DNA of 33,554 nt, taken from positions 1 to 33,554 of the IMG/VR virus record IMGVR_UViG_3300044729_001993; one strand, 5' to 3'. Position numbers and translations under genes: made by a program. This stretch comes from a virus. The notes beneath the pieces are model-generated. The model was not told the DNA's origin. It did not search any database and worked only from the letters and a program-made list of their open reading frames with translations. Below are positions 1 through 33,554 of the stretch, piece after piece. The stretch's first letter is position 1, and each line of letters starts with the position of its first letter.

Positions 1-577
1 TCCTCCGGTGTGCGCGGCGCGGCGGGGCCGGTCTTGAACCGGCCCCTGCCGCATCCGCCTTGATATATCCATTGGTAATGCTTGGATTACCAATGGATAA
101 GACTGTCAATGGTTCCACATGGGGGCGCAGTTTGTTCCCAACGGGGGCGCAGTTCGTCCCAGAGGTAGGAACAGTTCGTCCCAAAGGTGGGAACAGTTGT
201 TGCCGACCTTCGGAACAGTTCGTCCCAACGGTTGGAACAGTGCTGTTCCCAACGGGGGCGCAGTTGGAGACCATGTAGACCGACCGCCGTCCCTGCCCGC
301 CGCCTCTCACGAGCACCAAAATCCCCTCGGCGAGAAGCTCGTTCAGCCCCCGATGCACCGAGGATGTCCCTACGCCCATCTGCCGGGCGATCTCGCGGAC
401 GCTAACCCGAACCTCGCACGAGGCGAAGTCGCCCCTATAGAAAGCCCAGAGGGCCATGCGGAGCCCCTGGGCTCCGATGCGGCAGAAAGCCCCGCTCTCC
501 CAGAGAGCACCCCAGCGGCGACGCATCTCGCCCTTCGGGTCGGCTTGGTTCCCGGTCTTTTTCTTCCCGCGTGCCAT
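1..577 (-). CDS. Winged-helix replication initiator (lambda O-like), partial
   Basis: Reading leftward from ATG 577-575, the frame stays open to base 1, so at least 192 residues are present and the C-terminus is outside the window. Residues 1-20 are Lys/Arg-rich. Residues 35-100 form a winged helix: a recognition segment SVREIARQMGVGTSSVHRGL is followed by LNELLAEGILVLVRG and a Gly/Arg wing ending in RRSVYMV. The rest is a low-complexity tail rich in Val, Pro, Gly, Thr, Asn and Cys, encoded by the 22-bp DNA repeats described separately. The start overlaps the stop of the upstream primase-helicase as TGATG, so translation is probably coupled. By analogy with lambda O, I infer that it binds the repeats in its own gene and recruits the neighbouring helicase. 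It could instead be a transcriptional regulator with a repetitive tail. Confidence 0.72.
   Translation of the reverse strand, partial: MARGKKKTGNQADPKGEMRRRWGALWESGAFCRIGAQGLRMALWAFYRGDFASCEVRVSVREIARQMGVGTSSVHRGLNELLAEGILVLVRGGGQGRRSVYMVSNCAPVGNSTVPTVGTNCSEGRQQLFPPLGRTVPTSGTNCAPVGNKLRPHVEPLTVLSIGNPSITNGYIKADAAGAGSRPAPPRRAHRR
24..46. repeat. GC-rich perfect inverted repeat
   Basis: Nine-base arms GGGGCCGGT and ACCGGCCCC are separated by CTTGA. No T-run follows on either strand, so this is not a standard terminator. It lies inside the open frame of the initiator gene and left of the AT-rich repeat, so it may be part of the origin. Confidence 0.5.
66..99. repeat. AT-rich 14-bp inverted repeat beside the iterons
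   Basis: Arms TATCCATTGGTAAT (66-79) and ATTACCAATGGATA (86-99) are perfect, with spacer GCTTGG. It is much AT-richer than its surroundings and adjoins the 22-bp repeats. A DNA unwinding element or accessory binding site at a phage origin would look like this. That role is inferred. Confidence 0.65.
121..270. repeat. Seven 22-bp iteron-like direct repeats (putative replication origin)
   Basis: CAGTT (CAGTG in one unit) anchors fall at 128, 150, 172, 194, 216, 238 and 261, giving five intervals of exactly 22 bp and a last one of 23 bp. The fuller unit resembles GGAACAGTTCGTCCCAAAGG, with outer units starting GGGGGCGCAGTT. A degenerate eighth unit may start near 107. The period is not a multiple of three, so each unit is read in a different frame and the encoded peptide does not repeat from unit to unit. 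Conservation is therefore at DNA level. Tandem units of about two helical turns inside an initiator gene match the organisation of lambda ori within gene O (established). Origin function here is inferred. Confidence 0.75.
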
Positions 578-2346
578 CAGAACCGCCCCCAATCTTGGGC
601 TTTCGGGGCATGGGCCGCGAACTCAGGGATCTCGGCAGCGGCGGCGGCATCCTCGAACCGCTGATACTTGCCGTAGAACCAGAGTTGAACGTCGGCCATC
701 TGGCCCTGACGCAGCTTCTTGCACTTCCACTCGACCAGCAGTTCGCCGTCGGCCCCGACCTCTCCAGTCCGGTGGCCGAATAGAAAGTTGTCGCAGTCGT
801 AGTCGATCTGGTTGGAACCTTTGCCGATGTTCCCGATCTCGGTGCTCGCGTCGCAGCCCTTGGCAACATTCGTCACCAACAGGGTCGCGATGTTCCGGGT
901 CGTGGTCAGTTCGCGGAGTTTGAGCAGGCACTCATTGATCTCGCCGGTCTTGTCTTGAAAGTGGCGATTCGCCCGTATGAGTTGGAGGTAGTCCACGATC
1001 AACAGTGCAGGCTTGTCCTTGTTGATGCACTGCTCGATCTTGTCCATGAGCAGCGGAGCCTCGACCAACTTCAGCCGGTCGCCGACCTTGTTCGAGAGAT
1101 CGACTGCGAGTTTCCGAGCGTTGCCCTGCTTGTGGATCACGTCTTGCAGCGTGAGCGAGTTCTCCCGGCCGCCAAACGTCGTGATCGCCCTCGCCCCGAG
1201 GGCGGCCCGCGTCATCTCCCCGAGGCACCATACCGCGACCATGCCGGGGTTCTGCTCTAGGCAGTCGATCGCCAACTGCATCGCGAGTGCAGACTTCCCT
1301 ACGCCGGGAGCCGCCGCGACGGCGGTCATCTGTCCGAGCGGCAGCCCGCCGTCGAACAGCTTGTCGATCGAAGGGATGCCGGTCGGGATCGCTGGCGTCT
1401 CTTCCTGTTTGCTCCACGCCTCGATGGCATCCACCAGCGTGGGCGTCTTCGTCTCTTCGCTGGCATCCGCGACCGGCACCGCTTCCTCGGCTTGCCCAAG
1501 GATCGGCAGCCGGGGCCGCTTCCACGCGTTGGCGATCTGACGCGGACAGTCTTCAAGATCGTCGCCCCGCAGCCCGACGCGACGCATCCGCTCCATGATG
1601 GTCGAGATCGTTTCCTGCACGCCCCAGCCACGAGCCGCCATGTCGCAGGCGACCGTGAACATCGTCTGCCGTCGCCCGGCGGGGAGCGTGAACCCTTCCT
1701 CTAGGAACCGCCGCGTGAGGTCGCTCATGCTCTTGGCCTGAACGACCACGCTCTGCGATGCCGTCTTGCGAAACCGATCAAGCGGGTAGATCCGCGTCGC
1801 GTCGCAGTCAGACAGCACCGCGAGCGGGCGTTGCTCGTGCTTCCAGTTCACGAATCCAGGCAGCCGCATGATCCGGGGCCAATCGCAGATGGACGAATCG
1901 CTGCCGAGGGCCGACGCGATCGCCTTCATCCGCTCGTGCCACGCGTTCGCGTCCGTCATCGGCTCATCGAGCCGCCACCACGCGTGAACCCCACCGCCGC
2001 TTTCTAGGATCGCGGTCGGCCAGGGCAGACCGGCCGCCTTGATGCGGGCGTAGGCGTCTTCGAGGATCACGCCTCCGTCGAAGTCGGCGAACAAGCACCG
2101 GGCCAGGGCGACGCCCTCGGCCTGACTCTGCCCCTTCGCCTTCCTCGGGTTCGCCCCGAAGTACGCGTGAACGCGTAGCTGCTCAGTGTTCAGCCCGTGC
2201 AGCCACTCCACGATGTCGGGGAGCTCCGCGAGCGTAGACCATCGACGGCCCGCCGACGGTGGAAGAGGTCGGAACTCGATCACATCTTCGGGCTCGAAGA
2301 TGCAGCCGAGGAAATCAATGCACTGGTCGAGAGCGTCCATGCTCAC
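577..2346 (-). CDS. Primase-helicase: AEP-like primase fused to DnaB-type helicase
   Basis: This 589-residue replicative protein has two parts. Residues about 55-195 carry motifs of the archaeo-eukaryotic primase/prim-pol superfamily: FADFD with Asp88 and Asp90, GGGVHAW with His121, and CDWPRIMRLPGFVNWK near 154-169. Residues about 320-575 are a RecA-fold DnaB C-terminal domain with Walker A APGVGKS (346-352), Walker B LLIVDYLQL (448-456) and a final lobe similar to DnaB helicases. It should prime and unwind at the phage fork. The GTG start at 2346 overlaps the upstream stop as GTGA and has AAGG six bases before it. ATG 2340, with AGGTG upstream, is an alternative. The stop overlaps the start of the winged-helix initiator gene. 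Confidence 0.87.
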   Translation of the reverse strand: MSMDALDQCIDFLGCIFEPEDVIEFRPLPPSAGRRWSTLAELPDIVEWLHGLNTEQLRVHAYFGANPRKAKGQSQAEGVALARCLFADFDGGVILEDAYARIKAAGLPWPTAILESGGGVHAWWRLDEPMTDANAWHERMKAIASALGSDSSICDWPRIMRLPGFVNWKHEQRPLAVLSDCDATRIYPLDRFRKTASQSVVVQAKSMSDLTRRFLEEGFTLPAGRRQTMFTVACDMAARGWGVQETISTIMERMRRVGLRGDDLEDCPRQIANAWKRPRLPILGQAEEAVPVADASEETKTPTLVDAIEAWSKQEETPAIPTGIPSIDKLFDGGLPLGQMTAVAAAPGVGKSALAMQLAIDCLEQNPGMVAVWCLGEMTRAALGARAITTFGGRENSLTLQDVIHKQGNARKLAVDLSNKVGDRLKLVEAPLLMDKIEQCINKDKPALLIVDYLQLIRANRHFQDKTGEINECLLKLRELTTTRNIATLLVTNVAKGCDASTEIGNIGKGSNQIDYDCDNFLFGHRTGEVGADGELLVEWKCKKLRQGQMADVQLWFYGKYQRFEDAAAAAEIPEFAAHAPKAQDWGRF

Positions 2347-2891
2347 CTACTGCCTTGTTTGCTGCCGCCGCGAAGATCAATCGCCACCCGAGGATCGGCC
2401 TCGCCGTTGTCCGCGTATGCGATCGTTCCGTTGAACCACAGCACCAGCCGCTCGGTGTCACGGCCGCGCGGATGCGCGACCCCTATTCGATGCTGCACCA
2501 TCACTGATTCGAGGTCGTTCTTCGGCGGCTCGCACGGCCAGATGAACACGAACCGCGACATCACCGCGAAGCCGTTCGGCGTATCCCAGACGCATCGCGT
2601 GTAGTCCATCGCTTGCGACACGACGCGGCCGATCTTGGTCGCCGACTTCTTGCACTCAATGCCAACGATGCCCCACCGCCACCCGTGCTCGATCAATGCC
2701 CGAGTCGGTTGGAGCAGCACGTCGATTCGCGGGCGACCACATCCGATCGTGTCGAGCCTGGGATGCAGCATCCAGCCATTTACTTCTTGCATGACCAGCC
2801 AGTGTGCCGGGTTGACGATGGCGAGCAGCGACGCCACAGCGTCGGGCTCGGTTGCGTATTCGCCGCATGTCAGAACTTGTTCGCGAGACAT
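2343..2891 (-). CDS. PD-(D/E)XK nuclease-like protein
   Basis: This protein has 182 residues. A conserved-looking core runs from PRIDVLL (Asp57) to GIECKKS (Glu79, Lys81), followed by a helix with Gln93 (SQAMDYTR). This D-x20-ExK-x11-Q pattern fits the restriction-endonuclease (PD-(D/E)XK) fold, which acts in DNA cleavage, repair or recombination. The start has AGGAGG five bases upstream, and the stop overlaps the primase-helicase start by four bases, so it belongs to the replication operon. A role as junction or flap nuclease is plausible but not shown. Glu79-x-Lys81 is the most diagnostic element, and no exact family was recognised. Confidence 0.6.
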   Translation of the reverse strand: MSREQVLTCGEYATEPDAVASLLAIVNPAHWLVMQEVNGWMLHPRLDTIGCGRPRIDVLLQPTRALIEHGWRWGIVGIECKKSATKIGRVVSQAMDYTRCVWDTPNGFAVMSRFVFIWPCEPPKNDLESVMVQHRIGVAHPRGRDTERLVLWFNGTIAYADNGEADPRVAIDLRGGSKQGSR

Positions 2892-2917
2892 CCATGCCTC
2901 CTGCTACTCGGCCACGC

Positions 2918-3220
2918 TCAACGAGACGCCGCCGTGATCTGCCACTTCACCGCCCGCCGTCCGCTCCGCGTCTTCCCTTCGCCCGCCTGAACGATCATCC
3001 CCTTCGCCACAAGCTCGATCCGCCTGGGCCGCTGGGTGCTCGGCGACATCGGGATACCGAGTTGCATCTGCTCATCGGTCGCCCCTTCGGGGTGATCGGC
3101 GAGGTAGTCGAGCACCTTCCTGTGGCACGCGTTGACTGTGGTCGGCGTGAGCGACTCGGCAGCGGCCCGGCTAGTGCGGCTGTGCCTCTGAAAGAGCGGC
3201 ATATGGGTGAGCGTCTTCAT
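2918..3220 (-). CDS. Small winged-helix DNA-binding protein
   Basis: This protein has 100 residues. Residues about 30-95 look like a winged helix: a first helix CHRKVLDYLADHP, then ATDEQMQ, a recognition helix around SPSTQRPRRIELVAKGMI, and a wing with GKTRSGRRAVKW. Such stand-alone wHTH proteins are common between phage replication genes and may regulate or accompany replication. ATG 3220 overlaps the upstream coiled-coil gene stop as ATGA, so the two are translationally coupled. The target is unknown. Confidence 0.65.
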   Translation of the reverse strand: MKTLTHMPLFQRHSRTSRAAAESLTPTTVNACHRKVLDYLADHPEGATDEQMQLGIPMSPSTQRPRRIELVAKGMIVQAGEGKTRSGRRAVKWQITAASR

Positions 3221-3402
3221 CGTGTCTCCTCCGCGAGCAGTCGCTTGTCGAGGTGTTCGTTCACATCACGCAGGCACCGACAGAGCGTGTGCAGCCGCCG
3301 GTTCTCCTCGCGGAGCCGTTCGTTCTCAGCCTCAAGCGACTCGGCGAGTTGCCGCAGATCGCGGGAGGGGCGGGGGCGGAAGATGTTGCGGAGCCAGTTC
3401 AT
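3217..3402 (-). CDS. Small coiled-coil protein of unknown function
   Basis: This protein has 61 residues. Residues 15-55 are a Leu/Glu/Arg heptad pattern (LAESLEAENERLREENRRL), strongly predicting a coiled coil. Asn residues in core positions suggest a parallel dimer of leucine-zipper type. It overlaps the methyltransferase stop upstream and the wHTH start downstream by four bases each, which supports a real gene. No catalytic motif was seen. It might dimerise with the adjacent DNA-binding protein. Confidence 0.6.
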   Translation of the reverse strand: MNWLRNIFRPRPSRDLRQLAESLEAENERLREENRRLHTLCRCLRDVNEHLDKRLLAEETR

Positions 3403-4382
3403 GCGACGGCCTCCGCGTCGAAGAGGGTGGTCTCGACCTTTCTGCCCCGCGCGGCCTCTTCCATGTTCTTCATCGCCTGCCGGTAGTAGCCGGGCTTGAG
3501 CTCCACACCGATCGCTTTGCGACCGTTGAGCACGGCCCCGTATGCCTCGCTGCCGACGCCCATGAAAGGGGTCAGCACCGTCTCGCCGGGCAGGCTGCGC
3601 AGATGCACGATCCGCTCGATGACATCAAGTTGCAGCGGGTGCATGTGCCGCTCGTCATCGTCCTCGCGGGCCTGCTTGTAGGGGAGCGTCCGCTCTAGGC
3701 GAATGTCATCCCAGAATGCCGACGCGTACTGCCTCCAGATCCAGTGCGAGTAGCGGTTCTCGATCTGCTTGCCTTTGTGCCCGCGATACGTGAGCAACTC
3801 GGCAGGAATCTCCCTCTCGCCTGCGTACTCCAGCAGCCCATTCGGGTTCGCGACCGGCACCGGGTTTTCGCCCTCCTTGCGGAAGAGCAACAGGCAATCC
3901 GCCGATGCCACGTCGCACAGGCTCGCGTCGGTCACGACTTGCTTGTGGGCGAGTCCCTTCGCCATCGTGCGGTTCCGGACGCCGAGCGGCTCCTTCCAAA
4001 TGAAGTGACGGCACCAGAACCGCCAGCCGAGCGACTCGTGAAGGCGAATGATCTCGCCGGGAAAATCCACCAGCCCGCCGGGCGAGGTCTTTCTCGGGAT
4101 GTCCATGCAATGAACCGCCGACAACCGGCCCGGCATCGTCACGCGATGGATCTCGCCGACCACAAAGGCGTAGTGGTCGAAGAACTCTTGATGGCTGCGA
4201 CAGTTTGAGAGGTCACGCTCGGAACTGGAGTAGTGGTACAAGCACCCCGCACCATCCGCAGCGAACGGCGGCGAGTAGATCGAGAGATGTACCGACTCGT
4301 CGGGGATGCTCTGGAGCACCTCGCAGCAGTCGCCGTTGTAAATCGCGTACTCGTCGGTGATTACTTGCTCGCTGACAGCCAT
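3399..4382 (-). CDS. DNA methyltransferase, beta-class (N4-cytosine or N6-adenine)
   Basis: This protein has 327 residues. Motif IV SPPF lies at residues 37-40 and the AdoMet-binding FMGVG motif at 273-277, followed by GVEL (292-295). The order motif IV, target recognition region, motif I is that of beta-class amino-methyltransferases. SPP(F/Y) is more typical of N4-cytosine enzymes, whereas DPPY is more typical of N6-adenine enzymes. It transfers a methyl group from S-adenosylmethionine to DNA and may protect phage DNA from host restriction. ATG 4382 has AAAGGA upstream and overlaps the SNF2 helicase gene by 22 bp. No cognate endonuclease with a clear type II fold is adjacent. Confidence 0.87.
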   Translation of the reverse strand: MAVSEQVITDEYAIYNGDCCEVLQSIPDESVHLSIYSPPFAADGAGCLYHYSSSERDLSNCRSHQEFFDHYAFVVGEIHRVTMPGRLSAVHCMDIPRKTSPGGLVDFPGEIIRLHESLGWRFWCRHFIWKEPLGVRNRTMAKGLAHKQVVTDASLCDVASADCLLLFRKEGENPVPVANPNGLLEYAGEREIPAELLTYRGHKGKQIENRYSHWIWRQYASAFWDDIRLERTLPYKQAREDDDERHMHPLQLDVIERIVHLRSLPGETVLTPFMGVGSEAYGAVLNGRKAIGVELKPGYYRQAMKNMEEAARGRKVETTLFDAEAVA

Positions 4383-5743
4383 TTCGGAATCCTTTCACTA
4401 TGGGGAAACGTCCTGCGGTGATCGACGGCCAGGGCGTTGCCCATGTGCCGCACAAGTGACTCGAACATTCGGTCGGCGGCGTTCGCCTTGCGTCTCAGAT
4501 TCGCGAGCACGCCGACCTCGCCCTCGGTGGCGATGACATGCACATCGACGGGCTGCGTCTGTCCGAACCGCCAGCACCGCCGCACAGCTTGGTAGTACTG
4601 CTCCCACGAGTGAGAAGCGAACGTCACGACGTGGTGACAATGCTGCCAGTTCAATCCGAAACAGCCGATCTTCGGTTTGGTGACGAGCCGCTTGAGTTGC
4701 CCAGCCTGGAACGCGAGCAGGAGCTCTTCCTTTTCGTCTTCGCTCTGCGAGCCGCTGACTTGACGGCAGTCAGGGATAATCCGCTCAAGCAAATCCGCCT
4801 CGTCGTTCAGATGGCACCACACGACCGACGATCCAGGGTGCAATGCCACGAGCCCGGCCGCCGCCTCGCAGCGGTCTTCGAGCGTGATGCGACGCTCTTC
4901 GCGTTGCTCTTGCAGGGTGTCGGCTGGCAGGGAGAACAGCATCCCGGCCCGCGTCTTGCTGCTATGCACGACGTGCTCGTGCTCGCGGAGCGGCGGCAGG
5001 ACGAGCTTGCCGTCATCGAACCCGAGGTCGGAGGGTTTGCGGCACGCCCGAGCCCACGAGCACACCCACCGCCAGAACGGCTCCTCCGCGTGACCGCGAA
5101 AGCGGTAGCTCTTGCGACCCCAGCCGAGGTAGTCCTTGATGACATCCTCCTTGAAGAACCGCGACAGCATGTCTTGGTAGCCCAGATAGCCGAGGGCTTC
5201 GCTGGACGTGCCGAGCTCGTGGTAGTCGTTCGGTGCGGCGGTCGCGGTGCAGAGCAGGCGGTACGGCACGAGTCGCATAAACTCGGTGACTTCCGCTTTC
5301 GTCGCCCCGTCGAAGTTCTTGAGAATGCTCGACTCGTCGCAGACCACGCCGCCGTAGTCGCCCTGGTCGAAGTTGTGCAGCCGCTCGTAGTTCGTCACGA
5401 CGATGCCCGCCTCGGGCTTGCCGCCTGTTGACCGCACCGCCTCGATGCCAAACCGCTTCGCCTCTTCGACGGTCTGGTAGCTGACCGCGAGAGGGGTAGC
5501 GATCAGCACGGGCTTGCCGGTCTGTTGGCGGATGTTCTCTGCCCACACCAACTGCATCGGGGTCTTGCCCATGCCGCAGTCGGCGAAGATCGCCGAGCGA
5601 CCCTTGCGACAAGCCCACTCGATCAGATGTCGCTGGTAGTCGAAGAGCCAGCCCGGCAGGAAGTCGGGCGTAAACCCGTGGTCGCCGTCGAGTTGCTGCT
5701 TCGTTTCGAGAAACGCTGTGTATCGGTCAGATGCTGCAATCAT
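4361..5743 (-). CDS. SNF2-type DEAD/DEAH-like helicase
   Basis: From ATG 5743 (GAGAGGGGA upstream) this is 460 residues. Motif I DCGMGKT lies at 55-61, motif II DESS at 136-139 (a DESS variant common in phage SNF2 proteins), motif III TAT at 166-168, and motif VI with QAVRRCWRFGQ at 385-395. Both RecA lobes are present. It is an ATP-driven DNA translocase or helicase. The frame is open further upstream, but the N-terminal 123 residues of that extension are compositional nonsense overlapping two other genes, so the shorter start was chosen. It overlaps the methyltransferase gene by 22 bp, suggesting the two act together. Confidence 0.87.
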   Translation of the reverse strand: MIAASDRYTAFLETKQQLDGDHGFTPDFLPGWLFDYQRHLIEWACRKGRSAIFADCGMGKTPMQLVWAENIRQQTGKPVLIATPLAVSYQTVEEAKRFGIEAVRSTGGKPEAGIVVTNYERLHNFDQGDYGGVVCDESSILKNFDGATKAEVTEFMRLVPYRLLCTATAAPNDYHELGTSSEALGYLGYQDMLSRFFKEDVIKDYLGWGRKSYRFRGHAEEPFWRWVCSWARACRKPSDLGFDDGKLVLPPLREHEHVVHSSKTRAGMLFSLPADTLQEQREERRITLEDRCEAAAGLVALHPGSSVVWCHLNDEADLLERIIPDCRQVSGSQSEDEKEELLLAFQAGQLKRLVTKPKIGCFGLNWQHCHHVVTFASHSWEQYYQAVRRCWRFGQTQPVDVHVIATEGEVGVLANLRRKANAADRMFESLVRHMGNALAVDHRRTFPHSERIPKWLSASK

Positions 5744-5745
5744 GC

Positions 5746-5979
5746 TCAGTCCCCTCTCCACCGCTTCGGCGGCACGTATCGCTCGGTCTCTGGGTTCTCC
5801 TTCCGCCACTCGGCGAACTTGATCGCGGCGAGCTCCCGCAACGCGGCAGCGGCCTCGGGCACCAGGGTCACGTAGTCGAAGTCGCCTCGCTGCCGCTTCT
5901 CGGCTTCGATCGCCACGAGACGATCGGCCAGAGCCTTGAGCCGAACGATCGGCCTCGTGCCTAGGTAGGCGTCGCTCAT
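5746..5979 (-). CDS. Small hypothetical protein
   Basis: This protein has 77 residues, starting at an ATG that overlaps the upstream stop as ATGA. It is mostly helical, with charged segments (RLKALADRLVAIEAEKRQR; ALRELAAIKFAEWRKENPE) and a basic end, YVPPKRWRGD. It lies two bases before the SNF2 helicase gene. No family was recognised. The helices could support oligomerisation or partner binding. Confidence 0.6.
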   Translation of the reverse strand: MSDAYLGTRPIVRLKALADRLVAIEAEKRQRGDFDYVTLVPEAAAALRELAAIKFAEWRKENPETERYVPPKRWRGD

Positions 5980-6254
5980 GCGGGCACCCGCGTCGCAGCA
6001 TTCGCCATATCGCGGCAGTCCTGGGCACGATCCCGCAGGCCGCACGCGATGCTGTCGATGCTGATGGATGCCATGCTCCACGCAGATGACTCGCTGTCGC
6101 TCCACTCGGCACCGTGCTGGGTCATGTACCCGCCGGGCATCTCGACCCACCACTGCCCAGCGATCGCTCGCAGGGTGCCGCTCTGGATCGTGATGCTCAC
6201 GTACTTCGGGTGTGCTGACCCGACTTGCAAAATCGCTCGATAGACCGTCTTCAT
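5976..6254 (-). CDS. Hypothetical protein
   Basis: This protein has 92 residues from ATG 6254, which has GAGGGAC about six bases upstream. The frame is open to 6296, but that extension has no ribosome site. The N-terminal half is beta-like (MKTVYRAILQVG, KYVSITIQSG, QWWVEMPGG) and the C-terminal half is helical with two Cys. It is coupled by a four-base overlap to the next gene. Function is unknown. The 163 bases upstream (6255-6417) hold no minus-strand gene; only weak inverted repeats are visible there. Confidence 0.55.
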   Translation of the reverse strand: MKTVYRAILQVGSAHPKYVSITIQSGTLRAIAGQWWVEMPGGYMTQHGAEWSDSESSAWSMASISIDSIACGLRDRAQDCRDMANAATRVPA

Positions 6255-6417
6255 GCTTCGTCCCTCGGGGTGTATTGGCGGCGTGTCGTGCCGCATGCGG
6301 TCGAGTCACTCGCGAGCAAGGAGGTATGAGCCTCGACTGCACCGATACATCGCCTCTGCGTGCTTGGCGGCGGATGTGGCTTGGCAGCCACCAGGGCAAC
6401 CGCGTGCCGCTGAACTG

Positions 6418-6888
6418 CTAGAAGGGGATGTCATCGCCCGGCAGTCGCTCGACCACGGGCTTCGGGTTGGGCTTGATCGCGGGCGGCTTGGCGGCGACCG
6501 TCGCGGGCACGTACCGCTTCACGACCGCCGAGGTCTTCCCGGCCTTGCTCGTGTAGTGGCTGATCTCCACCGCGAGCTCCCGCCCCTCGATGTCGCCCGG
6601 CGTCAGCGAGAGGCGACCATCGGCGGGCTTGATGCCCAGTGCGTCGGCGAGGTTCGCGGCCCGCCACCCGAGGTGGTGCGGGATGTCATCGAAGACAAAC
6701 TTGTAGTCGCCCTCGACCGTCGCGAGCCGCAGCTTAAGACAGTTTCCGTGCGGGTTCGTCTCGTGCCGCTTGTATTCGTTCGTCCCTTCTTCGCAGTGCC
6801 TCACGACCATCTGGTGCCGCCCGGCGGGCACGATCGCCCGCTCATGCGTCACGGTCTCGGTCGGCTGATCGTCAATCACGAAATCCAT
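6418..6888 (-). CDS. SSB-like single-stranded DNA-binding protein
   Basis: This protein has 156 residues from ATG 6888, preceded by GGAAAGGA. A GTG at 6930 overlapping the Sak4 stop would add 14 residues but has no ribosome site. The body (about 20-125) is rich in beta strands, compatible with an OB fold. A Pro/Lys linker follows, and the protein ends GDDIPF, the acidic hydrophobic tip that in bacterial SSB recruits replication and repair proteins (established for SSB). Its position directly after a Sak4-like recombinase supports a DNA recombination and replication role. The exact family (DUF669-like) is inferred. Confidence 0.72.
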   Translation of the reverse strand: MDFVIDDQPTETVTHERAIVPAGRHQMVVRHCEEGTNEYKRHETNPHGNCLKLRLATVEGDYKFVFDDIPHHLGWRAANLADALGIKPADGRLSLTPGDIEGRELAVEISHYTSKAGKTSAVVKRYVPATVAAKPPAIKPNPKPVVERLPGDDIPF

Positions 6889-6926
6889 CTCGTCGTTCCT
6901 TTCCGTAGGGGTGTCGTTTCCGTTCG

Positions 6927-7835
6927 TCACTCAGTCGCAGCGGGCTCGCCCGCCGTGGTCTCGATCGCGGCCAGCCGCTCGGTGATCGCGTCGGTGAGAC
7001 GCGACCACTCATCGCTGGTCAGTTGCCCGGCGACCACGTACCCGTCGATCGCCTTGGTCGCCTTCGTCAGATCCGCATCGGTGCTCGCCTTCCCGATGAA
7101 GGCTGCGGCCTGGAGGTACTTCTCGCTCGGCGGCGTCACGGTCGGCGTGCCGCCCGCGAGCCACTCAGCGAAAGCCTTGCCGGTCTCGACGCTGATCGGC
7201 TTGGGATCGCCGCCGAAAATGCCGGTGCGGTCTTTCGACGCGACCGCGAAGTGCCCGTCGTGAACAATGTCGAGAACGGTCGTGAACTCATACTCGGCAC
7301 CGTCGCGGCTTTCGAGTTTCATGCCGAGCTTGACCACCTTCTTCCGCCCGTGGTCATCGACCTGCGCCGTCTCGGTTTTCGCCCGGCCCGTCGCGATGAT
7401 GTGGGCCGAACTGCGGAGCATCCGGTCGATGAACGCCCGGTGACGCGGGGTGAGCTCGCTCCAGGCACTCCATGTGTTGCCCTTGAACTTCGCCCTCGCG
7501 ATCTCATCCACAAGTTCCAAGCAGCCCCCCTTCCCATTCCACTCGTGACTGATCGAGTCGATCACGATGCAGTCGGCACCAGCGGCTTCGGCCGCGTCGA
7601 TCGCCTCGATGTACGCCTCGGGCGTAAACGGCGGGGCGACATCGATCACATCGAAGTCGTGCAGCCGGTCGTAGAGATCGCTCGAACCCTGCTCGGTGTC
7701 GATGACGATCGTCCGCTGGGAGCCGAGCCCCTTCGCCACGAGCAAGGCTCCGAACGTCTTGCCCGCACCGCTCGGTCCGGTGAGCAAGAGCCGCAGTTTC
7801 GTTGCCGAGCGGCGGGCTTTTCTGATCTGAACCAT
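6927..7835 (-). CDS. Sak4-like RecA-fold ATPase (AAA_24 type)
   Basis: This protein has 302 residues. Walker A GPSGAGKT lies at 20-27, an acidic IDTEQGS segment at 45-51, and Walker B CIVIDSISHEW at 89-99. The compact RecA-like core without the DNA-binding loops of full RecA, and its linkage to an SSB-like gene, match phage Sak4 single-strand annealing/recombination ATPases. The C-terminal 80 residues are helical and variable. ATG 7835 follows GAAAGGA. Downstream it abuts the SSB-like gene. A role in DNA recombination or replication-fork repair is likely. Confidence 0.85.
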   Translation of the reverse strand: MVQIRKARRSATKLRLLLTGPSGAGKTFGALLVAKGLGSQRTIVIDTEQGSSDLYDRLHDFDVIDVAPPFTPEAYIEAIDAAEAAGADCIVIDSISHEWNGKGGCLELVDEIARAKFKGNTWSAWSELTPRHRAFIDRMLRSSAHIIATGRAKTETAQVDDHGRKKVVKLGMKLESRDGAEYEFTTVLDIVHDGHFAVASKDRTGIFGGDPKPISVETGKAFAEWLAGGTPTVTPPSEKYLQAAAFIGKASTDADLTKATKAIDGYVVAGQLTSDEWSRLTDAITERLAAIETTAGEPAATE

Positions 7836-7951
7836 CTGTCGAGTTCCTTTCGTTCTGTCGTTCCGATGATGAAAAGCCGCGTCCCCGTCCTAGGTCAGCG
7901 GCCCAATCCCTTCCTGGGCTTCGCCGGTTCCACCGGCTCTCCTGTTGTGCG

Positions 7952-8188
7952 TCAGCGAACCCGCTCGATCTCATCGAGCAGGAACTCCAGCCGACCATCG
8001 GGCGTGTCGATCAGCCATCGCTCGCCCACGTTCTCGGCGACGCGGCCGATGTAGTGCGTGCCGTAGAACGGCCGGGGCACGCGAACCATGTCGCCCGGCT
8101 CGGGCCTCCAACCGCTGATGTAGATCTCGTTCATCGCGGCGATCGCGGCGGCGGCTTCCGCATCGCCCGGCATCCTGTTTGCGTTCAT
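7952..8188 (-). CDS. Small hypothetical protein, SH3-like barrel possible
   Basis: This protein has 78 residues from ATG 8188 with GGGAG upstream. After an Ala-rich helix it has a PGDMVRVPRPFYGTHYIGRV segment and a WLIDTPDGRLEFLLDEIERV segment. These suggest a small beta-barrel (KOW/SH3-like), in which GD-MVRV and GRV strands are typical. It is the first gene behind promoter 8246-8273 and precedes the Sak4 gene by 116 bases. Function is unknown. Confidence 0.6.
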   Translation of the reverse strand: MNANRMPGDAEAAAAIAAMNEIYISGWRPEPGDMVRVPRPFYGTHYIGRVAENVGERWLIDTPDGRLEFLLDEIERVR

Positions 8189-8233
8189 GCTTTTGACTCC
8201 CTGCAAGGTGCGGAACTGATCGCCTGTCCATCG

Positions 8234-8277
8234 GTGAGGGGGCGTATCGTACCCCCCTCACTTGCTTGGTCAAGCAA
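8234..8277 (-). promoter_or_regulatory. Sigma70-like promoter with two overlapping inverted repeats
   Basis: On the minus strand, TTGACC (8273-8268) and TACGAT (8251-8246) are spaced by 16 bases, 58 bases before ATG 8188. A 16-bp palindrome TTGCTTG-GT-CAAGCAA (8262-8277) covers the -35. A second repeat, GTGAGGGGG (8234-8242) with CCCCCTCAC (8253-8261), brackets the -10. Such overlap suggests repressor control of the recombination operon. The repressor is unknown. Confidence 0.6.
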
Positions 8278-8329
8278 CTTTTTTCTCTCGGCGTTTCACT
8301 CTTGGAAATAAGGCGTTTTCGTTCGTGGC

Positions 8330-8369
8330 GTATGGTCTATCGGCAGTTAGGCTATTGGCTAGCGGTAGT
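8330..8369 (+). promoter_or_regulatory. Two operator-like repeats
   Basis: CTATTGGCTAGCGGTAGT (8352-8369) differs at one base from the copy in the promoter at 9633-9650. A weaker copy, GTATGGTCTATCGGCAGTT, sits at 8330-8348. Both follow the stop of the 23-residue gene. They are probably binding sites of a shared regulator, inferred from recurrence only. Confidence 0.5.
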
Positions 8370-8373
8370 TCTG

Positions 8374-8445
8374 TCAGCCAGAAATGCCAGCGGCGAGAAT
8401 CCGCAGCAAAACGATCGCGAGCTCGATCCAGATTTCAGCGTTCAT
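8374..8445 (-). CDS. 23-residue hydrophobic peptide
   Basis: ATG 8445 is preceded by AAGGAGGGCACC, an excellent ribosome site. The peptide is MNAEIWIELAIVLL followed by RILAAGISG, and then a stop. It is a single hydrophobic or amphipathic helix with Glu8 and Arg15 on it, suitable for membrane insertion. The strong ribosome site is the main argument that it is expressed. It could be a tiny membrane effector, a holin-like or toxin-like peptide, or a leader peptide. The sequence does not decide between these. Confidence 0.45.
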   Translation of the reverse strand: MNAEIWIELAIVLLRILAAGISG

Positions 8446-8479
8446 GGTGCCCTCCTTGGCGTGTGAAGAATCCAAAAGT

Positions 8480-8515
8480 GCCACCCGTTTCGCGGCTGTC
8501 GGCGGGCCGGGTGGC
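8480..8515 (-). terminator. Hairpin after the 43-residue gene
   Basis: Arms GCCACCCG (8480-8487) and CGGGTGGC (8508-8515) enclose a 20-base loop. On the minus strand the stem is followed by ACTTTTGG. A weak intrinsic terminator is possible. Confidence 0.4.
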
Positions 8516-8530
8516 CCCACCCTTGTGCGG

Positions 8531-8662
8531 TCAATCGACGCCGAACAGTTCCGCAAGACGTTCCACGAGCAGGGCGATTTCACTCGCGGCAGCGGGATGC
8601 CGCTCGGCGATGTCTTGCAGTCTGTGGAGGATCTCGTCGGCTTCGATTTTCGTGATGTTCAT
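8531..8662 (-). CDS. 43-residue helical protein
   Basis: ATG 8662 is preceded by AAAGGGAACGAACG. The product starts MNITKIEADEILHRLQDIAE and ends LLVERLAELFGVD. It is predicted to be almost entirely helical with a regular hydrophobic spacing, like a small helical hairpin or dimer. It lies 65 bases after the LPD29 gene, separated by a perfect hairpin and a leader that recurs at 12298-12328. Function is unknown. Confidence 0.55.
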   Translation of the reverse strand: MNITKIEADEILHRLQDIAERHPAAASEIALLVERLAELFGVD

Positions 8663-8692
8663 CGTTCGTTCCCTTTCGTCTCGTGGTGTCGT

Positions 8693-8718
8693 GCCCGCTG
8701 GCCCAGGTGCCAGCGGGC
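8693..8718. repeat. Perfect 10-bp hairpin between genes
   Basis: Arms GCCCGCTGGC and GCCAGCGGGC enclose a six-base loop, directly after the LPD29 stop. No T-run follows, so it may act as a 3' stabiliser, processing site or weak pause rather than a terminator. Confidence 0.6.
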
Positions 8719-8727
8719 GGTAGTTCG

Positions 8728-9219
8728 TCAGGCGGCGACCAAGATCGACTCGCCAGCATTGTCGGCGTACTGCAGCTTGGCAGCCTTCACGCCACGCAAG
8801 TCAGACTTGCGGAGGATGCGGTAGACCCTCTCATCACGCTCGTAGTCGGCGAGGCTCGCCCAATCAGCCCAGTAGGTTTCGCAAGCCGCGAAGCAGGCAG
8901 CACGAGCGTCATCGGAGATGCGGCGGTTGTTGAAGATGTAGGAAGCACCGCCGAGCTTCATGATCTCGCCGTCTTCAGCAACCACGAGCGTGGGGTCGTA
9001 GTGGTAGGAGTCGGTCATCCCGTCGAAGTGACCGAGGGAGTACTTGCCCGTCACGGCAGCGACCTGCTCATCGGTCGGGCCATCCGTCCAGCCGATGTCG
9101 ATGCTGGAGCCGCGACCGGCGTCGGATCGCACCGAGAACTTGATGCCGGGGAACTTGACCTTGAGCTCGCTGCGAATCGCTTTGGCGGCACTCTTCGGGT
9201 TTTCGTGAATCGTCTTCAT
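8728..9219 (-). CDS. LPD29-domain protein
   Basis: This protein has 163 residues. The N-terminal part, AAKAIRSELKVKFPGIKFSV followed by GSSIDIGWTDGPTDEQV and GHFDGMTDSYHY, matches the LPD29 domain. That domain was named as a 'large polyvalent protein associated' module in phages and mobile elements and is delivered or expressed early in infection (established as an association; biochemical function unclear). The C-terminal half has a helical DDARAACFAACETYW segment. It has its own promoter (9278-9306) and a 5' UTR hairpin, suggesting independent early expression. Confidence 0.72.
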   Translation of the reverse strand: MKTIHENPKSAAKAIRSELKVKFPGIKFSVRSDAGRGSSIDIGWTDGPTDEQVAAVTGKYSLGHFDGMTDSYHYDPTLVVAEDGEIMKLGGASYIFNNRRISDDARAACFAACETYWADWASLADYERDERVYRILRKSDLRGVKAAKLQYADNAGESILVAA

Positions 9220-9247
9220 GGTTTCGGTGTCCCTTGCTTTCGTGTCC

Positions 9248-9268
9248 CGCGAGTCTCATTCGCTCGCG
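9248..9268 (-). ncRNA. 5' UTR stem-loop (copy A)
   Basis: On the minus strand, CGCGAG, loop CGAATGAGA, then CTCGCG starts about ten bases after the -10 of the LPD29 promoter, at the predicted 5' end of the mRNA. Copy B at 12642-12663 has the same position and loop core with one compensated base pair. It is a candidate mRNA stabiliser or regulator-binding element. Confidence 0.5.
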
Positions 9269-9277
9269 TCTGGGGGT

Positions 9278-9306
9278 ACTATAGGCTATCGGTAGTTGGG
9301 TTGCAA
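9278..9306 (-). promoter_or_regulatory. Sigma70-like promoter of the LPD29 gene, with operator
   Basis: On the minus strand, TTGCAA (9306-9301), 17 bases, then TATAGT (9283-9278). An A/T-rich UP-like segment lies at 9314-9328. The operator-like motif CTATAGGCTATCGGTAGT (9279-9296, plus strand) covers the spacer and -10. Confidence 0.7.
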
Positions 9307-9326
9307 GGGGGTTAGAAAAGATTTTT
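9303..9326. repeat. Upstream promoter block repeated at 12698-12721
   Basis: Of 24 bases starting GCAAGGGGG and ending GAAAAGATTTTT, 22 are identical at 12698-12721. Both copies lie immediately upstream of related minus-strand promoters, so they probably form part of a duplicated promoter. Confidence 0.7.
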
Positions 9327-9332
9327 TTGGGG

Positions 9333-9354
9333 GCGTTTTCGCGGGGGAAAACGC
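9333..9354. repeat. Hairpin after the HTH gene
   Basis: Arms GCGTTTTC (9333-9340) and GAAAACGC (9347-9354) start at the stop codon of the leftward HTH gene. Without a T-run on the minus strand it is not a canonical terminator. A related imperfect hairpin occurs near 12730-12748. Confidence 0.45.
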
Positions 9355-9623
9355 TACTTCCGCCGCTTGGCGGCTTTTTTCCGCCGGGCGGCGGGCCGCT
9401 TGGCGAGGTGCTTCTTGCCCGTCGCCCTGGTCGTGAGGCTGTCGCGGATCTCGGTGGCCGAGCGTTTCTCGACCAGCCGCAGCCGTAGGCCGAGCATCCG
9501 GCTCGCGAGCTTCTTCTCGCGGCAGAGATGCCGCACCCAGCCGTCGGTGCAGCCGATGTACTCGACCGCCTCCGCGACCGTGAGGTAATCCACGCCGTCG
9601 ATGTTGTAAGCCATGCTGACCAT
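9354..9623 (-). CDS. Excisionase/MerR-like HTH protein with basic tail
   Basis: This protein has 89 residues. Residues about 12-55 (YLTVAEAVEYIGCTDGWVRHL, then KLASRMLGLRLRLVEK) are a HTH_17-type winged helix, as in excisionases. The last 22 residues are Lys/Arg/Ala-rich (KRPAARRKKAAKRRK), suitable for non-specific DNA binding. It is divergent from the integrase, so a recombination directionality factor or a regulator of the lysogeny switch is likely. The predicted transcript begins at or next to ATG 9623, so translation may be leaderless. ATG 9614 is the alternative. Confidence 0.68.
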   Translation of the reverse strand: MVSMAYNIDGVDYLTVAEAVEYIGCTDGWVRHLCREKKLASRMLGLRLRLVEKRSATEIRDSLTTRATGKKHLAKRPAARRKKAAKRRK

Positions 9624-9630
9624 GCCCCGA

Positions 9631-9659
9631 ATACTACCGCTAGCCTATAGACGCGTCAA
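9631..9659 (-). promoter_or_regulatory. Sigma70-like promoter of the HTH gene, with operator
   Basis: On the minus strand, TTGACG (9659-9654), 17 bases, then TAGTAT (9636-9631), placing the transcript start at about 9624, one base from ATG 9623. Motif CTATAGGCTAGCGGTAGT lies at 9650-9633 on the minus strand, opposite in orientation to the copy at 9279-9296. Confidence 0.65.
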
Positions 9660-9695
9660 ATAATCGCAGTCTTTTGCCCCGCGAAAAAGCATCTT

Positions 9696-9725
9696 TTGCC
9701 GATCGCGGATGCCGCCGCGTACAAT
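9696..9725 (+). promoter_or_regulatory. Sigma70-like promoter of the integrase
   Basis: TTGCCG (9696-9701), 18 bases, then TACAAT (9720-9725). The predicted start near 9732 leaves a leader of about 80 bases before ATG 9814. It is the only plus-strand promoter I can support. Confidence 0.6.
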
Positions 9726-9813
9726 GCACTACTGAACAGAACGCGAATGGAGACGATGGGGGTTCACGTATGTACAGGTGTGGTACCGTCTTCATGCTGT
9801 TGGAGGCTGGAAA

Positions 9814-10932
9814 ATGCACGATCCCGAAACGCTCCGCTCGATCCTCGACGCAGACTACGCACCCCTGCGAGGCTTGAAGCCGAAAGCCCTGACCCAGTTC
9901 CGGCTGTCCCTCCAGAGGTTCGCCGAGCACCTGGGCCACGAGCCTGCGGTGCCCGACCTGACCGGCATCGCTGTCCAGCGGTTTCTCTCCGCGAGGAAGG
10001 CGAAGGTCTCGGCAGCGACCGCCTTGAAGGATCGCACCCACATCGCCGCCCTCTGGAATCATTTGTTTCGGTTGCGTCGCGTGGAAGTCGCCCCGGCCGC
10101 TGTGCTGCCGCCGATGCGAGCTCCACGCCGAGTGCCTCGGGCATACCGGGATCATGAGGTAGCTGCCATCCTGCGGGCCTGCCTCGCCACCCACGGCGGC
10201 ATCGACGGCCGCCCGGCGTCGATCTGGCACGCCTCGCTCGTGCGGGCCGCGTTTGAGACCGCCGAGCGTGTGGGGGCGTTGCTCGCGGTCGAGTGGCGGG
10301 ATGTCGATCTGCCCGAGCGGACGGTTCTTCTGCGGGCCGAGAACCGGAAAGGAGCCCACCAAGATCTCCTACGGCCGATCTCGGCGATCACCGCTGGCTG
10401 GCTGTCGCAACTTCGCCGGGATGCTGGCGAGCGACGGCTCGTCTGGCGTTGGGATCGCACGCCCACGCATCTCTGGGGGCATCTGCGTGGGATCTGCAAG
10501 CGGGCGGGGGTGCAGCCTCGCGGCTACCACGGGCTGCGGCGTGCTGCCGCCTCCTACATCGCGGCCGCTGGCGGGCTTTCTGAAGCCGCCGCCGCCCTCG
10601 GGCACGCCTCCGCTTCCACGACCCAGGCTCACTACGTGGATCAGACCATCGCGAAACCGACCCGCAGCCACCTCGATATGCTGCCGCACCTCGATCTCGG
10701 GCAGGAGCCCCCCGATCCCGTCGCAGACGCACGAGAATCCGCCCTGCGGGCTGGTCGGCTGGCGGGCCGGGATCTCGCAGCCCGAGGGGAGCCCTGCCCG
10801 GCACGGGCTTCTATAGACGCTCTGGCGGCGGGGGCGGGCGTGCCGGTCGAGATGGTCGGCCACTACCGCCAGGGGCTCGTGGGCGGCTGGGCGGCGGGGC
10901 AGGAAGAGCCGCCCGCCGAGCCTGCCGCCTGA
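9814..10932 (+). CDS. int: Tyrosine integrase (phage integrase family)
   Basis: ATG 9814 is preceded by GGAGG, giving 372 residues. An in-frame GTG at 9778 lacks a ribosome site. The N-terminal SAM-like core-binding region covers about 20-100. The catalytic set is complete: Arg152 (AERVGALL), Lys179 (NRKGAH), His239-x-x-Arg242 (HGLRR), His264 (LGHAS) and nucleophile Tyr274 (HYVD). It performs site-specific integration and excision. About 98 residues follow the tyrosine, longer than usual, Ala/Gly/Pro-rich and of unknown role. It is the only gene on the plus strand and ends two bases from the stop of the convergent HNH gene. No att core could be identified. Confidence 0.93.
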   Translation: MHDPETLRSILDADYAPLRGLKPKALTQFRLSLQRFAEHLGHEPAVPDLTGIAVQRFLSARKAKVSAATALKDRTHIAALWNHLFRLRRVEVAPAAVLPPMRAPRRVPRAYRDHEVAAILRACLATHGGIDGRPASIWHASLVRAAFETAERVGALLAVEWRDVDLPERTVLLRAENRKGAHQDLLRPISAITAGWLSQLRRDAGERRLVWRWDRTPTHLWGHLRGICKRAGVQPRGYHGLRRAAASYIAAAGGLSEAAAALGHASASTTQAHYVDQTIAKPTRSHLDMLPHLDLGQEPPDPVADARESALRAGRLAGRDLAARGEPCPARASIDALAAGAGVPVEMVGHYRQGLVGGWAAGQEEPPAEPAA

Positions 10933-10934
10933 CG

Positions 10935-11552
10935 CTATCGCTTCCGCCGGGCGGCTCGCTTGGGCTTCGTGGCTCGCGGCCTGCCTTCGGTCTCGCTCCG
11001 CAATGGCATCTGGTCGCCCTTGCGACAGTTATCCGATGCCCAGAGCGGCTGAAGGTTTGAGTGATGGCAGCAAGCCGCAGCATCGCAAGGTCTCCTCAAA
11101 TCGCATTTGGCGAGCGGAATGATGTGGTCAATGTGCCATTGACCACAGTTGCTCCACGACATGCCTTCGGTCATCTTCTCTTCGAGCACCTCAATAAGCC
11201 GAGACGGCGAGCATCCAAGGCAGCGGATTGCAATCGTTGAAGGGCTTGTCGGAAACTCCGACTTGTCCCATCTCGGAAAACATGCAGACATCATTCTTTT
11301 TCGGAGCGTCCGCACCACATACTCGACCGCTCGGTGCCGATAGAACTCATACGGATAGTGAATCACAAAGCCGGGACGAGGTGCTTTGCGGACAAGCGTT
11401 CCGGCAAAGCGACTTGCGGCGGCCAGCGCATCATCTCGATAGATGCTTTGCTCTTTGTGATGCCTTTGCCTTTCCGGCAGGCTCCCATTCTCAGAAACGT
11501 AAACCCACCAGCTTTCTAGCTGCGATGCTCTCTGGATTGGTTCTGCGATCAT
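10935..11552 (-). CDS. HNH endonuclease
   Basis: From ATG 11552 (overlapping the upstream stop as ATGA) this is 205 residues. The C-terminal domain has WHIDHIIPLAKC (His140, Asp142, His143), CCHHSNLQPLW (Asn166) and SDNCRKGD (Asn175), the beta-beta-alpha metal motif. A Cys-rich segment AIRCLGCS and a Lys/Arg-rich tail flank it. It cleaves DNA, and it could be a free-standing homing-type nuclease or a packaging or repair accessory. The GC content around 11200-11520 looks lower than that of its neighbours, which may point to separate acquisition. It is convergent with the integrase. Confidence 0.85.
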   Translation of the reverse strand: MIAEPIQRASQLESWWVYVSENGSLPERQRHHKEQSIYRDDALAAASRFAGTLVRKAPRPGFVIHYPYEFYRHRAVEYVVRTLRKRMMSACFPRWDKSEFPTSPSTIAIRCLGCSPSRLIEVLEEKMTEGMSWSNCGQWHIDHIIPLAKCDLRRPCDAAACCHHSNLQPLWASDNCRKGDQMPLRSETEGRPRATKPKRAARRKR

Positions 11553-11740
11553 GACTGCTTCGGCCTCCCCATAGTGGGATGTTTCTGGTACGCCGCGACG
11601 CTCTTCGCGTCCACGAGCCACGCCCGGCCGACACGAGCAGCCTTGATGACGCCATCGGCGATGAGCCGCCGAATGTGTCGGTCGGTGATGCCTGCTCGGC
11701 GAGCCGCCTCAGTCACGCTGATGATGGTCGGGGCTGTCAT
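11549..11740 (-). CDS. Excisionase-like HTH_17 protein
   Basis: This protein has 63 residues. ISVTEAARRAGITDRHIRRL, IADGVIKAARVGRAWLVD and AKSVAAYQ form a compact MerR/excisionase-type winged helix and match the helix_turn_helix_17 pattern well. ATG 11740 has AAGGGAG upstream. Four-base coupling to the HNH gene is seen. With its position near int it is a candidate excisionase. The other HTH gene, at 9354-9623, competes for this role. Confidence 0.75.
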   Translation of the reverse strand: MTAPTIISVTEAARRAGITDRHIRRLIADGVIKAARVGRAWLVDAKSVAAYQKHPTMGRPKQS

Positions 11741-11761
11741 CGATTGGCTCCCTTGTTCCGA

Positions 11762-11787
11762 GCTCGGCGGCGAGATTGCCGCCGAGC
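11762..11787. repeat. Perfect 10-bp hairpin after the zinc-finger gene
   Basis: Arms GCTCGGCGGC and GCCGCCGAGC enclose a six-base loop, ten bases after the stop of the 166-residue gene. Its placement matches the hairpins at 8693 and 12329. No T-run follows. Confidence 0.55.
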
Positions 11788-11796
11788 GGATGGCGG

Positions 11797-12297
11797 TCAG
11801 GCGGCGACGGTCGCGGTGATCTGGACGAACCCGCGAGCCGCATAGAACTCAACGTCGGAGGCGTCGGTGCCGTCAACCCGAACGATATGACCAGCGGCGT
11901 TCTCGGCAAAGTAGCTGCCGATGCGGGGGCGGTTGGTCATCCGATACAGGCAGTTAGCAGCCGCTTGCGGGTTGTCTTCGATGCGGCACTTGCCGAAGCC
12001 CAGGTCGATCGCATACGGCACGCACTCGACAACTCGGCAGGCTTTCTGGCGGGCGTGGTACTCGCGGTCGCTGTCGGCCCGTTGGGCTTCGGCGACGATC
12101 GCCGACTGATGACGAACAGCCTTCGAGCCGCAATGGCGAACCTTGCTGGCACAGATGACGCCCCAGCATTGAACGTCACCGTCGTGGTTGCCGTCGGCGT
12201 CGACCGGCATCACGTAGACGCGACGCTTCGGGCAGTTCGCACCGCAGTGCTCGCACTTGCCCTCTTCAGCCATCCCCATGACCTTGAAGCCGTTCAT
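11797..12297 (-). CDS. Zinc-finger protein of unknown function
   Basis: This protein has 166 residues. Six cysteines in the N-terminal 56 residues (CEHCGANC at 15-22, then Cys44, Cys49 and Cys56) look like a zinc-binding region. A helical middle follows (REYHARQKACRVVEC), and then a beta-rich C-terminus with GHIVRVDGTDASDVEFYAAR. ATG 12297 has AAGGGA upstream. The leader 12298-12328 resembles that of the 43-residue gene. No family was recognised. An early accessory or host-takeover role is a guess from its context. Confidence 0.6.
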   Translation of the reverse strand: MNGFKVMGMAEEGKCEHCGANCPKRRVYVMPVDADGNHDGDVQCWGVICASKVRHCGSKAVRHQSAIVAEAQRADSDREYHARQKACRVVECVPYAIDLGFGKCRIEDNPQAAANCLYRMTNRPRIGSYFAENAAGHIVRVDGTDASDVEFYAARGFVQITATVAA

Positions 12298-12328
12298 CGT
12301 CGCGTTCCCTTGTCTCTCGTGGTGGTGA

Positions 12329-12353
12329 GCCCGGCGGCACTATGCCGCCGGGC
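12329..12353. repeat. Perfect 11-bp hairpin between early genes
   Basis: Arms GCCCGGCGGCA and TGCCGCCGGGC enclose a three-base loop, directly after the stop of the 83-residue gene. It is equivalent in position to 8693-8718. Confidence 0.6.
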
Positions 12354-12364
12354 GGCAGCAGGCG

Positions 12365-12616
12365 TCAGGCTCCGACGTAGTGGTAGTAGCCACGGCTGCT
12401 CACGATGTAGACCGTCGCTCCATCCTCGTTCGTGTGCGAGCTCATCTCGTGACCGCCGTAGTAGAAGTCCATCGCATCAGCAACCTCGCGAGCGAGGTGC
12501 TCCTGTGTGAACCACTGAGCGGCGATCGGGTACTTCCATCCGCGAGCATCCTCGAAAGTCTTGAGAAGACCCTTGATGATCTCGCGAGGCTCGGTGATGG
12601 TGCAGGCGTTGGTCAT
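12365..12616 (-). CDS. Hypothetical early protein
   Basis: This protein has 83 residues from ATG 12616 with GGGAG upstream. The open frame extends to 12667, but that overlaps the 5' hairpin. Helical parts (REIIKGLLKTFEDARGW; LAREVADAMDFYYGG) are followed by a short beta C-terminus (ATVYIVSSRGYYHYVGA). It has its own promoter (12674-12701). No family was recognised. Confidence 0.6.
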   Translation of the reverse strand: MTNACTITEPREIIKGLLKTFEDARGWKYPIAAQWFTQEHLAREVADAMDFYYGGHEMSSHTNEDGATVYIVSSRGYYHYVGA

Positions 12617-12641
12617 TTTCGTGTCTCCCGTTCTTGTGTCT

Positions 12642-12663
12642 CGCGGGCTCTCATCGTCCCGCG
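12642..12663 (-). ncRNA. 5' UTR stem-loop (copy B)
   Basis: On the minus strand, CGCGGG, loop ACGATGAGAG, then CCCGCG lies about eleven bases after the promoter -10. It shares stem position and the loop core ATGAGA with copy A (9248-9268). An A-U pair is replaced by G-C, so pairing is preserved. Confidence 0.5.
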
Positions 12664-12673
12664 TCATGCCCTA

Positions 12674-12701
12674 ACTATATCCGGTATCGGACATATGGCA
12701 A
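12674..12701 (-). promoter_or_regulatory. Sigma70-like promoter of the 83-residue gene
   Basis: On the minus strand, TTGCCA (12701-12696), 16 bases, then TATAGT (12679-12674). The same -10 and the same upstream 24-base block occur at the LPD29 promoter. The spacer contains TCCG-ATAC-CGGA. Confidence 0.65.
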
Positions 12702-12748
12702 GGGGGCTTGAAAAGATTTTTGGAAACCGCGTTTTCGCCGGGCAAAAC

Positions 12749-12780
12749 CGGGGGTAGGTACATCTGGCGTACCCACCCGG
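12749..12780. repeat. Imperfect hairpin in the 263-base non-coding gap
   Basis: CCGGG-containing left arm to GGTAC and right arm GTACC to CCCGG pair around ATCTGGC, with a bulge. The gap 12617-12879 otherwise holds the promoter, 5' UTR hairpin and the next hairpin. No gene is seen in it. Confidence 0.4.
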
Positions 12781-12788
12781 CACAGGGC

Positions 12789-12822
12789 GAGCGGCGGGGG
12801 AAAGGGAGAAACCCCGCCGCTC
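12789..12822 (-). terminator. Strong hairpin after the 164-residue gene
   Basis: Perfect 11-base arms GAGCGGCGGGG and CCCCGCCGCTC enclose a 12-base loop, 58 bases downstream of the stop at 12880. No T-run follows, so termination is uncertain, but it isolates the next promoter. Confidence 0.45.
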
Positions 12823-12879
12823 AAGCCCCGGCCCGGCTCATGCCCGGCTGCCCGTCGCTCGGGAGACTGGCATCGCCGG

Positions 12880-13374
12880 TCAACTCAACTCATCCATGTC
12901 TCTCAAGGCACCTTGCGGCACGAACCACGCCTCTCGCTGGCCGTGCGGGTCTCGCACCCACTCGGGCCTCTTGGCGTCGCGGCCGTGCAACCAGCCGACC
13001 AGACGCACATGCTCGCCATCAACAAGAGCGAGAACGAATCGACGGTCATCGGCGTCGTTTTCTCGCACAATCAAATGCCCATCGGGAAGTGCCGTCGCTC
13101 TCACCTCTACATCATCGAGACAATCCGGCACGCGATGAAACGTGTTCACGCTCGGCACGAACCACTTGCCCTTCCATTTGCCGACCGCGATCTCGCCACA
13201 CGCTCCGATGACTTCCTCTTCCAATCGTTTGACCAGCGTTCGCTGGTAGGTGGTCGCGTGATTGAGACGCTGCATCGCACTAGCCATGATCCGCATCTGT
13301 GCGGCACTCAAGGCAAGGTTGAACTCGGGCATCGTCAGTTCGATTTCAATCACGCTGCAATCCTTCGCTGCCAT
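12880..13374 (-). CDS. Hypothetical protein, possible nuclease-like fold
   Basis: This protein has 164 residues. A helical N-terminus (about 20-55) is followed by GEIAVGKWKGKWF, DDVEVRATALPDGHLIVREN and a beta-rich end (FVLALVDGEHVRLVGWLHG). The Glu...Asp-x-Glu-x-Arg arrangement followed by strand LIVR is reminiscent of phage PD-(D/E)XK-like proteins, but the lysine is replaced and I would not assign a function. ATG 13374 lacks a ribosome site. GTG at the VIEIEL position, with AAGGA upstream, is a plausible alternative start. Confidence 0.55.
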   Translation of the reverse strand: MAAKDCSVIEIELTMPEFNLALSAAQMRIMASAMQRLNHATTYQRTLVKRLEEEVIGACGEIAVGKWKGKWFVPSVNTFHRVPDCLDDVEVRATALPDGHLIVRENDADDRRFVLALVDGEHVRLVGWLHGRDAKRPEWVRDPHGQREAWFVPQGALRDMDELS

Positions 13375-13386
13375 TGATTCGGCGTC

Positions 13387-13596
13387 TCAGTCGGCGAAAT
13401 AACCCAGTGCGGGCATCGGTCGCCGTAGGTTGTCGCGGTACGCCGCCTGCACTTTGAGCCGTCGCACCTCGAAGATCATCCGCATCACATCCGCCGCCAG
13501 TTGACCCGAGGTGCCCGCATCCCAGCAGCCCGAGAACCGGCGTGCTCGTTGCTCGCACTCCGCGAGGTACGCGTCGGTCAGAGGCTCACGATCCAC
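13387..13596 (-). CDS. Hypothetical small protein
   Basis: GTG 13596 is preceded by GAGGAACACC, giving 69 residues and an 11-base overlap with the MazG-like gene. The longer open frame is antisense-like and was rejected. The body is helical (DAYLAECEQRARRFSG; LAADVMRMIFEVRRLKVQAAYRD). Function is unknown. Confidence 0.55.
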   Translation of the reverse strand: MDREPLTDAYLAECEQRARRFSGCWDAGTSGQLAADVMRMIFEVRRLKVQAAYRDNLRRPMPALGYFAD

Positions 13597-14080
13597 GGTG
13601 TTCCTCGCGGTGCAACAAAAGGGCAAGCAAACTGTAGGACGCGAGATCGAACAGATTGTCTTCGAGCGACTCGTTCTCAAGCCTCCCGGTTGCGTTATAG
13701 GCCGCGAGTCGCGTCACCTTGTCGGAGAGCCTGACCATCGCCCCCTTCCACGATGGGATGCCGACGAACTTCGCCCCGTTGCGGATGTTCGCGAGCGGGT
13801 CTTCGCCACTCGGGCAACCGTAGTCTCGCGACTTCCGGCGGTGCATCTCCTTCAGCGAGTCGCACAGATCGAAGAACGCCTGCGATGTCGGGTGAACGTC
13901 ATCACGCAGAAGCGAGTCACCGCGAAACCGCTGCCCCTCGCAGCACGGCGTCGGCTCGGGGTCGCCCTGGTCGATCTTGTATCCGATCAACTTCTCGTCG
14001 TTCGGGTCGGTGCTGGCGAGCCGCTCCCGCACTGCCATCCGCATCGCCTCGTTTGCTTTCTCCAGAATCGCTGCCGTCAT
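13586..14080 (-). CDS. MazG-like NTP pyrophosphohydrolase-type protein (DUF1599/NMAD1-like)
   Basis: This protein has 164 residues. The C-terminal 90 residues contain LKEMHRRKSRDYG, DPLANIRNGAKFVG, VRLSDKVTRLAAY and ESLEDNLFDLASYSLLALL. This layout of helices with Asp/Glu/Lys metal ligands is typical of all-alpha NTP pyrophosphatases and of nucleotide-modification-associated domain 1. It may clean nucleotide pools or act in base modification. It sits four bases into the phosphoesterase stop (ATGA). A Cys-Cys (TPCCEG) occurs in the unassigned N-terminus. Confidence 0.7.
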   Translation of the reverse strand: MTAAILEKANEAMRMAVRERLASTDPNDEKLIGYKIDQGDPEPTPCCEGQRFRGDSLLRDDVHPTSQAFFDLCDSLKEMHRRKSRDYGCPSGEDPLANIRNGAKFVGIPSWKGAMVRLSDKVTRLAAYNATGRLENESLEDNLFDLASYSLLALLLHREEHRGS

Positions 14081-15261
14081 GTGAGTTCCTTTCTCGGGCC
14101 TGCTACGTGCGTTGCAATCATCCCGCCGTCGTGGGCGTAGAGGAAAGTCTCCATCGCTTGTCTAGCGTTCAGAAACCCAAGGCTATGGTGCCAATCATCA
14201 CTGGCGCAGAGCGAGGGTGCAGTGCGGACGAGAACGCCGTCGATCGTCTCGATGGGCCGCGACCACTCGGCCGCCGTGGAGTGATAGTGCCCGGTGTGAA
14301 ACTCGCGGTATGGGCACGCTGCCCACTGGGACGCAGCCTCGATCGCCATGAGTTGCGGGAGCTTTTTCTTCGCCCGATGCCCGTGGGCGAATCCCAAGAG
14401 GTTTCGCCCGTGCGAGAGGTACTTCCGCCCGGTGTATTGGCCTTCGATCGTGATCCGCTGGTCGCTGCGGTATCGCTCCAAGAGCAGGCGATGAAATGCC
14501 CAACTCAAACTTTCGTCATGGTTTCCATGCACGAGCACGACATCGGTCGGCACGGTCTCGGCGGATCGCTCGATGATTCGCAAGATCGTGGTCGTGCCAA
14601 CGTCGAGCATCTTTTGCAGCCGTCCATCGCGTTCCAGCGGCGTGCCGCTGGTGGTCGTGCCGCTTGGCGTGTCAACGTGAAAGAGATCGCCAAGCAGGGC
14701 GATCGTGCGCCTCGTGGGCTTGTGGGGGTCGCCCACCGCTAGGAGCTCGCCTGCCGCGTCGCCGACAACCCGCTCGGCAATCGCGAGATCCCAATCGCTG
14801 CCAGTAGTGCCCCGCCACGACCGATTTCCAAAATGAGTGTCCGACACGACCAGCACTTGCCAGAGCCCCGCTCGCGGCTTGCCGTGCCCCTTGATCTTCG
14901 GCTGGCGGATCTCACGCTTCGCCGCGTCAATCATCGCAGCGACAGCCTCGGCGATCCCCGGCCCGGCTTTCGGTCGCAGCCGCACAAACACGCGATGCAA
15001 CTCGGTCACGACCGGCTCGCCCGTCTCGCGATCGGCGGTGAGACCCTCCCACTTGGTCGCCTCACTGACGGCGACCTCGAAGCGGCTCATGTCTGCGTCG
15101 ATGTGCCGCAGGAGATCATCGACGGTGCGGATGCGATCCGAGACGCTGCGGGCCTCCATGCCCTCGGGCGTCTGCCGCTGCGTCACTTCTTCGATCGTGA
15201 CCTTGCCGCCGTTCGCGTCGGCGGCGATCTGCTTCACGATCTTTTGAGCTCGCCCAGCCAT
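14077..15261 (-). CDS. Calcineurin-like metallophosphoesterase
   Basis: This protein has 394 residues. All metal motifs are present in order: SDTHFG (Asp141, His143), GDLFH (191-195), GNHDE (246-250), AHGH (292-295) and GHYH (324-327). The N-terminal 130 residues are an extra helical region, as seen in many phage members. It hydrolyses phosphodiesters, and the substrate (DNA ends or nucleotides) is not indicated. It is coupled to the MazG-like gene and overlaps the previous HTH-like gene by 28 bases. Confidence 0.87.
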   Translation of the reverse strand: MAGRAQKIVKQIAADANGGKVTIEEVTQRQTPEGMEARSVSDRIRTVDDLLRHIDADMSRFEVAVSEATKWEGLTADRETGEPVVTELHRVFVRLRPKAGPGIAEAVAAMIDAAKREIRQPKIKGHGKPRAGLWQVLVVSDTHFGNRSWRGTTGSDWDLAIAERVVGDAAGELLAVGDPHKPTRRTIALLGDLFHVDTPSGTTTSGTPLERDGRLQKMLDVGTTTILRIIERSAETVPTDVVLVHGNHDESLSWAFHRLLLERYRSDQRITIEGQYTGRKYLSHGRNLLGFAHGHRAKKKLPQLMAIEAASQWAACPYREFHTGHYHSTAAEWSRPIETIDGVLVRTAPSLCASDDWHHSLGFLNARQAMETFLYAHDGGMIATHVAGPRKELT

Positions 15262-15485
15262 TCACGCACTCCATACGGGCCGATGTTGATGCCGTGCTCA
15301 CGCAACCGTTGAGATGCACTCACCGAGACCGCACGGGCCGAATGTCCGAGCTCGCCAGCAAGCCACGCAGACGCTATCGCATCGAGCAACTCCTTCTGCT
15401 CGGGCGTTACACGCTGATGCCATAGCTGACTTGTCCGCAGGCTCGCGGGAATGCCCGCCTTGATCTGGGCAACGATGTCACTCAC
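15234..15485 (-). CDS. Small helical protein, HTH-like
   Basis: This protein has 83 residues from GTG 15485 with GGGAGGTG upstream. Two helical blocks (TPEQKELLDAIASAWLAGEL; ARAVSVSASQRLREHG) precede a GPYGVREWLGELKRS end. The pattern resembles small phage HTH proteins that recognise DNA ends, but no family was recognised. It overlaps genes on both sides. Confidence 0.55.
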   Translation of the reverse strand: MSDIVAQIKAGIPASLRTSQLWHQRVTPEQKELLDAIASAWLAGELGHSARAVSVSASQRLREHGINIGPYGVREWLGELKRS

Positions 15486-15762
15486 GCGGCACCTCCCGAT
15501 AGTTCAGCATCGTGAGCACGCGTCGCTGCACGCGGGCGAGCTCGGTCACGGCTTCCTCGCTGATGCTTGGCCCGAGCACGGCGTGAGCGATCTCGTGAAG
15601 GATCGTCTCCAGGCGTTGCCCGCCTCGTGCCCGATCATCAATCAAGATCCGGGGGCTCGTGGCGTTGTCGAAAAACGTCCAGCCGATTGCGTCGCCCTTC
15701 AGCCGCGTGAACCGCAGCAACCAGCGGCGACCGTCGATCGTGATGTGGTGATCTTCCGCCAC
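15478..15762 (-). CDS. HEXXH zinc metallopeptidase-like protein
   Basis: This protein has 94 residues from GTG 15762 (GAGGGCGAG upstream). It contains ETILHEIAHAVLG, a HEXXH zinc-peptidase motif, followed by SISEEAVTELAR with a downstream glutamate that could be the third ligand, as in ImmA/IrrE-like peptidases. The N-terminal half is beta-rich. In phages such proteins can cleave a repressor or act as small accessory peptidases. No repressor substrate is visible here. Confidence 0.68.
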   Translation of the reverse strand: MAEDHHITIDGRRWLLRFTRLKGDAIGWTFFDNATSPRILIDDRARGGQRLETILHEIAHAVLGPSISEEAVTELARVQRRVLTMLNYREVPRE

Positions 15763-15796
15763 GGCTCGCCCTCTCGGTCGCAGTGTGGCAGGAGTG

Positions 15797-16060
15797 TCAA
15801 CCGATGCCGAACTTGCGGCCCAGCTTCGTGAGTGCCTCGGCTCGCTTCTTGCAGCCGCAGTCCTTCACACCGAGTGCCTTGCTCACGCGCTCGGGCGTGA
15901 TGCCGATGGCAGAGAGCCCGGCCGATACCATGTCGCCCAAGCCGGGCCGCCGTGGAGACTCACACGCACAGACGCCTACGTGCGGTCGCGACTGATCCGG
16001 CGATTCGGCTCCGCAGATGAAGCATCGCCACACGCCCTCGACTTGTTTTATCGCTCGCAT
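15797..16060 (-). CDS. Zinc-binding small protein
   Basis: This protein has 87 residues. The N-terminus has CFICGAES and CAC cysteine ligands. The C-terminus, GLSAIGITPERVSKALGV with CGCKKRAEALTKLG, is a conserved-looking phage and plasmid module. ATG 16060 overlaps the upstream stop by one base (TGATG). The function is unknown. Its place between tail and early genes suggests a late accessory role. Confidence 0.6.
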   Translation of the reverse strand: MRAIKQVEGVWRCFICGAESPDQSRPHVGVCACESPRRPGLGDMVSAGLSAIGITPERVSKALGVKDCGCKKRAEALTKLGRKFGIG

Positions 16061-16623
16061 CAGTAGACAAACGTTGATGTGATGGTCAGCGAAAAGTCGT
16101 TGCAGAACGGAATGCTATGCACTGACTCTGCGCCGGTCGGGCAGCACTCGGCATCCTGGGCGTTCGCGTTAGGCAGGCGGTTGAGACGATGAACGACGCT
16201 CGCAAAACTCACAGCACCGTTACAGAAGGAGCAGCCCGCAACACTGAACTCGACCAGAAGCACACGACAATAGATGCCACCATCGCAGAACAGGGCTACA
16301 TTCACGGTCGCTGTAGCTCCGTTGCCAATCGAAAAAGTCGTGGTTTTACTGAAGGGAAAACCGTTGTCCTCATCTGCCGCTGTCAACGTGACTGTCAGCG
16401 GGCCGGGGATGTCGCAAGTGCCAGCCTGCCCGAAATCCAACTCGGCAATGATTGACTGAATCTCACCGCAAGACTCTGGTATCGAGATGTCTGAGCACGG
16501 GCAGCACGGCGGGCATTCATTGCAGCAATCCGTGCCAGTGCTGATGAGCGTCGCCAGGAACTGACCGCCTGCGTATGTTTTTCGTGCGCGAGGCTGATCG
16601 CCGCTAAAGGCAATGAGCGTCAT
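16060..16623 (-). CDS. Cysteine-rich tail-associated protein
   Basis: This protein has 187 residues with about 17 cysteines, including a dense CCNECPPCCPC cluster at 33-43. The rest is rich in Ser, Thr, Val and Gly with beta strands, as in virion proteins. Position directly after other tail genes suggests a tail-tip or adsorption protein stabilised by disulphides. No family was recognised. The stop and start overlap neighbours by one to four bases. Confidence 0.5.
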   Translation of the reverse strand: MTLIAFSGDQPRARKTYAGGQFLATLISTGTDCCNECPPCCPCSDISIPESCGEIQSIIAELDFGQAGTCDIPGPLTVTLTAADEDNGFPFSKTTTFSIGNGATATVNVALFCDGGIYCRVLLVEFSVAGCSFCNGAVSFASVVHRLNRLPNANAQDAECCPTGAESVHSIPFCNDFSLTITSTFVY

Positions 16624-17114
16624 TGAATGCTGGTTTCACACGTAGTAATCGAGTACCACTTCAGAAACGGGCCGACCTGCGAAGCATCCGAAGCAGTGGC
16701 ATCGCCGGTATGGCCGAGTAGCTGAATCGTCTCGTTATTCGGCGGCTCATACTGGAAGTTGTCGGCTCCCGTCAGCGAGTAGCAGACAAGCTTCCACACA
16801 CCTCCATCCTTGATGATGACGCCCTTGCCGACTCCGGGCGTTGACGGGTCGACAAACGGAGGCGTGCCGCGAAATCCGAAGAAGTCATTGATCGCTGTCG
16901 CAGTGTGGCCTGCACTGCCAATCTGAATGACATGGGTCTGGAGATAGCCCCACGCCCCCGTCCAGCCGCACAGTCGCACGCGAACAGAAGACTCGGGATC
17001 GACCTTGCGAAACGACAGAGCAGCCCCGTCGCGGTCGCCTTGCTCCACGAGACGAACCACGCGAGCAATCCGCTCGGCGGCACCACGAGTGAAGTCGACG
17101 CGAGCCGTGCTCAT
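16620..17114 (-). CDS. Hypothetical tail-region protein
   Basis: This protein has 164 residues from ATG 17114 (SD GGAGGAG), overlapping the upstream stop as TAATG. The extended frame to 17573 is antisense-like and was rejected. A helical start (AAERIARVVRLVEQGD) precedes a beta-rich body with GVWKLVCYS and NNETIQLLG. Probably a virion or tail-tip protein by position. Exact role unknown. Confidence 0.55.
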   Translation of the reverse strand: MSTARVDFTRGAAERIARVVRLVEQGDRDGAALSFRKVDPESSVRVRLCGWTGAWGYLQTHVIQIGSAGHTATAINDFFGFRGTPPFVDPSTPGVGKGVIIKDGGVWKLVCYSLTGADNFQYEPPNNETIQLLGHTGDATASDASQVGPFLKWYSITTCETSIQ

Positions 17115-17482
17115 TACTCCTCCAGAATCTGGAGCAAGAGCCGCGAGCCGGGGGCGTCGGCCTTGGCCGCGTAGTTGCCCGGCGCGAGCCGCAAGATGGT
17201 CGCGTCGCCAGCCTTCAGCCGAACCGTCTCGAAGATCGTCGTGCCACTGACGCGACCGAACGAGACAGTGTGCGTGCCGCTTGTCGCCAGCGACCGAGCG
17301 AAGCACAGCCCGAGGCTCGATGCCGATGCCGTGGTGATCGCCTGGGTGCTGGTGCCGACGTTGAGCGTCAGAGCCAAGAGCCCCGTCGTGGCGAAATCGC
17401 TCGTGATGTTCGACGCGTTGAGGTTCTGCGACAACGCCCCGGCGTTGACGTTGAGATTCACGCTGTAAGAAATGTCGGCCAT
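17114..17482 (-). CDS. Small beta-rich tail-region protein
   Basis: This protein has 122 residues. Alternating Thr, Ser, Val and Leu strands end in LKAGDATILRLAPGNYAAKA and a LLLQILEE tail, consistent with a small beta-sandwich virion protein. It follows the 289-residue tail protein by eight bases. The function is not recognised. Confidence 0.55.
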   Translation of the reverse strand: MADISYSVNLNVNAGALSQNLNASNITSDFATTGLLALTLNVGTSTQAITTASASSLGLCFARSLATSGTHTVSFGRVSGTTIFETVRLKAGDATILRLAPGNYAAKADAPGSRLLLQILEE

Positions 17483-17490
17483 GAGATCTC

Positions 17491-18360
17491 CTAGGTCGGC
17501 GGCGTGCCGAAGTACGTAGACATCGTGATTCGTTTGTAGACACGGCGAGTGAGGATCGCGGGTAGCGTGGCACCAGACTGTTTACCGCCGCTGCCGTTCA
17601 GTGCGATCGGATTCGCCGACGCAACCTGTTCGCCATCCGGCCCTTCAACGTCGGCCCGCTTCTTGACGCCACCAGCGATGTAGTTGAATCCCACATCGGG
17701 CAGCAACAGATTCCACCCGCTTTGCCGCCCCAAGAGTTCGCTCGTGATCTTCCAGTAGCGAACCTCTTGGCCGTTCACTTGCTCGGTCGCCTGTTCGCCG
17801 CTGATGCCCTGCACCTTCACGCCGTCCTGGGCGAACCCGAGATAGGCACCGTCGTTCACGCAGTTCGTCACCGCCGCAGCGAGGGCCGATGGGAAGTTCT
17901 GCCTGTTGCTCGTGATCGTGATTTTTTGCTGGGCCTCATCAACTGTCAGCCCCTCGAAATAATCGCCTGCCGAGTTGGTAAGCGGCTTCTGCGTGGTGCC
18001 GTCGTAATAGTAGAGGGCTGGAACAGCGACGCCTTGAGTTTGGAACCTCCATACATCGGGTCGAAACCACGGCAGGAGTTCGATGTCTCGTTCGTCTGCT
18101 GGCGGGATCGCGTACTGCGCGACCACCTCGGCCCAGTAGCGATTTCCCTCATATGCCTCTGTAACCGATACCTCGCGGCACTTCGCCGCCGATACCTCGG
18201 GGTGGGCCGATCCATGTTGGGCACCCACCGCCGCGACCATGATCCCGGCATTCGTGTCGGGATTGTTCAGCGTGACCACGAACCGACGCTCAAACTCGGG
18301 CGACGCCCCGATCAAGTGCGTGACGGTACGCGGCAGTTCTCGCCAAGAGTGAACGCTCAT
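17491..18360 (-). CDS. Putative minor tail/distal tail protein
   Basis: This protein has 289 residues, directly after the tape measure gene (two-base gap), where distal tail or tail-tip proteins of siphophages lie. It is predicted to be beta-rich with many aromatic residues (WFRPDVWRFQTQG, YYYDGTTQ) and a conserved-looking RYWKITSELLGR segment. No specific family was recognised. The assignment rests on position. Confidence 0.5.
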   Translation of the reverse strand: MSVHSWRELPRTVTHLIGASPEFERRFVVTLNNPDTNAGIMVAAVGAQHGSAHPEVSAAKCREVSVTEAYEGNRYWAEVVAQYAIPPADERDIELLPWFRPDVWRFQTQGVAVPALYYYDGTTQKPLTNSAGDYFEGLTVDEAQQKITITSNRQNFPSALAAAVTNCVNDGAYLGFAQDGVKVQGISGEQATEQVNGQEVRYWKITSELLGRQSGWNLLLPDVGFNYIAGGVKKRADVEGPDGEQVASANPIALNGSGGKQSGATLPAILTRRVYKRITMSTYFGTPPT

Positions 18361-18362
18361 GG

Positions 18363-20780
18363 TCAGCCCGTCCCCGCGAGGATGTCGACTTTCTCGGCAT
18401 TCAACTTGGCGATCTCTTTCCGCATCTTCTCAAGCTCGGCGGTTTGCTTCTTCGCCTCGGTGATCGCGGGATCTTCCTTCAGTGTGTCGAAGAACGCCGA
18501 GATGCCGCCCGAGCGGATGTCATTGATCTCGACCGAGCCAGTGCGAACGGTCGCGAGCTCCTCGGCGCGAGCGAGCTCGATCTCGAACTGGCGGTCGGCA
18601 AACTTCGCCTGTGCGTCGGCGATCTGCTGATTGACGCGATCGATCTCGCCTTGTCGCTCTGCGGCGATTCGGTTCAGTTCCTCAGCTAACCGCTCGGATT
18701 CTTTCGCCGCATCTTCGCGGGCCTTCTTGGCTCCGCTGGCGATGTCGTTCTCGCGAGCCTCGACTTGATCGAGCGTCGCAAGGCGGGAAGTGAGGGCGTT
18801 GATCGCCTCACTGTCTCCAGCCGCCCGGGCCGCCTGGAGTTGCTCCTCAACCCGCACGATCTCTTGCTGGATCTTGAGCAGATTGTCGGCAGCCTTCGCC
18901 CGGTTCGAGTCGCCGCCGAACTGCTCATCGACGCGAATCTGTTCGAGGTTGGCGTCGATGATGTCTTGCACCGCCTTGGCTTCCGCTTCGGCCCGCCGCT
19001 GGGCCTCTTCCGCGAGCCGCTTGTTCTCTTCTGCAACGCGGCGAGCTACGTCGATCTGCTTCTCAAACTCGGCGGTAGCATTGGCAACGCCGCGAGCGTA
19101 TTGCTCGGCGTTGAGTTCGCCTTCGTTTGCTTGCTCCTGCAAGTCTGCGAGGGCTTGCTCGAACTCGAACGCGGCATCGAAGCCCGCCTGCCCGAACTCG
19201 CCAGCCTTGGCGATTGCAGCGTCGAGACCCTTCTGCGAGTCGGCGAACGCCTTGTCGAGTGCCTTGACCTCTTCCGCCGTGCGAGTCACCGACTCAGCGG
19301 TTTTCTCCGTAGCCGCTGCGGTCTCTTCAGCGGTCGAGAAGAACGACCGGAAGAATCCGATCGTGCCGTTGACGGCATCGCCGAACACCCCGAATACGGT
19401 GCCGACGGTACTGAGAATCGGGCCGAGCACGGTGCCGATCGTCTGGGCCACCACTGTGACGATGTTGATGAGCCCGCTGAAAGCCGTAGCGATGCCTTCG
19501 ACCAGACCGACGAACGGCAAGAGCACCGACTGCCCGAGCCCTTGGATCGCGACGCCGACTTGATCGAACGCAGCACCCAGCCCCGCGAACGCGGTGCGGT
19601 CGGTCTCGCTCAGTGCCGCCCCGAAAGTCTGGATGTCATCGGCGGCACCGCCCAACTCATTGAAGAACGGCAGCAACTGCACACCGCTGCGACCGAACAG
19701 GGCGATCGCCGCTGCTGACCGCTGGGCAGGGTCTTCGATCGCAGCCAGACGCTCGCCGATCAAGTCGATTCGCTGTTGCTCCGAGAGTGCCCCGAAGTCC
19801 TGAACCGACACGCCGAGCCGCTGCAATGCCGCTTGGGCTTTCTTGCTCTCTTCGTCCGCCCCCGCGAGCGTGTTCTGAAGCCGAGCGAACGAGCCGCTCA
19901 ACTGCTCAATCGAAACGTCTGCCCGGCGGCCCGCTTCCTCCAGCACCTGCACGAACTCGAACGAGACTCCCAACTGGGTCGATAAGCGAGACAGCCGCTC
20001 CACGCGATCCTCAAGGTTCACCAGCCCGCGAGCGACTGCGACAGCCCCGGCCGCGAAGGCGGTAATGCCCGCGAGGGCAAGCGTGAAAGGATTGATGAGA
20101 GCCGTGACCGACGAGGCGATGCTCGTGAGCCCGGCTTTCAGCCCGCCCGCGAACACTCGCGACAGTCCCTCGCTGGCACTCGCGATGCCAGAGACTCGCC
20201 CAGCGATGTTGCCCAGCGGGCCGGGCAGTACGGAGAACACACCCGAGAGCTCGTTGAACTTCAGCGTCGTGTTCTCGGCCGCGTTGTCGATCTCCTTTTG
20301 CTGCACCGCGAGCCCGCGAGCCGCACGCTCCGCGTCGGTCAGCCCCTTGGCAGCGGATTCGGTCGCCCGGTTGTAGGTCTCCAGCGAGATCCGCCCAGCA
20401 TTCAGTTGCTCGTTCAGTTCAGCCTGGGTGCGATCGAATCGCTCCAGCGGCAACAGGTTTGCCTCAGTGATGCGGGCCGCACGCTCGAAGGCTGCGGCTT
20501 CCTTGTTCACCGCCTCGGTGAGCCGCTCAAAGCCGACCGCAAACTGCGTCGCTGCCCCGTCGCCACCGTCGCGGAGCGTGTTGATGAGACCTTGGGCCTC
20601 TTTCTCGAACCGAGCCTGAGCCGCCGCCGCCGCCTCGCTGTTGCCCGTGAACTTTGAGAACTGACCCGTCAGCTTGTCGGCTTGATCCCCCAGACCGACC
20701 AGCGCACGCTGCACCGGATCGAGCTTCAGTTGGCTCGCATCCGCCGTGACCCGCAACGCAAGGGAAAGAATGTTAGCCAT
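18363..20780 (-). CDS. Phage tail tape measure protein
   Basis: This protein has 805 residues, the largest tail gene. It has an N-terminal helical region (1-180), a hydrophobic segment at about 215-255, a region with ALFGRSGVQLLPFF (360-373) typical of the tape-measure family, a second long hydrophobic segment at about 418-475, and a coiled-coil C-terminus rich in Glu/Lys/Ala. It sets tail length and travels to the host membrane during DNA ejection. It overlaps the chaperone gene by eight bases. At this length the tail would be roughly 120 nm, using the rule of thumb of 0.15 nm per residue. Confidence 0.93.
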   Translation of the reverse strand: MANILSLALRVTADASQLKLDPVQRALVGLGDQADKLTGQFSKFTGNSEAAAAAQARFEKEAQGLINTLRDGGDGAATQFAVGFERLTEAVNKEAAAFERAARITEANLLPLERFDRTQAELNEQLNAGRISLETYNRATESAAKGLTDAERAARGLAVQQKEIDNAAENTTLKFNELSGVFSVLPGPLGNIAGRVSGIASASEGLSRVFAGGLKAGLTSIASSVTALINPFTLALAGITAFAAGAVAVARGLVNLEDRVERLSRLSTQLGVSFEFVQVLEEAGRRADVSIEQLSGSFARLQNTLAGADEESKKAQAALQRLGVSVQDFGALSEQQRIDLIGERLAAIEDPAQRSAAAIALFGRSGVQLLPFFNELGGAADDIQTFGAALSETDRTAFAGLGAAFDQVGVAIQGLGQSVLLPFVGLVEGIATAFSGLINIVTVVAQTIGTVLGPILSTVGTVFGVFGDAVNGTIGFFRSFFSTAEETAAATEKTAESVTRTAEEVKALDKAFADSQKGLDAAIAKAGEFGQAGFDAAFEFEQALADLQEQANEGELNAEQYARGVANATAEFEKQIDVARRVAEENKRLAEEAQRRAEAEAKAVQDIIDANLEQIRVDEQFGGDSNRAKAADNLLKIQQEIVRVEEQLQAARAAGDSEAINALTSRLATLDQVEARENDIASGAKKAREDAAKESERLAEELNRIAAERQGEIDRVNQQIADAQAKFADRQFEIELARAEELATVRTGSVEINDIRSGGISAFFDTLKEDPAITEAKKQTAELEKMRKEIAKLNAEKVDILAGTG

Positions 20781-21081
20781 CGTTCACTTCGAGATCGCCT
20801 AGGCCTAACTGCCGCCGCAACTCCATCAACGCCGCCATATCCTGCGACTCGTGCTGCGGCGGCTTTTCAATCGGAACAAAATCCTCGGGCTTCGGTCGCT
20901 TCTGATTCTTGCCGATGTGCGGAGCCAGGAGAGCCGTGACGATCAACGCCGTCTCCCGCCACGAGTCGGGCAGTGCCGAGTAGTAGCGGTTGTAGGCGAT
21001 CCACTCAGAGAACTCGGCCGAATCCATTCGCGTGCCCAACTCGCCGACGGTCATCTTCAAGTCGCGGGCGACCGCGAACAT
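20773..21081 (-). CDS. Tail assembly chaperone T domain (expressed as G-T fusion)
   Basis: 102 codons follow ATG 21081, but the frame opens upstream to 21111 and joins the G frame by a -1 shift at the slippery site. The segment contains KMTVGELGTRMDSAEFSEWI and YNRYYSALPDSW, characteristic of the T part of siphophage tail chaperones (DUF4035-like). The fusion would be about 227 residues. It assists tape-measure folding and tail-tube assembly, and is not in the virion. It overlaps the tape measure start by eight bases. Confidence 0.82.
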   Translation of the reverse strand: MFAVARDLKMTVGELGTRMDSAEFSEWIAYNRYYSALPDSWRETALIVTALLAPHIGKNQKRPKPEDFVPIEKPPQHESQDMAALMELRRQLGLGDLEVNDG

Positions 21082-21104
21082 GTACCGCCGAGTCGGGCTC
21101 GCGT

Positions 21105-21455
21105 TCAGCCTTTTCCCAACTCCTGCACATCCTCCTCTGTCATCCGGTTGTGCTTCATCGCCTCATCAAACAGTCGGCCCATCACCGCACCGCTCTTGCT
21201 CGCGAGCTTGTCGATCTGGTCGCGGCTGAAAAGGAGCTTCCCGGCTTCGTCGCACAGCACTCCCGCGAGATACTGCGTGCGGAAGTTCTCGATGCCGGTC
21301 TCTTTCTTGCCGATCCACTTCCGCTCATACGAATCACGCTCGCCCACGCTCATCACGCGGATGAACACATCGCCGCCCCACTCGGGAACGGCGACCCGCT
21401 TCAGCCCCATGTCATCCGCCGCGAGAATCTGATCTGCCGTCAATGCCATCTGCAT
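21105..21455 (-). CDS. Tail assembly chaperone G
   Basis: This protein has 116 residues, ending Glu-Leu-Gly-Lys-Gly before a TGA at 21107-21105. The acidic and helical sequence with LTADQILAADDMGLKRVAVPEWGGDVFIRVMS resembles siphophage tail assembly chaperones. It lies between the tail tube genes and tape measure, as in lambda G. Most ribosomes should make this form and a minority shift into the T frame. Confidence 0.82.
   Translation of the reverse strand: MQMALTADQILAADDMGLKRVAVPEWGGDVFIRVMSVGERDSYERKWIGKKETGIENFRTQYLAGVLCDEAGKLLFSRDQIDKLASKSGAVMGRLFDEAMKHNRMTEEDVQELGKG
21111..21117 (-). promoter_or_regulatory. -1 ribosomal frameshift slippery heptamer
   Basis: On the minus strand, GGGAAAA is read G-GGA-AAA in the chaperone frame, a textbook X-XXY-YYZ heptamer two codons before the TGA. 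A -1 slip gives Lys-Arg-Leu-Asn and runs in frame into the T segment. A weak CGCGA/TCGCG stem lies just downstream. Confidence 0.85.
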
Positions 21456-21460
21456 CTCTC

Positions 21461-21826
21461 CTATGGTGCGGTCGGAGCACCGACCGTATCCATCACCCTA
21501 AAGGTGAAGGCAAATCGCACGGCGTCATTCGCCTGCGAGTCGACGCGATAGCCGCTGTAGATGCAGTCGGAATCAAACAGCGTCAGCGATCCGCCTGCCG
21601 TAGTTGGCGGACAGACAATCGTGAGCCGCTTCCGCTTGCCATAGTCAGCCGTGGCAAGGTTCGTCAACGAAAACCCAAGCAGCCGCACCTCGCCGAGATT
21701 CGGCGTCCATGTGGTCGTGCGACCCTGCGGGAGCTCGCCTCCGTAGATGTCGGCTTCGAGAGCCTGCACCTCAGAGAGCGTCAGCCCGCCCCAGGTGAAC
21801 GTGAACCCTTGGCATGGAATCGCCAT
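21461..21826 (-). CDS. Putative tail protein
   Basis: This protein has 121 residues between major tail protein and chaperone genes. It is a beta-rich sequence with FTFTWGGLTLSEVQALEAD, RLTIVCPPTTAGG and RFAFTFRVMD. It may be a second tail tube or a tail-tube-like protein. Position is the main evidence, and no family was recognised. Confidence 0.5.
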   Translation of the reverse strand: MAIPCQGFTFTWGGLTLSEVQALEADIYGGELPQGRTTTWTPNLGEVRLLGFSLTNLATADYGKRKRLTIVCPPTTAGGSLTLFDSDCIYSGYRVDSQANDAVRFAFTFRVMDTVGAPTAP

Positions 21827-21844
21827 GACGGCACCCCGTCATGA

Positions 21845-22276
21845 CTAGCGGGCGACCGTGATGACGCCCTGCCCCCGGATCGCATCGTTCGTCGCCAGCG
21901 TCAGGGTCGAGCTCTGCACCGTGTGGTAGCTCGCGGTGGTACCGCCGACAAGCGTCACGCCAGCGACTTGAATGTGGTAGGTGCCGGTGGCCCCATCGGC
22001 GATGACAACCCTGCCGATGTAGTCGAACGTGATCTGCCGACCGCTGCCGCCATCCTCGGCGGGAACCACGAGCGGCGTGTTCATTCGCAGGGCAAGCTCG
22101 CCGGTTGTCTGCCCGAGGTGGGCAATATCGATTCGGCTGTCAGCCGCTGCGCCCGGATCAGTGTTCGAGATGACGATGTTGCTCACGACATAGGTCGAGG
22201 TCACACCATTGAGCGAGAGCGTGAGCCGGGTGCCGCTGCCGGAAACCGATGTATCGTGCGGGGTCGAGAATGACAC
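21845..22276 (-). CDS. Major tail protein (tail tube)
   Basis: This protein has 143 residues. The middle section DSRIDIAHLGQTTGELALRM, followed by VPAEDGGSGRQITFDYIG, matches the loop and strand pattern of siphophage tail-tube proteins. Strands are Thr/Val-rich throughout. It lies between the tail terminator and chaperone genes, as expected for the tube. Polymerises around the tape measure. Confidence 0.7.
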   Translation of the reverse strand: MSFSTPHDTSVSGSGTRLTLSLNGVTSTYVVSNIVISNTDPGAAADSRIDIAHLGQTTGELALRMNTPLVVPAEDGGSGRQITFDYIGRVVIADGATGTYHIQVAGVTLVGGTTASYHTVQSSTLTLATNDAIRGQGVITVAR

Positions 22277-22279
22277 GGG

Positions 22280-22699
22280 CTAGATCTCCTGCCAGAGAAT
22301 GGTGTAGGTCTGCGTCACGCTGTAGACGGCGGGTAGCTCGCCACCGGCCAACTGCACGAACCCGTCGCTCTCACTCAGTAGCGACACGTTTCGCACTGAA
22401 ATCCAGTTTCCCAAGGCACCATTGAAACCATCCAGTACCACCCGGCAGCGGTCGGCCAGTTCCCTTACTGCTTCGTAGGTCGTGGCGTACATGTCGACCG
22501 CCAGCGTGACGGTCGCGAGCCCAGACGGCCCCGAGAGGGTGGCTTCCCGCTGCACCGCCTGCCGCCGCCACGTAACGAACGGCAGGGCAGCCGAGGCGGG
22601 GGCGATGACCGGGTAGACGCGATCCCCGGCCAAGTCGGCCACGAGCGGGGCGGCAGCCAGGGCGTCAGCGAGCAGACGTTCGGGCGATTTCACGCTCAT
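22280..22699 (-). CDS. Tail terminator/completion protein (DUF3168-like)
   Basis: This protein has 139 residues. RVYPVIAPASAALPFVTWRR, VTLAVDMYATTYEAVRELAD and a C-terminal VTQTYTILW strand fit the DUF3168/tail completion family. This caps the tail at the head-proximal end and lies between gp10-like and tail tube genes. ATG 22699 overlaps the gp10-like stop. Confidence 0.72.
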   Translation of the reverse strand: MSVKSPERLLADALAAAPLVADLAGDRVYPVIAPASAALPFVTWRRQAVQREATLSGPSGLATVTLAVDMYATTYEAVRELADRCRVVLDGFNGALGNWISVRNVSLLSESDGFVQLAGGELPAVYSVTQTYTILWQEI

Positions 22700-23463
22700 G
22701 TGCCGATAGTCCCCGAGGATCGCTGCGAGAGGGTGCCAACCGCTTGTTCCAGAGTGATCCGCAGTTCACGCTGGAGGATCTCGGCCACGGTCGCCTGGGT
22801 CTCGCTCCAGGCCCGCTTGAGCGGCGGGTCGCCGCTGCCGCCGGGGTTCATGGCGGGGATCGTGATCGGCTCTTTTGATTTCTTGAAGAACGCTCGCGGG
22901 TATCGCGGGTCGGTCACAACGCGATCCCGCTGCGTCGGATCTTTGACCATCTTGAACGGGCCGAGCCGGTTGAAACTCGAAGCGATGTAGGCGTTCTGTC
23001 CGCTGACCGTGTGCTCCCGCACGGTGGTCGTGCTGCCTGACCGATTGCGACGCGTGTGGCTCTTTCGGATGTAGGGAGTGTTTGAGTAGGTCATCACCTG
23101 TCGCGGCTGCGTGCCCTCTTCCAGCCACCACTGATGAAACGCTCGGTCAGGGCCAGATCGGACGGTGCCGCCTGCCGCACTCTCCGATCGAGCGAGCCCC
23201 GCCCGCCGGAAGCCAAGCACCGCCACGGCGTTGCCATCCCGCGTGTAGGCGATCACCTTCTTCGCCACCGCACGCCTGAGATTGCCGGTCGGCCCGAGCG
23301 GCGTCACTGCCTTGAGCCGCTCGAACGCCGGGGCGATCGCCTTCTCTAGCACCGCCTTCAAGATGCGGGCTTTATCGGCGGGCTGAAACAGCCGCCCGAT
23401 ATCCTGCTGCAACTGCCGCAGTTCGGCGATCTCGGCGGTGATCTCAATGCCTGCGACGGCCAT
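22696..23463 (-). CDS. HK97 gp10-like protein
   Basis: This protein has 255 residues from ATG 23463, overlapping the head-closure stop as TGATG (SD GAGGGTGG). The longer frame to 23697 is not coding-like. The N-terminus IEITAEIAELRQLQQDIGRL and the region TPLGPTGNLRRAV match the HK97 gp10/tail-component family. The C-terminus is longer than usual, with a Lys/Arg-rich insertion (KSHTRRNRSG). Acts at the head-tail interface. Confidence 0.78.
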   Translation of the reverse strand: MAVAGIEITAEIAELRQLQQDIGRLFQPADKARILKAVLEKAIAPAFERLKAVTPLGPTGNLRRAVAKKVIAYTRDGNAVAVLGFRRAGLARSESAAGGTVRSGPDRAFHQWWLEEGTQPRQVMTYSNTPYIRKSHTRRNRSGSTTTVREHTVSGQNAYIASSFNRLGPFKMVKDPTQRDRVVTDPRYPRAFFKKSKEPITIPAMNPGGSGDPPLKRAWSETQATVAEILQRELRITLEQAVGTLSQRSSGTIGT

Positions 23464-23786
23464 CAGTCCACCCTCTCGGTGCAAAGCAGTTCGTGCTCGC
23501 TGCGGTTCGCGTGTTCGAGCAGCGTCGTGATCTCCAGCACCCGACCACGCCACAAGAGCCGCATGCTCTGCGTCAGCCCCGTGAGATACCGCAGCCGCAC
23601 GCGGTGCGTGCCCTCGGTTTGCTGCTGCCCCAAGAGCAGCACCTCCCGAGACGAAAGCCCTTCGACGCTGGCCCACCGCGTCGCGAACGTCGACCACTCC
23701 AGCGTGGTCTCTCCGAGCGAGTTGCGTCGCTCGGTGGCCTGCTGAATCGTGATCCGCTCGCGGAGGCGACCGGGGTCAAGTGCCAT
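23463..23786 (-). CDS. Head closure/head-tail joining protein
   Basis: This protein has 107 residues. The start LRERITIQQATERRNSLGE and the LRYLTGLTQSMRLLWRGRVL segment are typical of the phage head-tail joining (SPP1 gp16-like) family. It plugs the connector and attaches the tail. It overlaps the tandem paralogue gene by 11 bases. Confidence 0.85.
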   Translation of the reverse strand: MALDPGRLRERITIQQATERRNSLGETTLEWSTFATRWASVEGLSSREVLLLGQQQTEGTHRVRLRYLTGLTQSMRLLWRGRVLEITTLLEHANRSEHELLCTERVD

Positions 23787-24204
23787 ACATCACCAGCGTG
23801 AAAGAGGCGGTGCCAGCGGTGCCGAACACATTGATGGAGAACGAGGCGGTCTCTATTGCTTCCGAAACCGCAACCTGTCCCGCTCGCGAGTAAATCGTCC
23901 AATCATTGACGCCGCACCCGCCAATGCCGTCGCACGCCACGAGCGTCGGCCCGCTCGCCTGGAACGCTACCCGCGACACGCTGGCGAACGAGACCAGATC
24001 CCCGGCTGCGTTCCTGTAGGTCGTGGGGGCGACGGGCACGCTCACAACCGCCGTGCCGCACGTTCCCGACACGACCGCCACCTTGCCATCGGGGTACTCG
24101 GTGGCTGACGCAAGCGACACGAGCTTCATCCGCTGCACGCCTGTCGCCGTGGTGCGGTCAGTGAAGTCAACGTCGATCACGAACTTGCCGCGAACGTCGC
24201 TCAT
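23776..24204 (-). CDS. Tandem beta-rich paralogue A
   Basis: This protein has 142 residues. A shared core with the next gene, including IDVDFTDRTTA, SATEYPDGKVAVVSGTC and a C-terminal GTAGTASFTLVMYGT, shows duplication. Beta-rich, with four Cys. It lies between head-closure and connector genes, so a head-tail or decoration role is likely. No family was recognised. Confidence 0.55.
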   Translation of the reverse strand: MSDVRGKFVIDVDFTDRTTATGVQRMKLVSLASATEYPDGKVAVVSGTCGTAVVSVPVAPTTYRNAAGDLVSFASVSRVAFQASGPTLVACDGIGGCGVNDWTIYSRAGQVAVSEAIETASFSINVFGTAGTASFTLVMYGT

Positions 24205-24213
24205 GCTCGTGCC

Positions 24214-24621
24214 TCATGTTCCATAGAGCACGAGCGTGTAGGACGCGGTGCCAGCGGTCGTGTAGATAAACGTCACGCTCGGCGTATCAACGACAGTCAC
24301 CTCGCCGTTTCGGCTGGCGATCGAGTTGTCGCCTCCCTGCCCTCGCTGTACGCAATCGAAATACGCGAGGGTCGGCGATGAGAACGCCACTCGCTCAAGA
24401 GATGCGAACGTAACCGCAGCCCCGGCAGCGTCGCGGTAGGCAGCCAAGGCTGTCGCCACTGTGACGGCACTCGTGCTGCACGTTCCGGCGATAACAGCCA
24501 CCTTGCCAGTTGCGTACTCGCTCGCATTCCGCAGTGCGATTGTGTTCAGCGAACTCCCGGCCGCTGTGGTCGTGCGGTCGATGAACTCAACGTCGATCGC
24601 GATGCGACCCGACACGCTCAT
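24214..24621 (-). CDS. Tandem beta-rich paralogue B
   Basis: This protein has 135 residues from ATG 24621, overlapping the connector stop as ATGA. Its matching core (IDVEFIDRTTT, NASEYATGKVAVIAGTC, TTAGTASYTLVLYGT) is clearly homologous to gene A next to it. It is probably a structural protein of the head-tail region. A longer frame to 24720 is ignored because it is not coding-like. Confidence 0.55.
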   Translation of the reverse strand: MSVSGRIAIDVEFIDRTTTAAGSSLNTIALRNASEYATGKVAVIAGTCSTSAVTVATALAAYRDAAGAAVTFASLERVAFSSPTLAYFDCVQRGQGGDNSIASRNGEVTVVDTPSVTFIYTTAGTASYTLVLYGT

Positions 24622-25214
24622 CGGTACGATCCCCACTTGGCGGAATCGAGCAACGCCTTCACGCCAAACGGGATCTCCGAGAGGCTCACCGCGTCTGCCG
24701 CCATTCGCCGCTCGTACCACATGCCCACGAGCCAGAGGATCGCGTTCTTCACCCGCTGCGGGGTGCTCGCCCCGGTCGCGTCACGCCCGGCCCACCATGT
24801 GACCGCGACCGCGTTGTAGTCCAGAAGATGCGAGGGCCAGGAGCCGTTGTAGTTCGTGCGGAGAACCCCCGGCACGCTGTCGCGATCCACGCGGTACTCG
24901 GAGGTCGAGAGCGTAGCGGTGCTCTGGTTCTCCAGCGTGTAGGTCACGCTCACCGCCGTGGCCGTGCCCGCCGATGCCATCGGTGGCCGGGGGAGCTCGA
25001 TCTCCACGGGGAACGAATCAAGCGTCATGCGGTACTGGGCATGAACGAACGTCTCGTCGCAGTACGCCTCGCACCACTCGCGAGCCGCCTTGATGTAGGC
25101 AGAGATCAGAGCATCGTCGGCGTCGGTATCGACCCGGCAGTGCGACTTAGCTTCGGCGAGCGAGACCGGCTCAACCGTCGGCTGGGTCAGAGTCTTGAGG
25201 CTGCGGTATCGCAT
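24618..25214 (-). CDS. Head-tail connector protein (gp6-like)
   Basis: This protein has 198 residues. EPVSLAEAKSHCRVDTDADD and ISAYIKAAREWCEAYC are the signature helices of the HK97 gp6/phage connector family. A C-terminal RVKNAILWLVGMWYERR segment is also typical. It binds the portal and builds the neck ring. Overlaps the upstream gene by 44 bases. Confidence 0.85.
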   Translation of the reverse strand: MRYRSLKTLTQPTVEPVSLAEAKSHCRVDTDADDALISAYIKAAREWCEAYCDETFVHAQYRMTLDSFPVEIELPRPPMASAGTATAVSVTYTLENQSTATLSTSEYRVDRDSVPGVLRTNYNGSWPSHLLDYNAVAVTWWAGRDATGASTPQRVKNAILWLVGMWYERRMAADAVSLSEIPFGVKALLDSAKWGSYR

Positions 25215-25428
25215 TCGGTTTCCTGCCGCGTCGCGGTCGTGCGTCAGCCCGCTCGACCTCGGGCTCGGCTGTCGCCGTCTCGATCAGATCCATCTGCGAC
25301 TCTCGCACGGCGATGCCGTCGCGAATGAGCCGCTCCGCTGTCTCGTTCTCGCACTCGACCACCCGCCCGACCGTGTAGGTCGAGTAGTTCTGTACCAGTT
25401 TGATTTTCACGATTTCGGCAGACTCCAT
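25171..25428 (-). CDS. Small phage protein of unknown function
   Basis: This protein has 85 residues. IKLVQNYSTYTVGRVVECEN with TAERLIRDGIAVRE resembles small proteins often found beside connector genes. The tail is Arg/Pro/Asp-rich (ADARPRRGRKPNAIPQPQDS). It overlaps the glycosyltransferase-like gene by 22 bases. The function is unknown. Confidence 0.6.
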   Translation of the reverse strand: MESAEIVKIKLVQNYSTYTVGRVVECENETAERLIRDGIAVRESQMDLIETATAEPEVERADARPRRGRKPNAIPQPQDSDPADG

Positions 25429-26141
25429 GCAGTTTTCGGCTTACCGTTCGCGGTGTAGTCGCCCACGTACTGGAACACCGGGGATTGGAGATCCTTGCCC
25501 GGCCAGACCGAGACATACTCGCCGTGGCCGATCGAGACGCGGGGCGTGATGTAGACGCGATTCCCAGCGGCACGGAACTGCCGCCAGAAGTGAATATCCG
25601 CATCGACCCGCCCGTCGCCGTACTCGCCCTTGGCGTTGGGCTGGTCTTGAAACCAAGGCTTCGGCGTCCGCTTCAGAGCCCGCGTCGAGATCAGCGTGCA
25701 GCCGAAGTGCGCCGAGTCGACTTCCTGCACAGGCTCCGCGAACCACGACATAGGCAACTCGGTCGCCCCGCCCTCGGGCGGCTTATCGAGCGTGCCGGGC
25801 AAAGTGAACATCGGGCGACCGTCTTCGCGTTTCACTTGCAGCGGGGCAAGAGCGTCGCACTGAAACGCCATCGCCAGGGCGACGAGCTCAGAGACTTCAC
25901 GCTGCCCCCAGAACGAATCGAAGTCTGTGCAAAGGATGTACTCGGTCGAGTCGATGAACTGCTCCATGCACCGCTGGAGCACTTGCCCCCAGAGAGCACC
26001 CTGCCCGAGCGTGGGGCGGATGCCGAGCGGCATGAGGGCTTGAGCCCAGCCGAAGAGATTTGCGAGCGGGCCGAATCGCGGGCCGCTCATCACGCACTCG
26101 ATCCGAACATCGACATCCGTACCGCCGACCTTGACGATCAT
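25407..26141 (-). CDS. Glycosyltransferase-like protein (GT-A type)
   Basis: This protein has 244 residues from ATG 26141. LCTDFDSFW (70-78) contains a DxD motif, the metal-nucleotide-sugar ligand of GT-A transferases. DSAHFGCTLIS (142-152), DADIHFW (180-186) and a conserved-looking GHGEYV (205-210) with His206 complete a typical family-2-like layout. It might glycosylate the capsid or the host surface. It lies within the head operon just behind a strong intrinsic terminator. A function as an enzyme is inferred. The Cys and Trp content is otherwise unremarkable. Confidence 0.6.
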   Translation of the reverse strand: MIVKVGGTDVDVRIECVMSGPRFGPLANLFGWAQALMPLGIRPTLGQGALWGQVLQRCMEQFIDSTEYILCTDFDSFWGQREVSELVALAMAFQCDALAPLQVKREDGRPMFTLPGTLDKPPEGGATELPMSWFAEPVQEVDSAHFGCTLISTRALKRTPKPWFQDQPNAKGEYGDGRVDADIHFWRQFRAAGNRVYITPRVSIGHGEYVSVWPGKDLQSPVFQYVGDYTANGKPKTAWSLPKS

Positions 26142-26149
26142 GAATCCCT

Positions 26150-26191
26150 CAAAAAGAGATGGCGGGCACGGCTCATGCCGCACCCGCCATC
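26150..26191 (-). terminator. Intrinsic terminator after the head genes
   Basis: On the minus strand, GATGGCGGG, UG wobble pairs, CGGC, tetraloop ATGA, GCCG, UG and CCCGCCATC form a continuous stem of about 15 pairs, followed by TCTTTTTG. It lies between the decoration protein stop (26215) and the glycosyltransferase-like gene and would reduce read-through into the connector and tail genes. Confidence 0.8.
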
Positions 26192-26214
26192 CACTGTGTC
26201 GAGGCTGTCAAGCG

Positions 26215-26643
26215 TCAGCCGCTGTACTTCGCGAGCACGCCCTTGGCGTCGGCCGTCTCAGGGCCGATCTCGCCCTTGCCCAGCCGGGCCACGATCGTGG
26301 TCGCGAGGCTGGTCGCGGGAGTGGCGTCGATCTTCAAGTATCGGCTCTTGCCGCGAAGATCGACATCGAGCCGCACCACGCTCGGACGAGCCGTCACGGC
26401 CACGCTCGCAGCGGGAACCGCCACGGTGTAGACCGAGGAGCCCGCCGTGGTCGTGTCGCCCTGCGAGAGCGTCAGCACGTTGAGGATCGACGCCGAAGTA
26501 TTCGCCGGGGTCGCCGACACCGCCACGACCACATCGACCGACGCGTAGTCGTAGCCGAGGCGGTCGATGGTGAGGGTCGCCGTTCCGGCGGCCGAGGTCA
26601 CGGTGGAACCCACGACCGTCTTGGATGCTTCGAGGTAGTTCAC
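26215..26643 (-). CDS. Probable capsid decoration/head protein
   Basis: This protein has 142 residues, a Thr/Ser/Val/Ala-rich beta protein with LTIDRLGYDYASVDVVVAVS and a C-terminal KGEIGPETADAKGVLAKYSG. It follows the major capsid gene by 28 bases and precedes a terminator, so it should be expressed at capsid-like levels. It is plausibly a decoration or cement protein. No family was recognised. Confidence 0.6.
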   Translation of the reverse strand: MNYLEASKTVVGSTVTSAAGTATLTIDRLGYDYASVDVVVAVSATPANTSASILNVLTLSQGDTTTAGSSVYTVAVPAASVAVTARPSVVRLDVDLRGKSRYLKIDATPATSLATTIVARLGKGEIGPETADAKGVLAKYSG

Positions 26644-26671
26644 GAGTCAGAGTCTCCTAGAGGGTCAAAGG

Positions 26672-28027
26672 TCACGAGGCGAACTTGAGGGCGACGATCG
26701 GGCCAGCCTTGCTGGTGTCACCGAGGTCGTGGGCGACCATCGCGACGCGAGCGGTCGCGAAGGTCAGAAGCTGGTCGAACTCGATGAACCGGCTGGAGTC
26801 GGTCTTCACCGTGACCTCACGCCGGGTGCCCATCGTGCAAGCCTGCGACAGATCACCGAACAGGCAGGAGATCGCCGAGCCAGTGCCGGTCAGGCGGCTC
26901 TCAAGGGGGTGGGTGAGAACCACCGGAAATCCAAGAAACTGGAGCCCGCCGCCACCGGCCACATCGGCCCCGTTGTTGCCACCGGCAGCCATGAGGAGCC
27001 GCAGCATCGAGGAGCCGTAGCCAGCCGGGCTGATGTACCACTTGGCATTGCGCCGAGCGTACAGGGGCAGCCGGGCGACCACGTTCGTGAAGTCGCTCAG
27101 ATCGAGCTCGCTGAACACGTTGTTGCCGGTCGCAGCATTGATGACACCCGCCGTGTGGGTGCCGTCGTTGATGGAGACCGCCACGCCGACGGTTCCATGA
27201 TAAACGGCCCCCGCGCCGGTTCCGATAAACGCGGCGTTGTCGAAGGCTTCGCTGTAGGCCTGAGCGACCTCAACGGCCATCGCATCTGCAAGCGAAATCA
27301 CCGAGTCCTCGATCAGCGACATCGGCACGCGGTTATCGACGCCCCAGAGCTTGGCGACGAGTTGCACGTTGTCGAACGTCACATCGCTGGTGGTCGGAGC
27401 CGCGTTCTCGCCGATCGGGCGAGCCGACAGACCGCCGGTGCGACGGGCGATGAGCAGCGTGTCGCTGTTCATCGTCACGTTGCGGGCGTTGGCCGGGAAC
27501 GCACCGAACTCCTCCACGAGCCGGATGATCTCGCTCGACAGTTCGTCGTTGGTCAGCACACCGCCGAGCGAGTTGATGCCGCCCGCCTGGGCACGGCTCT
27601 CGACGCCGTGATCCATGCACCACCGCCGGGCCTCGTCATCGTTGAAGAGACCGGCACGAATCGCCATGCCAGCACGGTAGGCACGCTCCTCGGAGCGGAA
27701 GCCCTTGAGGGGGCGCGACGCCTTCGGCACCGCAAACACAGTTCGCTTCTCCACGGGAGTCTCCTCGGTGGTGGCTTCGATCTTCTTGGCGGGAGCGGCA
27801 CGCTCCAGAACGCTGCGGAGCTCAAGCTCCTTGGTCTGAACCCGCTGGAGGAACTCGATCCGCTCCTTCAGCTTGTCGGCCTTCGCCTCCAGCGAACGGA
27901 GCGAAGCCTCTTGCTCTTCGGTCATCGGCTCGGCGGGAGCCTCACCCTCGGGGGCGTCCTCGGTCATCGCCTCCATCTCGGCGACAACGGCGGCCAGTTC
28001 TTCGAGCAGTGCCTTGATCTTGTCCAC
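26672..28027 (-). CDS. Major capsid protein, HK97 family
   Basis: This protein has 451 residues from GTG 28027 with AGGAG upstream. Residues 1-100 are a charged coiled coil (delta/scaffolding domain), normally removed by the prohead protease. The remainder has HK97-fold signatures: NSLGGVLTNDELSSEIIRLV, TLLIARRTGGLSARPIGENA, NAKWYISPAGYGSSMLRLL and GFPVVLTHPL. It forms the icosahedral shell. Confidence 0.93.
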   Translation of the reverse strand: MDKIKALLEELAAVVAEMEAMTEDAPEGEAPAEPMTEEQEASLRSLEAKADKLKERIEFLQRVQTKELELRSVLERAAPAKKIEATTEETPVEKRTVFAVPKASRPLKGFRSEERAYRAGMAIRAGLFNDDEARRWCMDHGVESRAQAGGINSLGGVLTNDELSSEIIRLVEEFGAFPANARNVTMNSDTLLIARRTGGLSARPIGENAAPTTSDVTFDNVQLVAKLWGVDNRVPMSLIEDSVISLADAMAVEVAQAYSEAFDNAAFIGTGAGAVYHGTVGVAVSINDGTHTAGVINAATGNNVFSELDLSDFTNVVARLPLYARRNAKWYISPAGYGSSMLRLLMAAGGNNGADVAGGGGLQFLGFPVVLTHPLESRLTGTGSAISCLFGDLSQACTMGTRREVTVKTDSSRFIEFDQLLTFATARVAMVAHDLGDTSKAGPIVALKFAS

Positions 28028-28043
28028 GAGGATCGCTCCTGTA

Positions 28044-28083
28044 TTCGGGTCTGCGGCAACGCGATCGCGTCACCTATCCCGAA
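28044..28083. repeat. Nested inverted repeats upstream of the capsid gene
   Basis: Outer arms TTCGGG (28044-28049) and CCCGAA (28078-28083) surround a 12-base palindrome ACGCGATCGCGT (28059-28070). This fills most of the 85-base gap before the capsid start. Regulatory or structural role unknown. Confidence 0.45.
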
Positions 28084-28112
28084 AGTAGGAGCCACGCCCC
28101 GAAACCATGCAG

Positions 28113-28295
28113 TTAGCGTGCGTCGGCAGTAAAAGACTTCCGACGAACCTCGCTGCCCGGCACGATCTGCTTGTCGGTGCAGCCGCACCGCTGGCACCGC
28201 AGATAGCGAGTCTGATACTCGCCGCTGCGAACACTCGACGCGACGGCGTACTTACCCTCGCGACAACGCGAGCACGAATCACCACTAGCGGCCAT
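28113..28295 (-). CDS. Small zinc-ribbon protein
   Basis: This protein has 60 residues. CSRCREGKYAV (first CxxC) and RYLRCQRCGCTDK (second CxxC) form a zinc ribbon. It sits between the prohead protease and the capsid genes, overlapping the former by 11 bases. Its role in head assembly or regulation is not known. Confidence 0.6.
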   Translation of the reverse strand: MAASGDSCSRCREGKYAVASSVRSGEYQTRYLRCQRCGCTDKQIVPGSEVRRKSFTADAR

Positions 28296-29295
28296 GCTGC
28301 CTCAGAACGTCGCGATAGAACGCGGCCCGATCCGCGAGATACTTGCGGGCTTCCTCGTGCTGCCGCCGCTCCTGGCGGAAGTGATTGAATGACCGCTGGG
28401 CTACCGTCACGTCGGCATCGGGATACGCCGGGAACGTGACCGGCCCGACATCGAGCAGCGTGTCGATCTTCTGAATCGTCCGCACGCTGCGACCATCCTC
28501 GACCGCCCACGAGTCGCCGCCGCTCGGCACGGTGAAACTGAACGAGGAACCCTTGACGATGCCCGCCCGAATGTTGCTGGCGATGTCGCGGCCGTAGGTC
28601 GTATCGGGCACCGGGAACTCATACCGCAGCCCGACCTCATCCACGGTCATCCGCAGCGTGCCGGGGTAGCGGGCGAGCGGGTAGTTCGCGTCGTGATTCC
28701 AGAGGGCTCTGGTTTCGAGCGGCTTCTTGCGGCCGCGCCGCTCGGCGACGATCCCGAAGGCACCGGGGTCTATCCGCTCTACGAAGTCGCCGAGATCGAG
28801 CGAGTTGACGCCGAACTTCGCGGCGTAGCCCACGATCCATTCCCGATCGTTGCCGTCCTCGCTGCGGCTCTCGACCGCGAGCAGCGGCACCGCCGACTCG
28901 ATCTCGTCAATCGCCAGAGAACGCCGTTCGATGTTGCCCATGATGCTCCTGCCTTCTTGGTCGGCGGCTTCAATCTGCCGCGTCAGTTTGCTCGCCCACG
29001 CCTGCCCCGGATCGCCACCCCACAACGCCCACGCGATCCGGCCCGCACTCGGGAAGCCGTCCTCGCCGGGGCTCCATCCCTCGCCTTGCTTGTCCACTTC
29101 GTGCCGGGCGAAGTAACTCGCCATCCGCTTCGCCGTGTCGGGCGAGATGCTCACGCCGTTCGAGAGGTCGCGTGCTCGGGCAACGCCGACTGCCGTGCCG
29201 CCTCGGCCGTACTCGTCTCGCCACGCGAGCCCCCTCGCTGCTTCCTCACGCACGCCAGCCGGGGGCGTGAAGTCGATGTGGTCATACCTAGCCAC
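28285..29295 (-). CDS. Prohead protease (S78 type) with extra N-terminal domain
   Basis: This protein has 336 residues from GTG 29295, overlapping the portal gene by eight bases. Residues about 120-270 contain VGYAAKFGV, ERIDPGAF, LWNHD (catalytic His201), LARYPGTLR and GSSFSF (catalytic serine near 250), matching the HK97 prohead protease. It should remove the capsid delta domain. Residues 1-110 form a separate domain with SISPDTAKRMASYFARHEVD and AGRIAWALWGG, seen in other phage proteins but unusual here. ATG 28941 has a good AGGAG and could make the protease domain alone. Confidence 0.88.
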   Translation of the reverse strand: MARYDHIDFTPPAGVREEAARGLAWRDEYGRGGTAVGVARARDLSNGVSISPDTAKRMASYFARHEVDKQGEGWSPGEDGFPSAGRIAWALWGGDPGQAWASKLTRQIEAADQEGRSIMGNIERRSLAIDEIESAVPLLAVESRSEDGNDREWIVGYAAKFGVNSLDLGDFVERIDPGAFGIVAERRGRKKPLETRALWNHDANYPLARYPGTLRMTVDEVGLRYEFPVPDTTYGRDIASNIRAGIVKGSSFSFTVPSGGDSWAVEDGRSVRTIQKIDTLLDVGPVTFPAYPDADVTVAQRSFNHFRQERRQHEEARKYLADRAAFYRDVLRQHGR

Positions 29296-31444
29296 GCTTC
29301 CGCCCCTTCCGCTTCGGCTTGCCGTAGGAGCTCTCCTCAACCGGGGGCGGCTCGGGCAGCGGTTCGATCTTCGTGAGCGTGCTCACCTTGTGACCGACTT
29401 GCGTCTCGGTCGCACGCCATCCGCCGATCACCTCTTCGTAGACCGTGATGAGGGCGGCGGGATCTTCCTCGGTCGCGTCGATCTTGAAATCGGTGCCGGG
29501 GATGTCCAGCGTGCCGTAGTCCATCACATGGTCGATCCGCCCGCGAGCACGACCGCCCGACGAATCCCACGAAACGAAGTCACCCTCCGCAACGCTGCCG
29601 GGGGCGGCACGCGACTCGCTACGAATGAACTGAGGCGAATCGTCCACCCACACGTCAACGTCGATGCCAGCCGCCTGGGCCGCATCATCTTTGAGCGTGT
29701 CACTACCCACGAGCAGCACATCGGAGAAAGCCTCGGCGTAGTCGCCGAGAGATGAGATCACCTCCTCTCGATCCGCCTCGGGCCTGCGAGAAATCATCAC
29801 GACACGATTGCCGTCCGCGACCGCCTTGCGGGCGAACTCGCCCCAGAGCCGAGGATCGGCCGCGAACGTCCGGTCGAAGTCCACCGAGATCGTCATCGAT
29901 CGGCTCGCGGGGAGCGAGGCGGCGGCGGGCTCGGGAGCGGGCGGCTCTGCGACCGGCGCGGGGGCGGCAGCCTGCGTGCTCGTGCCCGCGAGGATGCGAT
30001 CAACCGAAGCCGGTGGGATGCTGGGGAACGATGCGAGAATCAACGCCCCAGCCGCGTCGGTGGTCAGGAGCCCGCCACTGACTTGCGTCAGGATCTCCAA
30101 AATGCCGGTGATCTGGGCACCGTTGAGCGAAACGTCGGCGAGTTGCGGTTCATCCGCCTGGGCCGGGGCGGCATCCGCGACCGGCTCGGGAGCCGGGGCG
30201 GTCTCGTCCACCACGATCTCTTCGACCACGGTCGCGGGCATCGGCTCGGGAGCAGCCGCCGCCTTCTCCAGCGTGGTCATGTTGAGTTGGACGAACCGCG
30301 TGTCGCCGCCTTCGACGGGGTTCATGTTCTCCCACGAGCGGATCTCGTTCACGCTCGCCACGCCCAGATTCCAGAGCGTGTTGTAGTACGCCGAGCGGCC
30401 CGCAGCGTCGGCACGCAACACGCCGCGAGTGTCGAACTCTGCGAAGTATTCGTCATCGCCTTCGAGCAAGTCGCGAGCGATCGAAGACTCGATGCGACGC
30501 AGATACGGCATCAGCCCGTTCGTCAAGAAGTCGAGCGATTGCTGCTCGATATTCGAGAAAGAACTTCTGGTCAAATCGCCCACGAGGTGTGGGGGAACGC
30601 CAAAGAGCCGACACACTTCTTCAACTTGGAAGCGGCGAGCCTCAAGGAACTGGCTCTCTTGGTTGTTCCCGCCGAGCTCCGAAACTTTGAGCCCCCCCTG
30701 CAATACTGCCGTTCGGTTGCTTCGGTCTGGGCCGCGATGAGCCCTCTCCCACTGGTTCCTCGTATTCTCAGCCGCCTCGGGCGAAAGCATCTGATCGGTG
30801 GACAAGATCACGCCCGGACGAGCCCCGTTGCCGAAGAACGTCGCCCCGTGGATCTCGCACGCCCGAGCCAGCCCGATCGCATCGCGGGCGAGCTCAATCG
30901 TGCTCATCCCGTTCACGCCGTCATCGCTCATCCCCCGCACCGACATCACCGCATCCTGCGTGTAGACCGTCGAAGACCCCGACGCTTCGCGGTACGTGTA
31001 CCGCAGCCGGTTGTTTTCGAGTTGCTCGGTCTTCACCCGGCTCGGGTGCAGCGGCACGATCTCGCTGATCGTCCCCCCGCTGTAGACCTTCTCATCGAGA
31101 GCGAACCCGTGCGAGAGCAAGTGCAGCATCATCTGCTCACGCCACTCGAACGAGGTCTGCCACGAGTTCGGCTGCGAGTGCAGGAGCCGATAGAGCGGAT
31201 GCTCGCGGGCGATCTCTTTCCCGCCACCCGACAGCCGCCGGTAGAGATGCAGCGGGAGCCCCGCGACACTGGTCGAGAGCACGCGAATGCACGCGAGCAC
31301 CACGGTCGAACGCAACGCGGTCTCGGCGTCCACCTTCACGCCCGACGGATTGCGGTTGCCGCCAGCCCAGCCCCCAGACTCATAGTCCCAGTTGCGGGAG
31401 TCTTCGCCGGGGAGCCACAGGATGCGAGCGGTTGGGGAGATCAT
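29288..31444 (-). CDS. Portal protein fused to HAD-like and Tudor-like domains
   Basis: This protein has 718 residues, about 300 longer than a usual HK97 portal. Residues 1-390 are portal (VVLACIRVLSTSVAGLPLHLY; EEVCRLFGVPPHLVGDLTR). Residues 438-487 hold a small helical domain (NGAQITGILEILTQV). After Pro/Ala linkers, 517-607 is HAD-like, with DFDRT (522-526), Ser552, Lys585 and VDDSP (600-604). Residues 617-695 resemble the HVA1/DUF2945-type Tudor domain (EGDFVSWDSSGGRARGRI and VGHKVSTLTKI). The tail is Lys/Arg-rich. The portal forms the dodecameric DNA channel. The extra domains would sit on each subunit, if they are retained in the particle. Confidence 0.85.
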   Translation of the reverse strand: MISPTARILWLPGEDSRNWDYESGGWAGGNRNPSGVKVDAETALRSTVVLACIRVLSTSVAGLPLHLYRRLSGGGKEIAREHPLYRLLHSQPNSWQTSFEWREQMMLHLLSHGFALDEKVYSGGTISEIVPLHPSRVKTEQLENNRLRYTYREASGSSTVYTQDAVMSVRGMSDDGVNGMSTIELARDAIGLARACEIHGATFFGNGARPGVILSTDQMLSPEAAENTRNQWERAHRGPDRSNRTAVLQGGLKVSELGGNNQESQFLEARRFQVEEVCRLFGVPPHLVGDLTRSSFSNIEQQSLDFLTNGLMPYLRRIESSIARDLLEGDDEYFAEFDTRGVLRADAAGRSAYYNTLWNLGVASVNEIRSWENMNPVEGGDTRFVQLNMTTLEKAAAAPEPMPATVVEEIVVDETAPAPEPVADAAPAQADEPQLADVSLNGAQITGILEILTQVSGGLLTTDAAGALILASFPSIPPASVDRILAGTSTQAAAPAPVAEPPAPEPAAASLPASRSMTISVDFDRTFAADPRLWGEFARKAVADGNRVVMISRRPEADREEVISSLGDYAEAFSDVLLVGSDTLKDDAAQAAGIDVDVWVDDSPQFIRSESRAAPGSVAEGDFVSWDSSGGRARGRIDHVMDYGTLDIPGTDFKIDATEEDPAALITVYEEVIGGWRATETQVGHKVSTLTKIEPLPEPPPVEESSYGKPKRKGRKRG

Positions 31445-33075
31445 ATGAGCAGGATGGAGGGTTCGGCTGCGGGCTTGTTGGTGATCTGCGACGATTCCCA
31501 GCCGCCCAGGGCGAAGATCAGAGCGACGATCCCGTCGATGCGACCCGTGCTCTTTTTCTTCACCGGCCGAACGTCCTCAAACGAGTTCGTCTCCACCGTC
31601 ACATTCGCCGACATCCACGAGAGCACTGGGTTGCCACCGTGGCGGATGCGATTCTGAAGCACCAGCGATTCGAGCCTCTTAGTACCCGAGCTCATGCCTC
31701 GGAAGCCTTGGCTCCATCCTGCCACTTTCAACCCCGCCCCTTGCAGTTCCACGGCCAACTGAACCGCCCCGGTGAGATCCATGTAGATGTGCTCGATCTG
31801 GTGCGTCTTCGCGTACTCCAAGACGTACTCGCGGATCTTCGAGTGGTCGATCACGTTCCCGTCGGTCGCCGTGATGTACCCCGAGTTCACCCAGTGCTGG
31901 AACGGCTGCCGGTCGGTTCGCTCCCGCTCCATGATGAGATCGCGGGGTGCCCAGAACATCGCATCGACCTCGAACTCGTCACCCTCGCACGGGTAAAGGG
32001 CGACCATCGCGGAGAGGTCGGTTGACTTCGACAAGTCCATCCCGAGGATGCACTTCCTACCGGCGAAGGGCGAAGTCGGGCCACCAGAGCACGCGGCCCA
32101 CTTCTCAGGATCGAGCCACCTATTCGTGCTTTCTGTCCAAACTCCTAAGGAATATCTCAACCAGCCATTGAGCTTGGTCGCTTTATTTCTCGCCTCGCGG
32201 GCATCCGCCGCGAAGGATTCCTCGGTCATGGTGATTCCCATGCCAGGATTCACCCGCCGCCACACCGCCGGGTCGAAGTAGTCCTCGCTCCCGTCAGTCT
32301 TTGCCCCGAAGATCTTCCCGTAGAAGCGGGGATCGTAGTTCGGATCGGCAGCGGTCAACTCCGCATATTCGTGCTGCTCCCAGCAAATCGTGTCACGCCG
32401 ATCGCCCGCCGTTGAGATCGTCGCGAGGAGCGGCTCGCGCCTGGAACGGCCCGAATAGCGGAGTGCCTCGAATAGCCTCCGGTCGGGCCACGCGTGCAGT
32501 TCGTCGCAGAAGACGAACGAGTAGGACGGGCCTTCCGCCGCACCGGCATCTCGCGAGATCACTCGCAGGCTCGAGCCGGTCTGCTGACAGACGATCGTTT
32601 TTCTCGAGTCCACCACCTCGAGCGACGCCGCCAGTTCGGGCGACCGCTTCACCATCGCGGCGGTCTCGTCAAAGATAATCGCCGCTTGATTGCGATCCTT
32701 CGCCGCGATGCACCCGAGCTCGCCCTCGCCCTCCATCAGCAAGTGCCAGATCGAGAGGCACGAGAGCAGCGTGCTCTTCGCGTTTTTTTTCGGCACTTCG
32801 ATGTAGGCGAGCCGATACCTCCGAAGCCCTTCCTCGGTTCGCCATCCATAGAGCGGCTCGATCACATCCTGCTTGTGCCACTCCAGAAGCCGCATCGGCT
32901 CGCCAGCCTTGGCGGTCGGGGAGTCTTTTGTGTGGCAGCACACCGACTCCAAGAATCCCACCACCAGATCGGCGGCGTCTTGATCGTAGCGGTAGCCCGC
33001 GACCCACTCAGCCCGACGCCTTGCGGGCATCGCGGAGGGCGCGGAACTTGTCGATTGCGCTTTCCGCCTTGGCAT
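31441..33075 (-). CDS. Terminase large subunit
   Basis: This protein has 544 residues. Walker A-like VPKKNAKST lies at 94-102 and Walker B FVFCDE at 187-192, the ATPase of DNA packaging. GMDLSKSTDLSA and downstream acidic residues make up the RNase H-like nuclease. The pattern fits terminase_1 family. ATG 33075 has AAGGTGG and overlaps the small subunit gene by 68 bases. ATG 33030 without a ribosome site is an alternative. It pumps the genome through the portal. Confidence 0.93.
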   Translation of the reverse strand: MPRRKAQSTSSAPSAMPARRRAEWVAGYRYDQDAADLVVGFLESVCCHTKDSPTAKAGEPMRLLEWHKQDVIEPLYGWRTEEGLRRYRLAYIEVPKKNAKSTLLSCLSIWHLLMEGEGELGCIAAKDRNQAAIIFDETAAMVKRSPELAASLEVVDSRKTIVCQQTGSSLRVISRDAGAAEGPSYSFVFCDELHAWPDRRLFEALRYSGRSRREPLLATISTAGDRRDTICWEQHEYAELTAADPNYDPRFYGKIFGAKTDGSEDYFDPAVWRRVNPGMGITMTEESFAADAREARNKATKLNGWLRYSLGVWTESTNRWLDPEKWAACSGGPTSPFAGRKCILGMDLSKSTDLSAMVALYPCEGDEFEVDAMFWAPRDLIMERERTDRQPFQHWVNSGYITATDGNVIDHSKIREYVLEYAKTHQIEHIYMDLTGAVQLAVELQGAGLKVAGWSQGFRGMSSGTKRLESLVLQNRIRHGGNPVLSWMSANVTVETNSFEDVRPVKKKSTGRIDGIVALIFALGGWESSQITNKPAAEPSILLI

Positions 33076-33511
33076 CCGGTTCCACCTTCAGCGAGGCTCG
33101 GGCGGCAGGCGAGAGCCCGAAGTCAGACTCCAACTGACGCAGTTGCCCGGCGAGCTTGTGAGCGATCGAGACCTCGGGTCTCTGTGCGATGTATTTGATC
33201 TCGCCGCCGTCATTGAGGATCGGGTACGTGTCGCCTTCCTTCTTCAGTTTCACCCGCACCGCAAGCCACCACTCCCACGTATCGCAGTAGCGGGCGAGTG
33301 CCTCGACATCGGCCCGCGTCATCACCCGTGTCGCCTGGAGCATGGGCAGCAACTCGTGCCACCGGGCGGCGGCGACTTCGCCGAGGTGCGGCGGCATCGT
33401 GATGCCATCGGTCGGCGGCTGCGGCTCGTCGGCGTTTAGCGGACGTTTGCCGGGATTTCCCTTGAGTATTTTTAGAGCAGTAGGAGTGCGGGGGCGTCCG
33501 GTTCTAGGCAT
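33008..33511 (-). CDS. Terminase small subunit (P27 family)
   Basis: This protein has 167 residues. The N-terminal GRPRTPTALKILKGNPGKRP and the helical body with SIAHKLAGQLRQLESDFG and LSPAARASLKV are the P27/terminase_4 signature. It recognises the packaging start and loads the large subunit. ATG 33511 has GGGGGTAGG upstream. Only 43 bases of sequence follow to the window edge, with no further gene visible. Confidence 0.9.
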   Translation of the reverse strand: MPRTGRPRTPTALKILKGNPGKRPLNADEPQPPTDGITMPPHLGEVAAARWHELLPMLQATRVMTRADVEALARYCDTWEWWLAVRVKLKKEGDTYPILNDGGEIKYIAQRPEVSIAHKLAGQLRQLESDFGLSPAARASLKVEPDAKAESAIDKFRALRDARKASG

Positions 33512-33554
33512 GACCTACCCCCTTGGCCGACTTTCGCGACCACCCCTCTCCATA

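Follow-up and report, generated by a model that had tools for sequence, protein, structure and literature searches.

The left end of the viral contig examined here very probably carries an origin of replication of the lambda O type, in which an array of iterons lies inside the gene of its own initiator and where initiator dimers, a weak duplex and a primase-helicase would act together. The sequence studied, referred to below as the window, covers an entire IMG/VR viral contig (IMGVR_UViG_3300044729_001993, 33,554 nt), whose minus strand carries most of the genes, with the terminase at the right end and the replication genes at the left. Origin activity is what we infer from evidence that is good but purely comparative. 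The segment appears to be a new build of the lambda-like origin, with parts that change in their letters but retain their exact spacing.

Table. Features of the candidate origin segment and of the adjoining gene, in window positions.
Feature	Position	Strand	Remarks
Initiator gene	2..577	-	ATG at 577; runs off the contig end; 192+ aa; from the list of open reading frames
Primase-helicase gene	577..2346	-	589 aa; N-terminal AEP/RepB_primase domain and C-terminal DnaB-type helicase
Unit 1	242..264	-	dyad centre 253; 23 bp to unit 2
Unit 2	219..241	-	dyad centre 230
Unit 3	197..218	-	dyad centre 208
Unit 4	175..196	-	dyad centre 186
Unit 5	153..174	-	dyad centre 164
Unit 6	131..152	-	dyad centre 142
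Unit 7	109..130	-	dyad centre 120; hairpin-1 centre 37.5 bp away
Hairpin/dyad 1	66..99	.	arms 66-79 / 86-99, 14 bp, 6-nt loop, 100% complementary
Hairpin/dyad 2	24..46	.	arms of 9 bp, 5-nt loop; rich in GC
Weakest 60-bp stretch of the 33.5-kb contig	59..118	.	candidate duplex unwinding element; nearest-neighbour energy profile

The preliminary description of this DNA reported seven repeats, with five spacings of 22 bp and one of 23 bp, within the coding region of a winged-helix protein. These figures are correct, and the seven 22-bp units were located at 109-264, in the 3' half of the minus-strand initiator gene, the spacings in the coding direction being 23, 22, 22, 22, 22 and 22. At the best lag, 22, 73 of 100 positions match, against a maximum of 48 over all lags from 8 to 59 in 100 dinucleotide shuffles; the 22-bp periodicity is far beyond chance. 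A scan of the dyad phase revealed that each unit is a dyad, an inverted repeat of the dimer-site type. CAGTT, previously given as the centre of the unit, turned out to be the seam between units, with the dyad centre about 11 bp away.

Scans with the primase-helicase led to 31 and then 80 viral loci, in overlapping sets; the contigs compared are all from uncultured sources, and those checked were classed as linear. The layout is kept in about 30 viral relatives. In the full-length ones (about 66% identity or more, with enough downstream contig) the winged-helix gene comes next and contains 6-7 units spaced 22 bp, often with a single spacing of 23 bp, and the 22-bp register on which the preliminary description relied is still present wherever the flank is adequate. 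The array locus is coupled to the primase-helicase gene in all relatives found. No 22-bp array was detected in the 2.5 kb downstream in the remoter relatives that were examined (about 34-45%, some of them matching in the primase part only). One locus, L078 (44% in the primase-helicase), has a different winged-helix gene, some 500 bases beyond the primase-helicase match, and three units of 22 bp that differ in sequence from those of the window and are not obvious dyads; the module may exist there in another form.

Comparison of close pairs of relatives distinguished the array from the rest of its gene. Within the window's own clade (L003-L004), pS was 0.32 and pN 0.008 in the winged-helix part, against 0.022 and 0.025 in the array, and synonymous differences per site in the winged-helix part and the array were 0.38 and 0.04 for L011-L013 and 0.54 and 0.11 for L024-L026. 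When six pairs were pooled, synonymous differences amounted to 146 of 469 (31%) in the winged-helix part versus 21 of 263 (8%) in the array (Fisher p = 6e-14), an approximately four-fold depletion within the same gene; the pairs L018-L019 and L021-L022 are too similar for significance alone. In the array pS is strongly reduced and about equal to pN, which means that this stretch is under selection as DNA, and the idea put forward earlier from the window alone is thus borne out by the counts in relatives.

These counts also bear on the idea that the repeats are kept for the protein, as a repetitive C-terminal tail with its own function of which the DNA period is a by-product. The reading frame through the array into hairpin 1 was intact in 22 of 22 aligned loci, so that the tail is probably translated, which favours this idea. 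However, the 22-nt period gives a different peptide in each unit, and the tail that follows the winged helix is predicted to be without confident structure (AF2 pLDDT below 50 over residues 110-182). Moreover, in one relative, L073, the frame is broken by a stop codon inside the array, yet the units and hairpin 1 are kept, although this is a single contig in which a sequencing frameshift is possible. Selection for the peptide is therefore highly improbable as the reason for the repeats. The array segment is probably both translated and a DNA element, and we propose that it codes for a flexible linker, in which the choice of amino acids is of little importance.

While the geometry of the segment is fixed, its letters are not. 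The half-sites read TGTTCCC/TGCGCCC in the window's clade and GCGCAC, GGTCAC or GGACAC in another, and are unrelated between the two. When symmetry was scored at every phase, the distance between the best dyad phase and the hairpin-1 centre was exactly 37.5 bp in both clades. This distance recurs in most relatives, a few being left unplaced by the automatic scan; in L020, L052 and L073 it is 36-39 bp from centre to centre. Between the clades the winged helix shares 35% identity, versus 79% for the primase and 71% for the helicase. The winged helix and the half-sites thus seem to diverge together, a correlation that would be expected if initiator and iterons co-change.

The 14-bp inverted repeat said to follow the array is present and perfect (hairpin 1), and a second one had been overlooked (hairpin 2; in the coding direction GGGGCCGGT-TCAAG-ACCGGCCCC). 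In an alignment of 21 sequences RNAalifold gave two stems, with 17 of the 23 pairs changed on both sides in relatives (11 of 14 in hairpin 1 and 6 of 9 in hairpin 2). Doubly changed cells numbered 87, against 5 one-sided; the covariation score was reached by none of 500 shuffles and was lost when the partners were slid. Seven sequences retain a mismatch inside stem 1. This covariation would fit a single-strand hairpin or a double-strand dyad alike. No 60-bp stretch of the contig is less stable than the one in which hairpin 1 sits, and in 14 of 15 relatives the equivalent place ranks within the weakest 0.6% of its locus (3.6% in L012). Inspection of aligned relatives also revealed CA(G/A)(T/G) words (CAGT, CAAT, CAAG) every 10-12 bp through hairpin 1 and its flanks, all in the same direction and, within hairpin 1, in different reading frames; a second protein might bind them, or they may form a strand-opening motif.

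The hairpins lie within a transcribed gene and hairpin 2 is rich in GC, which would suit a role in RNA, as terminators or mRNA structure, with only the iterons forming part of the origin. We regard this as unlikely, since the double changes are strictly Watson-Crick and G.U intermediates are almost lacking, hairpin 2 is not followed by a T-run, and the distance between iterons and hairpin 1 is fixed wherever both were located. The near absence of G.U pairs points to hairpins kept as DNA and not as RNA and, together with the missing T-run, led us to reject terminators. It is also conceivable that the array is an operator or silencer, through which a winged-helix repressor controls transcription of the replication operon, while replication begins elsewhere. 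In this regard, a fold search with the initiator gave Z of 7-8.6 to many winged helices, which is not decisive; the fold is generic and also resembles transcription factors, and the units are dyads of the dimer type. Nevertheless, the array lies in the 3' half of the gene and not at a promoter, the weakest duplex and two hairpins adjoin it at a fixed distance, and the primase-helicase gene is its constant neighbour, all of which makes a regulatory array quite unlikely. More generally, the dyad array could serve another DNA-bound function.

The frame of the initiator gene is open to the contig end, with an alternative in-frame TTG at 592, and the complete gene of L003 encodes 213 aa from its ATG. 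The winged helix spans approximately residues 14-105 (AF2 pLDDT 86-92 over residues 21-90). PHROG replication-initiation families, some of them O-like, matched the window initiator at 1e-6 and those of relatives down to 4.7e-8; the NCBIfam model phage_O_Nterm reached 13.5 bits, far under its cut-off of 45.5. These profile matches suggest that the initiator is only remotely O-like. The plasmid initiators 4pql and 4pt7 were among the fold matches, aligned at rmsd 8-9. A search of the INPHARED phages gave no match at E 1e-5, and no isolated phage in that collection has this initiator.

The primase-helicase gene precedes that of the initiator with a one-base overlap (TGATG). As its AF2 model was too poor for use (mean pLDDT 51), we analysed the protein by sequence profiles. 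The N-terminal part contains the motifs ADFDGG and SGGGVHAWW and matches PF16793 (RepB_primase) at 32.8 bits versus a cut-off of 24.3, this family being above the gathering score in 5 proteins. Profile matches were also obtained to DnaB_C (6.7e-21) and to the PrimPol AEP domain 6zp9 (E 2.5e-6), whereas the RepB' structure 3h25 itself reached only E 0.27. The coupled helicase gene of the preliminary description is thus DnaB-type and adjoining, as had been said, with a fused RepB_primase/AEP domain that had not been named. Lambda P is a helicase loader, which recruits the DnaB of the host; a P-like loader as the partner gene is ruled out here, as the gene is a primase-helicase fusion. Against the INPHARED phages, the matches listed for the helicase were about 20-28% identical and none extended over 80% of the query. 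In the genome collection, relatives were found of the primase domain only (47-59%), on four contigs belonging to three Planctomycetota MAGs, and the initiator was not found in the two such MAGs searched; these distant primase relatives are what suggests a host among the Planctomycetota. One of the MAG contigs, L039, has a primase domain 59% identical followed by a different, by eye DUF3987-like, helicase part, and this domain make-up suggests exchange of helicase modules.

Elsewhere on the contig, a tyrosine integrase (9778-10932, plus strand) is encoded opposite to most genes, and the phage is therefore probably temperate. On the replication side lies an N6/N4 DNA methylase (3399-4382, minus strand; PF01555, 2.5e-15), adjoined by an SF2-type helicase gene (4361-6112). 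The portal protein (29288-31444, minus strand) has a long C-terminal extension with matches to PHROG families of unknown function (residues 514-612, approximately; HAD-phosphatase-like by eye) and to PF11160 Hva1_TUDOR (residues 621-667).

In lambda, too, the origin lies inside the initiator gene, O; its arrayed iterons are inverted repeats to which dimers bind, an AT-rich stretch adjoins them, and the versions of Stx phages have 6 iterons (PMC7466680, PMC5043065). The likeness to lambda O-ori proposed earlier holds for this layout, for the dyad iterons and for the unstable stretch beside the array, but not for the partner gene, which is an upstream primase-helicase rather than a P-type loader. 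Unlike in lambda, there are seven units of 22 bp (six in some relatives), of other sequence. To our knowledge, the two covarying hairpins have no counterpart in lambda. Because the adjacent gene is a primase-DnaB helicase fusion, we consider that the system would work like lambda O/P, and do not file it as a member of that family.

On the IncQ plasmid RSF1010, RepC acts on iterons together with the RepA helicase, and the RepB' primase acts on two hairpins, ssiA and ssiB (PMC4434180, PMC4234260). Common to both are iterons with an initiator (whose binding is putative here), a replicative helicase, an AEP primase of the RepB type, and hairpins at the origin. In contrast to RSF1010, the present system belongs to a phage, its primase is fused to a helicase of the DnaB type, its origin lies inside the initiator gene, and inspection of the alignment showed that a GTG start like that beside the RSF1010 hairpins is not conserved. 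The system thus combines the layout of lambda with the enzyme types of RSF1010. Origins of the pRN1 type, served by an AEP replication protein, have an essential stem-loop that is conserved in shape and not in sequence (PMC4234260), as are the stems described here; pRN1, however, has no iterons, an SF3 helicase and its stem-loop outside the gene.

At the candidate origin, each of the seven dyads would be occupied by winged-helix dimers; as 22 bp are two turns, all units face the same side of the DNA. The initiator-array complex would then open the adjoining weak stretch around hairpin 1, and the primase-helicase would be loaded on the opened strands and make the first primers. Hairpins 1 and 2, single-stranded once exposed, would be likely entry or priming sites for the primase-helicase; that they are priming sites may be so by analogy, and is the least certain step. 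We hold tentatively, as a possibility somewhat short of even, that this is a hybrid system, in which a lambda-like intragenic array of dimer iterons is joined to hairpins that serve as priming sites, variable in sequence and conserved in shape, for a PrimPol-DnaB-type fusion. If so, the phage would start replication without the host DnaA, loader or DnaG.

In summary, these viruses offer a well-populated natural series in which the geometry of the origin is fixed and the recognition sequence has been switched at least once, together with the initiator. With such a series it can be tested directly how the specificity between initiator and origin is altered while function is retained, and whether phage AEP primase-helicases prime at hairpins.

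Follow-up and report, generated by a model that had tools for sequence, protein, structure and literature searches.

The window analysed here is a 33,554-nucleotide stretch of viral DNA (IMG/VR record IMGVR_UViG_3300044729_001993), and all genes and features described below lie on its minus strand. At 29288-31444, starting from an ATG at 31444, it encodes a portal protein of 718 residues with a modular C-terminal tail, with a terminase large subunit gene as context at 31441-33075 (Pfam PF20441 and PF03354). Also encoded are a prohead protease (Peptidase_S78) at 28285-29340 (PF04586, E = 2.2e-38), whose N-terminal accessory domain, PEPN, is phrog_2859-like and spans protease residues 14-126, and a major capsid protein with an N-terminal scaffold-like region at 26672-28027 (PF05065 at residues 155-430).

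Domain architecture of the portal protein

The portal core (residues 1-392; 30269-31444) is of the HK97 type, since it matched the curated PF04860 profile (Phage_portal) along its full length and above the cut-off (349.8 bits versus 39.1, E = 1.9e-104; profile positions 2-321 of 321, residues 48-373). Searches with phmmer also matched the core to the PDB portals 9lbn_H (residues 32-393) and 8cez_A (residues 37-391). Past residue 392 the tail extends for 326 residues, close to the 330 or so extra residues counted in the first-pass annotation, and the full order is core, short helical domain, HAD-fold domain, Hva1 Tudor-like domain and basic tail. Across 50,697 cultured phage records, 1,831 matched the portal, with none reaching 80% query coverage, and of two scans of genome contigs aimed at the host, one yielded 19 pattern matches, no contig among them coding for a relative, and the other yielded zero.

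The helical domain (HLX; residues 437-490, 29975-30136) consists of three short helices modelled by AF2 at a block pLDDT of 81-86. Behind it lies the HAD-fold domain (residues 517-608; 29621-29896), which AF2 modelled confidently across tail residues 121-210 (block pLDDT 79-92) and which VIA aligned to HAD phosphatases with Z scores of up to 9.8. The motifs DxD, S/T, K and DD are general HAD features, and all four are present and conserved in alignments: D522-x-D524-x-T526 (I), S552 (II), K585 (III) and D601-D602 (IV), which includes every motif residue named in the first-pass annotation and D602 in addition. Residues 514-612 matched phrog_4256 and phrog_4919, two PHROG families of unknown function, at approximately 5e-12, and the alignment of HAD-bearing portals keeps the four motifs, as do standalone phage proteins of roughly 30% identity. 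The domain is under purifying selection, with dN/dS of 0.10-0.28 in 12 of 12 pairs tested. Taken together, the conserved motifs and low dN/dS indicate that the motif pattern is not due to chance, and they also argue against an inactive relic. The domain is probably an active phosphatase.

The closest structures found by VIA were those of the T4 Pnkp 3'-phosphatase (5uj0, 1rrc, 1rpz and 2ia5; Z 9.1-9.8), which shares the HAD fold and aligned over 93-95 residues at an rmsd of 2.5-2.8, but with only 15-17% identity and with no kinase partner in the portal ORF. This likeness says little about the substrate, because MDP-1 scored only one Z unit lower (8.7 versus 9.8 for the best T4 Pnkp match). Foldseek alone gave no PDB matches for the domain at E ≤ 0.001, and Pfam, with the HAD_PNKP model (PF25109) included, gave no match to it, HAD_PNKP not being one of the two families found for the portal protein at E ≤ 1; the domain thus falls outside the Pnkp-type profile. 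Of the possible substrates we place a nucleotide or polynucleotide (a DNA or RNA end) first, though at about even odds.

The Hva1/Tudor-like domain follows (residues 617-694; 29363-29596). It belongs to Hva1_TUDOR (PF11160; residues 621-667, 26.5 bits versus a cut-off of 24.1), was modelled by AF2 as a confident Tudor-like beta barrel (block pLDDT 80-94), matched Tudor-type domains in VIA (Z 6.3-6.5) and is likewise under purifying selection. Only two of the 50,697 cultured phage records, both inspected, matched it, and no paper joining Hva1 and phage was found in the open-licence literature. The last segment (residues 695-718; 29291-29362) is Pro/Glu-rich and then basic (GKPKRKGRKRG), and the basic end was found in nearly all tails compared, independent of the cassettes upstream, with one locus (L038) lacking it.

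Pfam, AF2, VIA and the relatives thus agree with the first-pass annotation that this portal ORF is fused to HAD-like and Tudor-like domains, and the structure predictions it proposed for both returned a confident HAD fold and a Tudor-like barrel. Neither of the outcomes that it named as counting against it, a lack of any predicted HAD fold or absence of the domains from all related portals, was observed, because the protein to which both domains are joined is a true portal and relatives have them as well.

Exchange of tail cassettes among related portals

We compared 81 portals, a set built from the best 80 of 232 scan matches and biased toward the HAD and Hva1 domains, from which two of the six scan peptides were drawn. 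Within this biased set the HAD domain was present in 66 portals and absent from 15, and is therefore dispensable, whereas the helical domain, in two sequence types, occurred in all 81 (again from the best 80 of 232). Some tails had both HAD and Tudor domains, others just one of them or duplicate copies, and tails differed even where the cores were identical (L016 and L019 versus L080; L024 versus L081); the core tree for these best 80 of 232 matches required at least nine changes in HAD presence and at least six in Tudor type. Module identities were also discordant within single proteins: L072 has a core of 46-64% identity but a HAD domain of 90% and an Hva1 domain of 91%, while L023 has a core of 90-99% with values of 72% and 61%. 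In L041 and L044 the block corresponding to 29618-29925, which holds the HAD domain, is cleanly missing between flanks that are 89% and 85% identical. A search of 14 records revealed a single HAD copy, in the portal frame, in each of nine, and no HAD anywhere in the sequence searched for the five with a HAD-less portal. Phages that are otherwise near-identical thus differ by the precise gain, loss and exchange of tail cassettes, and we regard the HAD fold and this cassette behaviour as virtually certain to be real.

Such high turnover could be produced by recombination that simply drops intact neighbouring or foreign domains into linkers, where they would have little function. We consider passengers of this kind highly improbable given the purifying selection on the domain, its conserved catalytic set and the presence of this HAD on head proteins of three different kinds.

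HAD domains on other head proteins and in known systems

Besides the portal studied here, in which an enzyme domain lies in-frame with a portal as in polyvalent proteins, a related C-terminal HAD was found, independently, on two lambda-family portals (L299 and L300) and at 46 prohead protease loci (24 distinct), where it is again C-terminal. Among cultured phages 73 matched the HAD domain, four of which were inspected. The standalone HADs of the phrog_4256 and phrog_4919 type are direct sequence relatives of the portal HAD (approximately 30% identity) but are small separate genes, unfused to head proteins, in replication and nucleotide regions, with neighbours that include dATP/dGTP diphosphohydrolase, RNR, MazG-type, Toprim and DnaB proteins. 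No report of a HAD-portal or HAD-prohead-protease fusion was found in the titles and abstract starts of the open-licence literature. The gain, loss and swapping of these domains among related viruses suggest that head-interior proteins are used to carry exchangeable enzymes.

A polynucleotide phosphatase acting on the portal during packaging, where it would trim terminase-made DNA ends or repair genome nicks, would fit both the nearest fold, the T4 Pnkp 3'-phosphatase, and the contact of the portal crown with packaged DNA described in the text consulted (PMC10359639). However, the domain is dispensable, it also resides on proteases outside the packaging motor, and the window ORFs scanned include no kinase or ligase; we therefore consider such a role quite improbable.

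The tail modules might instead aid assembly: the HAD, the basic end and the Tudor-like domain would recruit the protease, the scaffold region or terminase and DNA at procapsid nucleation, and the HAD would be a scaffold for binding or a regulatory switch. Hva1 is often joined to prohead proteases and capsid polyproteins, and because of these wide associations would belong to the assembly core; in a separate scan of 80 Hva1 loci, 64 had Hva1 in-frame with a domain of a protease or capsid protein, another 10 had it with PEPN only, and in 6 it was alone or doubled. Retention of the basic end across cassette types points the same way. A binding role would not, however, require intact catalytic motifs held at a dN/dS of 0.10-0.28, and the HAD is missing from some otherwise near-identical phages, which makes this explanation unlikely.

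Portal-fused enzymes are already known, and the HAD/Tudor tail adds a variant; to call the fusion unexpected, as in the first-pass annotation, was too strong. In the polyvalent proteins of Iyer et al. 2017, enzymes (PBECR RNase, 2H phosphoesterase and inorganic pyrophosphatase, InPase) are likewise fused to portal or MuF head proteins and are predicted to be packaged and injected, while HAD and Tudor cassettes are not named in the text consulted (PMC5512222). Unlike the fusions described there, the one studied here varies among near-identical phages, and prohead proteases carry this HAD too. MuF polymorphic toxins resemble the portal tail in having a variable C-terminal domain on a portal-linked head protein, but the text consulted describes a different carrier and temperate Firmicutes phages (PMC5576092). 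T4 Alt and internal proteins, which bear a capsid targeting sequence, and SPN3US head proteins are lumenal and cut by the prohead protease, and the portal of the giant phage SPN3US has a long cleaved propeptide; in the accounts consulted the removed extension or targeting piece is N-terminal, whereas the candidate cargo here is C-terminal and its cleavage is predicted (PMC5694885).

Candidate processing sites and a possible cargo role

Two linkers of the tail contain candidate processing sites, at R515 before the HAD (SR/SM; 29900-29902) and at R612 before Hva1 (ESR/AAPG; 29609-29611). In the portals compared, R-[AS] occurred at 66 of 66 HAD boundaries and 4 of 4 second-Tudor boundaries, and R-A at 58 of 58 Hva1 boundaries. 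Among the protease-HAD fusions, one group (AAAAAPG.AQGLL) lacks an R immediately before the HAD. The capsid protein carries an invariant R145-A146 step directly ahead of its capsid domain, with R-A in 53 of 54 alignment rows and the remaining row gapped at the site, and this step is likely to be its maturation site. As a single sequence the capsid protein had no PDB match at E ≤ 0.01, and its profile had weak matches only, the best of which (9gyi_B, E = 0.0028) aligned ETRALSTG to the R-A step. The shared step at cassettes and capsid maturation site suggests release by the protease, although R-A could belong to each cassette's own edge and not mark a cut.

The C-terminus of known portals is located at the crown or close to it, inside the capsid. 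The C-terminal barrel of the P22 portal is putatively directed inward, according to the text consulted (PMC4992974). An AlphaFold model of the full-length portal from the single sequence, without an alignment, had a pLDDT of 37 and does not give the tail's orientation. On balance, we favour the view that the tail is an accessory of the procapsid lumen, carried as cargo by a head protein. Fusion to the portal would bring a capless HAD phosphatase into the lumen in twelve copies, where the Tudor-like domain and basic end may bind DNA or the protease/scaffold core. The first-pass annotation had raised cleavage or ejection of the module; its cargo element gains support from HADs on other head-interior proteins and from R-A/S at the boundaries, and cleavage we carry forward as a prediction. 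Processing at R-A/S followed by ejection is possible, though we hold it with less confidence than a lumenal location. The prohead protease would cut after the R of these linkers during capsid-protein maturation, and the freed HAD would stay in the head and then leave with the DNA, to strip phosphates from nucleotides or from DNA or RNA ends early in infection, perhaps in end repair or in removing nucleotide signals. An uncleaved portal, by contrast, would keep the HAD inside the head.

More tentatively still, lumenal ends in general, namely the C-termini of portals and prohead proteases, may form a modular loading dock in environmental phages, onto which enzyme cassettes recombine, with phosphatases freed by the protease at R-A/S as the capsid matures and ejected with the genome in twelve copies (portal) or more (protease). 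If the cargo reading is true, structural head proteins would be delivery vehicles whose payloads are swapped domain by domain, and presence or absence between near-identical phages would provide natural matched pairs for tests of what packaged enzymes do as infection begins. The R-A/S linkers would likewise predict the cleavage specificity of these prohead proteases. Separately, the protease genes of relatives contain an in-frame Leu-stop-Leu, a candidate natural in-frame 'stop hop', in contrast to the protease gene of this stretch, which is uninterrupted.

Architecture and exchange of the portal tail

The portal ORF lies at 29288-31444 (-), with its ATG at 31444, and is flanked by the terminase large subunit (31441-33075) and by a Peptidase_S78 prohead protease (28285-29340 (-)), after which comes the capsid protein (26672-28027). 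Residues 48-373 match the HK97-type portal family PF04860 (E = 1.9e-104), and similarity to the PDB relatives 9lbn_H and 8cez_A ends at residue 391-393, leaving 326 further residues beyond the core. This tail comprises, in order, an acidic/Pro-rich linker, a helical domain (437-490), a Pro/Ala linker, a phosphatase-like HAD domain (517-608), an Hva1/Tudor-like domain (617-694) and a basic end. The first-pass annotation had proposed a portal fused to HAD-like and Tudor-like domains, and every HAD residue that it named (D522, D524, S552, K585 and D601) was found in the sequence; the Hva1 part matches PF11160 above the family cut-off.

We modeled the tail with AlphaFold2 using 25 aligned tails (mean pLDDT, 72; pTM, 0.34), revealing block pLDDT values of 79-92 for HAD, 80-94 for the Hva1 part and 81-86 for the helical domain, with the linkers and end below 50. 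The top VIA-align matches to HAD were the T4 Pnkp 3'-phosphatase domain (5uj0, 1rrc and 1rpz, Z 9.7-9.8; 2ia5, Z 9.1), spanning 93-95 residues at an rmsd of 2.5-2.8, followed by MDP-1 (Z 8.7). Foldseek with HAD returned no match in the PDB at E ≤ 0.001 and 28 viral models at the same threshold, including HAD-like phage proteins, a prohead protease and an XkdF-type protein. The Hva1 part aligned with Tudor-type domains (SHH1 SAWADEE and PAPI extended Tudor) at Z 6.3-6.5, which may reflect just a common arrangement.

We compared 81 portals, namely that of the window and the best 80 of 232 relatives from one scan of viral contigs. Tails were helical-HAD-Tudor in 39 cases, helical-HAD in 19 and helical-Tudor in 14, although the sampling skews these frequencies, two of the six scan peptides having derived from HAD and Hva1, and 'Tudor' here pools Hva1 with a second, diverged Tudor-like domain (related viral loci L023, L054, L067 and L080). 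HAD-Tudor-Tudor, Tudor-Tudor, HAD-Tudor-CGTG-PASTA and HAD-CGTG-PASTA (CGTG and PASTA being working labels only) were each found in a single portal, and five portals were cut by a contig end. The tails of L037 and L070 carry an extra NCGTGxxGFxxGNTC motif, a Gly/Ser stretch and a small additional domain.

Identities to the window were discordant between the core (residues 1-392) and the exchangeable tail domains, or cassettes. Nine portals (L062, L068 and L072-L078) share 46-64% identity in the core but 89-90% in HAD and 90-91% in Hva1, whereas L023 shares 90-99% in the core, 72% in HAD and 61% in Hva1. Synonymous distances agree, with dS from the window of 1.24 (core), 0.52 (HAD) and 0.42 (Hva1) for L062, and 0.61 (core) and 1.28 (HAD) for L034. 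In L041 and L044, a gap corresponding to window positions 29618-29925 removes HAD, with flanks 89% and 85% identical to the window. The core tree, which was built from 79 sequences (61 distinct) by a 'quick' method and has many weak forks, requires at least nine changes of HAD presence and six of Tudor presence. Even identical cores bear different tails: L016 and L019 (HAD-Tudor) match L080 (Tudor-Tudor), and L024 (HAD-Tudor) matches L081 (HAD only). Across HAD, dN/dS was 0.10-0.28 in 12 of 12 pairs. A single HAD copy, in the portal frame, was found in 9 of 14 records searched and none in the other five, those with a HAD-less portal; any of the 14 records may be a fragment.

HAD and Hva1 on other head proteins

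In named phages, HAD relatives are standalone proteins of 105-130 aa. That of phage 4MG adjoins MazG, that of Motura lies near genes for thymidylate synthase and queuosine, and those of phiM6 and SU10 lie near ribonucleotide reductase and DNA polymerase, respectively. Searching with a profile led by the phiM6 protein yielded 80 loci, namely one long ORF (L254) and 79 short ORFs, which span 83-233 aa from stop to stop; among the 91 of 122 neighbors listed were four dATP/dGTP diphosphohydrolases, a ribonucleotide reductase, Toprim and DnaB proteins. Based on the fold and on the neighbors of standalone relatives, the favored prediction for the HAD substrate is a nucleotide or polynucleotide phosphate.

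A second scan, led by the L254 HAD, also gave 80 loci, with 46 (24 distinct contexts) being Peptidase_S78-type prohead proteases bearing HAD on the C-terminal side, as confirmed by Pfam for the two checked (L325 and L347). Two further loci, L299 (on the contig that also carries L254) and L300, encode lambda-family portals (PF05136) bearing HAD at the C-terminus. The head-interior proteins to which HAD is fused are of at least three kinds. Hva1 occurred in frame with protease or capsid domains at 64 of the 80 loci from a separate Hva1 scan, with only PEPN (our label for a phrog_2859-like N-terminal accessory domain of the prohead protease) at 10 and alone or doubled at 6, several of these ORFs being shortened by contig ends. 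Among named phages, Hva1 is found in Roseobacter phage CRP-811, on a protease-capsid polyprotein, and in Limnohabitans phage DC31, on a coiled-coil protein encoded beside the capsid genes.

The crown of known portals is described as facing the capsid interior (PMC10359639), and P22 portal C-termini as putatively extending inward (PMC4992974). Because of this orientation and the presence of HAD and Hva1 on other head-interior proteins, a lumenal cargo or accessory role is our best reading of the tail, and a somewhat probable one. Portals contain twelve subunits, so the tail would be present in twelve copies. Portal-enzyme fusions with predicted injection are already known (Iyer et al. 2017, PMC5512222) and our searches of an open-licence library listed no HAD-portal or HAD-protease fusions; the HAD fusions therefore represent a new form of a known type.

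Candidate processing sites coincide with the domain boundaries. R-[AS] precedes HAD in 66 of 66 cases, with R at -2 in 63 of 63 excisable linkers and the other linker positions mostly R-free. The same dipeptide lies ahead of 58 of 58 Hva1 domains and all four second Tudor-like domains, and the residue before its R is variable. Capsid proteins of these phages contain an invariant R-A (V-x-x-R-A-Q-[AS]-G-G; 53 of 54 rows, the last being gapped there) ten residues upstream of the Pfam capsid domain, a position that would roughly correspond to the cut in HK97-type capsid proteins; that of HK97 has a 103-residue scaffold domain (PMC10275583). R-A or R-S also precedes HAD in many contexts of the protease-HAD fusions, but not in the AAAAAPG group. 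We infer from these motifs that tail boundaries and capsid protein may share cleavage at R-[AS].

In the 46 protease fusions (L323-L377), HAD follows the catalytic domain and is itself followed by an Ala-rich or basic C-terminal helix. PEPN, found on the window protease and at many loci, is likewise of different types in phages whose portals are alike, and most of the 80 Hva1 loci combine it with Hva1 on a prohead protease or a protease-capsid polyprotein.

Leu-stop-Leu in relatives' protease genes

The PEPN region of relatives' proteases can contain an in-frame Leu-stop-Leu exactly between AWAL and WGG, while the window's own gene is uninterrupted. This affects 18 of 69 loci (L002, at 5423-5425; L003, L007, L013, L014, L024, L057-L059, L062, L065, L068, L073-L077 and L080). 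A pattern search identified 52 viral contigs (L059 and L088-L138), and the same 52 with the flanking codons left free; these are linked through descent and cassette exchange. The stop itself varies, the codon triples being CTT-TAG-CTT (26), CTT-TAA-CTA (15), CTT-TAG-CTA (5), CTT-TAG-CTC (3), CTG-TAG-CTG (2) and CTC-TAG-CTC (1), and the flanking Leu codons are identical or plausibly readable by one tRNA. CTT is the take-off codon in 31 of 33 distinct contexts, compared with 94 of 1,342 Leu codons elsewhere in the same frames. The in-frame sequence past the stop is under purifying selection, with pN/pS over post-stop codons 2-18 of 0.19 in frame versus 1.49 and 1.66 in the other two frames.

A Leu-to-Leu hop over the stop would restore the exact length of uninterrupted relatives, whereas readthrough would make the product two residues longer. 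A scan of 32 of the 52 loci revealed no tRNA gene. We propose Leu-stop-Leu as a candidate for an in-frame 'stop hop' of 6 nt occurring in nature, with an additional restart possible at the ATG of post-stop codon 18 (31 of 33 contexts). A 2016 review (PMC5009743) says of in-frame stop hopping in nature that 'no occurences are known', synthetic ones existing, and no later case appeared among the titles listed in our literature searches. If confirmed, the stop hop would outrank the portal-tail finding in our rating.

Other window proteins

A Neck1/tail-completion-like protein at 22696-23697 (-) matches phrog_5 over 155 profile positions spread across 267 residues, which suggests an insertion; none of the tail modules of the portal was found in it. 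Downstream of the capsid genes, a 258-aa protein (25407-26183 (-)) without a match in Pfam has a TDFDSFW stretch that gives the impression of a glycosyltransferase DxD. The protein at 8728-9219 (-) matches LPD29 (PF18847; E = 4e-24), a domain named from large polyvalent proteins.
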